From positions 1,984,001-2,048,000 of the forward strand of contig NC_018025.1 of assembly GCF_000266945.1 (NCBI RefSeq): a stretch of 64,000 nucleotides of DNA, in the 5' to 3' direction. The DNA comes from Desulfomonile tiedjei DSM 6799. GTDB taxonomy: Bacteria > Desulfobacterota > Desulfomonilia > Desulfomonilales > Desulfomonilaceae. How positions within the stretch are numbered: position 1 is the first letter of the stretch; each line of letters begins with the position of its first letter. Shown piece by piece: positions 1 to 64,000 of the stretch. The notes under the pieces were generated by a model. That model worked only from the letters and a program-made list of their open reading frames with translations. It did not search any database and was not told where the DNA came from. Made by a program: the position numbers and the translations under genes.

Positions 1-183
1 CAGATCCATTCCGAGGATAGGCTCTGGAAATCCCGGATAATTGTCCACATACTCGGTGGCAGTCATCTGGCCGCCGGGAATTCCTTTTTCCAGCAGCATA
101 GTCGAAATACGCGCCCGAGTGCTGTAAATGCCGGCCGTTAATCCAGCCGGCCCGCCACCCAAGATAATAAGTTCTGTTGTCAT
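1..183 (-). CDS. trxB: Thioredoxin reductase, N-terminal part (runs off the window)
   Basis: The reverse strand from ATG at 183 encodes 61 residues before the window edge. It opens with a short beta strand and a [10 protein letters not shown] dinucleotide-binding loop (about residues 9-18), then GGQMT and VDNYPGF, which are typical of the FAD-binding half of low-molecular-weight thioredoxin reductases. The enzyme passes NADPH electrons through FAD and a CxxC disulfide to thioredoxin; the CxxC lies outside the window. It starts 5 bases after the trxA stop, so it is the last visible gene of the sigma/anti-sigma/trxA/trxB operon. Other flavoprotein oxidoreductases share the N-terminal fold, but adjacency to trxA makes TrxB by far the best reading. 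Confidence 0.9.
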
Positions 184-188
184 GGGCA

Positions 189-518
189 TCAGACCTTGTC
201 GAGTAACTCCTTGATGCGGCTTTTGGGGACAGCCCCCACGATCTGGTCCACTACCTGACCATTATGGAACAGCATGAGTGTAGGTATACCTCTGACCCCA
301 TATTTCATGGGAGTGTCTTTGTTTTCATCCACATTGAGCTTTGCAACTTTGATTTTTCCCGCATACTCCGTTGCCAATTCTTCGACAACGGGCCCTACGG
401 TACGGCAGGGACCGCACCAGGCAGCCCAGAAATCCACGAGTGCAGGAACTTCCGATTTAAGGATTTCCTGATCGAAATCGCCATCCGAGACATTGAGAAG
501 GTTCGGGTTATCCGACAT
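189..518 (-). CDS. trxA: Thioredoxin
   Basis: Protein of 109 residues with the full thioredoxin signature WCGPC (Cys35 and Cys38), the preceding DFWA strand and the cis-proline loop GIPT (Pro79). It is a cytoplasmic protein disulfide reductase that is recharged by thioredoxin reductase, encoded 5 bases downstream. It begins 3 bases after the stop of the anti-sigma gene, so translation is probably coupled. Length and motifs are normal for a classical thioredoxin. The unusual point is context: it sits in an operon with an ECF sigma factor and a zinc anti-sigma factor, which suggests a thiol-stress response (inference). Confidence 0.97.
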
Positions 519-521
519 TTA

Positions 522-782
522 TCAAACTCCTTTCTTAGGTTCACATGAATCTTGCCCGCAATGTTCCCTCAGGAAACGTCTTAGATTTTCCCTCACGTCA
601 TCCGGTATTTCCGCCGGCATCGATTTGGAACAAATCTCAACAGTGGTGGCAAGAGATTGATACATGAGCTGGCAAGGAGGACACCTGTCAAGATGGTCTT
701 CCAGCAATCTGCACATATCCTCGCTCATATCTCCATCCAAATAGTCAGATATGCAATCGCAAAACTCTTTGCAGGTTTTCAT
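522..782 (-). CDS. Zinc-binding anti-sigma factor (ZAS / zf-HC2 type)
   Basis: Small protein of 86 residues with Cys4, His30, Cys34 and Cys37, giving the spacing C-x25-H-x3-C-x2-C of the zinc anti-sigma (ZAS) fold; extra cysteines lie at 8, 10 and 24. There is no membrane segment, so it is predicted to be a soluble cytoplasmic anti-sigma factor that holds the sigma factor encoded 3 bases upstream. Members of this family such as RsrA release sigma when the zinc thiols are oxidised. The following genes are thioredoxin and thioredoxin reductase, which would re-reduce it. The redox role is inferred from motif plus context; other ZAS proteins respond to different signals. Confidence 0.88.
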   Translation of the reverse strand: MKTCKEFCDCISDYLDGDMSEDMCRLLEDHLDRCPPCQLMYQSLATTVEICSKSMPAEIPDDVRENLRRFLREHCGQDSCEPKKGV

Positions 783-785
783 AAT

Positions 786-1394
786 TTAGGCCTCTCGTCG
801 GTCCGAGGAAAGGTTTCTCTCCATATAATATGAAGTCAAGGTTTCCCGAACCGAATTCCTTGCACGATGCAGTCGAGATTTTATGGCAGCGATGGAAGAA
901 TCCATGATTTTTGACACTTCCTCGAGAGAGAATCCCTCAACGTCTCTGAGGACAATCACCGATCGATACAGTGCTGGAAGTTCGTCAATTGCTTCTTCAA
1001 TTTTCTTTCTGCCTTCATTCGAAAGAAGAATTTCGAGTGGCGTGTTTACGAATTCCGAAGAAATCGGAGGGAGAGGAGAATTCGATTGATTACGAATTTC
1101 ATCGTCATATTCGATACTGTCCGGCCTGTTTTTCCTAAGATACATTAAAGCCGTATTTGTAGCTATCCTGAAAAGCCAGGTGGAAAACGACGACGACCCC
1201 GTGAACCCGGGTAATCCTTTGTAGGCGCTGAGAAAAGTTTCCTGGAGCAGATCTTGAGCCAGATGGCCGTCTTTTACCATTTTTTTCAAATGTCGGTATA
1301 TTCTGGCCTGGTATTTTTCCACCAGCCCCTCAAAAGCATCGTAATCGCCGTTCAGAACTTTTTCTATTGTTTCCCGATCTTCGTACATAGGCAT
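786..1394 (-). CDS. ECF-family RNA polymerase sigma factor
   Basis: Protein of 202 residues with sigma region 2 (about residues 20-90, including the ATNTALMYLRK -10 recognition helix) and region 4 (about 140-190, with ALYRSVIVLRDVEGFSLEEV and an SRLHRAR helix). Region 3 is absent, as usual for ECF (group 4) factors. It directs RNA polymerase to a small regulon. The next gene encodes a ZAS anti-sigma factor and the two after it encode thioredoxin and its reductase, all spaced by 3-5 bases, so one transcript is likely. The cluster has a housekeeping-type promoter upstream. Start ATG 1394 is followed by a second in-frame ATG two codons later; either could be used. Confidence 0.94.
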   Translation of the reverse strand: MPMYEDRETIEKVLNGDYDAFEGLVEKYQARIYRHLKKMVKDGHLAQDLLQETFLSAYKGLPGFTGSSSFSTWLFRIATNTALMYLRKNRPDSIEYDDEIRNQSNSPLPPISSEFVNTPLEILLSNEGRKKIEEAIDELPALYRSVIVLRDVEGFSLEEVSKIMDSSIAAIKSRLHRARNSVRETLTSYYMERNLSSDRREA

Positions 1395-1442
1395 TTCTTG
1401 TTCCTATCCGGAACGGACACAAATTCTTTACTTATCTTTTGA

Positions 1443-1471
1443 ACATAATCTTGACCTCGCGCCTGTGTCAA
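1443..1471 (-). promoter_or_regulatory. Sigma70-type promoter of the sigma/anti-sigma/trx operon
   Basis: On the minus strand TTGACA (1466-1471) is followed by exactly 17 bases and TTATGT (1443-1448), about 50 bases before the sigma-factor start codon. This is a near-consensus housekeeping promoter. I did not find a convincing GGAAC-type ECF promoter in the 1395-1720 gap, so autoregulation is not shown. The rest of this gap holds no gene that I can support. Confidence 0.65.
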
Positions 1472-1720
1472 GGGGTAACCATCTCTGCTGAAGCCTTCCT
1501 TCAAGAGAATCCGTATTGTGATAACGCGAATGCATCCAACAGTATACTTCCAACAGGTACAAAAATCTGATAACGTGGAAACAGTATTCTCATGGTCCGA
1601 GTGCCGTTTGAACGGGGTTTTCCGCGTATTATCGGGAAACGGATTTTTTCAAAAAAGAATAAAAACTATCTCATCGCACGTGATTGACTTTTGAATTTAA
1701 GTTACGTGCAAGGAGTTCTT

Positions 1721-2530
1721 ATGGAAACAATAATACAGGAAGTTGCAGATTGCCTCGCCACCTCTGTCAATGCCGTTGTGCTCACTGGTGCCGGCATAAG
1801 CACGGAATCGGGAATTCCGGATTTCAGAAGTCCGGGCGGACTTTGGTCGCGAGTGGACCCGGGCGAATTCTCCATAGATCGGTTCTTGCAGAATCCCGGC
1901 CGATTTTGGCGTCTGCACCTTCAAATGAAGGCATCCGGTGATTTCGATCTCGCTTCGGCAGAACCGAATGCCGCGCATTTCGCTTTGGCCAAACTGGAGC
2001 AAATGGGAATCGTCAAATGCATTATCACGCAGAATGTGGACAACCTGCACCAGAAAGCCGGTTCGGTTGAAGTCGTAGAATTTCATGGTAATTTTCTCAG
2101 AGCCATCTGCATGAAATGCAAAATGGTCGAGCCGATTTCAAATGTGGAAAGCAGGCTGGATAATGGCGATGAGGATGTGCCCCGATGTACCCGATGTGGG
2201 GGATTGCTCAAACCCGATGCAGTTTTCTTCGGGGAGCCGATTGGCTCAAAATCGCTCATGATGTCTCAGGTACAATCACAAAAGTGTGACGTGCTGCTGG
2301 TAATCGGGACATCGCTGCAGGTGTTTCCCGCTGCCCAGATTCCTCTTACCGTAAAGCTCAAGTATCCGCCCGCCAAAGTCATTGAGATCAATATGGAACC
2401 ATCGGCTATGCACAAACAGGTTACCGATATACTCATGCTGGGTAGCGCAGGTGAGATATTGACGCGGGTTTTCAACTGCGTCCAGGAAAGAATCCTGCAG
2501 CAAGGCGCTATGCAATCCGGAAGGAATTGA
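1721..2530 (+). CDS. cobB: NAD-dependent protein deacylase, sirtuin family
   Basis: Sirtuin of 269 residues. It shows the NAD loop GAGISTESGIPDFRS (about 23-37), TQNVDNLHQ (about 104-112), the catalytic His122 in FHG, and a four-cysteine zinc site (Cys130, Cys133, Cys156, Cys159). It removes acyl groups from lysines using NAD and releases nicotinamide and O-acyl-ADP-ribose. The frame is open from TTG 1691, but ATG 1721 has AAGGAG six bases upstream and gives the usual N-terminus. It is transcribed alone, divergently from the sigma operon. A GCACGT/ACGTGC inverted repeat flanks the region just upstream of the start and might be an operator (weak). Confidence 0.93.
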   Translation: METIIQEVADCLATSVNAVVLTGAGISTESGIPDFRSPGGLWSRVDPGEFSIDRFLQNPGRFWRLHLQMKASGDFDLASAEPNAAHFALAKLEQMGIVKCIITQNVDNLHQKAGSVEVVEFHGNFLRAICMKCKMVEPISNVESRLDNGDEDVPRCTRCGGLLKPDAVFFGEPIGSKSLMMSQVQSQKCDVLLVIGTSLQVFPAAQIPLTVKLKYPPAKVIEINMEPSAMHKQVTDILMLGSAGEILTRVFNCVQERILQQGAMQSGRN

Positions 2531-2776
2531 AGCAATCCTACGACAGAGGATCGCTAAGCTGATAGACACCGCTGAAATCATTCATTCCAGAGCATACAGC
2601 ACCAGAAGGACAGCGGATACATTGTAGAATGCGCAACTCCGGACGACTCTCCTTGAGCAGTTGTCCGGAAAAACTCTCAGGTTGTTATCTGCGATTATTT
2701 TCAGAGAAAAAAGCGGGAAATCTCAAGATAATCATTGTCTGCTGAAGATACGAGGAAAGGCGTATACGCTGGCGGC

Positions 2777-3529
2777 TCAGAAGAGCAAAGTTGTCTCGAG
2801 AAAGAAGCCGTTGCGGTTCAAATCAACCGTATCCACCTCTCTTTTCATCTTGTTGTGCCAGAATCTGAATCCTCCGCTGAGTCCCCACGTCCACAGACGA
2901 TTTATCGGAATATCTACCGCTGCTGCAATCTCCCAATCCCAGGACTCCAGACTTTCGTAATTCCACCATCCGAATCGACTTGAAAATTGAGGCCTTAAGG
3001 CGATGGAATCCATGACCGGGAAGAACGTGCCGTGAAGCCCTAACAAAGGAACAGCGCGAGTGCGTTTCTCGTTGTAATTGTAGGTAATGCCTCCGACGAT
3101 CGCATCACTCACGTTGGTTTCCAGCGACAGAGCCGATACCTCGATGTTGCCGCCGAAAAGGATCTGAGGAGACATAAAGAAATCCAGATCATACCCGAAC
3201 CGAAAATCCCGAATGGCCTGGTAAGAACCGTTGCTGGACTCATATTTGGTGAACGGTTCCGCGCGGAATCTGAAGACGTGGATATTGTCAATGCGCAAAC
3301 TGCCGAATATTTCCCAGGCCAGCCGTTCTGTGCTCAGTCCCAACGCATCCGAGAAATCGATTTTGGAACGGTTTGGCTGGATCAAGTCGCCCTGGAGATT
3401 TGAAAACCACATACGAGCACCTGAGTTGATCCTCAGGTACGGGGGGATTTCCCAGGCGTGGACATTGCCCATGAGCATAAAGCACAGGAAGGTGAGCCAG
3501 ATTGTTATGAGTAGTTTTTTCATCTTCAT
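2777..3529 (-). CDS. Predicted outer-membrane beta-barrel protein
   Basis: Protein of 250 residues with a signal peptide (positively charged MKMKK, hydrophobic stretch, cleavage near VHAW at about 25). The mature part alternates polar and aromatic residues, as in beta-barrel strands, and the final residue is Phe, as in substrates of the BAM machinery. The last 40 residues (GLSGGFRFWH... to FLETTLLF) resemble the end of the barrel encoded at 17500-18501, so the two may be distant paralogues. No specific function is recognisable. It is transcribed towards the sirtuin gene; the 246-base gap between them shows no clear terminator. Confidence 0.7.
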   Translation of the reverse strand: MKMKKLLITIWLTFLCFMLMGNVHAWEIPPYLRINSGARMWFSNLQGDLIQPNRSKIDFSDALGLSTERLAWEIFGSLRIDNIHVFRFRAEPFTKYESSNGSYQAIRDFRFGYDLDFFMSPQILFGGNIEVSALSLETNVSDAIVGGITYNYNEKRTRAVPLLGLHGTFFPVMDSIALRPQFSSRFGWWNYESLESWDWEIAAAVDIPINRLWTWGLSGGFRFWHNKMKREVDTVDLNRNGFFLETTLLF

Positions 3530-3757
3530 TTAAAGCGTTAGCGTGCTTTTGCTATAACCTACATAAGCAAAGTTGGCTAACCTATATATGATCCTAATAT
3601 TTTTGTCAAGAAAAAGCCGGTAGATAACCCAACCATTCGAATCCCCCGAAAAAACAGTCAGAGACGGGAAATCTGGCAAGGATCACGAATCTAGCGAAAC
3701 GCGATGCAAATCCGGTGTCTCTGCCAACGCCTGGTTTGAATTTCCTCGTGGTTTCCC

Positions 3758-3786
3758 TTGACGCACACCCTTTGCGACGCTAATGT
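3758..3786 (+). promoter_or_regulatory. Sigma70-type promoter of hrcA
   Basis: TTGACG (3758-3763), 17 bases, TAATGT (3781-3786), 32 bases before the hrcA start. No CIRCE inverted repeat (TTAGCACTC-N9-GAGTGCTAA) is visible between 3540 and 3817, so hrcA does not look autorepressed in the usual way. Confidence 0.6.
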
Positions 3787-3817
3787 TGTATGAACGTGGA
3801 AAAGCGAGGATGATTTC

Positions 3818-4861
3818 ATGGGCCGTCTTGAAAACCGTTCGGAGCAGATCCTGAAAGCGATCGTTTCCGAATACGTTGCCACCGGAGAACCCGTAGGTTC
3901 CCGCACTCTTTCAAAGAGGCGGGAAATAGGGTTATCCGCGGCCTCTATTCGCAATATCATGAGCGACCTTACTGACTCGGGGTTTATCACTCAACCCCAT
4001 GTGAGTGCGGGCCGTGTTCCAACCGATCTCGGGTACAGGTTCTACGTGGATGTCCTGCTGCGACCGGGAAAACTGGAAACCGAAGAAGAAGCCATGATCG
4101 AGACTCTGCTGGGCAATGCCGGTCTCGACATACGCGACGTCTTGAGGAAGTCTTCAGGGGTTCTGGCAGGCTTTTCGCGGCAGGCAGGCGTTGTTGCTTC
4201 TCCTCCTGCTGATTACACATTCAAATCTATTGATTTCATAAAAGTTGCCGAAGACAAAATTCTGGTGGTTCTCGTATCCACCGCGGGAATTATTCACAAT
4301 AAGATTATTTTCGATGAGGACGGGATCAAGCAGGAGACTCTGGAGCGTTACAGCCGCATGTTGTGCGATATGCTGAAGGATCTGGACTTGCGGCAAGCCA
4401 GGGAGCGCATAGAGAATGAACTGAACCTGGAACGAACGAGAGTCGATGCCATGCTGGCAAAGGTTCTTCGTTTGGGACATTCCATTCTAATGGTGGGCGC
4501 AACCAGAGAGGTATTTATAGAGGGCCAGATCAACATTCTCGAAGACCCGGAATTTGCTCATATCGAAAAACTGAAAGCCGTGTTGGTCGCATTCGAGGAA
4601 AAGAGCAATTTTCTAAAAATTTTGGATAAGACCTTACAGGCAAAGGGAATTCAGATACTGATCGGTTCAGAGCACGGAGTCGGCGAGCTGGACACATGCT
4701 CTATCGTCGCTTACCCCATACGAACAAAGAAATCGTGTCTGGGAAGCATTGCCGTGGTGGGGCCGAAAAGGATGGACTACCAGAAGGTAGTTCCGGTTGT
4801 AAGCGCGACAGCGAGAATTATCACGAAAATAGTGAAACGCATTGTAGAGAGTGACGTATAG
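3818..4861 (+). CDS. hrcA: Heat-inducible transcription repressor HrcA
   Basis: Protein of 347 residues, the normal length for HrcA. The N-terminal winged helix is clear (residues 1-75: RSEQILKAIVSEYVATGEPV, then SAASIRNIMSDL and SAGRVPTDLGYRFYVD), followed by the GAF-like dimerisation domain with VVPVVSATARIITKIV near the end. HrcA binds CIRCE operators to repress groE and dnaK operons and is kept active by GroEL. In many genomes it precedes grpE-dnaK; here it stands alone, about 22 kb from grpE-dnaK. ATG 3818 has GAGGA upstream. No CIRCE site was seen in front of it or of grpE, so its targets must lie elsewhere or be divergent. Confidence 0.96.
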   Translation: MGRLENRSEQILKAIVSEYVATGEPVGSRTLSKRREIGLSAASIRNIMSDLTDSGFITQPHVSAGRVPTDLGYRFYVDVLLRPGKLETEEEAMIETLLGNAGLDIRDVLRKSSGVLAGFSRQAGVVASPPADYTFKSIDFIKVAEDKILVVLVSTAGIIHNKIIFDEDGIKQETLERYSRMLCDMLKDLDLRQARERIENELNLERTRVDAMLAKVLRLGHSILMVGATREVFIEGQINILEDPEFAHIEKLKAVLVAFEEKSNFLKILDKTLQAKGIQILIGSEHGVGELDTCSIVAYPIRTKKSCLGSIAVVGPKRMDYQKVVPVVSATARIITKIVKRIVESDV

Positions 4862-4911
4862 AGTGATTGCCGAAAATTTTTGAGGTTTATCCGATCTTCA
4901 ATAGAAGCTAC

Positions 4912-5000
4912 AGGTGGGGACCGGCGTCCCTGCCGGTCCATTCTATTGATATCATTGGTCATGTTGAAGATGTGTCGGCACTGAGGCACGGCACCTACCA
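4912..5000. repeat. Paired CCGGC-hairpin repeat (BIME-like), copy 1
   Basis: Contains GACCGGCGTCCCTGCCGGTC, then a spacer TTCTATTGATATCATTGGTC, then a second decayed hairpin (GTCGGCACTGAGGCACGGCAC). The same order and spacer occur at 29833-29920 and, interrupted by a MITE, at 26500-26790. It lies between the convergent hrcA and hydrolase genes. Confidence 0.75.
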
Positions 5001-5096
5001 TTATTCCTAATCTTCAAGCCGTCACTAATTTTGGCAACTGCCACAATTGCCCATATCATGAGACGCAATTCTCGCTCCCCTGTACATACCGTCTTA

Positions 5097-6065
5097 TCAC
5101 GAATTGCCGTTCAAGAATGCTGCGGTCCGCAATTCCGACCAATACTGACGTGACGCGTTGAATGCTACGAACCCCACGTGGCCGCCATGCCGCGTAATCT
5201 CGAAAAAGAAGTTTTCGTTGCGCGCAGCTTCTTCCAGCGGATAACATTCCGGGGTAAGAAACGGATCGTCCTGCGCATTCACGAGCAAAGTGGGGACGCT
5301 GATTTCAGGAATGTACTGCTTGCAGGACGACTGGAGCCAATAATCTTCGGCATCCTTGAATCCGTGTAAGGGTGCAGTGTAGCGGTTGTCGAAATCCTCA
5401 AAGTCTTTGATGGATTCGTATCCGTTATCGTTAATGCGACCGGGCATGATCGCCATTTTGGCGCGAATCTTTTCTCGTAACATGCGGAGGAATCTACTCA
5501 TATAAGGCCGGTTGCCCGAAGAACCGATCTTTCTCGCTCCTGCACACAAATCGCAGGGTACGGAAAAGACCGCCGATCGCTTGACTGTTTCGTGAACATT
5601 GGTTCCGCGCTCCCCAAGATATTTGAGGATGAGGTTGCCTCCCAGGCTGAATCCGATGAGAGCAAGCTCTTCGTATGCATCGATCTCTTCCACATTTGTT
5701 AAGACCGTGCTCAGGTCATCGGTATCTCCACTATGGTAAAACCGGGGAAGCTTGTTGGATTCTCCGCTGCAGCCGCGGAAATTCATAGCTATGGCGTCCC
5801 AGCCGTTCCTGGTGAGCACCCGTGCCATTCCCAGGACGTAGCTTCTGCCGGAATTCCCTTCCAGGCCGTGGAGTATTATTCCCGCTTTCCGAGCTCCCAC
5901 GGAAGCAATATCGATGTCGATGAAATCATCATCGGGCGTAGTAATCCTTCTCCTGGTGTATTCAACACCGGTAACTCGACGAAACAGAGAAGGATATACT
6001 GTTTGCACATGAGCATTCCTGAATAAAAGCGGCGCGGTATAGGTGGAATTGGAGACAACAGGCAT
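5097..6065 (-). CDS. Alpha/beta-hydrolase, YheT/EMB8 family
   Basis: Protein of 322 residues with the family pattern of YheT-type hydrolases: LLFRNAHVQTVYPSLFRR near the N-terminus, ILHGLEGNSGRSY (about 64-76), NFRGCSGE (about 95-102), the nucleophile elbow GFSLGGN (Ser140), QDDPF (likely acid) and RHGGHVGF (likely catalytic His). It is predicted to be a cytoplasmic or membrane-associated esterase; substrates of this family are mostly unknown. It is a single-gene unit, convergent with hrcA. All three catalytic residues can be seen, so it should be active. Confidence 0.85.
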   Translation of the reverse strand: MPVVSNSTYTAPLLFRNAHVQTVYPSLFRRVTGVEYTRRRITTPDDDFIDIDIASVGARKAGIILHGLEGNSGRSYVLGMARVLTRNGWDAIAMNFRGCSGESNKLPRFYHSGDTDDLSTVLTNVEEIDAYEELALIGFSLGGNLILKYLGERGTNVHETVKRSAVFSVPCDLCAGARKIGSSGNRPYMSRFLRMLREKIRAKMAIMPGRINDNGYESIKDFEDFDNRYTAPLHGFKDAEDYWLQSSCKQYIPEISVPTLLVNAQDDPFLTPECYPLEEAARNENFFFEITRHGGHVGFVAFNASRQYWSELRTAAFLNGNS

Positions 6066-6179
6066 TCTGGCTTCGCATTCTCCCCCGTTGGAAAAACATA
6101 CCGTATCAAAGGTGCAATTTAAGGAACGTTCCTGCGAAAAGGAGATTTCCCGATGTAATTCTTGAAACGAACGATCGGA

Positions 6180-6434
6180 TTAATAGTGACCCAGGATGTG
6201 TTCCATAAGCGTATTACCGAGCTCGTGAAAGATAACGCGGTAACCGCCCGGCCAGGTATGTCGTATGGGGGCAGGAGGTATGTATCCGTAAAACATTTTT
6301 TGTTGCGCTGCCGTATTACCCGTGACTCTCTGAGGCTGATTCGACTGCTGATCGGGAAAATTCTGGGCCCACACAGTTGAGCCTGCGGCGAAAATCGCAA
6401 TCACGAGTATAAGTACGGCACGTCTCATTATCAC
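6180..6434 (-). CDS. Small secreted protein of unknown function
   Basis: Reading frame of 84 residues with a convincing signal peptide (MRRAVLILVIAIFAAGSTVWA, cleavage near residue 23-25), leaving about 60 residues rich in Gln, Pro and His. It contains PPAPIRHTWPGGYRV and ends in LGHY. Upstream, GGTGTGATA precedes the ATG at 6434; a second ATG is two codons in. I do not recognise the mature part. It is transcribed in the same direction as the YheT-type hydrolase, 114 bases upstream, and could share its transcript. Confidence 0.5.
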   Translation of the reverse strand: MIMRRAVLILVIAIFAAGSTVWAQNFPDQQSNQPQRVTGNTAAQQKMFYGYIPPAPIRHTWPGGYRVIFHELGNTLMEHILGHY

Positions 6435-6564
6435 ACCTCGTGGACGGTATTCTATCTATGGAATGAAGAAAAATCAAGTCAGAACTGATTTAATCGTAAC
6501 CATACAATATCCATTCAGCTATGCGTGGGAAAAATCCCCCCTCCCGTAAGCATTCAGTTACGCG

Positions 6565-6832
6565 TGGAAAAGAGTTCTATAGCCCCGAAGGGGCTACTCA
6601 ACAGTAGCCGTGGGTGCAAACCCACGGAAGTGATACGGCAAGTCCTTTGTCTTCAGGACCCTGAAAGGGTCTAACAATGACATTCGAGAATCCTTGCCTT
6701 TTGGTCGACCCTTTCAGGGTCGTTGAACCATGCCTGTGGGCGTGCCGGTGTCCACGGGTTGACCACCCGTGGCTACTATCGGGCCGCCCTTTCAGGGCGC
6801 AGAATTGCTAGTGCCCGCTTACAACTGAATGG
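6565..6832. repeat. Composite palindromic intergenic repeat, CCCGTGG/CCCTTTCAGGG family, copy 1 (intact)
   Basis: A string of short palindromes in fixed order: AGCCCCGAAGGGGCT, CCGTGGGTGCAAACCCACGG, GACCCTGAAAGGGTC, a second GACCCTTTCAGGGTC, CCACGGGTT/AACCACCCGTGG and GCCCTTTCAGGGC. Copies are at 9795-10275 (interrupted) and 62895-63095 (left end replaced). No coding potential. This is the intact reference copy of the window. Confidence 0.8.
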
Positions 6833-6837
6833 TTACC

Positions 6838-6910
6838 CCCTCCCCTCTTTATAAAAGGGGGGGTTAAGAAGGCACGTGCCAATCCCCCCTTAATAAAGGG
6901 GGGGATTTTG
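6838..6910. repeat. CCCCTC/GAGGGG-type inverted repeat
   Basis: Two oppositely oriented hairpins: CCCCTC...TATAAAAGGGGGG and CCCCCCTTAATAAAGGGGGG separated by TAAGAAGGCACGTGCC. Related runs are near 29741-29778 and 55445-55460. The remaining bases to 7069 hold no supported feature. Confidence 0.6.
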
Positions 6911-7069
6911 AAAGTCAGTGTTATCATGAGCACAGGAGAAGATCTTCTCTACCCCGCGTAACTATTAGGTTTGTGAGAGTCGCGAAGAGGTGAAACACTA
7001 CTCGCGTTCCCCGGGCAATTGCCCGAACATGTCGTAATTGGACTTTTACCAACAGACTACCAGTCCCGA

Positions 7070-8029
7070 TCAGGAACCAATCTTCAACAAAACCTTCATA
7101 CTTGAGGGTTCCTGCGATTTCACGAATGCGGTTTCCGCCTCAGTCAACAGAAATGTTCCGCTTATCAGGGGGGTCGGATCCACGAGGCCCTGGCTCATGA
7201 CTCTCAATGCAGGGGCAAGCTGACCGCACCTCGATCCGACAACGGTGATTTCGTCGATCACCAGGGGCGCTGTGTTGAATTCCAGGGACCCGTGGTACGT
7301 GCTTTTCAGGACCAGGGTACCGCGAGGTTTCACTCGATCGAGAGCAAGCTTCCATCCTCCGGGACTTCCGGAAGCTTCAACGACAACATCGAATTTGTCC
7401 CGAGTGTCGGCCAATTCGTGAAGAAGCGCGGTTGAACCGCCCAGATCTTGAAAGTACTTCAGCTTCTCCGGATGCTTGCCCACGAGGAGCAGCTTGCATC
7501 CGGTCAATCTCAATACCATACAGACGAGCAGCCCGAGCTTTCCATCTCCAATGACGAGCACCTCATCTGCCGGTTTGACGTGGACCTGCTCCAGGATCTC
7601 AAGGGCAGCGGCAAGGGGTTCGGCAAAAACCGCCCTTTCGGTGGCAAGGTTCTCGGGAACGGAGATGAGATTGGATGGTGGCAGCGTCAGGTATTCTGCC
7701 ATTGCGCCGTTCCGCCCGAGAATACCGAGGCACGTCCTGTTGGGGCAGTGCCGTTCCATGCCTGCTTTGCACCACGAGCAGGTTCCGCATCCGGCATTGA
7801 TCTCGCCCACAACGCGCTCTCCCAGTTGTTCAGGGTCGGGAGACTGTTCCACAGTGCCGACGAATTCGTGGCCCAAAACCCCTTGAAAATCCATGTACCC
7901 GCGGCTGATTTCAACATCAGTCTTGCAAATACCTGCCGTGAGCACTTTGACGAGTGCCTCGTTAGGCGAAGGTTCGGGTACCGGCAGGTCTTTCAAAGAA
8001 AGATTTCCGTCGAAAACAAGTGCTTTCAC
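7070..8029 (-). CDS. Zinc-dependent medium-chain dehydrogenase (alcohol/polyol/threonine dehydrogenase-like)
   Basis: Protein of 319 residues from GTG 8029. Catalytic zinc ligands are visible as Cys35 and His54-Glu55 (GHE), and the structural zinc lobe as Cys81, Cys84, Cys87 and Cys95. A Rossmann segment VLVIGDGKLGLLVCMVL follows at about 160-176, with GDGKLG in place of the usual GxGxxG. It should oxidise an alcohol with NAD(P); the substrate cannot be read from sequence. The frame opens at GTG 8050, but GTG 8029 has AAGGAG eight bases upstream and gives the standard MKAL start. The yjbQ-like gene lies just upstream on the same strand, 40 bases away, so an operon is likely. Confidence 0.85.
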   Translation of the reverse strand: MKALVFDGNLSLKDLPVPEPSPNEALVKVLTAGICKTDVEISRGYMDFQGVLGHEFVGTVEQSPDPEQLGERVVGEINAGCGTCSWCKAGMERHCPNRTCLGILGRNGAMAEYLTLPPSNLISVPENLATERAVFAEPLAAALEILEQVHVKPADEVLVIGDGKLGLLVCMVLRLTGCKLLLVGKHPEKLKYFQDLGGSTALLHELADTRDKFDVVVEASGSPGGWKLALDRVKPRGTLVLKSTYHGSLEFNTAPLVIDEITVVGSRCGQLAPALRVMSQGLVDPTPLISGTFLLTEAETAFVKSQEPSSMKVLLKIGS

Positions 8030-8069
8030 GCTTGTGCTCCTTGCGCGCACGTACGGCTGTTGCGAACCA

Positions 8070-8489
8070 TTATTTTCCCATCACCTGAATCATCACGGAC
8101 CTGTTTCGAGGCCGGTTATCAAAATCCATGAGCACGATCTGCTGCCATGTGCCCAGGCACAATGTACCTTCGGTTATCGGAACACTGAGAGAAGGCTTCA
8201 TGAGAGCTGCCCTCACATGGGAAAATCCATTTCCATCATGCCATCTCAGGTTGTGCGCGTATTCAATGTCTGTCGGAGCAAGTCGTTCCAAAGCTTGCTT
8301 CAAGTCGCTTATTGCTCCGGACTCGAATTCTATGGTAGTGATCGCGCCTGTGGAACCTGTCACCATTACTGTAGCCAGGCCTTCCCGAACACCCGAAGCA
8401 TGCACTGCTTTTTCCACTTCCTCGGTGATATTCCGGCAATCCGAGAACCCTTCGGTCCGAAGACTGATTGAACTGTTATGAACGATCAT
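8070..8489 (-). CDS. YjbQ family protein (UPF0047)
   Basis: Protein of 139 residues, the normal size of the YjbQ/UPF0047 family. Family motifs are clear: VTGSTGAITTIE, the His-containing NLRWHDGNGFSHVRA (about 81-95) and GTWQQIVLMDFDN (about 112-124), which form the putative metal and active site. Some members have been reported to have weak thiamine phosphate synthase activity, but the physiological role is unknown. It is followed 40 bases later by the zinc dehydrogenase and is divergent from hldD. Confidence 0.88.
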   Translation of the reverse strand: MIVHNSSISLRTEGFSDCRNITEEVEKAVHASGVREGLATVMVTGSTGAITTIEFESGAISDLKQALERLAPTDIEYAHNLRWHDGNGFSHVRAALMKPSLSVPITEGTLCLGTWQQIVLMDFDNRPRNRSVMIQVMGK

Positions 8490-8648
8490 ACTTGTACTCC
8501 GTTCGAATGTGTACGCTATGCTACTCGATCACGACCGCCGGGAACAAGTCCGAGGCCTCGAATTTCCTTCTTTGCTTGCGGGACACAAGATGCGTATGAT
8601 ACACGACCACCAAAACGAATGAACGAACATGATTTCGAGAGGTTTGCA

Positions 8649-9623
8649 GTGATCATCGTAACCGGAGGCGCCGGATTCATAGGAAGCAACATAGTGAGAG
8701 CCCTGAACGAAGCAGGAGAAGACGACATCCTCATTGTCGATCGTCTCGGCCAAACTGAGAAATGGAAGAATCTCCTGGACTTGAAATTTGTCGATTACGA
8801 ACACAAGGATGATTTTCTCGTGCGGCTCGAAAGGGGTCTCTACGACCATGGAATCTGGGCGGTTTTTCATCTGGGAGCGTGCAGTTCCACAACCGAAAAG
8901 AATGCCGATTATCTCATGGAAAACAACTTTCAGTTTTCTCAGAAATTAGCTTCCAGATTTGCCGGAAAGCGCGGCGTGAGATTCATCTACGCGTCAAGCG
9001 CGGCAACCTATGGTGACGGCGCTCAGGGATATTCCGACGATCATGAAGCCGTGGCCCGATTGCTCCCCTTGAATATGTACGGCTACTCAAAGCAGCTTTT
9101 CGACTGGTGGGCTCTCAGGACGGGAATCCTGAAGACAGCGGTGGGGATCAAATATTTCAACGTATACGGACCGTACGAGTATCACAAAGCCGATATGCGC
9201 AGCGTTGTCATCCGTTCCTTTTTTCAGATCAAGAAGACAGGAAAAGTGAAGCTCTTCAAATCATACAGGCCCGAATATAAAGACGGCGAGCAGGTAAGGG
9301 ATTTCATCTACGTCAAGGACGCGGTGAAAATTACGCTCCATTTTCTGGAACGTCCCGAAGTAAATGGCATTTTCAATGCGGGAACCGGCACGCCGCGAAG
9401 CTTCAACGATCTGGCGGCAGGCGTATTCTCTGCGCTCGATCTGCCGGTGAATATTGAATACATAGATATGCCTGAAGGGCTGGAAAAGAAATATCAGTAC
9501 CATACCTGTGCAGAAACAACGAAGCTGAAGTTTGCCGGTTTTCGAGACAAGCTCTTTACCCTGGAAAGCGGTATTCGCGATTACGTCTTGAACTATCTCG
9601 AAAAGGCAGATGCCGAGGCCTGA
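8649..9623 (+). CDS. hldD: ADP-L-glycero-D-manno-heptose 6-epimerase
   Basis: Short-chain dehydrogenase fold of 324 residues: N-terminal GGAGFIGSN NAD(P) loop (6-14), HLGACSSTTEKN (about 74-85), ASSAAT, catalytic Tyr144-xxx-Lys148 (YGYSK), KYFNVYGP and EYKDGEQVRDFIYVKD. This combination is typical of HldD, which epimerises ADP-heptose for the lipopolysaccharide inner core. The frame is open from 8478, but GTG 8649 has GAGAGG six bases upstream and gives the conserved MIIVTGGAGFIGSN start. No other heptose genes are adjacent. It is direct support for a Gram-negative envelope. Confidence 0.93.
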   Translation: MIIVTGGAGFIGSNIVRALNEAGEDDILIVDRLGQTEKWKNLLDLKFVDYEHKDDFLVRLERGLYDHGIWAVFHLGACSSTTEKNADYLMENNFQFSQKLASRFAGKRGVRFIYASSAATYGDGAQGYSDDHEAVARLLPLNMYGYSKQLFDWWALRTGILKTAVGIKYFNVYGPYEYHKADMRSVVIRSFFQIKKTGKVKLFKSYRPEYKDGEQVRDFIYVKDAVKITLHFLERPEVNGIFNAGTGTPRSFNDLAAGVFSALDLPVNIEYIDMPEGLEKKYQYHTCAETTKLKFAGFRDKLFTLESGIRDYVLNYLEKADAEA

Positions 9624-9635
9624 TCGAAGACCGCT

Positions 9636-9675
9636 ATCAGACGGTGGCGGCCGGCCTCCGTGCCGGCCGATTTTG
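9636..9675. repeat. Single CCGGC hairpin repeat
   Basis: GGCCGGCCTCCGTGCCGGCC at the end of hldD, flanked by GGTGGC. This is one arm of the paired hairpin repeat seen at 29833-29920. It could also act as a transcript-end hairpin, but no T-run follows. Confidence 0.6.
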
Positions 9676-9794
9676 GTCCTTATGAAGGATGCATATTAAC
9701 TGACTGATACTTTCAAAGCATTAGATTTGGAGAACTTTTCTTGTAAATGGATTGTACTTTTTGCTCAGCCATTGTAATTTGGACGTGGGCGAGC

Positions 9795-10275
9795 AAATGG
9801 GCCGGCAAGAGCCCCAGAGGGGCGGTCTAATGGTAGTCCCGCGGGACGCGGGATGCAACCCATGGAAAAAAGTCGGTTTAACCAGCTCTGTGGAACCCTG
9901 GAAGGGTTCACAAACCATCAACATTCATGGATGCCAATCCACATCAAAATGTCCAGCTTGATGAAAATCCAGAATGGTCGACCCCTTTAGGGTCTCCGTC
10001 CTTCAGCGCCCAATGCCCACGGGTTTGCGAAACTGTCTCAAAAGTCTCGAACGCACAAAAATCGTGCCACGATTCATCATCCTTGTAGGGGCAGGTCTCG
10101 TGCCTGCCCTCCCGCAATGACCGGCACGGAGGCCGGTCACTACCGGGCACCCACGAGAGGCGCCCCTACAATCAGGCCGTGAAGATGATAAGAATTTCGT
10201 GCCACGATCTGGGACAAATTTCGACTTCTGAGACAGTCTCTTGCACCCGTGGCTACCGGTGGTACGTCCCTTCAG
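9795..10275. repeat. Composite palindromic repeat, CCCGTGG family, copy 2, interrupted by a MITE
   Basis: Shares order and palindromes with 6565-6832 (AGCCCCAGAGGGGCGG, GTCGACCCCTTTAGGGTC, CCCACGGG...CACCCGTGGCTACC, CCCTTCAGGAC) but is split in the CCCACGGGTT/GCACCCGTGG palindrome by the element at 10028-10240. Bases 10276-10400 contain nothing further that I can support. Confidence 0.75.
10028..10240. mobile_element. MITE with GAAACTGTCTCA ends, copy A
   Basis: 213-bp element. Its left end GAAACTGTCTCAAAAGTC and right end (reverse complement GAGACTGTCTCAGAAGTC) are imperfect terminal inverted repeats that continue inward through an ATCGTGCCACGAT palindrome on both sides. It is flanked by TTGC (10024-10027 and 10241-10244), a 4-bp target duplication. 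The centre (10085-10169) is a GTAGGGGC...GCCCCTAC palindromic repeat. No coding capacity; a transposase would have to act in trans. Confidence 0.75.
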
Positions 10276-10400
10276 GACGTTAATACCTCGGCAAAACTTC
10301 ATAACAAAGCTGTCATTGAAACTTGCTGAGGCAAAGAAAAAAGGTTCCCCGAATTTTCCTTCTTTGATTTCGAATCAGTATGAGGTCCGGCCCAACAGGC

Positions 10401-11639
10401 CTACTCATACGGCGAATGGGAACTCAGAGGAGTGCTGTGCAGCACTTGGACGCTGACCGAATCCCCTGCGGAAAAAGGTGAGCGCTCTGAAGGCAGCACC
10501 AACAAACCATCAGCGAGGACCATCGACCGCAACGCCCCGGAGCTTTGCGTTCCAGTGGCCACAGCCATCATTGTTCCATCCTTGTCGAAAAGCTTGCAGC
10601 GAACGAGATGGAGCCGCCCAGGGGATACTTTGATATCCTGAGCAAGAACCGCATTTACCAGAGGTCTGTACAGATTCGTGTGACCCATCATTTTGAGAAG
10701 TGCGGGCCTCACGAACTGTTCGAATGAGATCATGGCAGATGTCGGGTTGCCGGGAAGCCCGAATACCGGCTTGTTACCTATGGTCCCGAAGACAAGAGGT
10801 TTTCCCGGTTTCATGGCGACTTTCCAGAATTTGACGCGCATTCCAAGCTGGGTAAGCGTATCTTTCACCAGATCGTATTTACCAACCGAAACGCCGCCCG
10901 AAGTGAGGATCACGTCAGCTCGCAAACCTTCTGAAATCCGGGCACGCTGATCGGATTCGTTGTCCGTCGCTATTCCCAGGGAAAGGGGAATCCCTCCACA
11001 CTCCGCAACCTGCGCTGCTAGACTGTAGGAATTAGAGCAGACCACTTTGCCGTCAGTGAAGGGTTCGTCCAGGTCGACCAGTTCATCGCCCGTAGAGAGA
11101 ATTGCGACAAGAGGCCTTTGATGCACTTGCACGTATGCATGCCCCAGGGTTGCCAGCATACCGACTTCAGGCGGCCTGACAATAGTTCCTGCCGGCAAGA
11201 CCACTTCGCCTGCTTGCACGTCTTCGCCACGAGGTCTGACGTGTGCGCCATTGCCCGGATCGTTGGAACAAATCACATAATCGCCGTCCCTGTCGGTATC
11301 TTCCAGCATTATCACCGTGTCCGCGCCCGGAGGTATCAGGCCCCCCGTCATAATGCGAACGGCTTCACCCGGTCCTATGGGTTCCAGGTAAGGTCTTCCT
11401 GCCGGAGAATCTCCTATGAGCTTCACTCTTTTAGGATTGGACGCTTCCGCCCCCGCGATATCTTCGTGGCGTAATGCATAACCATCCATTGCGGAATTGT
11501 TTGCAGAGGGAACATCCCTGATTGCTGCCACTTCCTGCGCGAGCACCCTTCCGAGTGCCTCGAGAATATGGATCCGTTCCCTGCCCAAGACCGGGATTTC
11601 TTCCAATACTTTCTGCTGGGCTTCTCCAATAGGTATCAC
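10401..11639 (-). CDS. moeA: Molybdopterin molybdenumtransferase
   Basis: MoeA protein of 412 residues. Recognisable blocks include DVPSANNSAMDGYALR (about 44-59), IMTGGLIPPGADTVIMLED, VAILSTGDELVD, TSGGVSVGKYD, KPGKPLVFG and FGLPGNPTSAMISFEQF. It inserts molybdate into adenylylated molybdopterin to give molybdenum cofactor. The frame starts at ATG 11660, but GTG 11639 with AGAGG five bases upstream gives MIPIGEAQ, the usual family start. It is monocistronic here; another cofactor-related gene, xdhC, lies 3.5 kb away on the opposite strand. Confidence 0.94.
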   Translation of the reverse strand: MIPIGEAQQKVLEEIPVLGRERIHILEALGRVLAQEVAAIRDVPSANNSAMDGYALRHEDIAGAEASNPKRVKLIGDSPAGRPYLEPIGPGEAVRIMTGGLIPPGADTVIMLEDTDRDGDYVICSNDPGNGAHVRPRGEDVQAGEVVLPAGTIVRPPEVGMLATLGHAYVQVHQRPLVAILSTGDELVDLDEPFTDGKVVCSNSYSLAAQVAECGGIPLSLGIATDNESDQRARISEGLRADVILTSGGVSVGKYDLVKDTLTQLGMRVKFWKVAMKPGKPLVFGTIGNKPVFGLPGNPTSAMISFEQFVRPALLKMMGHTNLYRPLVNAVLAQDIKVSPGRLHLVRCKLFDKDGTMMAVATGTQSSGALRSMVLADGLLVLPSERSPFSAGDSVSVQVLHSTPLSSHSPYE

Positions 11640-11764
11640 TGCTACCTCTGTAAGCGTCATATGAGTTTTTTCAAATGGATTATGCCCTTAGTTCAGCCCG
11701 ACTCAGTGAGAAGTTCGGGCGCAACGGCTGTTCCTGTACCGAGGATCCCTCCCGATGCGCATCT

Positions 11765-11860
11765 GTAGGGGCATCCCTTGTGGGTGCCCGGCAACGAACC
11801 GGCCTCCGTGACGGTCATCCCGGGAAGGGCAGGCATCCCCCGTGTTCGCGGGACCCCTAC
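11765..11860. repeat. GTAGGGGC palindromic repeat between moeA and the M50 protease
   Basis: Starts GTAGGGGCATCCC and ends GGACCCCTAC, with internal GGTGCCCGG, CCGGCCTCCGTGACGG and GGGCAGGCATCCC. It is one of about ten such units in the window. The rest of the 11640-12142 gap contains CCGACCGGCTGACCGG near 11988 and TATGATAAT near 12016, a possible -10 box without a clear -35. Confidence 0.7.
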
Positions 11861-12142
11861 CGTGGCCGTGCCCGCCATGTCAAGATCACGTATGGCGGTT
11901 GGCAAAGCCGATGCTTTCATTCTGACCTGAGCTGACGGAATAAACCATTTTCTCATGAGATTACTACAAATCTGTTATTCGTGCAAAACCGACCGGCTGA
12001 CCGGTGTGTCAATATATGATAATAGAATGAATAAATTCCTGGCTACGGGCACATACAATACTGCGCGAATCAAGCATCCCCCGGAAATCTCTGATCGCGT
12101 AGAGCCCCCCAAAGGATTAAGCACAGTGAGGAGGCACTTCAT

Positions 12143-13255
12143 ATGAGATGGTCATTCAGAATCGGCTCCATTATGGGAATACCCGTTAAGGTTCATCTGA
12201 CGTTCGTATTATTGCTGATTCTCATCTATTTTGTGGGAGTTTCCGTGATCGGAATCGGCGGACTCGCGGGAGTAGTATTCGTCGTTCTGGTTTTCGCGTC
12301 AGTCGTTTTCCACGAACTCAGTCATTCTCTCGTAGCCCGCCACTACGGCATAGAAGTCGTTGATATTACGTTGCTTCCTATCGGTGGGGTTGCCCGTATG
12401 CCGAATCCGCCCGAAAACCCGACCCAGGAGATCCTGATTTCCGTAGCAGGACCGGCAGCAAGTATGATCCTGGGTTTCTCTTTATGGTTCTTTGCTGAAC
12501 TCTTCGGAACGGGTGTGAGTCTGCGGGATCTTTCCGTGGAAAAAAGCCTGCTGGCTCAACTCGCCGCGGTAAATTTCGTGCTGGCGATTTTTAATCTCCT
12601 TCCGGCGTTTCCCATGGATGGTGGAAGGATATTGCGAGGATTTCTGGCTCTTTATCTATCCAAGTACACCGCGACACGAATTGCGGTGGGAGTCGGCCAG
12701 GTTTTCGCTATTCTCCTGTTCTTCTTGGGAATATTTACCATGAATTTTTTCATGCTGCTCATTGCTCTGTTCGTGTACCTCGGAGCGGAAGCTGAAGAAC
12801 GTTACTCGGGCATTATGCTGTCGCTTGGGGAAGCATCGGCAGGAGCGGCCATGATCACTCACATAGAAGCGGTCTCGCCCGACGCAACACTCGGCGATCT
12901 TGCAGCACTGTTCACCAGGGGATTTCAGTCCGACTTTCCTGTGGTGGATGACCGACGTCTGGTGGGATTGGTTACTCGAGATATGCTCGTGAACGGGCTT
13001 CACGAACAGGGCCCGTCTGCTCCTATTACTAGTTTTATGATCAAGGACTTTGCCACCGCAGTGGAAGACACTCCATTGACAGAGGTTTTTCATAAAATGC
13101 AGAACACCGGTATCAGAGCAGTTCCTGTGCTACGCGGCGGTGAGTTGAAAGGTCTGGTAACACTCGAACAAATCGGCCGGTACAATATGCTGTGCTCAGG
13201 CTATTCCTGTGAATTCCTGCATCCCGGAAAATCTTCGAAGGTGGTTGCACAGTGA
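12143..13255 (+). CDS. Site-2 protease family (M50) integral membrane metalloprotease with CBS domains
   Basis: Protein of 370 residues. About five hydrophobic segments fill the first 225 residues and carry the zinc motif HELSH (His and Glu in FHELSHSLVARHYG, about 54-67) and the third-ligand motif NLLPAFPMDGGRI (about 151-163). Two CBS domains follow (about 235-290 and 295-350), which usually bind adenine nucleotides. It is predicted to cleave membrane proteins within the bilayer in response to a nucleotide signal. ATG 12143 has GAGGAGG eight bases upstream. The Nnr gene begins 38 bases downstream and is probably co-transcribed. Confidence 0.92.
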   Translation: MRWSFRIGSIMGIPVKVHLTFVLLLILIYFVGVSVIGIGGLAGVVFVVLVFASVVFHELSHSLVARHYGIEVVDITLLPIGGVARMPNPPENPTQEILISVAGPAASMILGFSLWFFAELFGTGVSLRDLSVEKSLLAQLAAVNFVLAIFNLLPAFPMDGGRILRGFLALYLSKYTATRIAVGVGQVFAILLFFLGIFTMNFFMLLIALFVYLGAEAEERYSGIMLSLGEASAGAAMITHIEAVSPDATLGDLAALFTRGFQSDFPVVDDRRLVGLVTRDMLVNGLHEQGPSAPITSFMIKDFATAVEDTPLTEVFHKMQNTGIRAVPVLRGGELKGLVTLEQIGRYNMLCSGYSCEFLHPGKSSKVVAQ

Positions 13256-13293
13256 AATAAACCAACGGCTCCTCTCGACCGGAGAAATCTGCA

Positions 13294-14853
13294 ATGTATC
13301 TTGTAACTGCTGAGGAAATGAGGGCTTTTGACGCTACTGCGATTCAGGAATACGGCATTCCCGGGATAGTGCTGATGGAAAATGCCGGTCGAACAACGTT
13401 TCACATTATGAAAACGCGACTCGGACCAGATCTTCAGGATTTGAAGGTTTCCGTTGTCGCGGGTCCCGGGAATAACGGTGGAGACGGCTACGTGATTGCC
13501 CGATATCTGATCAATCACGGAGCCGAAGTCGAGACATTTCTTCTGAGTCCTCGCGACAAAATCCAGGGCGACGCGCTGATCAACCTGAAAATCCTGGAGC
13601 ATATGACATCGCGTATTTTTCACGTCACCGATTCGGAATCCATGAATGTGGCGGCCAGAAAATGGCGCGAGAGCGAAGTGATTGTGGACGCAATTCTTGG
13701 CACCGGCTTGAATTCCGAAGTCCGTTCTCCGTACAGAGATGCCATTCTTGAGATAAACTCATCGCAAGCAATTCGGGTGGCAGTCGATCTGCCTTCCGGA
13801 TTGGATGCGGATACGGGCAAGATCCTGGGGTGTGCAGTCAAGGCCGATATCACGGCCACGTACGGCTTTAAAAAAGTGGGCATGGCCGTATACCCCGGAA
13901 TTGCTTACTGCGGCGATATCGAAGTCGTCGATATCTCCATACCGCTACCCGCAATAGAGAAGAATCCTCCGCAAGCAATGTTGTATTCAAGTCCCAACGC
14001 GGCGACCTACTATGGCCTGCGCATGAACCCCGAAGCCCACAAGGGGATTTTCGGACATCTGCTCGTCATTGGAGGTTCGCCGGGCAAAACCGGAGCTCCT
14101 GCAATGGCCGCACATGCAGCTTCACGGATTGGGGCAGGGCTTGTCACCGTTGGAGTTCCCGCGGCATTGAACTCGATTCTCGAAGTAAAACTCACGGAAG
14201 AGATGACAGCGCCTCTTCCCGAATCTGTCCCGGGATTTCTTGGGATAACTGCTCTGGAACGCTTGCTTGATCTGGCTGAAGGCAAACGCTGCGTTGTTCT
14301 CGGCCCCGGACTTTCCACGGAATACGATATTCCCGAGATGGTGCAGAGATTCCTGTCATCCTATACAGGATGGCTGGTGATCGATGCGGACGGCCTGAAT
14401 GCCCTTTCGGGACGTATGGATATACTCAAGTCCACTGAAGCAAAAGTAGTCTTGACTCCTCATCCCGGAGAAATGGCACGGCTTACTGGCAAGAGTCCGC
14501 GGGAAGTGCAAGAGGACAGGATCGGAACAGCACGGAAGTTTGCCGTGGATTTCGGGGTCTGGGTAGTGCTCAAGGGAGCGGGGACTATAACCGCATCACC
14601 TGACGGCATGATTGTGATTAACACCACCGGCAATTCCTGGATGGCTTCCGGCGGTCAAGGCGATGTGCTGAGCGGAATCCTCGGCGGGCTGCTTGTCCAG
14701 AATATCCCTCCCGAAGAGGCTATCCCCTTTGGTGTCTTTCTCCACGGTCTGGCTGCGGACAGCCTTCTGGAAAAGGTCGGAAACTCGCCGATGCTGGCAA
14801 CTGACCTGCTGCAGGAAATCAGGATACTGCTGGGCGGCAAACGTGAAGAATAA
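13294..14853 (+). CDS. nnr: Bifunctional NAD(P)H-hydrate epimerase / ADP-dependent NAD(P)H-hydrate dehydratase
   Basis: 519-residue two-domain metabolite-repair enzyme. The YjeF-N epimerase domain (about 1-215) shows GNNGGDGYVIARYL and VDLPSGLDADTG; the YjeF-C/ribokinase-like dehydratase (about 230-519) shows GGSPGKTGAPAMAA, DADGLNAL, LTPHPGEMARL and GGQGDVLSGILGGL. The first part interconverts the R and S epimers of hydrated NAD(P)H; the second dehydrates the S form. It has the same architecture as E. coli YjeF. It lies 38 bases after the M50 protease and is followed by strong hairpins. Confidence 0.95.
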   Translation: MYLVTAEEMRAFDATAIQEYGIPGIVLMENAGRTTFHIMKTRLGPDLQDLKVSVVAGPGNNGGDGYVIARYLINHGAEVETFLLSPRDKIQGDALINLKILEHMTSRIFHVTDSESMNVAARKWRESEVIVDAILGTGLNSEVRSPYRDAILEINSSQAIRVAVDLPSGLDADTGKILGCAVKADITATYGFKKVGMAVYPGIAYCGDIEVVDISIPLPAIEKNPPQAMLYSSPNAATYYGLRMNPEAHKGIFGHLLVIGGSPGKTGAPAMAAHAASRIGAGLVTVGVPAALNSILEVKLTEEMTAPLPESVPGFLGITALERLLDLAEGKRCVVLGPGLSTEYDIPEMVQRFLSSYTGWLVIDADGLNALSGRMDILKSTEAKVVLTPHPGEMARLTGKSPREVQEDRIGTARKFAVDFGVWVVLKGAGTITASPDGMIVINTTGNSWMASGGQGDVLSGILGGLLVQNIPPEEAIPFGVFLHGLAADSLLEKVGNSPMLATDLLQEIRILLGGKREE

Positions 14854-14856
14854 GAC

Positions 14857-14891
14857 TTGGGGAACCTTTTTTGGTAAAAAAGGGTCCCCAA
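14857..14891 (+). terminator. Terminator-like hairpin after nnr
   Basis: TTGGGGAACCTTTTTT / AAAAAAGGGTCCCCAA with a 3-base loop and one mismatch, starting 4 bases after the nnr stop. The poly-T is within the stem rather than after it. Confidence 0.55.
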
Positions 14892-14914
14892 ACGCCTCCA
14901 AAAAACTTTTAATA

Positions 14915-14963
14915 TTCGTCTGAGTTGTCGTTTTTCTAATCGAAAAACGACAACTCAGACGAA
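14915..14963. terminator. Perfect 22-bp inverted repeat
   Basis: Arms 14915-14936 and 14942-14963 are exact reverse complements around a 5-base TAATC loop. On the plus strand the left arm ends in a T-run. It may be a second terminator for nnr, or a protein-binding palindrome ahead of xdhC. Confidence 0.6.
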
Positions 14964-15021
14964 AGCACAGAACATTGAAACAATTTGCGGTCGAGCTTCA
15001 GAAGTGCACCGAATCCCCTTC

Positions 15022-15050
15022 TTGACAAAATCCGCTGCACTACTTACCCT
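15022..15050 (+). promoter_or_regulatory. Candidate promoter of xdhC
   Basis: TTGACA (15022-15027), 17 bases, TACCCT (15045-15050), about 57 bases before the xdhC start. The -35 box is perfect and the -10 box is weak. Confidence 0.45.
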
Positions 15051-15106
15051 AGACTTCCTATAATGACCAAAACACGCATACATTCTTCCATTCAGGTGGT
15101 GAAGCA

Positions 15107-16195
15107 ATGACGGCAATCTGGAAAGCCGCTGCAGAGCAATTCGAGCAAGTCCAGGATTTCGTAGTGGCAACGATCCTCGGTGTTCGAGGGTCTTCTCCCC
15201 GGCATGTGGGGACTCGATTTCTCGTAAAAAAGGACGGAGGAACCGTAGGAACTATAGGCGGAGGCCTCTTCGAATCTCAGGTGCAGGAATTTGCACTTCA
15301 CGCATTGAATACTGGGACTTCCCATCGAGCGCACTTCTCATTTCAGGGAAAAGATGCGCAGTCCGTCGACATGATCTGTGGCGGAGAAGCCGATGTGCTT
15401 ATAGAATTCATTTCTGCCGATGATATAAAAAAACAGGAAATCTTTCGGAAAGTCTTGGAGATTAAAAAAGAGAGAGCATCAGGATACTTTTTCACTACTC
15501 TGCAAACCAACCCGGGAAGTACCGGAGGTGCAATAAATCATCTGCTTCTCGATGGCGCAGGAAAGAAATGGGGTGGATTCTCCGGAGAAGAATCGGCTCT
15601 GGAAGCCATGCCGGCTCAACGTCTCTTAAAGCCGGCTCAGCTATTGGACGTGTCGGACTTATCAAGTCCTGTATTTCTCGAATGGCTCCATCCCACAGGA
15701 ACGGTCTATATCTTCGGAGCGGGTCACGTTGGGATTTGTGTAGCGCATTTGGCTGCGTACGTGGATTTCAAAGTGGTCGTCCTGGATGACCGCTCGGAAT
15801 TTGCCTGCATCGAAAAATGTCCTGATGCTGACGAAATTATTGTACTCGATGATTATGAATCTGCTTTGTCCAAGCTTCAGATAAACGAGGACTGTTATCT
15901 CGTGATCGTCACAAGAGGCCATGCGCACGATAAGACAGTGCTGGCTCAATGCCTGAATACTCCTGCTGCATACATTGGCATGATCGGATCGCGAAGAAAG
16001 ACACAGCTCATATTTGAGCTGCTGATGAAACAAGGATTCAGCCGTGAAAGCATCGAGCGCGTACATGCTCCCATCGGCTTGCCTATCGGAGGCGAAACAC
16101 CTCAAGAGATCGCAGTATCTATAATCGCGCAGATGATTCAGATCAGAAACAAGAAGGATTCGCCTCTGACAACCAAAAGTGTGTGCATGGGATAA
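15107..16195 (+). CDS. xdhC: XdhC/CoxI family molybdenum-cofactor maturation protein
   Basis: 362-residue protein with the N-terminal XdhC/CoxI domain (VATILGVRGSSPRHVGTRFLV, then GTIGGGLFE at about 46-54) and a C-terminal Rossmann domain (VYIFGAGHVGICVAHLA, about 206-222; GMIGSRRKT; GLPIGGETPQEIAVSI). Family members bind sulfurated molybdenum cofactor and deliver it to xanthine dehydrogenase-type hydroxylases. No hydroxylase gene is in the window, so the client is unknown. The next gene, a glycosyltransferase, starts 21 bases later; the pairing looks coincidental but implies one transcript. Confidence 0.88.
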   Translation: MTAIWKAAAEQFEQVQDFVVATILGVRGSSPRHVGTRFLVKKDGGTVGTIGGGLFESQVQEFALHALNTGTSHRAHFSFQGKDAQSVDMICGGEADVLIEFISADDIKKQEIFRKVLEIKKERASGYFFTTLQTNPGSTGGAINHLLLDGAGKKWGGFSGEESALEAMPAQRLLKPAQLLDVSDLSSPVFLEWLHPTGTVYIFGAGHVGICVAHLAAYVDFKVVVLDDRSEFACIEKCPDADEIIVLDDYESALSKLQINEDCYLVIVTRGHAHDKTVLAQCLNTPAAYIGMIGSRRKTQLIFELLMKQGFSRESIERVHAPIGLPIGGETPQEIAVSIIAQMIQIRNKKDSPLTTKSVCMG

Positions 16196-16216
16196 TCCGG
16201 AGGAAAAGCGCCCGCC

Positions 16217-16999
16217 ATGCTGAACGGGAAAAAGATCATTGTTGTTCTGCCGGCGTACAATGCAGCCGCAACACTGGAAAAGACAGTGTCTGAGCTGGAT
16301 CGAGACGTTGTGGATGAGGTTCTTCTGGTCGACGATTTTTCTGCCGACGAAACAGTGTGCCTGGCACGAGGACTGGATATCCGCTGCTTTCTCCATGACC
16401 GAAATTACGGGTATGGCCGGAATCAGAAGACCTGCTATCGAGAAGCTCTGAAATCCGAAGCCGATGTCATTGTGATGCTGCACCCGGATTATCAGTATTC
16501 CCCCAAACTGGTTCCCGCAATGGCGGCAATGGTGGTGTCCGGAGAATACGAAGTGGTGCTTGGTTCCCGCATCCTGGGAGGAAAAGCGAGAAGCGGGGGC
16601 ATGCCGTTGTACAAATATATCTTCAACAGAATGTTGACACTCGCTGAAAATCTTTTCCTCGGTTCCAAGCTTTCCGAATTTCACACGGGCTTTCGCGCGT
16701 TTTCCCGGTCCGTGTTGGAAGAACTGCCTATTCACGAGAATTCCGACGATTTCATGTTCGATAATGAAATGCTCGCTCAAGCCATCTATTTCAAATTCAA
16801 TGTGGGGGAAATATCCTGTCCGACACGGTACTTTCCCGAGGCTTCTTCCATCAATTTCCGGAGATCTGTTGTGTACGGCCTGGGAGTCCTCTGGACGTCC
16901 GTTCGATTTCGTCTGCAAAAATGGGGGGTAGCGAGTTTTCGTATTTTCGCGGCTCGGGAACCCGCTCCTGCTCCTGATTATTACACCGAAATAGATTAA
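16217..16999 (+). CDS. Family 2 glycosyltransferase
   Basis: 260-residue GT-A fold glycosyltransferase: IIVVLPAYNAAATLEKTV (about 6-23), LLVDDFSADETV, ADVIVMLHPDYQYSP (HPD in place of DxD, about 87-101) and GSRILGGK. It has no membrane segment and resembles DPM1/WcaA-like family 2 enzymes that move a sugar from a nucleotide donor to a lipid or glycan. GGAGG is 13 bases upstream of ATG 16217, rather distant, but no better start is visible. It follows xdhC closely and ends before an A+T-rich gap. Confidence 0.88.
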   Translation: MLNGKKIIVVLPAYNAAATLEKTVSELDRDVVDEVLLVDDFSADETVCLARGLDIRCFLHDRNYGYGRNQKTCYREALKSEADVIVMLHPDYQYSPKLVPAMAAMVVSGEYEVVLGSRILGGKARSGGMPLYKYIFNRMLTLAENLFLGSKLSEFHTGFRAFSRSVLEELPIHENSDDFMFDNEMLAQAIYFKFNVGEISCPTRYFPEASSINFRRSVVYGLGVLWTSVRFRLQKWGVASFRIFAAREPAPAPDYYTEID

Positions 17000-17432
17000 T
17001 CTCGTCTCACCCGGATCCGCTTGTCTTCCCAGGGGGCTTTTAAAAAGAGATATAACTTGCTGAGATATCGTGATTAAATAGATGGTTCTCTAAGAGTCGA
17101 GCAATTTCTTCAAAGAAAATCCTCCTTCCAATAAGGCTTTCCTTTATTCCGTTTTGTAGAAAAAACCTGATATATTGATATGTTGCATAGATTTGTTTCT
17201 CAATTGACGAGCAAATCTTCCGGAAAGAGATCCGTGCGCCGCTCCGCGCTTGGATCAACTATGCTGCATAGTGGTTTGAAATTTTGGTTGATTTTTTGAG
17301 AACAAGAATTGCGGCGTAGTTTAAGTTAATAAGAATCGGAATATTAGGTAGTTATGTGATAGCTCCTTTCATTTATTTTAAGTATTTTCTAGTTTTTTAA
17401 AATAAATATTTGATTAACCAATATCTTTTTTC
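17000..17432. other. A+T-rich intergenic region
   Basis: About 430 bases, markedly richer in A+T than anything nearby, with runs such as TTTTTAAAATAAATATT. Six-frame reading gives only one weak 72-codon frame on the minus strand (17040-17258) with no ribosome site, which I reject. It may be an UP element or curved DNA for the outer-membrane gene that follows, or the scar of an insertion. Confidence 0.4.
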
Positions 17433-17460
17433 TTGACATTGTTGAGAATCTGTTTAAAGT
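17433..17460 (+). promoter_or_regulatory. Candidate promoter of the outer-membrane protein gene
   Basis: TTGACA (17433-17438), 16 bases, TAAAGT (17455-17460), 40 bases before ATG 17500. A/T-rich DNA lies immediately upstream. Confidence 0.5.
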
Positions 17461-17499
17461 CCACCCCAGCACGACATTAGAACCCTGAGGGAGGGTGTT

Positions 17500-18501
17500 A
17501 TGTTAGGAAACTATCCGAAATTCGTGTTTGTACTCGCTCTTTTTGTGACAGTGATCGCTACTGTCGCGTGGGCCGAATCCTCGCCTACTGATTACGATCC
17601 TTGTATCGGCGCACGTCTTGATTGCCCCCCGGGAGCCAAAGGCATCACCAAAGTGAAGCCGACGACTCCTGAAGCGATTAAGGTCAGACCCTACCCCGGG
17701 GTGACTTCAAGGTTCGAGGCGCTTTCAAGGCTTAATCCGATGAACTGGTGGGCAGACTGCTTCTTACCCACACCAGCGAAAGGCCAGTTTATGGTCGGTC
17801 CCAAGGTGACCTTTGCAAGAATCCAGGGTGAAGTACGCCGCGGGCTTGATGTGGCGGGACTCCAAAGCTCCCTGGTGGACTTCGACGATCATCTGGGCCT
17901 GAAAAAAAGCGGTAACATAGTGTGGTCTGTGGATGCACTCTATCAGTTCAGACCCCGCTGGGGAATTCGGTACTCCTTCACTCCTATTTTTCAGGAAGCC
18001 ACGAGCTTCCCGAGAACCTCTTTCAACTTCATGGGGACCACCTTTGCGTCGGCAACTGAAGTGCGGTCAAAATGGGATCATGTGGAGCATCGAGCGGGAA
18101 TTTACTTTAACCTGAGCCAGACTCAGCACAGTCTTACCAACCTGTATGCGGACTGGCTGAATGTGCAGGACAAGCTGTCCATCGGAACCGGCGTAACCTC
18201 GCCCGTGGTATGGAACGATACCAAGAATATGGCGGTAACCGGACTCGAATTCAGCAGATGTCTCAAGAATTTTCACGGCAATACCCTGGCTTTCAGCGGC
18301 AAAGGCGGCATCGCCTTCCTGAATGACAGCATCGGCTATGAAGCTGAAGTAGGGCTGAGCTATCTGATACCGATTAAGACAGGACGTTTCGGCATCGTCC
18401 AAGGTGGGTATCGGTACTCTCATTTGAAAAAGGACAAACAGGCCGAGGTATTCGGCACCACCATAGACGGAGCCTTCCTCCAGGTCGGCTTCCTCTTCTA
18501 A
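17500..18501 (+). CDS. Predicted outer-membrane beta-barrel protein
   Basis: 333-residue protein with a signal peptide (LGNYPKFVFVLALFVTVIAT, cleavage near VAWA at about 25). A Pro/Lys-rich linker (about 30-75) precedes a barrel of alternating hydrophobic and polar residues, with terminal Phe. FMVGPKVTFARIQGEVRRGL resembles the first strand of a small porin-like barrel. The C-terminal 40 residues resemble those of the protein at 2777-3529. GAGGGAGG lies just upstream of the start. Function unknown; it may be a structural or transport barrel. Confidence 0.7.
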   Translation: MLGNYPKFVFVLALFVTVIATVAWAESSPTDYDPCIGARLDCPPGAKGITKVKPTTPEAIKVRPYPGVTSRFEALSRLNPMNWWADCFLPTPAKGQFMVGPKVTFARIQGEVRRGLDVAGLQSSLVDFDDHLGLKKSGNIVWSVDALYQFRPRWGIRYSFTPIFQEATSFPRTSFNFMGTTFASATEVRSKWDHVEHRAGIYFNLSQTQHSLTNLYADWLNVQDKLSIGTGVTSPVVWNDTKNMAVTGLEFSRCLKNFHGNTLAFSGKGGIAFLNDSIGYEAEVGLSYLIPIKTGRFGIVQGGYRYSHLKKDKQAEVFGTTIDGAFLQVGFLF

Positions 18502-18534
18502 CCCCCGGTTGCCGGATACCCTTTCTCCCCCCGC

Positions 18535-18568
18535 ATAAAGCTCGGCCGATTCGTCGGACGAGCTTTAT
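18535..18568. terminator. Bidirectional terminator
   Basis: ATAAAGCTCG (18535-18544) pairs with CGAGCTTTAT (18559-18568) around a GC-rich loop, between two convergent genes. The A and T tracts at the outer ends of the stem suit both directions. Confidence 0.7.
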
Positions 18569-18596
18569 CGTTCACCGGTAGATGAACATGTCTCTG

Positions 18597-19700
18597 CTAG
18601 ATCGCATCCTCAGGTAATTTTCCTCCGGCCTTCTTGAATTCCCGATAGCATGCGTCCGGGCTCGGATGCCAGGCATCCCCAAGAATTGCATGTGCGGCAG
18701 CAGGACAGTTGCCGGTACAGAAATTTACGTACTCGCAGCCGTAGCAGAACTCAAAATCTCCCAGAGAGATCTCCTGCCGCTTGCGAAAACGCCTCAGTTC
18801 CGGATGTGTCTGCCAGATTTCCTTGAGATCGTCTTCATTGATCCGCCCAAGCTCGATATCCGGGAGTTGAGGGCAGGGCACGATAACACCATCGGCACGC
18901 ACGGCCAGTTTCGATTCAGTGCCTCCACATCCTGTCAGAAATCCTCCACCGTGAATGTTGCCTGCATTTCCCGCTGCCGCTTGCTCCATCCCGCGCCAGA
19001 GGCGAGCTTCCGCAAGCGGTCCAGCCTGGGCCGATATTCTGCCGTCATATTTCCTGGAGAGCTCCATCAGCTTTATCATAGCAATCGAGCGTTCCGCTGC
19101 GGAAAGTTGAACCTGTTCTGAATTCTTCCTACAGAGTCCGAAATAGGATGCCGAATTCGTGGAGAATTCGGGTAACCCCAACTCCTCCAGCAAAAATTCA
19201 GCTATTCTCTCCAGCTCGTGCACGTTTTGACGATGGATAGTAACGCGTACGACCGCCTGAATTCCGTGTTTCAGAAGAAACTGCAGCCCGCGCAACGCAC
19301 GGACGAAATTGCCTTCACCCCTGAATGCATCGTGGGTTGTCGGTATGGAACCGTCAATGGAAACCTGCACTGAATTACACCGGCGGGAGGCTTTCAAAAA
19401 GGACGCTATTTCATCGGTGATCAGGGTTCCGTTGGAAAGAATGGAATAACGCATGCGATTCTTTACGATTCCATCCACCAATTCGAAAAAATCCGAGCGA
19501 ACGAACGGTTCGCCGCCCTGAAGACAGACGTCTATGACGCTGCACCGGTTGAGTTCTTCAAAAAACGTGAGCCATTCTGAAGTGGGTAAATCGTCGGCAA
19601 CGTCACCGGCACTGGAGAAATGTGAACAGTACGCGCATCGCAAATTGCAGCGACCCGTTATGGACAGGTCCATCGATCGCGGGGTTTGCATCAGTTTCAT
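18597..19700 (-). CDS. Radical SAM protein with SPASM domain
   Basis: 367-residue radical SAM enzyme. The Fe4S4 motif CxxxCxxC is Cys18, Cys22 and Cys25 (GRCNLRCAYC), followed by QGGEPF. The C-terminal third has the SPASM cysteines (CGGTESK, VPCPQ, CYGCEYVNFCTGNCPAA, DACY), which would hold extra Fe-S clusters. Such enzymes modify peptides or proteins (sactipeptide, PQQ or mycofactocin type) or act as sulfatase maturases. No sulfatase and no small precursor peptide was found within 500 bases, so the substrate is unknown. It is monocistronic and convergent with the outer-membrane protein gene. Confidence 0.88.
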   Translation of the reverse strand: MKLMQTPRSMDLSITGRCNLRCAYCSHFSSAGDVADDLPTSEWLTFFEELNRCSVIDVCLQGGEPFVRSDFFELVDGIVKNRMRYSILSNGTLITDEIASFLKASRRCNSVQVSIDGSIPTTHDAFRGEGNFVRALRGLQFLLKHGIQAVVRVTIHRQNVHELERIAEFLLEELGLPEFSTNSASYFGLCRKNSEQVQLSAAERSIAMIKLMELSRKYDGRISAQAGPLAEARLWRGMEQAAAGNAGNIHGGGFLTGCGGTESKLAVRADGVIVPCPQLPDIELGRINEDDLKEIWQTHPELRRFRKRQEISLGDFEFCYGCEYVNFCTGNCPAAAHAILGDAWHPSPDACYREFKKAGGKLPEDAI

Positions 19701-19862
19701 GGGATTGATCGCATTAATTTTACGGAATTATAGTGGTTTAAGACGATCTTGCTTTTTGCATTCTCATCGTCCCTTTTGACATACGATTATTTGGGCTTAT
19801 ACACTTTTCGTGGGATATTTCAAAAGGTTGTCTTCTTGCGATTCTAAAAATCCCCTTTGTGA

Positions 19863-21296
19863 TTAAGCACTCGTCACGCCCAGAAGGGGATGCCGGCTGC
19901 CGCTGTTTCCGGACCTTGCCTCGGAGATATTCAGTCTTTCCAGGAGTGCACGCAAACCCATTGCTGCATCCTCGGGTTGAACGTACGTGGGGATTCCCGC
20001 CTCATGGAGCCTCTTGCGATCCGGCTCGATTTTGCGGATCGTACCAATGAAGCATGCCACAATAGGCTTGGGAAAGCGATGTGCTAGCTCAATGAGTTCC
20101 TCAGAAGGATACACCCAATTCTTGTGTTCGCAAAATATTGCCAGGAGCGCGTCTACGGAATCGTCCATGAGAATTGCTTCTGCTATGTCGTGAAACGGTT
20201 TCGTCAGGAATGCTCCAGCAGCACCGTCCACTGGATTTTTGTGTACAACCGGAACGCTCGGCCCGAGAATCCCTGCTATTCTTTCCAGGGTAGACGCAGC
20301 CAATTCGGACAGAACGCACCCCGGTTCTTTCATGAGCACATCCCACGCGACGATGCTGGGGCCCGCAGTATGAGTGAAAATAGCAATCCTCTTTCCTAAA
20401 GGAATTCTCCCAATCGCAAGCGCCTTGCAGAGAGCAATCATCTCCCATACTGAGGAGACCGTTCTTGCTCCTGCTTGTTGAAGAGCGCCTTCCCAGATAC
20501 GCATCTCTCCTGCTGCCGCACCGGTGTGAGTCACTGTCACACGGTCCGCATCACTGCCAAGACCTCCCTTGTACACCAAAACAGGTTTGTGCGGTGTGGT
20601 TTCGGCGATTTGTTTCATGAGGGCACGGGGGTCGGATGTTCCTTCAGTGAATAATCCGATCACCCGGGTGTCAGGATCGTCTTTCAAGTATTCGATAAGC
20701 GTGTGAAATTCGAGATTCAAGCGGTTTCCCACACCAATCCATTTGGCTATACCAAGACCTTCGTCGTCAGCGCGACCTTTGAATCCAAGGCCTATTCCGC
20801 CACTCTGGCTGAGAAAGGAGACGTATCCGGGATTGAGAACACGCGGATAAAAGGTCACATTGAGTTTTGCCCTGGCATTCAGGAATCCAAGGGTATTCGG
20901 CCCCACAATGGGCATGTCTCCCGCTGCTTGTTGCAGCTTTGCCTGAAGCTCGAGCCCATGCGCGCCCATTTCGGCATAACCGCCTGCAACAAGGCTTGCT
21001 CCGCCAACTCCCATGTCTCGTAGCCTGGCAGCAATGTCCACGCTGGAATGCTGATTCAGCGCGATTACTGCGAGATCCGGGACTTCGGGGAGATCTTCGA
21101 GTTTTTTGAACACCTTGTAACCCAGAATACTCTCGTGTCTGGGATGCACAGGGTAGACGTTGCCCGGAAATTCCCCGGTAACAATGCTGTCCATAATTGC
21201 ATGGCCCACTTTATCGGGAGTGTCTCCTGCTCCGATTACCGCGATGGACCGCGGAGCGAACATTCTGTCAAGCCGCATTCGAAGAGACTCGTGCAT
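19863..21296 (-). CDS. CoA-binding, acetyl-CoA synthetase (ADP-forming) alpha-type protein
   Basis: 477 residues from ATG 21296 (AAAGGA just upstream; the open frame continues to 21428, but that part overlaps the kinase gene). The N-terminal CoA-binding Rossmann domain has APRSIAVIGAGDTPDKVGHAI; ligase CoA domains follow, with SQSGGIGLGF and THTGAAAGE, whose His matches the phospho-histidine of NDP-forming acyl-CoA synthetases. The beta-type ATP-grasp domain is missing, so it either pairs with a subunit encoded elsewhere or has another role. It sits 28 bases downstream of a histidine kinase gene on the same strand. Confidence 0.82.
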   Translation of the reverse strand: MHESLRMRLDRMFAPRSIAVIGAGDTPDKVGHAIMDSIVTGEFPGNVYPVHPRHESILGYKVFKKLEDLPEVPDLAVIALNQHSSVDIAARLRDMGVGGASLVAGGYAEMGAHGLELQAKLQQAAGDMPIVGPNTLGFLNARAKLNVTFYPRVLNPGYVSFLSQSGGIGLGFKGRADDEGLGIAKWIGVGNRLNLEFHTLIEYLKDDPDTRVIGLFTEGTSDPRALMKQIAETTPHKPVLVYKGGLGSDADRVTVTHTGAAAGEMRIWEGALQQAGARTVSSVWEMIALCKALAIGRIPLGKRIAIFTHTAGPSIVAWDVLMKEPGCVLSELAASTLERIAGILGPSVPVVHKNPVDGAAGAFLTKPFHDIAEAILMDDSVDALLAIFCEHKNWVYPSEELIELAHRFPKPIVACFIGTIRKIEPDRKRLHEAGIPTYVQPEDAAMGLRALLERLNISEARSGNSGSRHPLLGVTSA

Positions 21297-21324
21297 ATGG
21301 ATTCCTTTTACGGCAACGATTTGA

Positions 21325-22518
21325 TTATCCCTGCGATGAGATCGAAGGAAAAAGTACGCCGAACGTCGTTCCTCCAGAGGCTTTGCAGTCCCGGATTCCC
21401 GATATATGGGAGCAGAGTGAAATATCACCCGGACAATGATCGCCGTCCTCAGGAATGTAGCGACACCTGGCGCTTGAAAAAGAAATCTGAAAGAGACTCG
21501 CTTCGGCCAAAGTCTTCAACCGCAGCAGTTCGAGCCCTTTTCCACCGGCATTGAAGTCGTACGGTCGTTTGCTGGAATAGTCATCCGTGATTTGCGTGTT
21601 ATGAAACCCGTCAAATATGAATTCCCGGTCACCGATGGCAATTCCCACTCCCCAGTCTTGCACCGTTAGGCTCATGCCGCCGGTCACGCGTTCGGCTGTC
21701 ACAAGTATTTCTCCTCCGTTGGGAACCGCTTCCACGGAGTTTTTCACCAGAGTCTTAATGACAGTGACCAGCAGCGAGCGATCCAGCACAACCTGCAAGT
21801 CGGACCCTATGCACGTGCCGATTGTAACGCTCCGATGAAGGAAGTGGAGACGTAATTCCGCGAGAATCTCTTCGATAGTGCTCCGGACTTGGATAGTTTG
21901 CGGATCGATTACCGGTGGATTGAAGATTTCTTCGATGATACCGGAGAGTTCAGCGAGGCGCTTGATATTTCGTTCAACGCGGGCAAAGGCTTTTTGTTGC
22001 TTTTCCGTCGATCTTTCATCCGCTGCCAACGTTCCGACGGATGCAGTAATTATCGCAAGGGGAGTTCTCAGTTCGTGTGAAAGATGATTCACGGCTCTGC
22101 GTTTCATCTGCTCCAGGGATTTCAACGCGGTTACATCCCTGAATACCACGACAACGTTCTGTAAGTCCGGAACACATACATCATAATCGAGAAAGGACGG
22201 AGCAAGCGATAGATAGACAACTTGCCCGTCTGCACGAGTATATTCAACGTCAGGGTGCAACTGCCTCTTACCGGATTGGACTGCGTGCATGAAGGTATCT
22301 GCAAATTCACTATTCCGTGGATCGCTGAAGACTTCGTAGAACTGTCGTCCCACGAGATCTTCTTGCTCGAACCCAAGAATTTTCAGAGCTGCGGGATTGG
22401 TAGTATGTATCTTTCCGGTACACTCCAGAGTGATGACCCCTTCGTTCATGCTTTTCAGAATAATTTTTTCGATGGGATCGGGAACGAAGCGAGAATCCTG
22501 AGAGGGATCGGAACTCAT
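21325..22518 (-). CDS. PAS-domain sensor histidine kinase with a C-terminal cysteine cluster
   Basis: 397 residues from ATG 22518 (GAGGTAAGC upstream). A PAS domain (about 15-125) is followed by HisKA with the phospho-acceptor in NHLSHELRTPLAII (about 150) and an HATPase domain with N box (KTLVKNSVEAVPNGG) and G1 box (VQDWGVGIA). There are no membrane segments, so it senses a cytoplasmic cue. The end of the ATPase domain is unusual: four cysteines (about 352, 362, 369, 378) with an RYIP...CPG motif lie between the G2-like GGKGLELL and the final SGGTTF strand. No response regulator gene is adjacent; the next gene is the CoA-binding protein. Confidence 0.88.
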   Translation of the reverse strand: MSSDPSQDSRFVPDPIEKIILKSMNEGVITLECTGKIHTTNPAALKILGFEQEDLVGRQFYEVFSDPRNSEFADTFMHAVQSGKRQLHPDVEYTRADGQVVYLSLAPSFLDYDVCVPDLQNVVVVFRDVTALKSLEQMKRRAVNHLSHELRTPLAIITASVGTLAADERSTEKQQKAFARVERNIKRLAELSGIIEEIFNPPVIDPQTIQVRSTIEEILAELRLHFLHRSVTIGTCIGSDLQVVLDRSLLVTVIKTLVKNSVEAVPNGGEILVTAERVTGGMSLTVQDWGVGIAIGDREFIFDGFHNTQITDDYSSKRPYDFNAGGKGLELLRLKTLAEASLFQISFSSARCRYIPEDGDHCPGDISLCSHISGIRDCKASGGTTFGVLFPSISSQG

Positions 22519-22760
22519 GCTTACCTCGTTGTCGGCAGATAGGTTGGGCCGGATCTTAAAAATAGCAGAAAACACATCTCCTTCCTATGGTTTCGTTCGA
22601 TTCTTGATGAAGTAGAGAGAAATTGAACGCCGGAACACTTGCGTACCCGTGGGGAAAGGGTTACCTATAACGAAGAATGCCTTGGGTATGCACATATAGG
22701 CATCCAGAACGCGTTTTGCCGCGAGAAATCGCGTCCGGAGCGCAACCGAGGAGGTTATCT

Positions 22761-23042
22761 ATGGAGAAGGGGCCCGAATGTCCGCATTGCGGCGAAAAAA
22801 TGGATCCTATTGAGACTCCCTTGGAGTCGTCATGGGGCGGAGAAATCCACTATGTGTGTTTCAACGACGAGTGCTGCTATTTCAAAGATAGCTGGCAGTT
22901 CCTTGAAAACCAAGGGGTAACCGGCACAGGTTATCGGTGCCGCATGGATCCCAGAGGTGCGTGTGGACCCCTTGCAGTCTGGTCTTCGGACGCAATCAAG
23001 AATCGAATCTGCAGTGATGTAGAAGGCAGCACAGAGAAATAG
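22761..23042 (+). CDS. Small cysteine-rich zinc-ribbon protein (Ogr/Delta-like)
   Basis: 93 residues from ATG 22761, preceded by GAGGAGG at a good distance. Cys pairs at about 7 and 10 (CPHCGEKM) and at about 33, 38 and 39 (YVCFNDECCYF) suggest one zinc ribbon; more Cys are at about 60, 68 and 84. Phage Ogr/Delta proteins have such a finger and activate transcription, but the likeness is limited to the metal site. The open frame extends further upstream without a better start. It is divergent from the kinase gene and ends in a clear terminator. Confidence 0.65.
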   Translation: MEKGPECPHCGEKMDPIETPLESSWGGEIHYVCFNDECCYFKDSWQFLENQGVTGTGYRCRMDPRGACGPLAVWSSDAIKNRICSDVEGSTEK

Positions 23043-23048
23043 CGTAAT

Positions 23049-23082
23049 CGACCGGTCACCCCCTGCCGGTCGTTTTTATTTT
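23049..23082 (+). terminator. Rho-independent terminator
   Basis: CGACCGG (23049-23055) and CCGGTCG (23066-23072) form a hairpin followed directly by TTTTTATTTT, 7 bases after the zinc-protein stop. Confidence 0.85.
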
Positions 23083-23195
23083 GAACCGACAAACCGCGGT
23101 CGGTTGATGATAAATACTGCTCCCTTGGAATTCCGAGCGATCCGGTTTATGCTGTATGGGCAAGAGTAAATAAATAAAATGACCAGGCTTGTATT

Positions 23196-23696
23196 ATGCC
23201 CCAGAATCAGCTTCTTTCGTTTTCCACAAAGTTACTGTTGATTGGTGCGCTCGGTCTCTTCCTCCTTATTTTCTCGCTGGAATCAAGTGCACACGCACTG
23301 GAGAAGAAATCTGAGCGGATGAGCTTGTTTGAAGTGCCCACCACGGGCAAGATCATGGACGTGGAGTTTCGACCGGAATTCGACGAATGGTGGGTAAAGT
23401 GCCGCGAAGGGGAGAACATCTCGGTGTATACGTTCGACAGGAGAGCCAATAAATGGGGACGGGTTCAATTCATGCCCAGGAAAGCGGACGCCAAAACGCA
23501 CGTAGAAGAGCCTGAAAAGCCCGCAATTCCGCAAAGTGCCCCGGCTCCCAAGCCCCCCGAACCGGTGAAACCACCTGAAACCAAGCCTGAACCCACAAAA
23601 CCGCCGGAACAGAAAAAAACCGAGACCCGATGGTGGGATCCGCTCAATGTATTTAAAGGTGGAGAAAGACTTATCAAGTCTCTTGAAGGGAAGTAA
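23196..23696 (+). CDS. Secreted or membrane-anchored Pro-rich protein of unknown function
   Basis: 166 residues with an N-terminal hydrophobic segment (KLLLIGALGLFLLIFSL, about 12-28, then SSAHA), a compact middle region (VEFRPEFDEWWVKCREGENISVYTF) and a Pro/Lys/Glu-rich stretch (about 100-145, repeated PEPVKPPE/PEPTKPPE units) ending in RWWDPLNVFKGGERL. The Pro-rich part probably spans the periplasm or cell wall. No family is recognised. It is followed by a long perfect terminator hairpin. Confidence 0.6.
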   Translation: MPQNQLLSFSTKLLLIGALGLFLLIFSLESSAHALEKKSERMSLFEVPTTGKIMDVEFRPEFDEWWVKCREGENISVYTFDRRANKWGRVQFMPRKADAKTHVEEPEKPAIPQSAPAPKPPEPVKPPETKPEPTKPPEQKKTETRWWDPLNVFKGGERLIKSLEGK

Positions 23697-23724
23697 GTAG
23701 CTCCGGGTGAACTGGAAGAACCAC

Positions 23725-23761
23725 AAGGAGGAACTTCTCTTGAGAAGTTCCTCCTTGTTTT
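23725..23761. terminator. Strong bidirectional terminator
   Basis: A perfect 15-bp stem (23725-23739 with 23742-23756) and a tiny loop, followed by GTTTTAC, ends the Pro-rich gene and abuts the stop codon of the convergent methyltransferase gene at 23760. Confidence 0.8.
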
Positions 23762-24455
23762 ACACGCGGCAAAGAATGCAGCACCGGTTTTCGGATTCGA
23801 AGATCGGTTCCACGGATCTGAACCCTGCAGACCGGAATAGAGCCACCAGACCTTGCGTATTGGGAAACCACCAGTTGTAGCAGCGTTCTTCATGAACATG
23901 GGAGTAACCCGGGAACACGAATTCCCACAACGGCCTGTCATTCACATTTTCAGCATGCTTCATTACTGCAGATTCTATAATCGCGATATCGCGAGTAGCC
24001 GCCAATACGTTCTTCGCAGCCAGAAACGGATCGGAACAGTGGTAAATGACTCCCAGGCAAAAAACTAGATCGAATTGCTGCTCCAGCACCGGAAGCTCAT
24101 ATACACTCATCTGCCGATAATCGATATTCAGTCGGAGGACGTCTCGCACAAATTCGGCTTGTCTTAAGTATCCAGGAGACGTGTCGATTCCGAGCACGTA
24201 CTGTGCGTTCCGATTCTTAGCCGCGACACTGAAGAATCCGGCGTTGCAGCCGATGTCCAGTACACTCATTCCGGTTAGATCGAGTGGAATATGCTTGTCC
24301 AGAATCTCCCATAGCGTTTGAAGGTGCTTCACCGGCTCACGCATGGTGAAAATTCCATTGCCCAGGTCGATGCAATGGAACCATTCTTCCTCGTTTCCCA
24401 GCTCGTTTATTCTGGCAAGTATCTCTTCGGGAGATGATTTCTGTATATCAGGCAT
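23760..24455 (-). CDS. SAM-dependent methyltransferase, CmoB/DUF1698-like
   Basis: 231 residues. The SAM-binding motif I is VLDIGCNAGFFSVAA (about 64-78), followed by VLGIDTSPGYLRQA and FDLVFCLGVIYHCSDP (about 129-144). N-terminal EEWFHCIDLGNGIFT resembles the CmoB/DUF1698 group, which modifies tRNA wobble uridine from carboxy-SAM. It lacks the longer CmoB N-terminus and ends with RCCILCRV, so it may instead methylate a small molecule or a glycan. It stands alone and is convergent with the Pro-rich protein gene. Confidence 0.75.
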   Translation of the reverse strand: MPDIQKSSPEEILARINELGNEEEWFHCIDLGNGIFTMREPVKHLQTLWEILDKHIPLDLTGMSVLDIGCNAGFFSVAAKNRNAQYVLGIDTSPGYLRQAEFVRDVLRLNIDYRQMSVYELPVLEQQFDLVFCLGVIYHCSDPFLAAKNVLAATRDIAIIESAVMKHAENVNDRPLWEFVFPGYSHVHEERCYNWWFPNTQGLVALFRSAGFRSVEPIFESENRCCILCRV

Positions 24456-24976
24456 GTCGTTCCTTTCTTTTTCCGAACTGAAGCAGAAGGAGTCGGATCA
24501 CTCTCAGCCCAATACGAATTCCCTCTCGATGATTATTACAGTCCACGTTTATCCGACAAGTTAGTTGCTCTGTAAACCGATAGTACATTAGGCACATTTC
24601 ATGCCAGAAGAACAGATTTTGCCGAGTGTTTCTCTCATTGCGAGATTGACGTATAAAACCTCTGCTACCAGCAAGTAAGTTTTGCCATCACATTGTCTCA
24701 AAATATCGGAGAGAATGCAAAGCAAGTCCTTCGAAAGAAAAGGGGCAAAAAATACCCCTTTATCGAAAAGAAAAGGTGCGCGAAGTGCCCGGATTTCGTG
24801 AAGAAGAAAGGAATTCATGAGAATTCTGGATGAATGGCAAGAAAAGTATTCAGCATGAGTGGATTCGGGTATGACTGCAATTCTGAACGCGTTCGGATTT
24901 GGATTTCTTCTCTTCGCGATGAGAATCGAATATTCTGCGAACTAGGTTCTTAATGCATACGGATAAGGGATAAATC
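24456..24976. other. Intergenic region without supported genes
   Basis: 520 bases. A 76-codon minus frame at 24588-24818 lacks a ribosome site and any family likeness and is not called. No terminator, repeat or RNA is evident. Confidence 0.4.
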
Positions 24977-26464
24977 ATGCTAACTCGAGGAAGTGGTATA
25001 CTCATTCATATAACATCTCTGCCGTCCCGCTTCGGAATAGGCGATCTTGGGCCATGGGCGTATAAATTCGTAGACTTCTTGGCTGAAAGTAGACAGAGTT
25101 TCTGGCAGATACTACCTCTGACAGTCACCAACCCGGGCCACCATTCTCCCTATAACAGCCCGTCCGCATTCGCGTGCAATCCGCTCCTGATCAGTCCGGA
25201 ATTTCTCGTGAGAGACGGATATGTATCGAACGACGATTTGGGAACACCGAATTTTCGGAACGATCAGGTGGACTATTCCGCTGTCGAGCAATACAAAATT
25301 GGCTTGCTCTGGAAGGCCTTTTGGACATTCAAGAAAAAGACCGATTATGAATATGAGCTCTTTATCGAGAAGAACCGGATATGGCTTGATGATTTTGCCT
25401 TATTCATGGCTTACAAAAAGCGGGTCGACAACAGGGGCTGGAACGAATGGCCGTACGAAATCCGCGATCGTCATCCTGAAGCGCTCAAAGCCATCGCGAG
25501 AGACCTGAGCCAATATGTGGAAATGGAAAAGTTCGTTCAGTTCATATTCCACAAGCAATGGACCGCGCTTTCCGAATACTGTAAAGAGAAAAGCATCCAG
25601 TTGATCGGCGACATTCCGATCTATGTCGATTTCGACAGTGCTGATGTCTGGTGCCATCCGCAATATTTCAAGCTGGATGAGAACAAGAAACCGTACGCGG
25701 TGGGAGGCGTTCCTCCCGATTACTTCAGCGAGACCGGTCAACTCTGGGGAGTTCCCATATATCAATGGGGTACTCTCGAGCATGACGGCTTCAAATGGTG
25801 GATTCAACGTCTCGAGCGCAACCTGAGCCTTTGCCAGTTTCTCAGGATCGATCATTTCAGAGGATTAGTGGGATACTGGGAGGTGCCGGCCCACGAACAA
25901 ACGGCAATCAACGGCAGGTGGATCGAGGGGCCTGCCGAACGATTCTTCAAGGCAGTGCTCAAGAAATTCCCCAAAATTCCACTTGTTGCAGAGGACCTTG
26001 GTATTATTACTCCAGACGTTCGCGAGGTGATGCGGACATTCGAATTACCCGGTATGAAAGTGCTGCTGTTTTCCTTTGGCGACGACCAGCCCACAAATCC
26101 ATACACAGTACACAATTTCGAGAAAAACTACATTGCGTACACCGGGACTCACGATACCAATACGATTCGGGGGTGGTTCGACCATGAAGCTTCTCCCGAG
26201 CAAAAGCAGCGAGTCTGGGAGTATCTGGGACGGAACGAGGCACCCGACGAGTTGCACTGGGATATGATACGACTGATAATGATGTCTGTTGCTGCGGTGT
26301 CCATGTTTCCCATGCAGGATGTGCTCGGGTTGGGGAACGAATCCCGGATGAATTTTCCTTCGGTCAAAGAGGGCAATTGGCGCTGGAGGCTCCTTCCGGA
26401 GCAGCTAACCCCTGAGCTTACGAAAAAGCTTGCTCGCCTGTCGGTACTCTATGGGAGAGCATGA
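24977..26464 (+). CDS. malQ: 4-alpha-glucanotransferase (amylomaltase, GH77)
   Basis: 495-residue GH77 enzyme. Typical blocks: RGSGILIHITSLPSRFGIGDLG at the N-terminus (in two segments), WQILPLTVTNPGHHSPYNS, IQLIGDIPIYVDFDSADVW, the nucleophile Asp in LRIDHFRG (about 289-296), the acid/base Glu in VAEDLG (about 336-341) and YTGTHDTNT with the third Asp (about 391). It disproportionates maltodextrins in glycogen or starch metabolism in the cytoplasm. No other glycogen gene is nearby. AAGGG lies 8 bases before ATG 24977. Confidence 0.96.
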   Translation: MLTRGSGILIHITSLPSRFGIGDLGPWAYKFVDFLAESRQSFWQILPLTVTNPGHHSPYNSPSAFACNPLLISPEFLVRDGYVSNDDLGTPNFRNDQVDYSAVEQYKIGLLWKAFWTFKKKTDYEYELFIEKNRIWLDDFALFMAYKKRVDNRGWNEWPYEIRDRHPEALKAIARDLSQYVEMEKFVQFIFHKQWTALSEYCKEKSIQLIGDIPIYVDFDSADVWCHPQYFKLDENKKPYAVGGVPPDYFSETGQLWGVPIYQWGTLEHDGFKWWIQRLERNLSLCQFLRIDHFRGLVGYWEVPAHEQTAINGRWIEGPAERFFKAVLKKFPKIPLVAEDLGIITPDVREVMRTFELPGMKVLLFSFGDDQPTNPYTVHNFEKNYIAYTGTHDTNTIRGWFDHEASPEQKQRVWEYLGRNEAPDELHWDMIRLIMMSVAAVSMFPMQDVLGLGNESRMNFPSVKEGNWRWRLLPEQLTPELTKKLARLSVLYGRA

Positions 26465-26499
26465 AAAGATTGCCACAAATATTCTGAGGTTTAGCAGAC

Positions 26500-26790
26500 A
26501 CTCGAACACGAGACATTGGTTGGGGATTGGCTGTCCCCGTCGGTACAATCTATCGATATCATTGGATATGAAAGATCACGGAGAAACTGTCTCAAATATC
26601 GAAATCTATCCCAGATCGTAGCACGTATTTCTCATCATCATTCCGGCCTGAGTGTAGGGGCGGACCTGCGAGTCCGCCCAATTGAGGGCAGACGCATTGG
26701 TCTGCCCCTACCATGACGGACAATCGTGGCACGATTTCTTGTGCATTCGAGACTCTTGAGACAGTCTCCGCAGGCTGGCACCCACCAGTA
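26500..26790. repeat. Paired CCGGC-hairpin repeat, copy 2, split by a MITE
   Basis: Left part TGGGGATTGGCTGTCCCCGT then TCTATCGATATCATTGGATA matches 29840-29880; right part GGCTGGCACCCACCAGTATT matches 29907-29926. The two parts are separated by the element at 26583-26768, so the empty site can be reconstructed from the other copies. Confidence 0.7.
26583..26768. mobile_element. MITE with GAAACTGTCTCA ends, copy B
   Basis: 186-bp element with ends GAAACTGTCTCA (26583-26594) and TGAGACAGTCTC (26757-26768) and an inner ATCGTGGCACGAT on the right side. Flanking bases CGGA/CGCA fit a 4-bp target duplication with one change. The core (26654-26711) is a GTAGGGGC...GCCCCTAC palindrome. It has the same structure as copy A at 10028-10240. 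Confidence 0.75.
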
Positions 26791-27099
26791 TTTCTATCCT
26801 CAATCGGACGTCAATTTCGTGCAATTCTTATAGTTTCTGTTTGCTTCGCAAGACAACGTCTATTTAATCAATTCCGGGGGCTGTAGAAAGATAAATTCCC
26901 GCATGCATACCACTTGACAAACGTCCCCCCATGGCCATCTGTACCAGGGAAACCGGAGATAACTTCCGATTTTTATTCCTAAATTATGTAATTGCCGTAT
27001 CTTCGTGTTTCTGACTATCAGGGGTGTGAGGCGGGAAACTGCCTGGTGAACCCTGTTGGGCCCCCGGGTAATCTTAAAATGGTCCGAGAGGAGGCAGAT

Positions 27100-27705
27100 T
27101 TGACGGAACAGGATCGTAAGGAAACAAATATTTCGAATCGCGGCGAACCGGCTATTGAGCCGCGGCACCCCACTGCTCCGCAGGTGGTATCCAGTCCGGA
27201 AGAGAAAGAAAGCGGTTCGGAACCCGAGCCTGATCGGCAGCCAGAAGTGGATCCTCTCGAGAGTGCCCAAAAGGAAGCCGCGCACAACCGCGATAAATGG
27301 ATTCGAGCCGTAGCAGACCTGGAGAATTATAAGAAACGAGCCATCCAGGAGAGAAGCAATCTTCTGAAATATCGAAATGAGGAACTGCTCAGAGACTTAC
27401 TCGCGGTGATCGATAATCTGGAGCGTGCACTACAACACAGCGGCAACGAGGAAAAGGCTCATGCGCTCACTGAAGGAGTGGCCATGACCGCGAAGATGTT
27501 TGCGGACGTTCTCAAGAAATACGGAGTGACTGAAATTAAAGCCATCGGTCAAAACTTCGATCCACATGTGCATGAGGCTATCATGCGCGTCCCGGTTGCA
27601 GAGGGAAACAAACCCAACCAGGTGGTGGAGGAAGTCGAAAAAGGATACATGTACCAGGATCGCTTACTGAGACCTGCCAAAGTGGTGGTTTCCACTGGTG
27701 CGTAA
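27100..27705 (+). CDS. grpE: GrpE nucleotide exchange factor
   Basis: 201 residues from TTG 27100, chosen because GAGAGGAGG ends five bases before it; ATG 27079 in the same frame is a possible alternative with no ribosome site. An acidic, low-complexity N-terminus (about 1-60) is followed by the long coiled coil and the GrpE signature (DLLAVIDNLERAL, YGVTEIKAIGQNFDPHVHEA, VVEEVEKGYMYQDRLLRPAKVVV). It promotes ADP release from DnaK. dnaK follows 53 bases later. No CIRCE site or sigma32 box is convincing in front of it. Confidence 0.94.
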   Translation: MTEQDRKETNISNRGEPAIEPRHPTAPQVVSSPEEKESGSEPEPDRQPEVDPLESAQKEAAHNRDKWIRAVADLENYKKRAIQERSNLLKYRNEELLRDLLAVIDNLERALQHSGNEEKAHALTEGVAMTAKMFADVLKKYGVTEIKAIGQNFDPHVHEAIMRVPVAEGNKPNQVVEEVEKGYMYQDRLLRPAKVVVSTGA

Positions 27706-27758
27706 TATGGAGCAATCGTGCTCGAGAAATATTTTGAATGAGGTAACGAGGAGGAAAC

Positions 27759-29705
27759 ATGCCGGGAAAAGTAATAGGAATTGACCTGGGAACCACCAAC
27801 TCATGTGTGGCCATCATGGAAGGTGGGGATCCCACGGTCATCCCCAATTCCGAAGGCGGACGGACCACTCCGTCAATGGTGGCTTTCACCGATTCGGGCG
27901 AACGTCTGGTAGGTCAGGTTGCCAAGCGCCAGGCCATAACAAACCCCGAGAACACGCTTTTTGCCATTAAAAGACTGATCGGACGCAAGTTCAGTTCCGG
28001 TGAAGTTCAGAACGATATAAAGGTCCTGCCGTATAAGATAGTTGAAGGAAAGAACTCAGACGCAGCCGTTAGAGTCCGAGGCAAGGATTACAGCCCTGCG
28101 GAAATCTCTGCAATGATTCTGCAGAAAATGAAACAAACCGCTCAGGACTATCTGGGAGAAGAGGTCACTGATGCTGTTGTGACGGTGCCCGCGTATTTCA
28201 ACGATTCACAGCGGCAAGCTACCAAAGATGCAGGCAGGATAGCCGGTCTGAATGTCTTGAGAATCATAAACGAGCCTACAGCGGCTTCCCTTGCCTATGG
28301 GTTGGATAAGAAGAAGGAAGAAAAAGTCGCCGTTTTCGACCTGGGCGGCGGTACTTTCGACATTTCCATCCTGGAAATAGGTGACGGCGTTTTCGAAGTC
28401 AAATCCACCAATGGCGACACCCATCTTGGCGGCGAAGACTTCGATCAGCGATTGATCGATTATCTTGCGGACGAATTCCGAAAGGATCAAGGAATAGATC
28501 TGCGCAACGACAAAATGGCCCTGCAACGACTAAAAGAAGCGGCGGAGAAAGCAAAAATAGAACTCAGCTCGTCCATGGAAACGGACATTAACTTGCCGTT
28601 CATCACCGCGGATGCCTCCGGTCCGAAACACATGACCATGAAATTGAGCAGGGCGAAACTGGAAGCCCTGGTGGAAGATCTCATCGAAAAAACTGCCGGT
28701 CCCTGCAGGACAGCAATGAAAGATGCCGGCCTTTCAGCGAATGACATCAATGAGGTCATCCTGGTGGGCGGCATGACACGAATGCCCGCGGTGCAGGCCA
28801 AGGTGAAGCAACTCTTCGGAAAGGAGCCTCATAGAGGAGTAAATCCGGACGAAGTTGTCGCCATCGGCGCAGCCATTCAGGGAGCCGTGCTCAAGGGCGA
28901 AGTGAAAGACGTGCTTTTGTTGGACGTCACTCCGTTGTCTCTTGGAATCGAAACTCTCGGGGGCGTGTTTACGAGGCTTATCGACAAGAACACCACGATC
29001 CCCACGAAGAAGAGTCAGATCTTTTCGACTGCGTCGGACAATCAGCCTTCGGTCTCTATCCATGTCCTGCAGGGCGAGCGGGAGATGGCAGCGGGGAACA
29101 AAACCCTCGGTCGGTTTGAGCTGGTGGGAATTCCACCTGCACCGAGAGGAGTGCCCCAAATCGAAGTTGCCTTTGATATCGACGCTAACGGCATTGTGCA
29201 TGTCTCCGCAAAAGATCTCGGCACAGGGAAAGAGCAGTCCATTCAAATAACCGCTTCAAGCGGCCTGACTGAAGAAGAAATCCAACGTATGGTCAGGGAC
29301 GCTGAATCCCATGCTGAAGAGGATAAAAAGAAACGGGAGCTTATTGACGCACGTAATCAGGCGGATTCACTGGTCTACATGACTGAGAAATCCTTGAAGG
29401 AACACGGCGATAAGGTGGATTCTTCAGTCAAGAGCGCGATTGAAGCTGCGATTACGAAGACCAAGACCGCAATGGAAGGCTCTGACGCTCAAGAGATAAA
29501 AACCGCTGTCGACGAACTGCAGACTGCCTCTCACAAACTGGCCGAAGCCATGTACCAGCAGGCTGCCGGACAGGCCGGAGGTCCGGGAGGTCCCGGAGCT
29601 GGTGGCTTTGAAGGTGCCGGTCCGCAGGGTGGCGCACAGAAGAAACCTGATGAAGACGTCGTAGACGCAGATTTTGAAGAGGTGAAGGAAGAGCGCAAGA
29701 AATAG
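27759..29705 (+). CDS. dnaK: Chaperone DnaK (Hsp70)
   Basis: 648-residue Hsp70 with [17 protein letters not shown] at the start, the phosphate loops [14 protein letters not shown] (about 196-209) and [13 protein letters not shown], a substrate-binding domain (about 390-510), and a Gly/Pro/Gln-rich tail that ends in [10 protein letters not shown], close to the usual C-terminus. With GrpE it refolds proteins in an ATP-driven cycle. GAGGAGG is seven bases before ATG 27759. The DnaJ gene is not adjacent. A stable hairpin follows 46 bases after the stop. Confidence 0.98.
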
Positions 29706-29751
29706 ACTCGTCGGTGTTCCAACACGTTGAAATTTCAACTAAGTCCCCCTT

Positions 29752-29778
29752 AAGTCCCCTTTGAGAAAAGGGGGACTT
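29752..29778 (+). terminator. Hairpin after dnaK
   Basis: AAGTCCCCTTT pairs with AAAGGGGGACTT around a short loop; a partial repeat of the left arm (AAGTCCCCCTT) stands just upstream. It is related to the CCCC/GGGG repeats elsewhere, so it is both a repeat and a likely transcript end. Confidence 0.55.
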
Positions 29779-29832
29779 ATAGTCAGTGCAAAAAATTCTG
29801 TCGTTTATTCCGCGAGTGAATTACAGGATATT

Positions 29833-29920
29833 GGTAGAGACCGGCGTCCCTGCCGGTCCATTCTATCGATATTATTGATCATATTGAAGGTGTGCCGGCA
29901 CGGAGGCCGGCACCCACCAA
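29833..29920. repeat. Paired CCGGC-hairpin repeat (BIME-like), copy 3 (intact)
   Basis: GGTAGAGACCGGCGTCCC TGCCGGTCC, a 30-base spacer (TTCTATCGATATTATTGATC...), then GTGCCGGCACGGAGGCCGGCACCCACC. This uninterrupted copy is the reference for 4912-5000 and 26500-26790. The rest of the 29921-30353 gap has no supported gene. Confidence 0.75.
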
Positions 29921-30353
29921 TACTCTTTTTGTGAATCAGACATTAGTTTTGGCACTGACTATAGGAGGAGAGTATGCGTCGGTCTTGCCATTTTGAGCGT
30001 TCCGGCACCCTTCGTCTTCGGTTCGAACTCGCCTCATTTACTAGATGATGATTGCAATCCTATTTGTTTTTTGTCCGGGGTATTGACCCTTGAATCACTG
30101 CGTGTTACACAATTCGGATAGCCTTCGGCCCCTCGTTCGATTCACGAGCGAAACTTCAGCATGATCTTCCGCTATGCAGGTCCTGTGAGAAGTTATTCGT
30201 CGTTTCGAAATCCCGCGTGATCGCGCCCTCACTGAAACTCTCCGGAAAGGGGATGTATGGTGAGTTCGGAAAACGATGCAGTAAGCATTGCCTGTATATC
30301 GAACGCGATCTCGGAGTCGGGGGACCTGAAGTTGACAAACAGAGGTCTCAAGA

Positions 30354-31679
30354 ATGCCACAGATAATACCCTTCAAAACAACTCACTACAGCGATCGGTA
30401 CTCGGCCGAACTCGATAAACTTATAACTCCCCCGTACGACATCATCTCTCCGGCCGAGCAGGAAGCTTTTTACAAAGCTCATGAACTCAACGTTATCCGA
30501 CTGGTACTGGGCAAGGAACTCCAGAGCGACTCCAATGGGAGCAATCGGTACACCCGCGCTTCAGATACCCTGAAAACCTGGCTCAAGGAAGGCGTGCTCG
30601 CTGTTGACGAACGCCCGGGATTTGCCGTGTACAGAATGGATTTCGAGCAGCCCGGCGGAGGTCGGCGTTCCATTGACGGATTCGTGGCCCTGGTCAAAGT
30701 TGATGATTATGGCAAAGGCAAGGTGCTGCCTCACGAAAAGACTTACAAGGGGCCCAAGGCGGATCAACTCAATCTTCTTCGCGCGTGCCGGGCACATTTC
30801 ACGCCGATTCACAGTCTTTTCCCCGATGATGATGCTACTGTGGTGAATACCTATTCCCGCTTCATTCAGGGTAAGCCTTTTCGCGAAACCGTGGATGCAG
30901 ATGGAACGATTCACCAGGTCTGGATCATTCATGACGAAGATGCCATTGCAACTATTCAGAACGCCCTGGAATCGAAAAGTATATTTATCGCAGACGGGCA
31001 TCACCGGTACGAAACGGCACTGGCTTACAAACAGGAGCGCATAGCAGCCGGAGATTCGAGTCCCGACGGCCCCCATGAATGGGTCATGATGTATCTGACC
31101 GCAATGAACCATCCGGGCCTGCTGATTCTTCCGGCTCACCGCATGGTTACCGGACTGAAGAACTTCGATCCATCCCGGATGGAAGAAGCGCTGGCTGCGT
31201 ACTTTGAGATCGAGATGGTGTGCTTTTCAGAGCAGAACCGTGAAGAAGTGTCTGCGCAACTCGTGGAACGTATCCGGTCCTACTCCGATATTGGCGGGAA
31301 ATTCGGTATGGTCATACAGGGCGAGAATTGTTTTCGTCTCTTGAGACTCAAGGATTTCGGCAAAGTGGATGCAGCCATGGATGCGGACATCCCGTCTTCT
31401 CTCAGAGGGTTGGATGTGACGATTCTTCGTGAAATCATAATGAATTTCGGTCTCGGCATGGACAAGGAGAATTGCGAAGGACAAATAGCGTATACACCGC
31501 TGATATCCGAGGCTCTCAGTAAAGCATTGAACGGGGAATATCAGGTCAGTTTTATCCTGAATCCCACTCGGGTCGATCAGATGCGTACGGCAGCGGAGTT
31601 GGGACATAAACTGCCGCATAAATCAACGTACTTCTTCCCCAAGATATCTTCGGGGCTGGTGTTCAACGTCTTCCGATAA
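30354..31679 (+). CDS. DUF1015 family protein
   Basis: 441 residues. Hallmarks of the DUF1015 family are present: LITPPYDIISPAEQ near the N-terminus, FAVYRMDF, LPHEKTYKGPKADQLNLLRA (about 125-144), FIADGHHRYETALAY (about 212-226) and MTAMNHPGLLILPAHR-like YLTAMNHPGL. The function of the family is not established; its His-rich ADGHHRYE motif suggests a metal or catalytic site. GAGGTCTCAAGA precedes ATG 30354. The methyltransferase gene follows 27 bases later, so the two are probably co-transcribed. Confidence 0.88.
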   Translation: MPQIIPFKTTHYSDRYSAELDKLITPPYDIISPAEQEAFYKAHELNVIRLVLGKELQSDSNGSNRYTRASDTLKTWLKEGVLAVDERPGFAVYRMDFEQPGGGRRSIDGFVALVKVDDYGKGKVLPHEKTYKGPKADQLNLLRACRAHFTPIHSLFPDDDATVVNTYSRFIQGKPFRETVDADGTIHQVWIIHDEDAIATIQNALESKSIFIADGHHRYETALAYKQERIAAGDSSPDGPHEWVMMYLTAMNHPGLLILPAHRMVTGLKNFDPSRMEEALAAYFEIEMVCFSEQNREEVSAQLVERIRSYSDIGGKFGMVIQGENCFRLLRLKDFGKVDAAMDADIPSSLRGLDVTILREIIMNFGLGMDKENCEGQIAYTPLISEALSKALNGEYQVSFILNPTRVDQMRTAAELGHKLPHKSTYFFPKISSGLVFNVFR

Positions 31680-31706
31680 GGGGCACTCCTCGAAGCAAAT
31701 TGCGGA

Positions 31707-32513
31707 TTGTTTTACGTGGACACCATCAAGACAACCGAGTCCGTAGACGGTCTACTCAGACACAAAATCCGAGTGGTCCAGGCAAAGAAAGGGTACCGCG
31801 TCAGCGAAGATGCAATCATTCTGACCTGGTTTGCCCGGCCCGAACCTGGCGATTGGGTCCTGGATGCAGGATGTGGCTGCGGAGTGATAGCCTTCGGTCT
31901 CGCTGCTCGAATGAGCGGAATCCGTATTGTCGGTCTGGAAATTCAACCGGCCCCTGCTCACAGAGCGGCACGAGGGATCAGGTTGAACAAAATGGAATCT
32001 GAAGTATTCATCATTCAGGGAGATTTTCGCCACGCGGATCGCTTCTTCAGATCCCAGTCGTTTGATTCCATTGTCTCGAATCCTCCGTACCACGAGCCGG
32101 GTCGCGGCAAGATAAGCACTCAGGAAGAAAAGGCTCTTTCCAGGCATCAGATGATGCTGCCCCTGGAAGACCTGTTTCGCGTTTCCGCGTGTCTCCTGAA
32201 AGCTTCCGGTGGATTGACGTTTGTTTATCCTGCTTCCCGCTGGGAACGCATTAAGATTGCCATGAAAGAGACTGGCTTTGGAGCGGTTCGTGTGCTATGG
32301 ATTCACTCGCAGAAGGATGCGGAAGCAAGCCTGGTGTGCATTGAAGCCAAACGTAAACAGTACAGTACCAACCTGACCCAGATGCGTCTGGTCCTCTACA
32401 GTTCTCCGGGTGTGAGAACCCCCGCGGCTGAGGCCATACTGGCGGGAGAAGATCTCCCTGAACTGTGTGAAAGGAGCGACTTTTCATCCTTGCCGATGAA
32501 CAGTATAGCGTAG
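31707..32513 (+). CDS. tRNA1(Val) adenine-N6 methyltransferase-like protein
   Basis: 268 residues with an RFKQF-like N-terminal segment (VVQAKKGYRVSEDAIIL), SAM motif I VLDAGCGCGVIAFGLA (about 52-67), VGLEIQPAPAHRA and the N6-adenine signature SNPPY (about 127-131) followed by HEPGRGKIS. This matches the TrmN6/YfiC group, which methylates A37 of tRNA-Val. The start is uncertain: TTG 31707 or GTG 31716 would keep all motifs. It follows the DUF1015 gene closely. Confidence 0.85.
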   Translation: MFYVDTIKTTESVDGLLRHKIRVVQAKKGYRVSEDAIILTWFARPEPGDWVLDAGCGCGVIAFGLAARMSGIRIVGLEIQPAPAHRAARGIRLNKMESEVFIIQGDFRHADRFFRSQSFDSIVSNPPYHEPGRGKISTQEEKALSRHQMMLPLEDLFRVSACLLKASGGLTFVYPASRWERIKIAMKETGFGAVRVLWIHSQKDAEASLVCIEAKRKQYSTNLTQMRLVLYSSPGVRTPAAEAILAGEDLPELCERSDFSSLPMNSIA

Positions 32514-32671
32514 AGCACAAATGCGGAAAGAGCGGGTGCGCGATGCATGTGCCCATTAACGGCAGGAGACCGGGCGCTTGAGGGACGCTGTACGTTCGGA
32601 AGCGGACTGTCACATAGCGTGACCGGGTCCGGTATGAAGCAGAGTCGGGATGAAACCGACCGGAGGTGAAT

Positions 32672-33892
32672 GTGGAACAGTTTGAAAGAATAAAAAGACT
32701 GCCGCCGTACGTTTTTCAGGTGGTGAACGAATTGAAAATGAGACTACGGCGCGCAGGCGAGGATATTATCGATCTGGGAATGGGCAATCCTGATATCCCT
32801 ACTCCCAAACACATTGTCAGTAAGGTGATGGAAGCGATCCAGAACCCCAGAAATCACCGATACAGCGCATCCATGGGGATACCCAAGCTCAGAGAGGCTT
32901 TTGCATCCTGGTGGAAGAGGCGCTATGACGTGGATCTCGATCCCGTCACGGAAGTGGTTGCAACCATGGGAGCGAAAGATGCGCTGGCCCATCTTGTTCT
33001 TGCAACTATAACTCCGGGCGATGTAGTTTTCGTGCCTTCTCCCACGTATCCGATTCACCCTTACTCGGTGGTAATCGCCGGTGGCGACCTGAGACACATT
33101 CCGATCAGACCGGATCACGATTTCTTTGAGGATCTAAAAGCTGCAGCACGGCTCACCTGGCCTCTGCCGAAAATGTTGATCATCTCGTTCCCTCATAACC
33201 CGACAACAATGGTTGTGGACCAGGACTTCTTCAAGCGTATCGTTGAATTCGCCATGGAATATAAGATCATGGTGATCCACGATTTCGCGTATGCAGATCT
33301 TACCTTTGACGGGTACAAGGCTCCGAGCTTTCTTGCTGTCCCAGGCGCGAAAGAAGTGGGCGTGGAAGTATTTTCCATGTCCAAAAGCTATTCCATGGCA
33401 GGCTGGAGGGTAGGGTGTGCAGCCGGGAATCCCCAGATGATAGAAGCGCTTCGGCGTCTCAAGAGCTATATAGATTACGGAATTTTTCAGCCGGTTCAGA
33501 TTGGTTCTATCATTGCACTCAATGAGGATCAGTCCTGCGTTCGAGAAATCGTAGACGAGTACAAAGAACGCAGAGACGTTTTGTGCTCGGGACTGAATGA
33601 CTGCGGCTGGTCTTTGACACCGCCTTTGGGAACCATGTTCGCGTGGGCCAGGATTCCTGAACAATTCAGGGGAATGGGCTCCCTCGAGTTCTCAAAGCTA
33701 ATGACAGAGCAGGCAAGAGTTGCTGTAAGTCCCGGAATCGGCTTCGGTCCTTTCGGTGACGAGTACGTGAGATTCGCACTGGTCGAGAACAGAATGCGCA
33801 TTCAGCAGGCTGTTCGCGGTATCCGCCACTTCATGCAGCAAAACGGCCAAAGCTGCGCGGAGCCCCCCTTGGCTCAGTCTGCAGCAGTCTAG
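32672..33892 (+). CDS. Class I/II PLP aminotransferase (AlaC-like)
   Basis: 406-residue fold-type I aminotransferase. Visible are DLGMGNPD (about 33-40), SFPHNPTT, the Tyr-containing [12 protein letters not shown] and the PLP-binding Lys in [19 protein letters not shown] (about 236). [17 protein letters not shown] at the start is typical of the alanine/aspartate-family transaminases related to AlaC. GTG 32672 is preferred over GTG 32666 because GGAGG (32662-32666) then has a normal spacing. It precedes the hom-thrC-apgM operon and may feed alanine or aspartate pools; the link is inferred. Confidence 0.88.
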
Positions 33893-34075
33893 GTACTCGA
33901 GAGAAGATCGTCAGGCAATGTCGGTACGGCGAAAGCTGTACCGCATCATCATTCCGGCGGGCGGCTTCGGACAATATTTGCCGTCTTCGCCGGTTTCTGT
34001 TTGAAGGAACTCGTTTCGAAAAACGTCGGACTGTAAAAAAACGGCCTTTTTCAAAACCGCGTTACCGTGGATCAT

Positions 34076-34205
34076 ACATTTCGCAGTTACGCACATAAGA
34101 CAGCGAAGGCTGGAGTGTGTCCTGAGCGGAGTGATTAGACGGCTTTGCGTCGTCCGGAGCGAAGGATACCTTCAGCCTCCCAGATTATGAAAAGAAAAGC
34201 GAATG
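34076..34205. repeat. 128-bp intergenic repeat, copy 1
   Basis: Runs from CATTTCGCAGTTACGCAC through CTGAGCGGAGTGATTAGACG and GGAGCGAAGGATACC to AAAGAAAAGCGAATG. Copies in the opposite orientation are at 51355-51480, 53210-53506 (interrupted) and 57774-57903. Bases 33893-34075 show no supported feature. Confidence 0.8.
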
Positions 34206-34250
34206 TATTACAACCTGTTCCACTGACTTCGATACCCGTGAGGTTTGGTT

Positions 34251-35567
34251 ATGAAGGAAGTTTCCATAGGATTGATTGGATTCGGCACGGTCGGTGCAGG
34301 CGTCGTGCAAATTCTCGAAGAAAACCGTGACGTGCTCGAAGCTCGAGTTGGGGTTCCCGTCCGCCTGAAGCGAATCGCAGATCTGAATATAGAATCCGAT
34401 CGCGGCGTAAAAGTGGATCGGAGTCTTCTCACTACAAATGCGATGGAAGTGGTAAGAGATCCTGAGATTTCCGTTGTGGTCGAACTGATTGGAGGGTACG
34501 AACCCGCGAAAAGCCTTATCCTGGAAGCCTTCAAGAATGGTAAACAGGTTGTCACTGCAAACAAAGCACTTCTTGCGGAACACGGTCCGGAGGTTTTTCA
34601 GGCTGCGCATAAAGCCGGAGTCGATATTGGATTCGAAGCAGCGGTTGCGGGAGGTATTCCCATCCTTCGATCCCTGAGAGAAGGGCTGGTTGCCAATCGT
34701 TTTGACAAGATACTCGCTATACTAAATGGCACGTGCAATTTCATTCTTACTGCCATGGATTCCACTCCTGGTGTTTCTTTTGACGAAGTATTGAAGAAAG
34801 CTCAGGAACTTGGGTATGCAGAAGCAGATCCCGCTCTGGATATCGATGGTATCGATTCGGCTCATAAGCTTGTGTTGGTTCTGAGCCTTACCCACGGGAT
34901 TCGGGTTCCTCCCAGGAGTATCCATGTGGAAGGCATTCGCAATATCGATCCTTTCGATGTGGCAATGGCGCACGAGTTCTCGTATAAGATCAAACTGTTG
35001 GCCATAATCCGGAGAGATGGCGACAATGTGGATGCCCGATTGCATCCTACCTTGCTTCCTGAGGATCATCCCCTGGCTCGGGTTGACGGAGTGTTCAACG
35101 GGATCTTTCTTCATGGGGACATGGTGGGAGATCAGCTCTTCTACGGCCGTGGGGCCGGCAGAGAGTCCACCGCGTCCGCGGTTATCGGTGATGTGATAGA
35201 AATGGCACGGAGCGCTGCCCGAGGAGAAGCGGGGCGCGTTCCCCCATTGGGTTATCCGGAATCCTGGAAAGCGTCCGGAAAACTGAAAAACATAAGCGAA
35301 ATAGTCACGAATTACTATCTTCGTATTAAGGCGATGGATCGACCTGGAGTACTCTCAAAGGTGGCGGGAATTCTGGGGGAGCATCAAATAAGTCTCCATT
35401 CGGTCGTGCAAAAGAGCAGACAGAGCTCCGCCGCTGTGCCGGTTGTATTCTTGACGCATCTTGCCAAGGAAGCTGACCTGCAAATTGCTTGCGAGAAGAT
35501 CAGCCGACTGGATGATGTCGAAGGTGCTCCGGTCATCCTGAGAATAGAAGACGAGACGCTTAACTAG
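34251..35567 (+). CDS. hom: Homoserine dehydrogenase
   Basis: 438 residues from ATG 34251 (GAGG eight bases before). The N-terminal NAD(P) domain has IGLIGFGTVGAGVVQIL, followed by VELIGGYEPAK, TANKALLAEHG, the substrate-binding domain with ILNGTCNFIL and GYAEADPALDIDGIDSAHKL, and a C-terminal ACT domain (about 350-430, YYLRIKAMDRPGVLSKVAGIL) that suggests feedback control by threonine. It reduces aspartate semialdehyde to homoserine. thrC starts 18 bases later, so they form one operon. Confidence 0.96.
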   Translation: MKEVSIGLIGFGTVGAGVVQILEENRDVLEARVGVPVRLKRIADLNIESDRGVKVDRSLLTTNAMEVVRDPEISVVVELIGGYEPAKSLILEAFKNGKQVVTANKALLAEHGPEVFQAAHKAGVDIGFEAAVAGGIPILRSLREGLVANRFDKILAILNGTCNFILTAMDSTPGVSFDEVLKKAQELGYAEADPALDIDGIDSAHKLVLVLSLTHGIRVPPRSIHVEGIRNIDPFDVAMAHEFSYKIKLLAIIRRDGDNVDARLHPTLLPEDHPLARVDGVFNGIFLHGDMVGDQLFYGRGAGRESTASAVIGDVIEMARSAARGEAGRVPPLGYPESWKASGKLKNISEIVTNYYLRIKAMDRPGVLSKVAGILGEHQISLHSVVQKSRQSSAAVPVVFLTHLAKEADLQIACEKISRLDDVEGAPVILRIEDETLN

Positions 35568-35585
35568 GATCTTTTGGAGATAAAC

Positions 35586-36638
35586 ATGTGGAAAGGCATC
35601 ATAAGACAATATCCGGACTTCTATCGATTCGCATCCGATAGTCACGTGATAACGCTTCTGGAAGGGAATACTCCGCTTATTCCGGTTCCACGATTGGCAG
35701 CCAAAATTAAACCGGGGATCTCGCTGTACTTGAAGTACGAGGGACTCAATCCCAGTTCCTCGTTCAAGGACCGGGGCATGACTCTGGCTGTTTCCAGAGC
35801 AGTGGAGGCTGGGTCGAATTCCGTTATCTGCGCGTCTACCGGCAATACGTCTGCTTCGGCTGCGGCATACGCGGCAAGAGCCGGAATCAAGGCTTTCGTG
35901 CTCATTCCGGAAGGCAAAATAGCTCTGGGAAAGCTTGCTCAGGCTATGATTCACGGTGCCATCGTCATTAAAATCCTCGGAAATTTCGACGAGGCATTGA
36001 AATTGGTACGTGAAATATCTGATAATTATCCGGTAACCTTGGTGAACTCGGTGAATCCTCACAGGATCGAAGGTCAAAAATCCGCGGCATTCGAGGTCTG
36101 TGACGCTCTTGGCGTTGCACCTGATTATCACTGTCTGCCCGTTGGCAATGCAGGAAATATCACCGCGTACTGGGCAGGTTACAAGGTATACAAGGATGCG
36201 GGAAAGATAAACGCATTGCCGAAAATGTTCGGATTCCAGGCAGAAGGAGCAGCTCCCATTGTGAGAGGTCATATTGTGGAAAATCCTGAGACTGTGGCAA
36301 CTGCCATCAGAATCGGAAACCCGGCTTCGTGGAAACCGGCGGAAGCCGCCCGAGACGAATCCGGAGGTCTCATCGATATGGTAACTGATGAGGAGATTCT
36401 GGAAGCGTACAAGATGGTTGCATCGCTTGAAGGAGTCTTCTGTGAGCCCGCCTCTGCCGCTTCTATAGCCGGTCTGATCAAAAAGAGCCGCGAAGGCTAC
36501 TTCGAGACAGGATCGACAATTGTATGTACTCTCACGGGACATGGACTCAAAGATCCCGATAATGCCATAAAGGTGTCAACCGATCCGGTCACTTGCGAGC
36601 CGGATATGAAGAAGGTGCTGAATGTCCTCGGATTCTAA
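35586..36638 (+). CDS. thrC: Threonine synthase
   Basis: 350-residue PLP enzyme. The Lys-bearing motif is SSSFKDRGMTLAVSRAVEAG (about 58-77), followed by ICASTGNTSASAAAYAA and the phosphate-binding VGNAGNITAYWAGYK. It converts O-phosphohomoserine and water to threonine. ATG 35586 with GGAGA five bases upstream is preferred to TTG 35574. It lies directly after hom and overlaps the following apgM gene by 17 bases. No classical thrB is in the window, so the source of the phosphohomoserine is of interest. Confidence 0.95.
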   Translation: MWKGIIRQYPDFYRFASDSHVITLLEGNTPLIPVPRLAAKIKPGISLYLKYEGLNPSSSFKDRGMTLAVSRAVEAGSNSVICASTGNTSASAAAYAARAGIKAFVLIPEGKIALGKLAQAMIHGAIVIKILGNFDEALKLVREISDNYPVTLVNSVNPHRIEGQKSAAFEVCDALGVAPDYHCLPVGNAGNITAYWAGYKVYKDAGKINALPKMFGFQAEGAAPIVRGHIVENPETVATAIRIGNPASWKPAEAARDESGGLIDMVTDEEILEAYKMVASLEGVFCEPASAASIAGLIKKSREGYFETGSTIVCTLTGHGLKDPDNAIKVSTDPVTCEPDMKKVLNVLGF

Positions 36639-37842
36639 GACAAAATACGTAATACTCGTCCCGGATGGGATGGCAGACTCGCCCATGAAAGAGCTGGATG
36701 GGGCAACTCCGCTGCAAGCAGCAAAAACTCCCTGGATGGACAGCATGGCTGCAACCGGTAATCTGGGAACCGCACGAACGATTCCGCATGGAATGGAACC
36801 GGGCAGCGATGTGGCCAATCTTTCAATTATGGGATATTCCCCTGATACTGTGTATACGGGGCGTGCTCCGTTTGAAGCCGCTTCCATGGGGGTTCATCTC
36901 AGACCGGAAGATGTGGCTTTCAGGCTCAATCTGGTGACGCTTGAGCGGAATTTCACGCTCATGGTCGATCACAGTGCGGATCATATAGCCACTCCGGAAG
37001 CACACGACATCATTGAAGAGATGTTTCCCGTTGCAGAAGCTTTCGGTCTGGTGATTGTGCCGGGCGTTTCCTACCGGAATCTGCTGGTATGGCGTGACGG
37101 ACCGACGGGGTGCCTCACCCATGCGCCACATGATTTCCCGGGAGAATCCATAGCGACTCGGCTGCCTACAGGTGAGGGAGCAGACGTACTGCTCCGGTTG
37201 ATCATCAAATCATGGAAGCTCTTTGAAACGCATCCGGTAAACCAGCGTAGGAAAAGGCGCTGCCAGGGAGCTGCCAATTCTGTCTGGCCCTGGGGTCAGG
37301 GAAGACCTCCGAAAATCCGGACATTGACCCAGAGATTCGGCATTTCGGGAGCAGTTGTCGCTGCTGTTGATCTCGTGCGCGGCATCGGCAAATATGCCGG
37401 TTTGGACATCATCGACGTACCTGGAGCGACAGGCTACCTGGACACCAATTATCAGGGCAAAGTGGACGCCGCTCTGAGTGCTCTTGAAGACAAGGATTTC
37501 GTTTTCCTCCACGTGGAAGCACCTGACGAGGCTGCGCATTCAGGACAGTTGGATCTGAAGATCAAAGCAATCGAAGATTTCGACGAGAAGGTTGTAGGCC
37601 CGGTGCTCAGCGGGCTCCAGAAGTTTTCCCACTGGCGTGTTCTGTTGATGCCCGATCATCACACGCCCACGGAGAGACGGGTCCATACAGGCGAACCTGT
37701 GCCTTATGTCTTGCAGGATTCCGAGACCTGGAAGCCTCCCGCCGCAGAGTCGGTAACCGGGTTTTCAGAAAAGCGAGCATCCGAGGGCCAGGCGGTCGAA
37801 GACGCTGCCAAAATGATCGAGATGCTCTTACAGAAAAATTAG
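36622..37842 (+). CDS. apgM: Cofactor-independent phosphoglycerate mutase family, ApgM-type (candidate homoserine kinase)
   Basis: 406 residues of the alkaline-phosphatase superfamily: VPDGMADSP (metal ligand Asp, about 12-20), GSDVANLSIMGY (Ser in DVANLS), SGAVVAAVDLVRGIGK, HVEAPDEAAHSG and LMPDHHTPTERR supply the remaining metal ligands. Archaeal-type members interconvert 3- and 2-phosphoglycerate, but relatives in Bacteroides and some Deltaproteobacteria act or are proposed to act as homoserine kinase. It overlaps thrC by 17 bases and follows hom, with no thrB near, which favours the kinase role (inference). A GC-rich hairpin lies just after the stop. Confidence 0.85.
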   Translation: MSSDSKTKYVILVPDGMADSPMKELDGATPLQAAKTPWMDSMAATGNLGTARTIPHGMEPGSDVANLSIMGYSPDTVYTGRAPFEAASMGVHLRPEDVAFRLNLVTLERNFTLMVDHSADHIATPEAHDIIEEMFPVAEAFGLVIVPGVSYRNLLVWRDGPTGCLTHAPHDFPGESIATRLPTGEGADVLLRLIIKSWKLFETHPVNQRRKRRCQGAANSVWPWGQGRPPKIRTLTQRFGISGAVVAAVDLVRGIGKYAGLDIIDVPGATGYLDTNYQGKVDAALSALEDKDFVFLHVEAPDEAAHSGQLDLKIKAIEDFDEKVVGPVLSGLQKFSHWRVLLMPDHHTPTERRVHTGEPVPYVLQDSETWKPPAAESVTGFSEKRASEGQAVEDAAKMIEMLLQKN

Positions 37843-37857
37843 TATTTGCCCTGCCGA

Positions 37858-37882
37858 CTCCCGGGCAGGATGTGCCCGGGAG
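37858..37882 (+). terminator. Hairpin after apgM
   Basis: CTCCCGGGCA (37858-37867) pairs with TGCCCGGGAG (37873-37882), 15 bases after the apgM stop. No T-run follows, so a rho-independent role is not certain. Confidence 0.5.
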
Positions 37883-38014
37883 CACAAGCAACCGGAAAGG
37901 CTTTTTCATCATCGATTGCGTGTTCACATCTGCCTTGAATTGGATCTGCCGGCACATTCAATTTCATTCCATTTTCACATACTGTAATTGATTGAAATAT
38001 CATATGATTGTTCG

Positions 38015-38072
38015 GTAGGGGCGGACCCGCGTGTCCGCCCAAAATCAGGCTGACGCGTCGGCCTGCACCTAC
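38015..38072. repeat. GTAGGGGC palindromic repeat at the RAYT 3' end
   Basis: GTAGGGGCGGACCCGCGTGTCCGCCC... ending GCACCTAC, just past the stop codon of the RAYT fragment. The same type of repeat lies inside that gene at 38295-38353. Confidence 0.8.
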
Positions 38073-38518
38073 CGTACTTCAGCATTTTGCCGATAGTTCG
38101 GGTTCTCGGGATCTTTGGGCCACTGACCAGGGTTCGCTTCAATATAGGTTCGTATTGCATGAAGTGCCTTTTCATTTCGAATCACGTGTTCGTAATAATT
38201 TCGCTGCCAGAGTTTGGCCTCAGATAAACGGTTCTTCTTTGCGTGACGAATGTACTCGTTGGTAGTCATTGTCTTAAACCATTGTATGATTTTGGGTAGA
38301 TGCGCACCTTCGTGTGCGCCCAAAATCGGGCAGACGCGCCGGTCTGCCCCTACTATGACAATGATTCCATGAAAATGGTTGGGCATGATCACATATGCAT
38401 CTGTCTCAATGTATGAAAACTTGCTTTCTATAGTGTTTCTCAAAAGTTTTGAAGCAATCCGATACCAGCACTGAAGAGTATCAGTAGCGCCCGGCGTCCC
38501 TTGTATGTTTCTGTCCAT
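38069..38518 (-). pseudogene. RAYT (REP-associated tyrosine transposase), C-terminal remnant
   Basis: The frame contains the HUH-type motif YVIMPNHFHGIIVIV, then KIIQWFKTMTTNEYIRHAKK, LWQRNYYEHVIRNEKAL with the catalytic-type Tyr, and IEANPGQWPKDPENP. These identify the C-terminal two-thirds of the TnpA_REP/RAYT family (Y1 transposase-like single-strand nucleases that move REP palindromes). The N-terminal domain is missing: the frame runs on to 38845 through sequence belonging to the IS110 leader, which is not coding-like. A GTAGGGGC palindrome (38295-38353) is inserted in frame after HGIIVIV. The N-terminal fragment at 39886-40125, on the far side of the IS110 element and in the same direction, may be its other half. 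Confidence 0.75.
38295..38353. repeat. GTAGGGGC-type palindrome inside the RAYT coding sequence
   Basis: GGTAGATGCGCACCTTCGTG...GTCTGCCCCTAC, an imperfect palindrome of the same family as 38015-38072. It keeps the reading frame and adds about 20 residues (from GADRRVCP to GAHLP) in the loop after the HUH motif. Confidence 0.75.
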
Positions 38519-38589
38519 GAAGTACTGAATCTCTGGAACCGGTACCGAGCTGAGGGGAGGGGCTGATACTGGATCAATGATACGAGGTA

Positions 38590-38770
38590 CTTCAAAAAAT
38601 AGGACTCTTGGTTGCCAAGATATAAGAGTCCTGATAGAGGGGGGATGCACGTCTGTCAGACTCTCTGCAGGAGTCGGGCAGAGGCACCGGTAGATCGTTC
38701 GTCCCTTGGTCCTCTGAGACTGCCCGGCAGCTGGATCACCGGAGGCCTTCGTGTAAAAAGCCCGAACAGT
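38590..38770 (+). ncRNA. Candidate bridge RNA in the IS110 leader
   Basis: Two hairpins stand in the leader before the transposase: AGGACTCTT (38601-38609) with AAGAGTCCT (38624-38632), and GGGCAGAGG (38676-38684) with CCTCTG (38711-38716) and CTGCCC (38720-38725), which leaves a large internal loop; a small GACTC/GAGTC stem (38659-38675) precedes the second. IS110 elements such as IS621 make a bridge RNA from this region whose loops pair with target and donor DNA. Identity and ends are inferred; I cannot assign the guide loops. Confidence 0.45.
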
Positions 38771-38819
38771 CGCCTGGACTCGTTGAGAAGTCCGTATCCA
38801 CAAGGGTGGGATGTTACAC

Positions 38820-39761
38820 ATGCATGAAGAAGTTTTTGTTGGCATAGATATCTCTAAAGATCAGTTGGATGCGCATGTGCTGCCAAAAGGCATGCACACC
38901 ACCGTCAAGAATGACACTCAAGGCATCGACTCGCTGATTGAGATCCTCCACGCAGAGACCCCCATGGTAATCGTGATGGAAGCCACCGGAGGCTACGAGA
39001 TAACCGTTGCGGCCCAGTTAGGTCTCGCCGGCCTGCCGATCGCTGTCGTCAACCCTGGTCAGGTGCGGGACTTTGCCAAAGGCATCGGAAAACTCGCCAA
39101 GACAGACGCCATCGATGCTTATGTGCTGGCACGCTTTGCCCAAACGGTTAGGCCCATACCGAAGCCGCTGCCAACGGAGGACGAAAAGCAAATCAAGGAA
39201 CTCGTAACACGTCGAAAGCAGCTTGTTGATTTGCGTGCATCAGAAAAGAATCGCCTCCATCGAGCCCGTTCCAATCGCGTGCAGCGCAGCATTCAAACGG
39301 TCATAGCAGCCCTAGATAAGGAAATCGAAGACATCGATAAAGATGTCGATGACCTTATCAGGAAATCGCCTCTGTGGCGTGAAACAGAGGAACTCCTCCG
39401 AACCTTCAAAGGCGTGGGCCCCATAACTGCCAGAGTGCTCATGGCAAAACTGCCCGAACTGGGACATGTCAGCCGTCATGAAATCAGTCGCCTCGTCGGC
39501 CTGGCGCCTCTCAACAAAGACAGCGGAAAGAAGAAAGGCAAGCGCGAGATTTCGGGTGGACGGGCGGATGTACGCTCAACCCTGTATATGGCTGCAGTCG
39601 CGGCCATAACGTCCAATGTAGTCATCAAGCCTTTCTATCAACGCCTCATTGAGGCTGGAAAACCTTTCAAGGTTGCCATCACGGCTTGTATGCGTAAGAT
39701 GATCGTCATCCTAAACGCAATGCTCAAGAAAAAACAGCCTTTCCAGGTAGTTTTTCCTTGA
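38820..39761 (+). CDS. IS110-family transposase (recombinase)
   Basis: 314 residues from ATG 38820 (the frame opens at 38811). The N-terminal DEDD RuvC-like domain shows VGIDISKDQLDAHV (first Asp), MEATGGYE (Glu) and KTDAIDAYVLARFA (Asp pair); a coiled-coil linker follows (about 110-190), then transposase domain 20 with FKGVGPITARVLMAKLPELG and the conserved SGGRADVRSTLYMAA carrying the candidate catalytic Ser. Length is normal and the gene looks intact. IS110 enzymes cut and join DNA under guidance of an element-encoded RNA and often choose REP palindromes. It follows the leader described above. Confidence 0.95.
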   Translation: MHEEVFVGIDISKDQLDAHVLPKGMHTTVKNDTQGIDSLIEILHAETPMVIVMEATGGYEITVAAQLGLAGLPIAVVNPGQVRDFAKGIGKLAKTDAIDAYVLARFAQTVRPIPKPLPTEDEKQIKELVTRRKQLVDLRASEKNRLHRARSNRVQRSIQTVIAALDKEIEDIDKDVDDLIRKSPLWRETEELLRTFKGVGPITARVLMAKLPELGHVSRHEISRLVGLAPLNKDSGKKKGKREISGGRADVRSTLYMAAVAAITSNVVIKPFYQRLIEAGKPFKVAITACMRKMIVILNAMLKKKQPFQVVFP

Positions 39762-39811
39762 CAAGAAACACAGTCGCTGCCGGGCAAAACTAGTTGATTT
39801 GTTTGCATATT

Positions 39812-39840
39812 GTCCACCGGCACGGAGGCCGGTGGCTACC
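39812..39840. repeat. CCGGC hairpin at the right edge of the IS110 element
   Basis: CCACCGGCACGGAGGCCGGTGGCTACC is the second hairpin of the paired repeat (compare 29895-29920). It marks a likely boundary of the IS110 insertion. Confidence 0.65.
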
Positions 39841-39885
39841 AAATTCGAGGAATCGCTCTTCGCAATTCGCGATTACTTTTGAGAA

Positions 39886-40125
39886 TCAGTATAATGCCTG
39901 CCACCATTTTTGAATTATATGCCCCGGCTCATTCAATATCATCTCACCATCAACAATCTCTCCGAACATGCACTTCTTGTTATGCGCGCAAATAGTAACG
40001 AAATAAGCCCCTTCCTGGCCATAATCATAATAGCGAAGGCGAATCGACCGCCTGCAATGTTTGTCCTGATCGAAAAACATTCCTGTCCTGATCGGTTTCT
40101 CTGCCGGAACCGACTCTCCTTTCAT
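39886..40125 (-). pseudogene. RAYT transposase, N-terminal fragment
   Basis: 79 residues containing RRSIRLRYYDYGQEGAYFVTICAHNKKCMFGEI (in two parts) and EMILNEPGHIIQKWW, the characteristic start of RAYT/IS200-like transposases, then a stop before the HUH motif. The missing C-terminal part is of the type found at 38069-38450. The fragment cannot be active by itself. The region between it and the large gene at 40348 (40126-40347) shows TTGACA at 40246 but no clear -10 box. Confidence 0.75.
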
Positions 40126-40347
40126 GCAAGAGCTGTCCGGAGAGAGTATTTCGTAATTTTGGTCCTGATTGCCAATACACTATCAGATGCAATGTGGCTT
40201 CCTCCAGCACAAGATTTCACTCGCTTATTCCCCTGATAATTTTTCTTGACATCTGATCCTCTCATTGCCATGGTAATGTTCTTCTGAGTGGCTGGCTTAC
40301 AGAGCAGTTTCAGCACTCTTTGATTGGCTTATATGCGGGGGAATGCA

Positions 40348-43077
40348 ATGCACATGCAATGTGACCAGAGATCATGGAAGGGTGGGGTACGCGCACTTTT
40401 CCTCGAACAGCTTGAAGACCGGATCGTCCTCGATGGAGCTGTGGCTGACACTCAAGATATTCAAGAATCTCAAGATACCGGCAATACAGTAGACACACTC
40501 GGATGGATTTCCGCGGGCAACGGCTGGTGGTACGAAGATACCGGCAGCGGCTGGTGGTTTAACGACCAGACTCATTGGTGGTTCAATGATATCACCGGCT
40601 GGTGGTGGAACGAGAGCGATGGCTGGTGGTTCAAGCCGGATAATGGATTCGATTTCTGGTATCACGGGGAGCACCAGTACTGGGCCCATGAGATTTCCAC
40701 AGGATTCTGGTTCTGGTGGGATGATGTAGACAATACCGGCTGGGAAAAAGCCTGGGAGTGGTTTTACGATTATGACCTTTGGACCTGGGTCTACAATGAC
40801 TGGAACGGAAGCCAATATTTTTCGGATGACGACCATTTCTTCTATCAGGATCATGCGAATTCGGAGTGGTGGCAATGGGGAGGAGTCAGTTGGTCGCAGG
40901 TCCACAATGAGATGCAACAGATTCCGGACCAATGGGACATGAATTTCTGTGAAAGCTATATGACAGTAGTCGGGGGCGATCTCTATCTTAATGCTTATGA
41001 CAATTACCACTGGGGAACTTGGAAATACGACCCTCAAACAGGTAACTTGACTGAGATATTACAGGGCAACAAACAGTACCTGGCCGAATTAGGCGGAGAC
41101 CTGTACTTCGTCAAGGCTGCCTCTTACGATTACAGACTTGCTAAATATGATCCGGAGTCCGGCACAGTGTCAGAAATCGCTGGGGGACACACGTGGATTG
41201 ACGCAGTAGAAGATTTGACAGCATTTGACGGCGATTTATATTTCAGCGCAGTTGACGCTGCGCACGGGCGTGAGCTTTGGAAATATGACTCGGAGACAGA
41301 CACCGTTTCATTGGTAGCCGACATACGTCAAGGTTCAACCGGTTCCGGTCCTGGAGACTTCATAGTGTACGACGGTGATTTATATCTCGCCGCGGATGAC
41401 AGTTGGTATTCCAGTCAAGATGACAGCTTGCATGGCCGTGAGCTTTGGAAGTATGACTCTGTGTCCAATACAGTCTCACTGGTAGCTGACATAGAGCCGG
41501 GATACTATGGTTCCAATCCTAAGGCATTTGCGGTATTCGATGGAGATTTGTATTTTACTGCCTGCTACTTGGGCGACCAACAATATACTCATTCTTATCT
41601 CTGGAGGTATGATGCTCAATCGAATGTAGTCTCCCAGTGCGCTGATTTTGGGTACCACACAATTTGCGGACTTACCGTGCTAAACGAAAAATTATATTTC
41701 ATAAACGAGTACAGCCAGTATTTGTGTGAATATGATCCTGTATCTGACACCGTGTTCCGGATAGAGCCAATCCCAAATGTAAAATTTACATATGACGACA
41801 TGACAGCGCTTGACGGGGATCTGTGTATCTGGAACGGTGACTCGCTCTGGAAATACAGTCCGGATCCTCAACTGAGCCAGTCACCTGATTATGAAGTCTT
41901 CTGGGATGACCATCGTTTTTGGAAGGAGGTTTCCGGCGAATGGTTCTATAGCGCGAATTTGTTGGATTGGACACAGTATACGGACGGGGACGTTCACTTT
42001 GCGCCGGGACTCGGACAGATCCTGGGCTCAAGTGATGGCGTCAATCTTGAAGCCGTAAATGGAAGCCTATTCTTTACCGATGACCAATATGGCTCGACGG
42101 GCTGGCACAGCACTTCCGAATTCGATCCTCGCCTGCATGACGGCTGGGGGTACGAGGGAGAGCCGGTGCATCACGATTTCTTGTGGTCCGATTTTGATGG
42201 AGACGGAAACGTAGAGATTAAGTACCAGATTATCGGCAACTGGACCAACAATCTCAAACTCATTTACACGGTTTGGAACCCAAGTCCTGATTTTAACGAA
42301 CAAGTCTGGCTGGGGACAGACACAAATAGTATAAGCATATTCTTCATGTCTTCTGAAGCCTGGGATGACGGTCACGGAGAGTATAATTATGTTCAACAAA
42401 ATGTGCGGGTGATCAAATACGATCCAGCAGATTGCGACGGATACAACACATTTAATACATATACAATGGTCTATTATACCGAACTTATCTCCTACGCTGA
42501 AAGCGCGTGGATAAAAGACATAGGGTTTTTGGAACATGGAAATCCCGATCAGTTCAATGTCGGCGAAGACACTATTACTCATACATCCATTGACGGTTAC
42601 GAACCTCTTTTCCGGCGGCTTGCGGATGTGATGAGTCCAGGGGCCGAAATCCAGATATGGCATTGTTCCGTGGCGGGAAATCCAGACGGCCGCACAATGT
42701 TGCAGGACATAGCTCTGTGGACAAATGCATATGTTTATGCCAGCGCAGACCTGACCGTTATGCCTTATGGAGATTCAACATCGGCGAATCCGTATGGCGA
42801 TTGGACACTGGAAGTATGCTATGGACCTACAGGACAAATTAACCAAAACACTATTGATCCATTGTTTGATATTAGTGGTTTCAATGCGGCTTTTGAGGAT
42901 TTTAACCAGTACTCATGGCCGGACGGATACGGATATTGCGTGCACGAGGAAATGCCCTATCAAGGAGATGACTACTGGTGGACTTTCAATTACTCCAACG
43001 GGAAGTGCACTGCAGTAAGAGACGGAGATAGTTTTACATTGCAATGGGAATATTACGGGGCAGAAAACCCTCAGTAA
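40348..43077 (+). CDS. Large Trp-rich protein with LEPR-XLL-like N-terminus, ELWKYD repeats and DUF4347-like domain
   Basis: 909 residues from ATG 40348, with GGGGGA five bases upstream (the frame opens at TTG 40324). Parts in order: a short basic leader; FLEQLEDRIVLDG (about 18-30), which resembles the LEPR-XLL motif of large exported proteins; a Trp-rich region (about 52-182) with about 26 Trp in units like GWWYEDTGSGWWFND; several GDLYFSA..GRELWKYDSETDTVSLVADI repeats (about 205-510), likely a beta-propeller; a second WDDHRFWKEVSGEWF block (about 525-545); and a C-terminal DUF4347-like domain with LEHGNPDQF (His730) and IQIWHCSVAGNPDGR (Cys773), a caspase-like His/Cys pair. It is probably exported or surface-attached. 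No secretion gene is adjacent. Function unknown; a self-cleaving or adhesive role is a guess. Confidence 0.75.
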   Translation: MHMQCDQRSWKGGVRALFLEQLEDRIVLDGAVADTQDIQESQDTGNTVDTLGWISAGNGWWYEDTGSGWWFNDQTHWWFNDITGWWWNESDGWWFKPDNGFDFWYHGEHQYWAHEISTGFWFWWDDVDNTGWEKAWEWFYDYDLWTWVYNDWNGSQYFSDDDHFFYQDHANSEWWQWGGVSWSQVHNEMQQIPDQWDMNFCESYMTVVGGDLYLNAYDNYHWGTWKYDPQTGNLTEILQGNKQYLAELGGDLYFVKAASYDYRLAKYDPESGTVSEIAGGHTWIDAVEDLTAFDGDLYFSAVDAAHGRELWKYDSETDTVSLVADIRQGSTGSGPGDFIVYDGDLYLAADDSWYSSQDDSLHGRELWKYDSVSNTVSLVADIEPGYYGSNPKAFAVFDGDLYFTACYLGDQQYTHSYLWRYDAQSNVVSQCADFGYHTICGLTVLNEKLYFINEYSQYLCEYDPVSDTVFRIEPIPNVKFTYDDMTALDGDLCIWNGDSLWKYSPDPQLSQSPDYEVFWDDHRFWKEVSGEWFYSANLLDWTQYTDGDVHFAPGLGQILGSSDGVNLEAVNGSLFFTDDQYGSTGWHSTSEFDPRLHDGWGYEGEPVHHDFLWSDFDGDGNVEIKYQIIGNWTNNLKLIYTVWNPSPDFNEQVWLGTDTNSISIFFMSSEAWDDGHGEYNYVQQNVRVIKYDPADCDGYNTFNTYTMVYYTELISYAESAWIKDIGFLEHGNPDQFNVGEDTITHTSIDGYEPLFRRLADVMSPGAEIQIWHCSVAGNPDGRTMLQDIALWTNAYVYASADLTVMPYGDSTSANPYGDWTLEVCYGPTGQINQNTIDPLFDISGFNAAFEDFNQYSWPDGYGYCVHEEMPYQGDDYWWTFNYSNGKCTAVRDGDSFTLQWEYYGAENPQ

Positions 43078-43185
43078 TTACTTTCCGGTCCCACAAAAGC
43101 CGGACTTGGCTCGACTGCCATCTTTGCCACTCGAATGCATTTGCCCGTAGTAATGAATTTGAATGCACCGATGACATCGCTCAAT

Positions 43186-43251
43186 GTAGGGGCAACCCTC
43201 GTGGTTGCCCCATTTTCATGATCTGAGGCACCCACCAGAGGGCGCCCCTAC
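43186..43251. repeat. GTAGGGGC palindromic repeat
   Basis: GTAGGGGCAACCCTCGTGG to GGCGCCCCTAC, almost the same as the copy at 46076-46140; the two copies flank the murF-alr gene on both sides. Confidence 0.8.
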
Positions 43252-43285
43252 CAGTCGAATAGTGACATGGATGATTCTTTCTCAA

Positions 43286-45901
43286 TCAACTCTGCACGAA
43301 AATCCTCGTGACCCGCGGGGAAATCTTACATGCTATTTCATAGTTAATGGTGTTACCGTTCGCAGCGATATCGTCCGGGAGAATCTCTTCGTCCCCCTGT
43401 TTGCCTATGAGCACCACTTCATCGCCGACCCGTGCCTCGGGGATCTCAGTGACATCTATCATGATAGTGTCCATGCAGACGGTACCCACTACAGGGGCTC
43501 TCTTTCCATGTACGAGGACCTCTCCTACATTGGACTGAAAGCGTGGGTATCCATCGTTGTACCCGACATGCAACGTAGCTATGCGGCAATTCCGGCTTGT
43601 GACATATCGTCGATTGTAAGAGATGCATCGGCCCGGAGGGTGTTCCTTCAATTGAGCAATCTTGGTGGTAAACGCGATTACCTGTTCCAGTTGAATGTAT
43701 GATTTGACAGCCTCAGACGGATACATGCCGTAAATGGCCAAACCGGGCCGAACCATTGTGTAATGCGTCTGGGGAAATCGTACGAGAGCAGAGGTATTCG
43801 CTGCGTGAATATACCTGAATGAATGCCCGCGTTGCTTCAGTTCGGAAAGCAAAGCTTCAAATGCGGTAATCTGCTGGAGTGTATAATCGTCGCTGGCTGG
43901 ATCGTCTGCAGAGGAAAAGTGAGTCATGATACCTTCAACTGCCAGATTCCGGAAACAAAGGACCTGCTCGATAAAAGGAACCGCATCTTCAACCCAGATT
44001 CCGGAACGTCCCATGCCGGTATCGATTTTCACGTGGACCGGTATTTTCCTGCGGCCGGTAGCTGCACGATCGAGCGCTGCCGCGGTCTCCAGGGATGCAA
44101 CCACACATGAAAGATCGTGTTTTATGATTTTGTCCACTTCCTCGGGCAGCACGTTGAAAACCAGAATCGGGGCATCGATCCGATTTTCGCGTAACGTTGT
44201 GCCTTCATCAGGAAAGGCAACGGCAAGATAATTTGCTCCGTTTTCCAGAGCCACTCTGGATGTCCTGATGGAATCGTTGCCATAGCCGAAACTCTTTACT
44301 ACAGACATTATGGCGACGTCTTCACCCACAATGCCCCGTATCTTCTTCACGTTTGCCGCAATGGCATCCAGGTTCACCAACAGGCGGGTTGCACCAATGG
44401 AACCGACAAGCTCCTTTGCGATACGTTCCAGCCGAAACCAGCGCGAACCTTTGAAAAGCACCACATCACCGCGGTTCATGATCTTCTCAAGTTCCAAAGC
44501 CGCTTCTTTGTGGCTGCGAGTATGAGTGATTCTCTTGGGATTCATGCCTTCCGTGGCAGCGGCATGACCGATTATTGCCGCGTTTTCTCCCACCGTAATT
44601 AGTTGATCCACCTGACTGCGTACCACTTCTTTGCCCACAGCAAGGTGCTCTTCTCTGCTGTGGAGACCGAGATCGAGCATTTCACTGAGTATAGCTATCT
44701 TGCGGCGGCCTTTACCGACCTTTGCCAGGACGTCCAGAGCGCCTTTGACGGACACAGGGTCCGAATTGTACGTGTCATTGATGAGAGTCACCCCGGTCAC
44801 GGTAGTGTGCATCTCGAGCCGCATCGGGGATGGTCGGAAATCCTTTAATCCCTCTGCAATGGCTTCAGGAGAAGCTCCCAGGAGTGTGGCGGCTGCAGAC
44901 GCGGCAAGAGCATTCAGCACGTTGAATCTTCCCGCCACGGGCAACATGATCTGCTGCGCATTGCCGAAAATCTGCATAATGAACTGATGCCCTCTGTCCG
45001 GGATAGAAGTGATATTCTCCGCCCTTACGTCCGCTTGCGGGGACATACCGAATGTGACCACCCGAGCTTTACTGTCCTGCGCGAGCTCCATGCTCAAAGG
45101 ATCGTCTGCATTCAGCACGAGAAAGGAATCTTCCTTGAGATTCTTGAATAATCTCCGCTTTTCCGCGATCGTATTCTCAAGAGTCCCCAGACCGCCGATA
45201 TGCGCTTTGCTGATGATTGTCAGAATTCCATGGTCCGGACGGATCATCCGTTCCAGCCGGTCCATTTCCCCAGGTAGACTAATTCCTGCCTCAATGATCG
45301 CCACCTGGTGTTCCGGTCGCATCCCGAGCAATCCCAGAGCTGCACCTATCTGCGTATTATACGAAAGGGGAGACCTGTAGGTTTTTCGCTCAAGGCAGAG
45401 TATAGAAGCGAGCATTTCCTTGACGAGAGTCTTGCCGTTGCTCCCGGTGATTCCGATAACAGGATATCTGAACCGATTTCGGTATGTGGCCGCAAGGTCC
45501 TGTAATGCCTGCAAAGTGTCCTGCACCTGGATCAGTGTGGCATCAGGCCAGGAGCCGTTTTGAAAGCAATCGTCCCGACTTGCCACAACGGCGCGTGCTC
45601 CGGCAGAAAGAGCATCTTCGACAAAATCGTTTCCATTGAAATGCTCGCCTCTGATTGCCCAGAAGATGAAGTCTTCGCTCATGGGTTTACGAGTATCGAT
45701 GGATATGCCGGAAATCGGGCCGGCAAGCGGTCCTTGAACTCGAATCGGCTTAAGAATCCCTATTAATTCACTCAGATCCAAAAAACCCGTGTTGGCAATT
45801 CCCTGTTTCTCGACGCTATTGGATCGGGCACACGCGGAGACCGGATCGACACACTCAGCGTCTGCGATAGGCGTCGAATTCTTGGTGGTTTCTGAAATCA
45901 T
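43286..45901 (-). CDS. murF-alr: Bifunctional UDP-N-acetylmuramoyl-tripeptide:D-Ala-D-Ala ligase / alanine racemase
   Basis: 871-residue fusion. The MurF half (about 1-475) has ISIDTRKPMSEDFIFWAIRG, the ATP loop GITGSNGKTLVKEMLASIL, NDTYNSDPVSVKGALDVL and HTRSHKEAALEL. The racemase half (about 500-871) has the PLP Lys in VMSVVKSFGYGND-like IMSVVKSFGYG, HVKIDTGMGRSGI, catalytic-type Tyr in SYNRRY, GYNDGYPR and GTVCMDTIMIDVTE. It would both make D-alanine and attach D-Ala-D-Ala to the peptidoglycan precursor. Such fusions are best known in Bacteroidetes. ATG 45901 is preferred over the longer frame to 45979. No other mur gene is adjacent. Confidence 0.93.
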   Translation of the reverse strand: MISETTKNSTPIADAECVDPVSACARSNSVEKQGIANTGFLDLSELIGILKPIRVQGPLAGPISGISIDTRKPMSEDFIFWAIRGEHFNGNDFVEDALSAGARAVVASRDDCFQNGSWPDATLIQVQDTLQALQDLAATYRNRFRYPVIGITGSNGKTLVKEMLASILCLERKTYRSPLSYNTQIGAALGLLGMRPEHQVAIIEAGISLPGEMDRLERMIRPDHGILTIISKAHIGGLGTLENTIAEKRRLFKNLKEDSFLVLNADDPLSMELAQDSKARVVTFGMSPQADVRAENITSIPDRGHQFIMQIFGNAQQIMLPVAGRFNVLNALAASAAATLLGASPEAIAEGLKDFRPSPMRLEMHTTVTGVTLINDTYNSDPVSVKGALDVLAKVGKGRRKIAILSEMLDLGLHSREEHLAVGKEVVRSQVDQLITVGENAAIIGHAAATEGMNPKRITHTRSHKEAALELEKIMNRGDVVLFKGSRWFRLERIAKELVGSIGATRLLVNLDAIAANVKKIRGIVGEDVAIMSVVKSFGYGNDSIRTSRVALENGANYLAVAFPDEGTTLRENRIDAPILVFNVLPEEVDKIIKHDLSCVVASLETAAALDRAATGRRKIPVHVKIDTGMGRSGIWVEDAVPFIEQVLCFRNLAVEGIMTHFSSADDPASDDYTLQQITAFEALLSELKQRGHSFRYIHAANTSALVRFPQTHYTMVRPGLAIYGMYPSEAVKSYIQLEQVIAFTTKIAQLKEHPPGRCISYNRRYVTSRNCRIATLHVGYNDGYPRFQSNVGEVLVHGKRAPVVGTVCMDTIMIDVTEIPEARVGDEVVLIGKQGDEEILPDDIAANGNTINYEIACKISPRVTRIFVQS

Positions 45902-46075
45902 GATCGAAATTATCCCCTCAAATCTTCCACCGCTGAAAAACAGTGAAAAAGAAGCGTTATGATGAATGTACAGACACAAGCCGCTCCTACGGGCAAGCCC
46001 TTACCATACTGCGGCTGAAAACACAATGTCGGCAGTTCCCGTCCAGCCAGAGCGACTGGAAAATACAGTGATTAT

Positions 46076-46140
46076 GTAGGGGCAACCCTCGTGGTTTCCC
46101 CAATGTGGTTATCCAGGGCACCCACAAGGGGCGCGCCTAC
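46076..46140. repeat. GTAGGGGC palindromic repeat
   Basis: GTAGGGGCAACCCTCGTGG...GGGGCGCGCCTAC, close to 43186-43251. It fills much of the gap between murF-alr and the channel gene; 46141-46355 has nothing else supported. Confidence 0.75.
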
Positions 46141-46355
46141 CAGCCAGATGCACCTTTTAGCCGTTATGCTCTCACCGATGCCACGAGTAGTCAAATGTGT
46201 CGACCAATTCGAGTCATTCTTGTCTAAGCAATAGAGACGAAGCGTTCTTTTTTGAAGAGCTGCACAAATGTTGCATTTGCGGCTTTGGTAAAGAGTGGCG
46301 ACAAATGCCAACTCTTTCTCAATGCTTGTAACTTTTTTCGATGAGAGAATCCAGA

Positions 46356-46940
46356 ATGACCAAGACTCGAATGGAAGCATTCAGCGATGGAGTGATTGCC
46401 ATTCTCATCACGATCATGGTGCTGGAGTTGAAAGCACCGCTCACGCACGATTGGTTTGCGTTGATCCCTCTCATCCCGGTATTTCTGAGTTATCTCATGA
46501 GCTTTATGTATCTCGGGATCTATTGGAATAATCACCATCATTTACTTCAAGCTGTTAAGCATGTGGACGGCCGAATTCTGTGGGCAAATCTGCATCTCCT
46601 TTTTTGGCTGTCCCTCATTCCGTTCGTGACGGCTTGGATGGGTGAAACTCACTTTGCTGCTCGGCCGGTAGCCCTTTACGGACTGGTGTTGCTCTTGGCA
46701 GCGGTTGCGTACTATATCTTGAGCCGCTCTCTGATCGTTTTGCACGGACGAGATTCCGTTCTGGCAGGAGCCATTGGTCGAGATTTAAAGGGCAAAGCGT
46801 CAATCGCAATTTACGGGATGGGAATTGCCCTCTCCAGTGTGAACTCGTGGTTGGCCTGTGCGCTGTACGTGTTGGTGGCAGTGATGTGGTTGATACCCGA
46901 CCGGCGGATCGAAAAAACGTTAGTTCGTCTGGGATCGTGA
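46356..46940 (+). CDS. TMEM175-family (DUF1211) potassium channel-like protein
   Basis: 194 residues from ATG 46356 (GAGAGA upstream; the frame opens at 46341). The signature RMEAFSDGVIAILITIMVLEL contains the FSD motif of the first pore helix of TMEM175 proteins. Six hydrophobic segments fill the chain, which equals one repeat of the bacterial type that assembles as a tetramer with an Ile/Leu pore constriction. It probably conducts K+ across the inner membrane. It stands alone on the strand; an FMN reductase gene follows 76 bases later. Confidence 0.9.
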   Translation: MTKTRMEAFSDGVIAILITIMVLELKAPLTHDWFALIPLIPVFLSYLMSFMYLGIYWNNHHHLLQAVKHVDGRILWANLHLLFWLSLIPFVTAWMGETHFAARPVALYGLVLLLAAVAYYILSRSLIVLHGRDSVLAGAIGRDLKGKASIAIYGMGIALSSVNSWLACALYVLVAVMWLIPDRRIEKTLVRLGS

Positions 46941-47016
46941 CATGCGACAATATCTGAAACTTGTTACGAGAGGGATTCTCGAGTTCTAATTTCAGGAATC
47001 CAAGAGAGGAATACAA

Positions 47017-47571
47017 ATGGAAGTAGTGAAAATACTCGGTTTTGCAGGAAGCTTGCGAAAAGCTTCCTACAACAGATCTCTTTTGCGAGCGGCTCAAGAA
47101 CTTGTTCCCATCGATGCCGAACTTGAAATTTTCGACCTCGATGGGATCCCTGTCTTTAACCAAGACCTGGAGGATCACCCCACCGAAACGGTGAGATTGT
47201 TTAAGGCGAAGATTAAAGCAGCCGATGCTGTTCTTATTGCGACGCCGGAATACAACTACTCAATTCCGGGTGTTCTGAAGAACGCCATCGACTGTGCTTC
47301 CAGACCGTTCGGAGACAATGCATTCGAACATAAGCCTATCGCGATCATGGGAGCTTCAATTGGGATGGCCGGGACCGCCAGAGCCCAGTATCACTTGCGG
47401 CAATCTTTTGTCTTCTTGTCTTGTTTTGCTCTGAATCAGCCAGAGGTTATGGTTCCCTACGTTCATGAGAAGGTTGACAAGAACGGCAATTTGACTGATG
47501 AGAAGACTCTGAACAGGATAAAAGAATTGCTGGAGAGCCTGGTGACCTGGACAAGGAAACTGAGAAGCTAG
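47017..47571 (+). CDS. NADPH-dependent FMN reductase
   Basis: 184-residue flavodoxin-like reductase. The FMN phosphate loop is GFAGSLRKASYNRSL (about 8-22); PEYNYSIPGVLKNAID (about 78-93) contacts the flavin ring. It resembles bacterial quinone/chromate/azo reductases (ChrR, AzoR1 type). The reaction is NAD(P)H-dependent two-electron reduction of flavin or quinones. AGAGAGGAATACAA precedes the start. It may be co-transcribed with the channel gene. Confidence 0.92.
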   Translation: MEVVKILGFAGSLRKASYNRSLLRAAQELVPIDAELEIFDLDGIPVFNQDLEDHPTETVRLFKAKIKAADAVLIATPEYNYSIPGVLKNAIDCASRPFGDNAFEHKPIAIMGASIGMAGTARAQYHLRQSFVFLSCFALNQPEVMVPYVHEKVDKNGNLTDEKTLNRIKELLESLVTWTRKLRS

Positions 47572-47848
47572 CTGGCAAACGCGAATCGGGCTGTGAATGG
47601 GGCAAAACTCATTATTTTAAGTTCTGCCGATGCGTCTCACATTAGCATACCTTGATATTGCCCTCATTCCTTCGCTCCAACAGTTGAATAGAGGCTGGTT
47701 TTGCTCTTATTAAGCCGTCCATCCGACCTGCTGCTCATTTCCTTGTGCAAGCTTCGGTCGGCCGATCGTGAGCGTCAGCTTGCCGAGCCCGTCATTGAAC
47801 CTAAACGGTGCTCGTAGTCACGATCGTCCGCCTGCGTCCGAGTGTCCG

Positions 47849-49462
47849 TCACCTCACCAACTCAATCTCGCTCGGACGCCATTCCTTCGTGAAGAATGGT
47901 TCAAGTGGGCTGTAGAGGCGCAGGATCGTGAACCAACCTTTCCCGGGCATCGTCTGGATCCAGTTGCCCCGCTTGACTCCGTCGGGTTGTTTCGGGCCGA
48001 AGTAAACCGTCGTGGAGCCGTCGGCGTCGGGCTCGGCTGCGGGCGACGGATAGCTCTGGCTGCCCGCGCGCGGATATTTTTGAGGCGTCTGCAGCATCGA
48101 GCGCGTCTGATTGTCGTAGAGGGTGAAAGACCAGAACCTGGCGGCGGGGATGCCCTTGGGCAGCGTTACCTTGTAGGACTTAGCGCCGTCGAAGAGATTG
48201 CCCTTTGAGTCGAGGAAGCTCATCAGATACTGCGAGCCGATGCCAGGGAGCCGCATGATCATGGCTGGCGAGTCGAACGTGTAGGCGTAGTAGAACGCCG
48301 TCCGCGAATCGAGCGTCCGCGCTCCGGTCCGCGGAAACGGCTTGAACATGCCACCCTCGAAGAGCGGTGGTGGCGTCTCAAAGGTGTAGCCGCCCTGCCA
48401 CAGCATAGTGCCCCACTGGGAGTTGGGATAGTAAGCCCAGTCGGGATGCGCCATGCCGTACCGGAAGTTAAGCGCACGCCCGGCCGCATTTCCCACCGCG
48501 GCCGCGTCTGTCAGGATCTTCTTAATCCGCTCGTCCGGGTTGAATTCCTTGCCTTTCACGATTCCGACGGCTTCCAATTGCCCGGCGAGTTCTACATCGT
48601 AGCTGTCCCTCGGTTCCTGCTGGACATTCTCGTTGATTATCTCGAAAAACGAGTAGTCACTGGGCGGGATCGTGTTGAACGATTTCCCGCTGGCCTCGAC
48701 GAACTTGGTCTCGGGAACCGCCGGATCTTTGGCGAGGCGGACCTTGCCCGTGACCGCCGTGGCGATGCTCGTGCCGTAGCCGCCCGGCGTGTAGGGGTAG
48801 ATCTTCATCGACCTCTTGATCAGGTCCACGGTCGGCTTCGGGTCGTTGTCCGTGAGGAAAGCGCGGGCCCCGTAGATCACCCGATTGGTTCTGGAACGCG
48901 CGACGAAGAAGCCGCCGTCGGGAAGCGGCCCGTCATAATCCGTGGGCACGATCAAGTACTTTCCACCCTTACCCCGATCCGGGCCGGGAAAGCCGATGTC
49001 GATCACCCATGTGAACCACATATCGTTGATAGTGCCAAGCCCCATCGGCGGCTGCTCGATCACCATAGGACCCTTCGTCAGGTCGATCGCGGCCACGTAG
49101 TAGATGGTGTCGGCGTTGCCCGTCAGGAAAAGCGAGCTCGAATCCATCAGCTCGGAGAAGATGACGACGGTGTTGTCCTCGGCGCCGATGCTCTGGAAAC
49201 CCTTCCGGATCGCATAAGCGGACGCGCCGCGGAAACTGTTGTTGTACGCTGTGAGAGCTGCCGTGAAGGCCAGGATGTCATACGCCATCTCGGCAGTTTC
49301 CACGCTTGGCGCGCCGTCCTTGAATTCGAGCGCCCCGATACGGGTCTGGATTTTATTGGACGTCGAAAGGGATTTCAACGTCTCGCTGGAAACCTGAGCC
49401 AGTGCCGGGAAGCTGGCGGTTGCGAGCACAAGCGAGACTACGACAAGATACGATCTGTTCAT
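47849..49462 (-). CDS. Secreted DUF1254/DUF1214 domain protein
   Basis: 537 residues with a signal peptide (SYLVVVSLVLATASFPALA, cleavage near ALAQ). The DUF1254 domain lies at about 50-190 (VVIFSELMDSSSLFLTGNADT, PMVIEQPPMGLGTINDMW) and DUF1214 at about 400-525 (PAARFWSFTLYDNQTRSML, ADGSTTVYFGPKQPDGVKRG NWIQTMPGKGWF). Such proteins occur in many Proteobacteria, and their function is unknown. The gene is clearly richer in G+C than its neighbours and is followed upstream by a broken copy of its 3' end, both signs of recent acquisition. GAGAGA precedes the ATG. Confidence 0.88.
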   Translation of the reverse strand: MNRSYLVVVSLVLATASFPALAQVSSETLKSLSTSNKIQTRIGALEFKDGAPSVETAEMAYDILAFTAALTAYNNSFRGASAYAIRKGFQSIGAEDNTVVIFSELMDSSSLFLTGNADTIYYVAAIDLTKGPMVIEQPPMGLGTINDMWFTWVIDIGFPGPDRGKGGKYLIVPTDYDGPLPDGGFFVARSRTNRVIYGARAFLTDNDPKPTVDLIKRSMKIYPYTPGGYGTSIATAVTGKVRLAKDPAVPETKFVEASGKSFNTIPPSDYSFFEIINENVQQEPRDSYDVELAGQLEAVGIVKGKEFNPDERIKKILTDAAAVGNAAGRALNFRYGMAHPDWAYYPNSQWGTMLWQGGYTFETPPPLFEGGMFKPFPRTGARTLDSRTAFYYAYTFDSPAMIMRLPGIGSQYLMSFLDSKGNLFDGAKSYKVTLPKGIPAARFWSFTLYDNQTRSMLQTPQKYPRAGSQSYPSPAAEPDADGSTTVYFGPKQPDGVKRGNWIQTMPGKGWFTILRLYSPLEPFFTKEWRPSEIELVR

Positions 49463-49486
49463 GATTCTCTCTCCTCGGTACTCAGT

Positions 49487-49855
49487 CTATTTCACAAGCT
49501 CGGTCTCACTCGGTCGCCACTCCTTACTGAAGAATGGCTCGAGCGGGCTGTAGAGGCGCAGGATCACCCACCAGCTTTTGCCAGGCATGGTCTGAATCCA
49601 GTTGCCGCGCTTGACTCCGTTGGGTTGTTTTGGGCCGAAGTAAACCCTCGTCGAACCGTCGGCGTTCGGTTCTGCCGCCGGCGAGGGATAGCTCGGGCTA
49701 ACCGTGCGCGGATAGCGTTGCGGCGTGTCGAGCATTGAGCGCGTGATGGTGTCGTAGACAGTGAACGATCAGAAGTTCGCCTCTGGAATGCCTTTGGGCA
49801 GCGTCACCTTGTAGGTCTTGGCACAGTCCAAGTAGTTTTTGTCGGTGTCCAGAGC
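49487..49855 (-). pseudogene. Truncated DUF1214 protein gene with internal stop
   Basis: About 120 codons nearly identical in type to the C-terminal end of the protein at 47849-49462 (YPSPAAEPNADGSTRVYFGP, QPNGVKRGNWIQTMPGK). Upstream of Met at 49735 the homology continues (TYKVTLPKGIPEANF) but is broken by TGA at 49769-49771, where the intact copy has the Trp of FWSF. The 5' end is missing beyond about 49855. It ends 24 bases before the start of the intact gene, so a tandem duplication or a decayed paralogue is likely. Confidence 0.85.
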
Positions 49856-50205
49856 CTCTTACAAAATATACATTGTATACCTTGCGTGGTTCCTCTCTCT
49901 TTTCGGATCAATTTCGATAATCCTGTCTACGCGCCAGCGAAGTCGCTGGTCGCGCCCGGACAGGCGGTCCACGTGGTTCACCATCAATTCTGCTGTTGCT
50001 AGCCGATCTCGTTATTCCGCGTGGCAGCTACAATCTTCTTGACACGCTCTGTTCTCGCATCCATAATTCGCTTCTCCTTGCAGACAGCATATGAAACCTC
50101 AATATTGTTTGTGTAGTCTCCACGTCATTTCGTTCGATTCTATTTCGTTCGACTCTAAATAATATATATTTCGATCTGATGCATGGTGCAAAGAATGAGA
50201 CGAAT
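49856..50205. other. Intergenic region with a short orphan frame
   Basis: Contains a 21-codon minus frame (49999-50064, MDARTERVKKIV...) preceded by AAGGAG, perhaps the remnant of a gene start, and a tandem pair of TTTCGTTCGA motifs near 50128 and 50144. Base composition drops from G+C-rich to A+T-rich across the region, which marks the edge of the G+C-rich island. Confidence 0.35.
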
Positions 50206-50508
50206 ATGAACACCTTCGATCCGGAAGAGCCCATACAAATTCCCATAGATGGAGTGCTGGATCTCCACACTTTTTCCCCCAAAGAATTGCCGGCTCTTCT
50301 GGACGACTATATCGAAGCGTGCCTCCAGGAGGGAATTCGTGAACTGAGAATTATTCACGGAAAAGGGAAGGGCATACTTCGGGATCGTGTGCGCAGCCTG
50401 TTGTCGAAACATACAAGCGTGGAATCCTGGTCAGAAGCTCCACTGGACGCGGGCGGTTGGGGAGCCACACTGGTCCGTCTCCGGTATACCGGTGTGGAAG
50501 GAAAATAA
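50206..50508 (+). CDS. Smr-domain protein
   Basis: 100 residues from ATG 50206. It consists almost entirely of a small MutS-related (Smr) domain: VLDLHTFSPKELPALLDDYI (LDLH motif), IIHGKGKGILRDRVRSLL (HGKGxG motif) and a final strand GGWGATLVRL. Smr domains are nicking or RNA-cleaving endonucleases; stand-alone copies act in recombination control or ribosome-rescue. The open frame begins at 50179, but the shorter form has a better N-terminus. A small membrane protein gene follows 78 bases later. Confidence 0.88.
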   Translation: MNTFDPEEPIQIPIDGVLDLHTFSPKELPALLDDYIEACLQEGIRELRIIHGKGKGILRDRVRSLLSKHTSVESWSEAPLDAGGWGATLVRLRYTGVEGK

Positions 50509-50586
50509 GGTTTTTCGCTGCATGGGATAACGTTGCTTGCGATCATTGAACAAAACGATCAATGATTCCTTTATCCAAATGATGAG

Positions 50587-50907
50587 ATGCCAAAGATGAA
50601 AGTCCGGCGAGCGCCAATAATGTTCTTCGTATTCGCTCTATGTGCGGTCGCTGCTTTGGCGATCTTGTTCTCCATCTTTCCGGATCATGCAGCTTCAGTG
50701 GGATGGCTGATATACGGAATGGGAAGCATGCTTATCTTTTTAGTTTTGCTCAGAAGATACCGTGCTGAAGGAACGAAGACCCCGAACGCAAAGATACACT
50801 CGTCGGAACCCGTCGGTGCCAACCGGAAAGAACTGGATGGAATCGGATCGCGAATTCGAAACCTGAAACGAGAGAAGAGAGAGAAGCGGGAACATGAGCG
50901 GCAATAG
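50587..50907 (+). CDS. Small membrane protein of unknown function
   Basis: 106 residues with two transmembrane helices (about 12-30, FFVFALCAVAALAILFSI, and about 38-56, GWLIYGMGSMLIFLVLL) and a highly basic C-terminal helix (SRIRNLKREKREKREHERQ), probably cytoplasmic. No family recognised. The ATG at 50587 is followed by a second one three codons later. It follows the Smr gene in the same direction. Confidence 0.6.
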   Translation: MPKMKVRRAPIMFFVFALCAVAALAILFSIFPDHAASVGWLIYGMGSMLIFLVLLRRYRAEGTKTPNAKIHSSEPVGANRKELDGIGSRIRNLKREKREKREHERQ

Positions 50908-51000
50908 CCTGTATCAGGAAGTCAATGGAGGTCATGAGAAAAATTCCTCCGATTTTCTTCTCAACGCATTTTCGAGAGAAGCATCAAACCGATAGTCTCT

Positions 51001-51327
51001 TCACTCTCCCTTCTGGAGCGCTTGGGCCACCTTCTGCTCGAGAGATTCCAGAAGCTCCAATTCTCGGCCGTATCTGTTCCCGATTTCCAGGATGGATTCG
51101 ATCCATTCTCGAATTACCTTGCCTTCGGTCGTTACGTACGTGATGCGGGTATCCATCATGCGGGTTAGGGTGCCCATAATATCCAGGAGCAGATCGAGTT
51201 TGTGGCAATCGGATTCCATGTTAACCAATGGCGTATGCAATTCCTGACTCCCATACGTGCTCCAGGTCATTTCATCCATAAGAGTTAAAGCAGCTTTTGA
51301 GAGAACGTGGATGGCTCGGAAATCCAT
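51001..51327 (-). CDS. Small helical protein of unknown function
   Basis: 108 residues, predicted all-helical, with no signal or membrane segment: MDFRAIHVLSKAALTLMDEM at the start, ESDCHKLDLLLDIMGTLTRM in the middle and a charged end (GRELELLESLEQKVAQALQK). CACAAGAGGTGTAGAGC precedes the ATG, giving AGAGGTG as ribosome site. I do not recognise it. It is convergent with the small membrane protein gene. Confidence 0.55.
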   Translation of the reverse strand: MDFRAIHVLSKAALTLMDEMTWSTYGSQELHTPLVNMESDCHKLDLLLDIMGTLTRMMDTRITYVTTEGKVIREWIESILEIGNRYGRELELLESLEQKVAQALQKGE

Positions 51328-51354
51328 GCTCTACACCTCTTGTAGTTTGTAATA

Positions 51355-51480
51355 CCGATTCGCTTTTCACAATCCGGGAGGCTGGAGGTATCCTTCGCTC
51401 CGGACGACGCAAAGCCGTCTAATCACTCCGCTCAGAACACCTCAGCATTCGCCATCTTATATGCATAATTGCGAAATGGA
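51355..51480. repeat. 128-bp intergenic repeat, copy 2
   Basis: Uninterrupted copy, from CCGATTCGCTTTTCACAATC to ATGCATAATTGCGAAATGG, in the orientation opposite to 34076-34205. It differs from the copy at 57774-57903 at only a few bases. Confidence 0.85.
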
Positions 51481-51504
51481 ATAACTCTCTCAAGGAAACC
51501 TTTG

Positions 51505-52380
51505 TTACTCCCGTGCTCGTTTCACCAGCAGTTTTGCACAGGTCATGATATTGTCTTCCGTGTACATCGTGAGTTCGTCTTTATAAAACTCCTGGAAGAT
51601 TTCCGCTGCAATTTCATGGTCCGGGCGGGAATCGTTCATAATACGGTTGCGCATCTCTTCAGCTCTCGTACGTGACTGGTGGAATGCTGCCGAAATTTCA
51701 TCTCCCATGAGCGGTCCCTGATGAGCTACGCCCACTATTCTGGGCCGAAGACTTTCCAGACGGTCGAGTCCCTCCACGTATTCGGCATAGCTCGTCAAGA
51801 AGAGCGGGAACACGCCTCGACCGGGGAATCTGAATCCCAGGGAATCCGACAGGATGAGTGCTTCGATTTCAGGGATATGAACGACGATCTTTCCAGGAGA
51901 ATGTCCTTTGATAGAGAGGAAGCGTAACGTTAATCCTCCGAGATCCATTTCGTCACCATCCTGTGCCACAAGAGCATTCTCAAGGGATGGCGGCTCCTGC
52001 ACGGGCGGTCTTCCCGGCGGCAGATCGTGACCTGCTAGAAAATCGCTCATGTGGCGGTCTTCCACAATGAGGTTAGCGATTGCTTTGGGATGCATGAGAA
52101 AGTCCCGAGCACCTTCACCGGTCACTACGAGGGCCTGGGGGTACTTCTGCTGCAGCCCTTCGAGTCCTGTAATATGGTCCGAATGCGGATGGGTCACGAC
52201 CAGAAAGCTCGGGCTCAAGCGCAGAGTATCCAGTTGGGACATGACCGAATCCACAACAGCGGAGACTCCCACCTCAATGAGGGCAATAGCCTGCTCACCC
52301 TTGACCGCATACAAGTTGAAGTAATAATTCCCCACTACCCACAGGCCATCAGTTAATTTTTGCGGAAAGCTGTTGTTCAT
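51505..52380 (-). CDS. Metallo-beta-lactamase fold hydrolase
   Basis: 291 residues from ATG 52380 (the frame opens at 52407). The zinc motif HxHxDH is THPHSDHITGLEGL (about 66-79); further ligands are the His in IKGHSPGKIVVHIP (about 155) and Asp in ALILSDSLGFRFPG. It resembles the glyoxalase-II/quinoprotein-relay group of MBL hydrolases, with a helical C-terminus (ISAAFHQSRTRAEEMRNRIM). Substrate unknown. It is followed at the 3' end by a copy of the 128-bp repeat. Confidence 0.87.
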   Translation of the reverse strand: MNNSFPQKLTDGLWVVGNYYFNLYAVKGEQAIALIEVGVSAVVDSVMSQLDTLRLSPSFLVVTHPHSDHITGLEGLQQKYPQALVVTGEGARDFLMHPKAIANLIVEDRHMSDFLAGHDLPPGRPPVQEPPSLENALVAQDGDEMDLGGLTLRFLSIKGHSPGKIVVHIPEIEALILSDSLGFRFPGRGVFPLFLTSYAEYVEGLDRLESLRPRIVGVAHQGPLMGDEISAAFHQSRTRAEEMRNRIMNDSRPDHEIAAEIFQEFYKDELTMYTEDNIMTCAKLLVKRARE

Positions 52381-52540
52381 GGGATCGTCCGTACGAACTC
52401 TGTGCATTCACCGTGTACTTGGGACATGGATTAACACGCTCGGCTACTGATTGGGCGACCTTTCGGGTCTTGCATCGTAGCGCGACCGAATGCTTACTCG
52501 ATCTTTCTGCTCTTTTGGGGAATCGGAAGTCATCGGTGGT

Positions 52541-53047
52541 TCAACGTGGCCCCATTCTTCTCATATTGCATCCGGAACTGTATTGATCGAGCTTCTTTTT
52601 GATTCTATCCCTGTGTTTAGTCGTTGCCTGTACAAGATTTCCCAATGCCCGAAGATGTCGAGGATTATTCGCTTTCACGACGTCAAGATAGTCCAATTCA
52701 ATAATGGTTCTTTCAAAATGATATGCTATCAACAGAGCGCCATACATGGTCAAGGTCCCGGATGCGAGTTTCTGTTGATCTGCGTGTATGCGGGAGAGAA
52801 TCGTGCGAACTGCAGACATGGGAAACTGCTGTCCAACATCGAACTGTTCGGGCTTGCGAGATACCATTTCGGAAAGCTTGAGAATCACGTCAGCGTGCAA
52901 GAATTCCTCGTGTGAAAGTTTCGTCCAGAGTTCCGACTCTCCGTCAAACGCTTCGGCGCAACTCGCGTAAAAGTATCCGATCGCTTTTTCAACCTCAGCC
53001 ATAAGTTCAAAGAGACGAACAATGTCCTGAATCTCTTGTTCCCGCAT
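52541..53047 (-). CDS. Ferritin-like (rubrerythrin-type) diiron protein
   Basis: 168 residues from ATG 53047 (GAGGGG upstream; the frame opens at TTG 53065). A four-helix pattern with carboxylate motifs AEVEKAIGYFY (Glu, about 17-27) and KLSHEEFLHADVI (EExxHA, about 43-55), then a second helix pair with HFERTIIELDYL (about 110-121). This is the arrangement of ferritin-like domains that bind two irons, as in rubrerythrin. The rubredoxin tail is absent. A role in peroxide or iron handling is probable but not shown. It is transcribed in the same direction as the MBL hydrolase, 160 bases upstream. Confidence 0.65.
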   Translation of the reverse strand: MREQEIQDIVRLFELMAEVEKAIGYFYASCAEAFDGESELWTKLSHEEFLHADVILKLSEMVSRKPEQFDVGQQFPMSAVRTILSRIHADQQKLASGTLTMYGALLIAYHFERTIIELDYLDVVKANNPRHLRALGNLVQATTKHRDRIKKKLDQYSSGCNMRRMGPR

Positions 53048-53209
53048 AAAGTAGTAACCCCTCAATTGTGCAGCTCCGGATCAAATCCTCTAAGACGAGC
53101 AGCATTAGCTTATCAGCTTTGCCGCTCTCACTATAGAAAATTTGCAGTGAAATACAATCCAAGAAAAAAGTCACACGCCATTTTGTTTGAAGATGTGTGG
53201 ATGACTCAT

Positions 53210-53506
53210 ACTGATTCGCTTTTCTTTTCATAATCCGAGAGGCTGGAGGCATCCTTCGCTCCGGATGACGCAGCCGCCTAATCACTGCGCTCATACCGAT
53301 GTGCTTTCATAGAGGGAATATTGAGACACCTGTTATTTGCCGGTCCCGGCATGCCTCCTTCGCTACGAACGGCACGGCCTGACTTCGCTTCGGAGGCATG
53401 CCGGGACCGGGCTTGCTCCCGCCGGTGGCGGGATTACTTATTTGAACGCACATTGGTATCAGGACACCCCAGCCTTCGCTATCTTATGTGCATAACTGCG
53501 AAATGG
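53210..53506. repeat. 128-bp intergenic repeat, copy 3, split by a MITE
   Basis: Left part CTGATTCGCTTTTCTTTTCA to CACTGCGCTCA, right part CAGGACACCCCAGCCTTCGC to GCGAAATGG; joined, they match the uninterrupted copies at 51355-51480 and 57774-57903. Confidence 0.8.
53294..53458. mobile_element. MITE with TACCRATGTGC ends and long internal palindrome
   Basis: 165-bp element: ends TACCGATGTGC and GCACATTGGTA are inverted repeats with one mismatch, flanked by TCA on both sides (53291-53293, 53459-53461). Inside, a perfect 19-bp inverted repeat (53340-53358 with 53392-53410) surrounds a 33-base loop. No coding capacity. Confidence 0.75.
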
Positions 53507-53538
53507 TTCTCAATACATTTTTTTCCGCGTACCTAGAA

Positions 53539-54585
53539 TCAGATTACCACGTTCCAACCAAGAGGAGTGCCTCGCTCAAGGTCAGTGGCAGCGCGGCGTC
53601 CCAGAATTTCCGGCAGATATTTGGGGGCGAGTCCGTGAGCCGGTCGGATGGAACGCACGTTTTGCTCAGTGAAAGTGTCACCTGCTTTCATATCTTCAAC
53701 AACGAAGAGAGATCTTCGAAATACTCTGCTTTCCAATTCTTTCCCGTTTACATCATAACTGATTCTGCCCAGTGCCTTTTCTGCGGTTTGCACGGCATCG
53801 ACCATTGCCTTGAACTCATGGGGCTCGAGAGAGAATGCTCGATCTGCTCCTCCGAGATTTCTCGAAAGCGTGAAATGCTTCTCAATGATGGACGCTCCCA
53901 GAGCCACAGCAGTCACGGGAGGAGCAAGCTCGAGTGAATGATCCGACAAGCCCACCGGCACGTGAAACGCTTCAGCCAAATGCGGGATGGTGCGAAGATT
54001 CATTTCTTCCGGAGGAGCAGGGTAGGCGCTGGTACATTTGAGCAGAGCCATTTGCACGTTCCCTGCTGCACGAAGAACACGGACAGCCTCATCTATTTCC
54101 GCCAAAGTAGCCATTCCTGTGGACATGAACACCGGCTTCCCTGTTGCCGCGATTCCTGCGAGCAAAGGATGATCCACCAGTTCAAAGGAAGCCACTTTGT
54201 AGCAGGGCACATTCAGCTTTTCCAGGAAATCCACTGCTGTCAGATCGAAAGGCGTTGAAAAAAACACCAACCCCATTTCTTCGGCACAACGTTTCAGTTG
54301 GGGATGCCATTCCCACGGAGTGCACGCTTCTCCGTAAAGATCATAGAGGCTTCTTCCTTCCCATGATGTTCCTTTGATCTGAAAATAGTCTTTGTTGCTG
54401 TCAATGGTCATTGTATCCGGTGAATAGGTCTGCACCTTGACAGCATCAGCTCCCGCCTTGCGAGCTTCCTCAATGAGTCGTAATGCAGTATCAAGACTCC
54501 CGCAATGATTTGCCGATAATTCCGCTACGATGAAGACCTGTCGGTCTGTTCCTATGGAACGATCATTCACATTGAGATGGTACAT
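53539..54585 (-). CDS. pseI: NeuB-family sialic/pseudaminic acid synthase (PseI-like)
   Basis: 348 residues from ATG 54585 (GAGG seven bases before). The NeuB barrel shows FIVAELSANHCGSLDTALRL, ADAVKVQTYSPDTMT, GLVFFSTPFD, KVASFELVDHPLL, LLKCTSAYPAP, VGLSDHSLE and EKHFTLSR; a C-terminal SAF (antifreeze-like) domain covers about 285-348. TIDSNKDYFQIKGTSWEGR and LYDLYGEACTPWEWH are typical of pseudaminic acid synthase PseI rather than NeuB. It condenses phosphoenolpyruvate with a 6-deoxy amino sugar. It overlaps the preceding wbqC-like gene by 23 bases. The other pse genes are not in the window. Confidence 0.87.
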   Translation of the reverse strand: MYHLNVNDRSIGTDRQVFIVAELSANHCGSLDTALRLIEEARKAGADAVKVQTYSPDTMTIDSNKDYFQIKGTSWEGRSLYDLYGEACTPWEWHPQLKRCAEEMGLVFFSTPFDLTAVDFLEKLNVPCYKVASFELVDHPLLAGIAATGKPVFMSTGMATLAEIDEAVRVLRAAGNVQMALLKCTSAYPAPPEEMNLRTIPHLAEAFHVPVGLSDHSLELAPPVTAVALGASIIEKHFTLSRNLGGADRAFSLEPHEFKAMVDAVQTAEKALGRISYDVNGKELESRVFRRSLFVVEDMKAGDTFTEQNVRSIRPAHGLAPKYLPEILGRRAATDLERGTPLGWNVVI

Positions 54586-55405
54586 TGCCTGACCTCGATA
54601 ATGCTTCTTCGATGCTGAAGGAATTCTTGCGACCCGATCTGATAATTTCAAGGGAACGTTCACCTTCGTTGAACAACAGATCGATGACTGAAGCATACGG
54701 AATAAAAGGCTTGAACAGTTGCCTGTACTCAGGATGCTCATAGTGGTGAATCAAAAGCTTCACACCATGTTCATCGAAAATTCCGTATTCCTGGGACAGA
54801 TAGGCCAGCGATCCGAACGTGGAGAGATACGTCCTTGCGCAGACTCGCTTACAAAGATCGACCAGGAGATGGGAACGTTCGCCGGTGACACCCAATTCGG
54901 ATGCCAGCACCAACGTAGTTTTGATGCCAAGTATCTTTGCCACCCACGTGACAAGTTCGATGTTCAGCCGACAGAGAGATTTCTCCGGTGCACTCAAGAG
55001 GTCGCGGAAATCCGGGAAAAAAGTGGCAAAATGACGTGTTCTTGCATAATTAAGTTCAATTGAACGAATATGATCCTTGGGAAAAGCCGGTGATCTGATC
55101 ACTTCCACTTCTGAAATATACTGTTTGGGGATTCCTTTATTCCGAACGGGAACCGTCAACCATTCCAAACCTCGGGACGTCTTCACACGGTTTCTCTGCT
55201 GCCACGATTGTTTGGAAAAGAGAACATTATCGAGAAATACAAACACGGAGCACTGGTCCATAAGGTCGAAGTAGCCCAGCCACGGAAGGTACGTCGGTTG
55301 CATCACAACACAGGTGATCTCATCGTTCACAGATGTTCTCCCGTCTGACAGAAGAGAAATCGGGGAGCAATCGTTTTGTTTGGAGACAGATATAACGATT
55401 GCCAA
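54563..55405 (-). CDS. WbqC-family protein
   Basis: 280 residues. The family signature is clear: CVVMQPTYLPWLGYFDLM (about 31-48), VFLDNVLFSKQSWQQRNRVK and WLTVPVRNKGIP. WbqC-like proteins occur in O-antigen and pseudaminic acid clusters and are thought to act in modification of surface sugars or their carriers; the reaction is unknown. Its 3' end overlaps the 5' end of the PseI gene, which argues for coupled translation and a shared pathway. The N-terminal 30 residues before the signature are poor; a start at a later codon is possible. Confidence 0.85.
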   Translation of the reverse strand: MAIVISVSKQNDCSPISLLSDGRTSVNDEITCVVMQPTYLPWLGYFDLMDQCSVFVFLDNVLFSKQSWQQRNRVKTSRGLEWLTVPVRNKGIPKQYISEVEVIRSPAFPKDHIRSIELNYARTRHFATFFPDFRDLLSAPEKSLCRLNIELVTWVAKILGIKTTLVLASELGVTGERSHLLVDLCKRVCARTYLSTFGSLAYLSQEYGIFDEHGVKLLIHHYEHPEYRQLFKPFIPYASVIDLLFNEGERSLEIIRSGRKNSFSIEEALSRSGNVPSQCE

Positions 55406-55798
55406 AAATAACGATCAGAACTCGGTCCGGGTAGTCCGTCGAAAACCCTCAGCCCCCCTAAAAAAGAGGGGTAAAGGAACTGTACTCCCCGTAAACGTTA
55501 AAATAAGGGCATCCGCTCTCAACTTTCCTGGTAGGGGTCGGCGTCTCTGCCGACCTATGTTGATGGAACGAATCCACCATTTACAACAAATTTGATGATT
55601 GTCATTACGAGGAGCGAAGCGACGTGGCAATCTCCCGATTTGTGCCTGTACCTTCAGGAGATTGCTTCGCTTTGCTCGCAATGACAGCCATCAAACGCTC
55701 TGGAATCAATGATGCGGTTCGCTTCGCTCCACCAGCATCCTTCGCGTTCGAACCCCGTCTCAAGATCGCATCCGAAAAATAACTTCTTACAATAGGTT
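55406..55798. other. Repeat-rich gap: GTAGGGGT hairpin and TGTCATT-type repeat
   Basis: Holds CCCCCCTAAAAAAGAGGGG (near 55452), the hairpin GTAGGGGTCGGCGTCTCTGCC (55531-55555) and the repeat described at 55600-55686. No gene is supported. Confidence 0.6.
55600..55686. repeat. Inverted repeat of the TGTCATTNCGAG...GAGATTGC type
   Basis: TGTCATTACGAGGAGCGAAG... GGCAATCTCC at the left and GGAGATTGCTTCGC...GCAATGACA at the right form an imperfect 35-bp inverted repeat over 87 bases. This type of intergenic repeat recurs in many unrelated bacterial genomes. Confidence 0.8.
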
Positions 55799-57772
55799 TT
55801 ACTCGCATTCCGGAATGACACGCGGTGAGATCACCTGGAAAATCTTCCGACACGATGATTGATAAACGAGTTTCAAATGCGGGTTTTCCCTCAAATTGCC
55901 CGCTTCGCCCCAGTAAAGGTCCGAAACCAGGATGTAGTCGCACTCCGTTTGGCCTAACGTTCTCCAGATTCGGCCGTCATACCAGCCAATGACTTTTTTG
56001 ACGAAATCGAAATCTACACGGCGGCCGTCCTTTTCAGCGAGAGGAACGCCATCGAGGCTTCCAATGAACGGCCAGTATACAAGACCGTACACAAACATTG
56101 CGCTCTCAAACGCAACCCGATCGAAAGATTGCGGGCGGCTCATTCCGTAGAGCGGCCAATATCGAATGAGATCCGAAGCATGCGCAACCGATTCATTCAC
56201 GAGTCTTTTCAGCCGGGAGTCCGGCAAGCCAAGCATATTCCATGCTTTCAAATATCGAGCGACTTCCTCGGCCGGACTCCTATTATCCACGATCAAATGC
56301 CCGAAGAACAAGTAATTATCAGTGTACATGGGGATCAAATTAACATCGTCCCAATCCATTGCCAGGACGACTGAACCCTTTGGGCTGTTTTCTCGTAACC
56401 ATTGGTATGCTCCGTATTGTCCATCTTCGAGATAATGACTTGAATCCTGAAGATTTTTCCATGCAAATTGGGAAAATCCCACGAGCGGAACGACAATGAC
56501 CAGAAGAATCGATAAGACGGAAACGGCTCTCTTAAGTCGATTTTTCCACAGAGCAGATCCAATCCATTGCTCAGACGATCGACTAAGCCATCCGATGAAG
56601 GCTGCTGCAACAAAACATAGCCATACCAGGGAATGAGCCCTGTACAAAAGCCGGTACGAGACCAACGAGTTGCTCGCGAAAAGATCGAGAATAACAAACA
56701 CGAGCCCGATCGATCCAAGTACGATCAGCCAACGGCGCAATTCCCGATTACTTCCTGCAGCATAGAGAGACACAGCGATTATCAAAGCGTATTTCACAAA
56801 AAGGAACAGAGCGTCGAAAAATGTAGCACCCTCCCGCAGTTCCGAAAAGGAGATATTCCAGATAGAGCCGAATGAGTTCGTGTCGCTTGAATAGCTGAGA
56901 ACAAGATTCGGATAATTCATCAGCGCCAGTGCTGCCAAGATACTCAGTCCCAAACCGAAGAACTCGAATCCCTTTCGCGGTTCTTTTTCAAGGAAGAACA
57001 TCGCTGTCAGTCCAGCGAGTATCAAGTACCCCACAATGGTCTGCGGAGGATAATTGAAGGCCAGCGCAACAGATAAGATGAGAGCAAGGAAAAATGCCCA
57101 CCATGTCTGCCGCCGCTCCAGGGTAACGAAACTCCACATGGTTGCGAGAAAGACGCAGCTCGACACAGAGGTGACAAGAAACCTGAAATTAGTGCTGTAA
57201 TCGTACTCGTTTACCGTGAGAATAACAGCCCAATATCCGAGGAATACCTTGAGCGGTTTCATGATTTCAGGGGAGGACGTAAAGATGTACCATGACGGCA
57301 AATAGAAGAGAACATATAATGCCGCAAACACGCATACTCTTGGATTGTCCAAGAAGAGCCGCAGTAATAAATAGCACAGGAGAAAGATAATCCCCGGGAA
57401 AATGCAGCGGCTAATGACGATGGAGACACGCCTATCCGATGCGATCCAGGAGGGGACCGCTGCAAGCGCAGTCGACACAACCTTCAATAATTCTATGGAA
57501 CCTCGTTGTGACTTCTCTTTTGCTGTGGGACTTCCACTCAGGAGGTTTCCTTTGACGGCTCCCATGACCAGAGCCCCGTACTGATACGTATCACCCGAAC
57601 GGAAACGCTGCGAATTAACAGGGGTCCAGACGTGACCGTCAACGGGCCTCATTATGGGGGCCAACTCCGGTAATGCGGAGACAAAAACGCAGAACAGAAA
57701 TCCGATCAAAGCGGCTAGAGGAATGCGATCGATAATAGTGTGTATTTTTCCGGGCACCTGAAAATCAGTCAT
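55799..57772 (-). CDS. Polytopic membrane protein, probable glycosyltransferase or polysaccharide-related
   Basis: 657 residues with about 11-13 hydrophobic helices spread over residues 18-420 (for example ALIGFLFCVFVSALPELAP, GIIFLLCYLLLRLF, FLVTSVSSCVFLATMWSFV, VLSILLVIVVPLVGF) and a soluble C-terminal 200 residues (SHYLEDGQYGAYQWLRENSP, AMDWDDVNLIPMYTDNY). The layout resembles GT-C type glycosyltransferases, in which a membrane bundle precedes a periplasmic domain, but no catalytic loop can be identified. Neighbours on the same strand (WbqC, PseI, radical SAM) suggest surface glycan assembly. Confidence 0.7.
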   Translation of the reverse strand: MTDFQVPGKIHTIIDRIPLAALIGFLFCVFVSALPELAPIMRPVDGHVWTPVNSQRFRSGDTYQYGALVMGAVKGNLLSGSPTAKEKSQRGSIELLKVVSTALAAVPSWIASDRRVSIVISRCIFPGIIFLLCYLLLRLFLDNPRVCVFAALYVLFYLPSWYIFTSSPEIMKPLKVFLGYWAVILTVNEYDYSTNFRFLVTSVSSCVFLATMWSFVTLERRQTWWAFFLALILSVALAFNYPPQTIVGYLILAGLTAMFFLEKEPRKGFEFFGLGLSILAALALMNYPNLVLSYSSDTNSFGSIWNISFSELREGATFFDALFLFVKYALIIAVSLYAAGSNRELRRWLIVLGSIGLVFVILDLFASNSLVSYRLLYRAHSLVWLCFVAAAFIGWLSRSSEQWIGSALWKNRLKRAVSVLSILLVIVVPLVGFSQFAWKNLQDSSHYLEDGQYGAYQWLRENSPKGSVVLAMDWDDVNLIPMYTDNYLFFGHLIVDNRSPAEEVARYLKAWNMLGLPDSRLKRLVNESVAHASDLIRYWPLYGMSRPQSFDRVAFESAMFVYGLVYWPFIGSLDGVPLAEKDGRRVDFDFVKKVIGWYDGRIWRTLGQTECDYILVSDLYWGEAGNLRENPHLKLVYQSSCRKIFQVISPRVIPECE

Positions 57773-57773
57773 A

Positions 57774-57903
57774 TCGATTCGCTTTTCTTGTCATAATCTG
57801 GGAGGCTGGAGGTATCCTTCGCTCCGGACGACGCAAAGCCGTCTAATCACTCCGCTCAGAACACCTCAGCCTTCGCCATCTTATATGCATAATTGCGAAA
57901 TGG
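57774..57903. repeat. 128-bp intergenic repeat, copy 4
   Basis: Uninterrupted copy from TCGATTCGCTTTTCTTGTCA to AATTGCGAAATGGT, immediately upstream of the membrane-protein start. Almost identical to 51355-51480. Confidence 0.85.
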
Positions 57904-57926
57904 TATCATGGGATGCAGACCGCAAA

Positions 57927-59153
57927 TCAAAGCGATTGAACGATTGCGACTATGGATCTGAAGTCCTTTGTTTTCATGCTCTTTCCGATATCATGAAGAG
58001 CATTCTGCAGATATGCGGGATGCTTTCTCACTATCAGGAAGAAATACCCGAAAATGGCATTCAACAAATCCGAGAGTCTCGGATCGACAAGATAACAGGT
58101 GTTGCACGCGGGAGGCAGCTCCTGTGCCAAGCCCTCGAATGAAGCGTTTCTCATCTTTCCGAGAATTGAATTGTTGTAAGCCGATTCCAGATCTTCATGG
58201 ACAGTTCCGAAAATTAGTTCTCCATGATAATCCCTGCAACACGCGCTGATACTCCCGTCTCTCAATATGTGAAATCCGCCCCAGAGCTGATGGCACGGCA
58301 TATTTAACGAGAAATCATCCAAATAGTTTTTTTCGAGAAAATACTCGTTTTGAGGCGCAAGTGAATTGATGAACCCGAACGAGAAATTTTCCGGGCCGGT
58401 CAGATAGGAAAAAACGAGGGGAATGAACGCGAGTTCGTGAAAATTGTCCTGTGACACAATGCTATGCACCGATACCGGAAAAGGCGATGAACTCGCAGCA
58501 TTTCTCTTGGAGAAAGCCAGCAGAGATCGTTGGAACTGTTCCCATTTTCCACCGCACCGAATTTTTTCGTACGTGGGTTTGCTTGCAGCATCGATGGAAG
58601 GACGAATACTGACGATAACATCCCGAAATTCGAAGATGGTGTCGAGCTGCTTTTCACCCAGCAAGAAGTTCGACGAAAGAAAGCCCACACGGAGCTTCTT
58701 CTTACGCAATATTTTCAGGTAGTCCGCGAGATTCCTGTTTGCAAGCGGTTCGCCGATAGTATGGAGTGAACTGATGTTGATTCTTAATTTCGAGAGCTTG
58801 TCCGTAATAGATTCGAAAAGATCCGGATCCATAAGACCTTTGGGTCTGGTGGAGAGTGACGTCCGGCACATGGCACAATCGATGTTGCAGGTATTGTTGA
58901 TCTCCAGCACAATTTCCCGGGGCACAGGGATCGGCTTTGTCGGATCGCCCAGAGGGACTGTCTGCTTCAGATATTCCCGGAGATTCAGGTTTTCGAGACT
59001 TTCTATAATATCCGCAATCCTGTTGAGGTTTGCCTGCTTTCTCGTGTTGTATCGGGCATAGTATCGATACCATCGAGTAAAGTAGAATCTTTCTTTGACA
59101 GGTCTCGGGACGATTTTTTTTATCAGTTGCAGCAAGCCGTTCCCCATTCTCAT
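57927..59153 (-). CDS. Radical SAM protein with SPASM/twitch-like C-terminus
   Basis: 408 residues. The Fe4S4 motif is CNIDCAMC (C-x3-C-x2-C, about 92-99), followed by a TIM-barrel pattern with SSLHTIGEPLAN and LRVGFLSSNFLLG. The C-terminal part has CHQLWGGF, ACCRDY and CNTCYLVDP, a reduced set of SPASM-type cysteines. The N-terminal 80 residues are basic and resemble those of glycan-cluster radical SAM proteins. It may modify a sugar, lipid or peptide during envelope biosynthesis. It is upstream of the membrane protein gene on the same strand, 154 bases apart. Confidence 0.82.
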   Translation of the reverse strand: MRMGNGLLQLIKKIVPRPVKERFYFTRWYRYYARYNTRKQANLNRIADIIESLENLNLREYLKQTVPLGDPTKPIPVPREIVLEINNTCNIDCAMCRTSLSTRPKGLMDPDLFESITDKLSKLRINISSLHTIGEPLANRNLADYLKILRKKKLRVGFLSSNFLLGEKQLDTIFEFRDVIVSIRPSIDAASKPTYEKIRCGGKWEQFQRSLLAFSKRNAASSSPFPVSVHSIVSQDNFHELAFIPLVFSYLTGPENFSFGFINSLAPQNEYFLEKNYLDDFSLNMPCHQLWGGFHILRDGSISACCRDYHGELIFGTVHEDLESAYNNSILGKMRNASFEGLAQELPPACNTCYLVDPRLSDLLNAIFGYFFLIVRKHPAYLQNALHDIGKSMKTKDFRSIVAIVQSL

Positions 59154-59323
59154 GGAAATCAGGCACGAAACATGATTGATTCGATTTTGTATTGATGAAG
59201 AATAGGGGAGAGAGACTCCTGCAAAGTTATCCCTGAATGGATTATGTCGTTAGCTCAGGTTCGAATTGAAGCATCAGCCTTATCAACTGACGTGGTGGTC
59301 TTGGCATCGCGGGTACAGCCACG

Positions 59324-59408
59324 GTAGGGGCAGGTCTCGTGCCTGCCCACCCGGAATGACCGGCACGGAGGCCGGTCACTACCGGGCACCCACGAGGGAT
59401 GCCCCTAC
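59324..59408. repeat. GTAGGGGC palindromic repeat
   Basis: GTAGGGGCAGGTCTCGTGCC... GGGATGCCCCTAC with inner GACCGGCACGGAGGCCGGTC. It matches the core of MITE copy A (10085-10169) nearly base for base but has no MITE ends. The rest of 59154-59594 has no supported gene. Confidence 0.8.
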
Positions 59409-59594
59409 CTGATTCGCATTGGCCTTCATTCGCCGGACCAGGAAGGTCTTTGCCAGAAATCTTAGACTGACTCTCTGCTGAACTAAGGACACAGTCCTTC
59501 TCCGAGTTTTCTTCATAGCGTCATCGTATCACAGGCGAAACGATCGCCAAAATAGCATACGAAATTAATGGAATCCAAGCTGAATCGAATGTTC

Positions 59595-60047
59595 TCAGGA
59601 TGGCGGGTTGAGTAGAGTGCGGCAGAAATCCTGAATCGAAGCCATTACGTCAAGAAATGCGTCCAAGTCCTCTGGTTTGCGATAGAAAAGACTGGCTCCT
59701 AGTTCAAAGCTGATCCGGGCATCGCTTTCCGCGTCCGAAGTAGTCAGCACAATGACAGGAATATCTGAGGTGGCGGGGACCTTCCGTATCTCAGCCAGGA
59801 CTTCGCGTCCGTTTTTTCTCGGAAGATTCAGATCCAATATAACCAGATGCGGCTTGACGGCTTCGGCGTAATCGCCTCTCCGGAACAGGTAATTCAGCGC
59901 TTCTTCACCATGACGTGCCACACGCAGGTTGATTTTGATCTCCCACGTCAGGATTGCCTGTCGCATCATGTGAATGTCCACAGGATTGTCTTCGACCACC
60001 AGAATTTCAAGCGTGTCGGTATCCGCTTGAGGAAAATCCATGGTCAT
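59595..60047 (-). CDS. Single-domain response regulator (CheY/Rcp1-like)
   Basis: 150 residues with the receiver fold: acidic pair VVEDNPVD (about 17-24), phospho-acceptor Asp in VILDLNLPRKNGREVL (about 70), TTSDAESDA and Lys in YRKPEDLDAF. No output domain, so it works by protein contact, like the Rcp1 partner of cyanobacterial phytochrome. Its ATG overlaps the stop codon of the kinase gene (ATGA), proving a translational pair. Confidence 0.93.
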   Translation of the reverse strand: MTMDFPQADTDTLEILVVEDNPVDIHMMRQAILTWEIKINLRVARHGEEALNYLFRRGDYAEAVKPHLVILDLNLPRKNGREVLAEIRKVPATSDIPVIVLTTSDAESDARISFELGASLFYRKPEDLDAFLDVMASIQDFCRTLLNPPS

Positions 60048-62485
60048 GGCTGTCTATCCGGTATAGTGAAAAGGAAAGTGGATCCTTTTCCTGGTTCAGA
60101 CTCTACCCATACGCGTCCGCGATGCCGTTCGATGATTTTCTTGACAATGGCGAGTCCCATGCCGGTGCCATCAAACCGTTCTTGACCATTCAACTGCTGG
60201 AATATTACAAACACCAGATCGAAGTAATCGCTGTCGATCCCTATACCGTTGTCTTTGACCGAAAAAATCCATTCATTCCCCGACCGACTGGCAGAAACAT
60301 GAATTCTCGGCGGTTTGGCAGTCCGATATTTTATCGCATTCCCGATGAGATTCTGAAATACCCGTATCATCTGTATTGAATCGGCATGAATCGGAGGCAA
60401 CGCATCGTGAGTGATCGTTGCCTCACTCCCATCTATGAGTGTTCTTAAATTGAGAAGGGCTTGCTTCAGAACTTCTTCGGTATCGAGGATTTCCAGTGAG
60501 TCGCCGCGAGTAGAGATTCGAGAATACGCGAGCAAGTCTCTGATAAGAGCATTGGTCTTTTTGGCAGAATCTACTGCATAGCCTATCAGGTCATTTGAAG
60601 TCTTTCCTAACCCACCCTCGTGTTCTTTCTGGATCAGTTGCAGACAGTTCACAATATTGCGCAACGGCTCCTGAAGATCGTGCGATGCAATATACGCAAA
60701 CTGTTCGAGATCCTGATTGGAGCGGGTCAGGTCTTCCGTCCGCATTTGCAGGAGTGCTTCATTCCGTTTGCGATCCGTAATGTCCCGAATTACCACGACA
60801 GATAGTCCATCGCCCTTTGGATCGCAAAAAATGCTTTCCGATATTTCTGTGGGGAACACTGTTCCGTCCGCACGGCGGCAATTCAGTTCACCCACCGCTT
60901 TCCTTTTATTTATCTTCTCTTCCAGGAAGGAAGTACGTCTCGAATCGGATTCATCCATTAAATTGGAGAGCTTCAGCGAACACATTTCCTGTTCCGAACG
61001 ATTGAATATCTGGCAAGCGGCCGGATTTACAGCCAGGATTTGTTCGTCCGAAATCCTTGCAAGCAACAGGGCATCAATACTGTTTTCGAACACCAATCGG
61101 AATTGCTGCTCGCTTTCGACAAGAGCTGCTTCCGTGAATTCGTGTTCTTCGATCTTCTTCTTGAGTCTTTCGTTCAGTACGGCCAGTTGTGCCGTTCGTT
61201 CGACTACTTTTCTTTCGAGATTTGCATTGAGCAGCCTTATCTTCGCTTCTGCCTGCTTGCGTTCGGCAATATCGACATCAATGCAGTACATCTCTTTTTC
61301 GCCATGTATGTTTTCGAACATTACGTGGCTGGAGAATACGGGTACTACCGTCCCGCTCTTGTGCATCAATTCCAATTCTCCAGGAGGCACGCGTTTACCG
61401 TATTTGATCCAGTTCTCAATCGCGCTGACAACCTGCTCGCGCATACGAGGGGGAATAATTAATTCTTCCAGCTTCTTACCAATGACATCTTCTTTCGCAT
61501 AGCCGTAAAGTTGTTGACTGGCGGAATTCCAAAAAATTACCTCTCTATCTGCATTATAACCTTGAACGGCAATATTTGGTATGTCTTCGACAAGAGAGCG
61601 GAACCGCATCTCGCTCTCCAGGAGAACCTGCTCGGCTTTCTCCTGATCTGTAACGTCTCGAGCCGTAATTTGAACCAATTTGTCATACTGTGTGATAACG
61701 GATTTCAGATCCACCACAAAATCTCTGACCTCTCCGGTACTCATCGGCAACCTGGTCTTAAAAGCTCCGTGATGCCGATCAAGCGTTTCGACAAAGTCCT
61801 GAAGAATCTCTTTTGTGGCAAAGATCGCCTGAATTTCAGGAATGCCGTGCTTGGGCAGGTCTCCCCGACTACAGCTCAAAAACTTGAGAGCCTTGTCATT
61901 ACAGTCCACAATTTTTCCGGAATGCGGGTCCACAAGAAAGGTCATGTGGGCACTTTGCTCAAAAAGGATACGATATTTTTCCTCATCCGCCTTCAGCGCT
62001 GTCTCAACAGTTTTGTTGTGAGTAATATCACGGAATGTGATCATGTATCCGGCAGGCATTCCTTCATCGTCTCTGAAGGGCACGGAACTGAGTTGAACAT
62101 CCAGTATCGTTCCTTCTCGAGTGATCCGTTTGGTTTCGAAGGTCGGAACCGAGCCTCCTCTCATCAAAATCTCGATCATCTCATCGGTCTGGGAAGTAAA
62201 ATCTTCAGGGACATCCTCGATGATCATTCCGATCGCTTCTTCGGGGGACCAACCGAAAGCTGCAGTAAAAGCCGAATTGAGAAACAAAACATGTCCGTGC
62301 TTGTCATACAATGCCGATGGATCGGAGAGATCCCTTACGAGAGCTCGCAAAACAGTCTCGCTTTTCCTGCCGGACAATCTTGCTTGCACCCGAGTCTGTT
62401 TCGTCTTTTCATTTTTCTCAGGCAGTCGGCGTAAGGCGAGTGGTTCTTTTTGGACTATCCCATGCTCTTTTTTCCGGGTTTTCAT
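60044..62485 (-). CDS. Multi-PAS sensor histidine kinase
   Basis: 813 residues without membrane helices. Four PAS domains can be placed at about 45-160, 165-285, 290-415 and 465-590 (SALYDKHGHVLFLNSAFTAA, MTFLVDPHSGKIVDC, REVIFWNSASQQLYGYAKED, DALLLARISDEQILAVNP), with a coiled coil at about 418-462. HisKA carries the phospho-His in FAYIASHDLQEPLRNIVNC (about 620), and HATPase has NLIGNAIKYR, KDNGIGID and GTGMGLAIVKKI. It senses an intracellular signal, possibly redox or a ligand, and hands phosphate to the overlapping response regulator. Confidence 0.95.
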   Translation of the reverse strand: MKTRKKEHGIVQKEPLALRRLPEKNEKTKQTRVQARLSGRKSETVLRALVRDLSDPSALYDKHGHVLFLNSAFTAAFGWSPEEAIGMIIEDVPEDFTSQTDEMIEILMRGGSVPTFETKRITREGTILDVQLSSVPFRDDEGMPAGYMITFRDITHNKTVETALKADEEKYRILFEQSAHMTFLVDPHSGKIVDCNDKALKFLSCSRGDLPKHGIPEIQAIFATKEILQDFVETLDRHHGAFKTRLPMSTGEVRDFVVDLKSVITQYDKLVQITARDVTDQEKAEQVLLESEMRFRSLVEDIPNIAVQGYNADREVIFWNSASQQLYGYAKEDVIGKKLEELIIPPRMREQVVSAIENWIKYGKRVPPGELELMHKSGTVVPVFSSHVMFENIHGEKEMYCIDVDIAERKQAEAKIRLLNANLERKVVERTAQLAVLNERLKKKIEEHEFTEAALVESEQQFRLVFENSIDALLLARISDEQILAVNPAACQIFNRSEQEMCSLKLSNLMDESDSRRTSFLEEKINKRKAVGELNCRRADGTVFPTEISESIFCDPKGDGLSVVVIRDITDRKRNEALLQMRTEDLTRSNQDLEQFAYIASHDLQEPLRNIVNCLQLIQKEHEGGLGKTSNDLIGYAVDSAKKTNALIRDLLAYSRISTRGDSLEILDTEEVLKQALLNLRTLIDGSEATITHDALPPIHADSIQMIRVFQNLIGNAIKYRTAKPPRIHVSASRSGNEWIFSVKDNGIGIDSDYFDLVFVIFQQLNGQERFDGTGMGLAIVKKIIERHRGRVWVESEPGKGSTFLFTIPDRQP

Positions 62486-62890
62486 AACTTTCCCAGCCTG
62501 ACGTTCTAATTAGGAATGGTAACCTTTTACGACCTGATTCGCTTTAACTGCCGCTACTTGGCCTCTCTTCCCGAGAAATTTCGATGAGGCAAGCATCGGC
62601 GGTACCAAAATTTTCTGGTAGACAAGAATTACCCTATTATTAATAGGAACATACCTCATCGCTGGTTGGCAATCAACTGTCAATTTTCCCTTATCCCACC
62701 GACAAACGATGCAATCTGCCGCATGTCCCGCTCCGCGGCACCACTGGAGATTCTAAATGTCATTCTGATTCTTCTCTCTCTTAATGAGGAGTGGATGCCC
62801 ATCACAATAGTCATCTTGAGTGGAAATGAAAGAGAACAAGAGAGACACCAAATGCGCAATTTATGGCAGATCCAGTATTCATCTTTTGAG
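62486..62890. other. Intergenic region ending in a solo MITE end
   Basis: No gene is supported. At 62884-62895 stands TGAGACAGTCTC, the right end of the GAAACTGTCTCA MITE family, followed directly by GCAAACCCACGGG of the composite repeat. The matching left end was not found. Confidence 0.5.
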
Positions 62891-62895
62891 ACAGT

Positions 62896-63095
62896 CTCGC
62901 AAACCCACGGGAGCGATACGGGAAATCCCTTGTCTTAAAGATCCTGAAGGGGGCGACCGACGATATTTGAGCATTACTGCTTGTTGGTCGACTCTTTCAG
63001 GGTCGCTCAACTATGCTTTGAAGCGTGCCGCCGTCCACGGGTTACACCCGTGGCATCGGGACGCCCTCCCAGGGCGTGCCCGCTCATGACTGAAC
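62896..63095. repeat. Composite palindromic repeat, CCCGTGG family, copy 3 (left end replaced)
   Basis: GCAAACCCACGGGAGCGATACGG... TTGGTCGACTCTTTCAGGGTC, CCACGGGTTACACCCGTGG and GCCCTCCCAGGGC follow the order of 6610-6832. The first palindrome is missing, replaced by the MITE end. Confidence 0.75.
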
Positions 63096-63162
63096 GGCTG
63101 CCCGACCCATGTTCTTCCCGTATGGAGACACGTTAATAAACCGTACACTGGAAGGCTTTCCC

Positions 63163-63191
63163 TTTGAATTGACATTCCGATATTGTATACT
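63163..63191 (+). promoter_or_regulatory. Candidate promoter of fcl
   Basis: TTTGAA (63163-63168), 17 bases, TATACT (63186-63191), 118 bases before ATG 63309. The long leader leaves room for control, but no riboswitch or operator is seen. Confidence 0.45.
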
Positions 63192-63308
63192 CCTGTGCGT
63201 TTTCGAACCCTGGAGAACGGTGAACAGAGTCCGGTTTTCCTGCGGCAGGATCCAAAAAGTCCGTTGAAATTTGACTTTACACAACTCTTCTCGACAGGCG
63301 AATTCTCA

Positions 63309-64000
63309 ATGCAAGACCCCCTTCAACAGAGAATTTATGTGGCCGGACACACAGGAATGGTTGGCTCGGCAATCTCTCGTAGACTCAAGCGTGACGGTTA
63401 TCTCCTGGTAGGTCCGAAGTCTCGAGTCGATCTGCGCGACCAGCGCAGAACCATGGACATGTTCAGCGAACTCAAACCGGACCTCGTGTTTCTTGCTGCA
63501 GCAAAGGTCGGAGGAATTTATGCCAATTTGACCTATCCTGCTGATTTCATCTATGACAACCTCATGATTCAAACAAACGTGATTCATGCGTCATGCCAAC
63601 ATAGTGTAAAAAAGCTCCTATTCTTGGGCAGTTCCTGCATTTATCCGGCGAAATCTCCCCAACCCATAAAAGAGGAATATTTGCTGAGCGGATACCTGGA
63701 GAAGACCAATGAAGCTTACGCATTGTCCAAAATTGCCGGAATCTTCATGTGCCAATCGTATAACCGACAATACGGGACAAATTTTATTTCCCTGATGCCG
63801 GCAAACCTGTACGGTCCCGGGGACACCTTCGATCCATCGAATTCGCACGTAATTCCGGCGCTCATCCGAAAGATTCATACGGGAAAAGAATCTGGAGCAG
63901 AATCTGTGGAAATCTGGGGCACGGGAAATCCGCGACGCGAATTCCTGTACGTCGACGATCTCGCAGACGCGTGTTTATTCCTCATGGAAAATTATGATTC
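63309..64000 (+). CDS. fcl: GDP-L-fucose synthase, N-terminal part (runs off the window)
   Basis: 230 residues before the window edge. An extended [19 protein letters not shown] (NADP loop, about 11-26), [20 protein letters not shown]-like stretch (about 57-76), GSSCIYP, the catalytic Tyr-xxx-Lys in [10 protein letters not shown] (about 137-146), [11 protein letters not shown] and [17 protein letters not shown], all typical of GDP-fucose synthase. It epimerises and reduces GDP-4-keto-6-deoxymannose to GDP-L-fucose for surface glycans. Its GDP-mannose dehydratase partner may lie beyond the edge. Confidence 0.94.

Follow-up and report, generated by a model that had tools for sequence, protein, structure and literature searches.

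The 64,000-nucleotide window of Desulfomonile tiedjei DSM 6799 analysed here probably encodes a protein that is exported to the cell surface and has a tail resembling a cysteine protease. Its N-terminal part, consisting of a LEPR-like leader and a Trp-rich repeat region, is by sequence comparison a portable module with an undescribed repeat type, which we found at 21 loci of the same genome in front of different kinds of protein body.

The open reading frame (40324-43077, forward strand) comprises 917 codons when opened at TTG 40324. The downstream ATG at 40348, with a GGGGG stretch just 5' of it (40338-40342, by eye), is the more plausible start and would give a product of 909 amino acids. 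Residues are nevertheless counted from TTG 40324 in the following, and His730 and Cys773 of the initial annotation thus correspond to His738 and Cys781. Every element named in that annotation was found in the ORF (Table 1). The proposed LEPR-XLL-like start LEQLEDRIVLDG is present, and only its score against the family model is borderline. The Trp richness, estimated at about 26 Trp in about 130 residues, came out at 27 among the 131 residues 60-190 (point binomial probability of ~10^-23 at 1.3% Trp). The repeated GRELWKYD units occur in two exact copies together with degenerate ones, and the protein belongs to the ELWxxDGT family (NCBIfam TIGR04534, 98.1 bits, cut-off 65) with an additional Pfam match to Kelch_6 (32.7 bits, cut-off 25.3). 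The DUF4347-like domain placed at the C-terminus is likewise a member of its family (PF14252, 54.4 bits in the Pfam scan and 57.7 bits in the genome search, cut-off 24.6), and the quoted His and Cys lie inside it. For RTX calcium-binding repeats, HemolysinCabind did not match the window protein at E ≤ 1; such repeats are present in a 4321-aa module protein and in a 3148-aa DUF4347 ORF of the same genome. A PADLOC search of four proteins for defence systems returned no match at E ≤ 0.01.

Table 1. Position of the coding sequence and its structural elements in the window (residues counted from TTG 40324).
Feature	Coordinates	Strand	Remarks
CDS, multidomain protein, probably exported	40348..43077	+	909 aa; ORF open from TTG 40324
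LEPR-like leader motif, residues 25-42	40396..40449	+	NF012209 borderline; E, L, E, R, L invariant in 19/19 modules
Five octamer aromatic repeats starting WW, residues 68-108	40525..40647	+	spacing 9, 8, 8, 8
Longer aromatic repeat region (type A), residues 109-190	40648..40893	+	own-genome module searches and alignment
ELWxxDGT-type beta-propeller, residues ~205-515, ~7 blades by eye	40936..41868	+	TIGR04534 98.1 bits, 2 stretches
Short extra aromatic stretch, residues 523-552	41890..41979	+	by eye
Module ahead of DUF4347, residues 560-670, common to 518-aa paralog	42001..42333	+	39% identity over residues 523-860
C-terminal DUF4347 domain, residues 671-838 (Pfam match 728-836)	42334..42837	+	PF14252
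His738 codon	42535..42537	+	alignments
Cys781 codon	42664..42666	+	alignments

The 21 loci were obtained by searching the genome with residues 23-187 and reading the ORFs around the matches; the count is our own and takes in the divergent 224-, 319- and 518-aa members as well as two identical copies of 426 aa. In an alignment of 19 modules (A1), the leader positions E4, L6, E7, R9 and L12 and the tryptophans W71, W105, W116 and W122 are invariant. The bodies that follow vary and include DUF4347, cadherin-like/Big_9, FG-GAP, polysaccharide deacetylase, PKD, RTX and ELWxxDGT types. Over the module, Pfam matches were absent from the window protein (E ≤ 1) and from 19 of the 20 other loci (E ≤ 0.01; of the identical 426-aa pair, one copy was scanned). 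The tree of the 19 modules is mostly unresolved, with one well-supported inner branch in 16; on this tree the DUF4347 bodies require 4 changes against a shuffle mean of 4.6, a value as low being reached in 172 of 500 shuffles. Single-sequence AlphaFold prediction of the module reached a pLDDT of 44.8 and gave no usable structure, so that any fold or attachment role assigned to the module is a guess. The leader with its Trp region is the odder part of the protein, more so than the order of its domains. This 21-locus family was absent from the initial annotation, and it is invisible from a single window.

The full module appears confined to this genome within the sets that were covered. When 60 relatives were searched with the window protein, residues 1-205 were matched in its own genome only. 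Among 42 genomes of the class, own genome included, four matched A1 at E ≤ 0.001, and three of these (G006, G008 and G009) did so only in the leader columns 1-38. At the level of the phylum (395 genomes, own included, with at most eight candidates per genome scored), only the own genome and the leader match of G006 were recovered. Pattern searches gave 52 stretches in the genome_contigs collection, none of which was confirmed (two short patterns were used, and the own genome possibly lies outside this collection), and 113 in viral_contigs, none confirmed as a relative of the Trp module.

Scores of the leader against LEPR-XLL (NF012209, cut-off 17) were 12.1 bits by hmmscan, 16.9 bits in the genome search and 17.3 bits with its neighbours in frame. 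Other members of the module family reach up to 20.4 bits, and in the same genome search 7 of 14 control genomes had matches at E ≤ 1, one of them above the cut-off. Proteins with the same kinds of body were found in the congener G001 and in genome G011. Like the window protein, these have N-terminal aromatic repeats, and some carry a C-terminal DUF4347 or an ELWxxDGT body; unlike it, they have, judging by eye and by hydropathy, a Sec-type signal peptide at the N-terminus in place of the LEPR-like leader, and behind it repeats of ~65 aa. The exchange can be followed in one pair of proteins, a LEPR-led 402-aa paralog and a Sec-led 557-aa protein of the congener, which share 34% identity over 217 aa (1e-28) and a collinear aromatic match (E 0.001); in the tree, their DUF4347 domains form one group (99/94). 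Close to the start, the 13-residue hydropathy peaked at 0.53-1.79 in all 21 LEPR-Trp loci and at 2.11-2.85 in all 11 Sec-type proteins with a complete start, the scan extending to 25 aa beyond the motif in the former set and to residue 130 in the latter; G001:C452, which is open-ended, and the LEPR-led G005:C71 were not part of this comparison. Because of this leader swap between the two genomes, the sequences suggest that the LEPR-like leader does the job of the signal peptide and acts as an export signal. Such a swap between sister genomes would also offer a direct way to test LEPR-XLL in this function.

The repeats behind the two kinds of leader could be compared at the profile level. Trimmed single repeats of the own genome (type A) and of the congener (type B) aligned with an hhalign probability of 80.8% and a score of 26.7, which exceeds all of 100 column shuffles (maximum 18.7), the reversed control giving 0.07%; this match is favoured by the choice of the type B segments, as they were picked with a pattern that we had written from the sequences. 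With whole alignments the probability was 5.0% (E 0.0079). Furthermore, the type B profile had no match in the own genome at E ≤ 0.01, and the Trp-module profile did not detect the ~65-aa repeats of G001 and G011 at E ≤ 0.001. Overall, there is moderate support in the sequences for homology of the type A and type B repeats.

The only lead towards a known domain came from the octamers, which are reminiscent of the OCRE domain of RBM5 and RBM10 with its aromatic octamer repeats. A profile search of the PDB gave weak OCRE matches over the octamer columns (E 0.037-0.054), and nine of the ten weak OCRE matches in the own genome fall in module proteins, at a loose threshold at which 5 of 14 control genomes also match. 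An assignment to OCRE itself was rejected, since the Pfam model (PF17780, cut-off 24.7) scored 10.9 bits at the window locus and 14.5 bits at best in the genome. OCRE binds proline-rich tails (PMC5127646). Because the Pfam model falls short of its cut-off, an OCRE-like role of the octamers is an analogy only.

Regarding the C-terminal domain, the positions of His738 and Cys781 are invariant in all 27 bacterial domains of alignment A4, window protein included. Both residues are kept in the 14 rows of a second alignment (A5, the window and 13 named loci) and in three weak own-genome domains outside A4 (ORFs of 360, 501 and 3148 aa). In contrast, one copy of a tandem DUF4347 pair in the congener (G001:C643b, L168:2649-4343, minus strand) has neither His nor Cys, showing that the dyad can be lost and that the domain can decay.

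The AF2 model of the DUF4347 region, built from A5, had a mean pLDDT of 71.9, with block means of 90-97 over fragment residues 91-190. The cysteine-protease-like fold anticipated for this domain agrees with its best structural match, the DUF4347 domain of Tce1 (PDB 9qpe chain G; Foldseek E 8.8e-5, VIA Z 12.8 over 156 residues). Other peptidases, of the Clan CD type, followed with best VIA Z values of 7.5 (CHAT), 7.3 (C11), 6.3 (caspase), 6.0 (legumain; Foldseek E 5.2e-4) and 6.0 (TcdB protease). As unrelated glutamate-receptor chains reach a Z of 6.5 in the same list, and the caution line of the tool is Z = 8, these further matches are weak when taken alone. At the profile level, the first PDB match of A4 was a eukaryotic ECT2L-like chain (PDB 11xu chain A1, 2.3e-10), and 9qpe_G came next (2e-6). 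The eukaryotic chain is peculiar in that it has no Cys and carries Asp at the position of the His. As to the suggestion that the two residues could superpose on a protease dyad, they fall on His186 and Cys240 of Tce1 in the profile alignment (hand-counted from chain start 110).

In the Tce1/Tce2 study, both proteins are considered putative cysteine proteases whose dyad resembles that of TcdB, His186/Cys240 is the putative dyad of Tce1, and the name DUF4347 is not used (PMC13323088). The same study reports that mutation of the predicted active site of Tce2 relieves its toxicity in yeast and that Tce1 is not toxic there (PMC13323088), so that the dyad might depend on activation or lack activity. 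Tce1 (PA0256) of Pseudomonas aeruginosa thus shares the DUF4347 fold and the equivalent His/Cys with our protein; it differs in being a T6SS effector carried in Hcp3 rings, whereas the domain here is C-terminal, in a propeller-containing protein that probably lies at the cell surface.

In a tree of 33 DUF4347 domains, the 10 C-terminal ones are split from the other 23 (support 97/93; split recovered in 98% of 200 bootstrap trees), with the caveats that the two sets were cut differently, that C_501, N_G055 and C_G011_440 have long branches and that C_360, C_402 and C_G011_440 are of unusual letter make-up. Of these 23, all but one are preceded in frame by a LEPR-like motif, at a distance of 26-160 aa (21 domains) or 374 aa (one domain); the remaining domain is cut by the end of its contig. 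Together with the reading of 17 proteins from 14 regions, among the 36 matches listed, this bears out the initial view that DUF4347 usually follows LEPR: 14 of the 16 DUF4347 proteins have this order, two are C-terminal (G001 and G011), and one without a DUF4347 match, G001:C55, had been included for its propeller. The accompanying remark that no described protein had the order seen here does not stand, as the 10 C-terminal domains, from three genomes of the family, form a group of their own. Several of them belong to own-genome proteins of a short LEPR-Trp-DUF4347 type, and the closest relative of the window domain is that of the 518-aa paralog (99/96). Because of this group, the C-terminal order can be taken as a recurring architecture of the family and not as a single chimera; and as the group lies partly in Sec-led proteins, DUF4347 does not depend on the leader. 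The LEPR-XLL/DUF4347 adhesin-like proteins of Desulfomonilaceae and Planctomycetota share the LEPR-like leader, DUF4347 and, in some, the ELWxxDGT repeats with the window protein. In them, DUF4347 comes after the leader and is then followed by ELWxxDGT (G009:C27, G008:C88 and G004:C24), whereas the window protein has the Trp module and the propeller first and a DUF4347 of the separate group.

Altogether, we infer roles in export, attachment and proteolysis, and a ligand for the Trp module, from these comparisons. The leader would direct export, as judged from the leader swap. The octamers and longer aromatic repeats, probably beta-structured, may attach the protein or bind a polymer, and the lineage has placed this module ahead of several kinds of body at its 21 loci. 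The ELWxxDGT propeller could recognise a partner, as its family suggests. Going by the alignments and the model, the C-terminal domain would be a cysteine-peptidase-like unit with a putative His738/Cys781 dyad, either a cysteine protease itself or derived from one, and would most likely process itself or neighbouring surface proteins.

A possible, though less likely, reading is that DUF4347 keeps the fold of a cysteine protease and serves in binding or structure, the protein being simply an adhesin. The ECT2L-like chain, which is the best PDB profile match in spite of its replaced dyad, would fit this, as would the congener paralog devoid of both residues and the adhesive-looking bodies elsewhere in the module family; against it speaks the invariance of His and Cys throughout A4 and in the three weak own-genome domains. 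If the domain is a peptidase, one could imagine that it cuts LEPR-led proteins at or near the leader motif, leader and protease forming one maturation system. The short distance from motif to domain in most non-C-terminal proteins, the LEPR-like motif seen by eye in two planctomycete-group rows of A5 and the five invariant leader residues point in this direction. We consider it unlikely all the same, since C-terminal DUF4347 domains also occur in Sec-led proteins in which no LEPR motif was seen. Gene decay, or a chimera in which IS-rich surroundings have fused unrelated protein parts, is highly improbable as an explanation of the ORF. Transposase genes of the IS110 and REP types do lie directly upstream, and the Trp module does sit on differing bodies across its family; however, the frame is free of stops over its 917 codons, His738 and Cys781 are intact, and the region ahead of DUF4347 recurs together with the domain in the 518-aa paralog. 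The reading we prefer is that of a protein exported to the surface whose tail resembles a cysteine protease.

A much wider extension of it must be called a long shot. Here, the leader would be a non-classical export signal replacing the Sec peptide, the Trp-octamer module a new, OCRE-analogous surface-anchoring fold, and the ~21 proteins a coat, possibly including the cell collar, that is matured by the C-terminal DUF4347 proteases. A link of the Trp-module proteins to the collar is speculation. The collar is described as a feature of the genus (PMC7773648), whereas searches of the congener G001 (86% complete) did not recover the Trp module. The own genome has a reductive-dehalogenase match, and G001 has none.

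Proteins of the LEPR-XLL and DUF4347 kinds turn up repeatedly in several phyla, but the two names are rare in print. The texts consulted that name them contain no functional test of a DUF4347 or LEPR surface protein. In what could be consulted of the literature on DUF4347, LEPR-XLL and the Desulfomonile tiedjei collar (PMC8262886, PMC9611531, PMC10868602, PMC7773648, PMC10989887), neither the module nor the architecture appears, and ELWxxDGT gave no literature match; as most subscription journals lie outside the scope of these searches, this absence is weak evidence. The Trp module hence adds an undescribed type of repeat, at 21 loci of one genome, and the C-terminal group, partly in Sec-led proteins, presents DUF4347 as a domain independent of the leader.

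Several observations on gene surroundings can be added. Directly upstream of the ORF, at 38069-39761, lie the ORFs of a REP-associated tyrosine transposase (minus strand) and of an IS110 RNA-guided transposase (plus strand), whose starts overlap. On the downstream side, 43286-45979 (minus strand) contains a gene in which MurF and alanine racemase are fused (NCBIfam PRK11930, 691.8 bits, below the cut-off of 804). Elsewhere in the genome, the identical 426-aa LEPR-Trp genes are located on a near-identical inverted duplication of at least 11.7 kb, the ends of which were not reached (L068 and L069, G000:C1 at ~5.104-5.116 and ~6.416-6.428 Mb). A LEPR-led ORF of 445 aa (L058:663-1997) overlaps, in another frame, the 3148-aa ORF with a C-terminal DUF4347 (L058:1819-11262), and this gene may be broken or mis-sequenced. 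Finally, the body of a 337-aa LEPR-Trp protein (L073:5815-6825, plus strand) weakly matches SEC10/PgrA surface-exclusion and YkwD models, at scores below their cut-offs.
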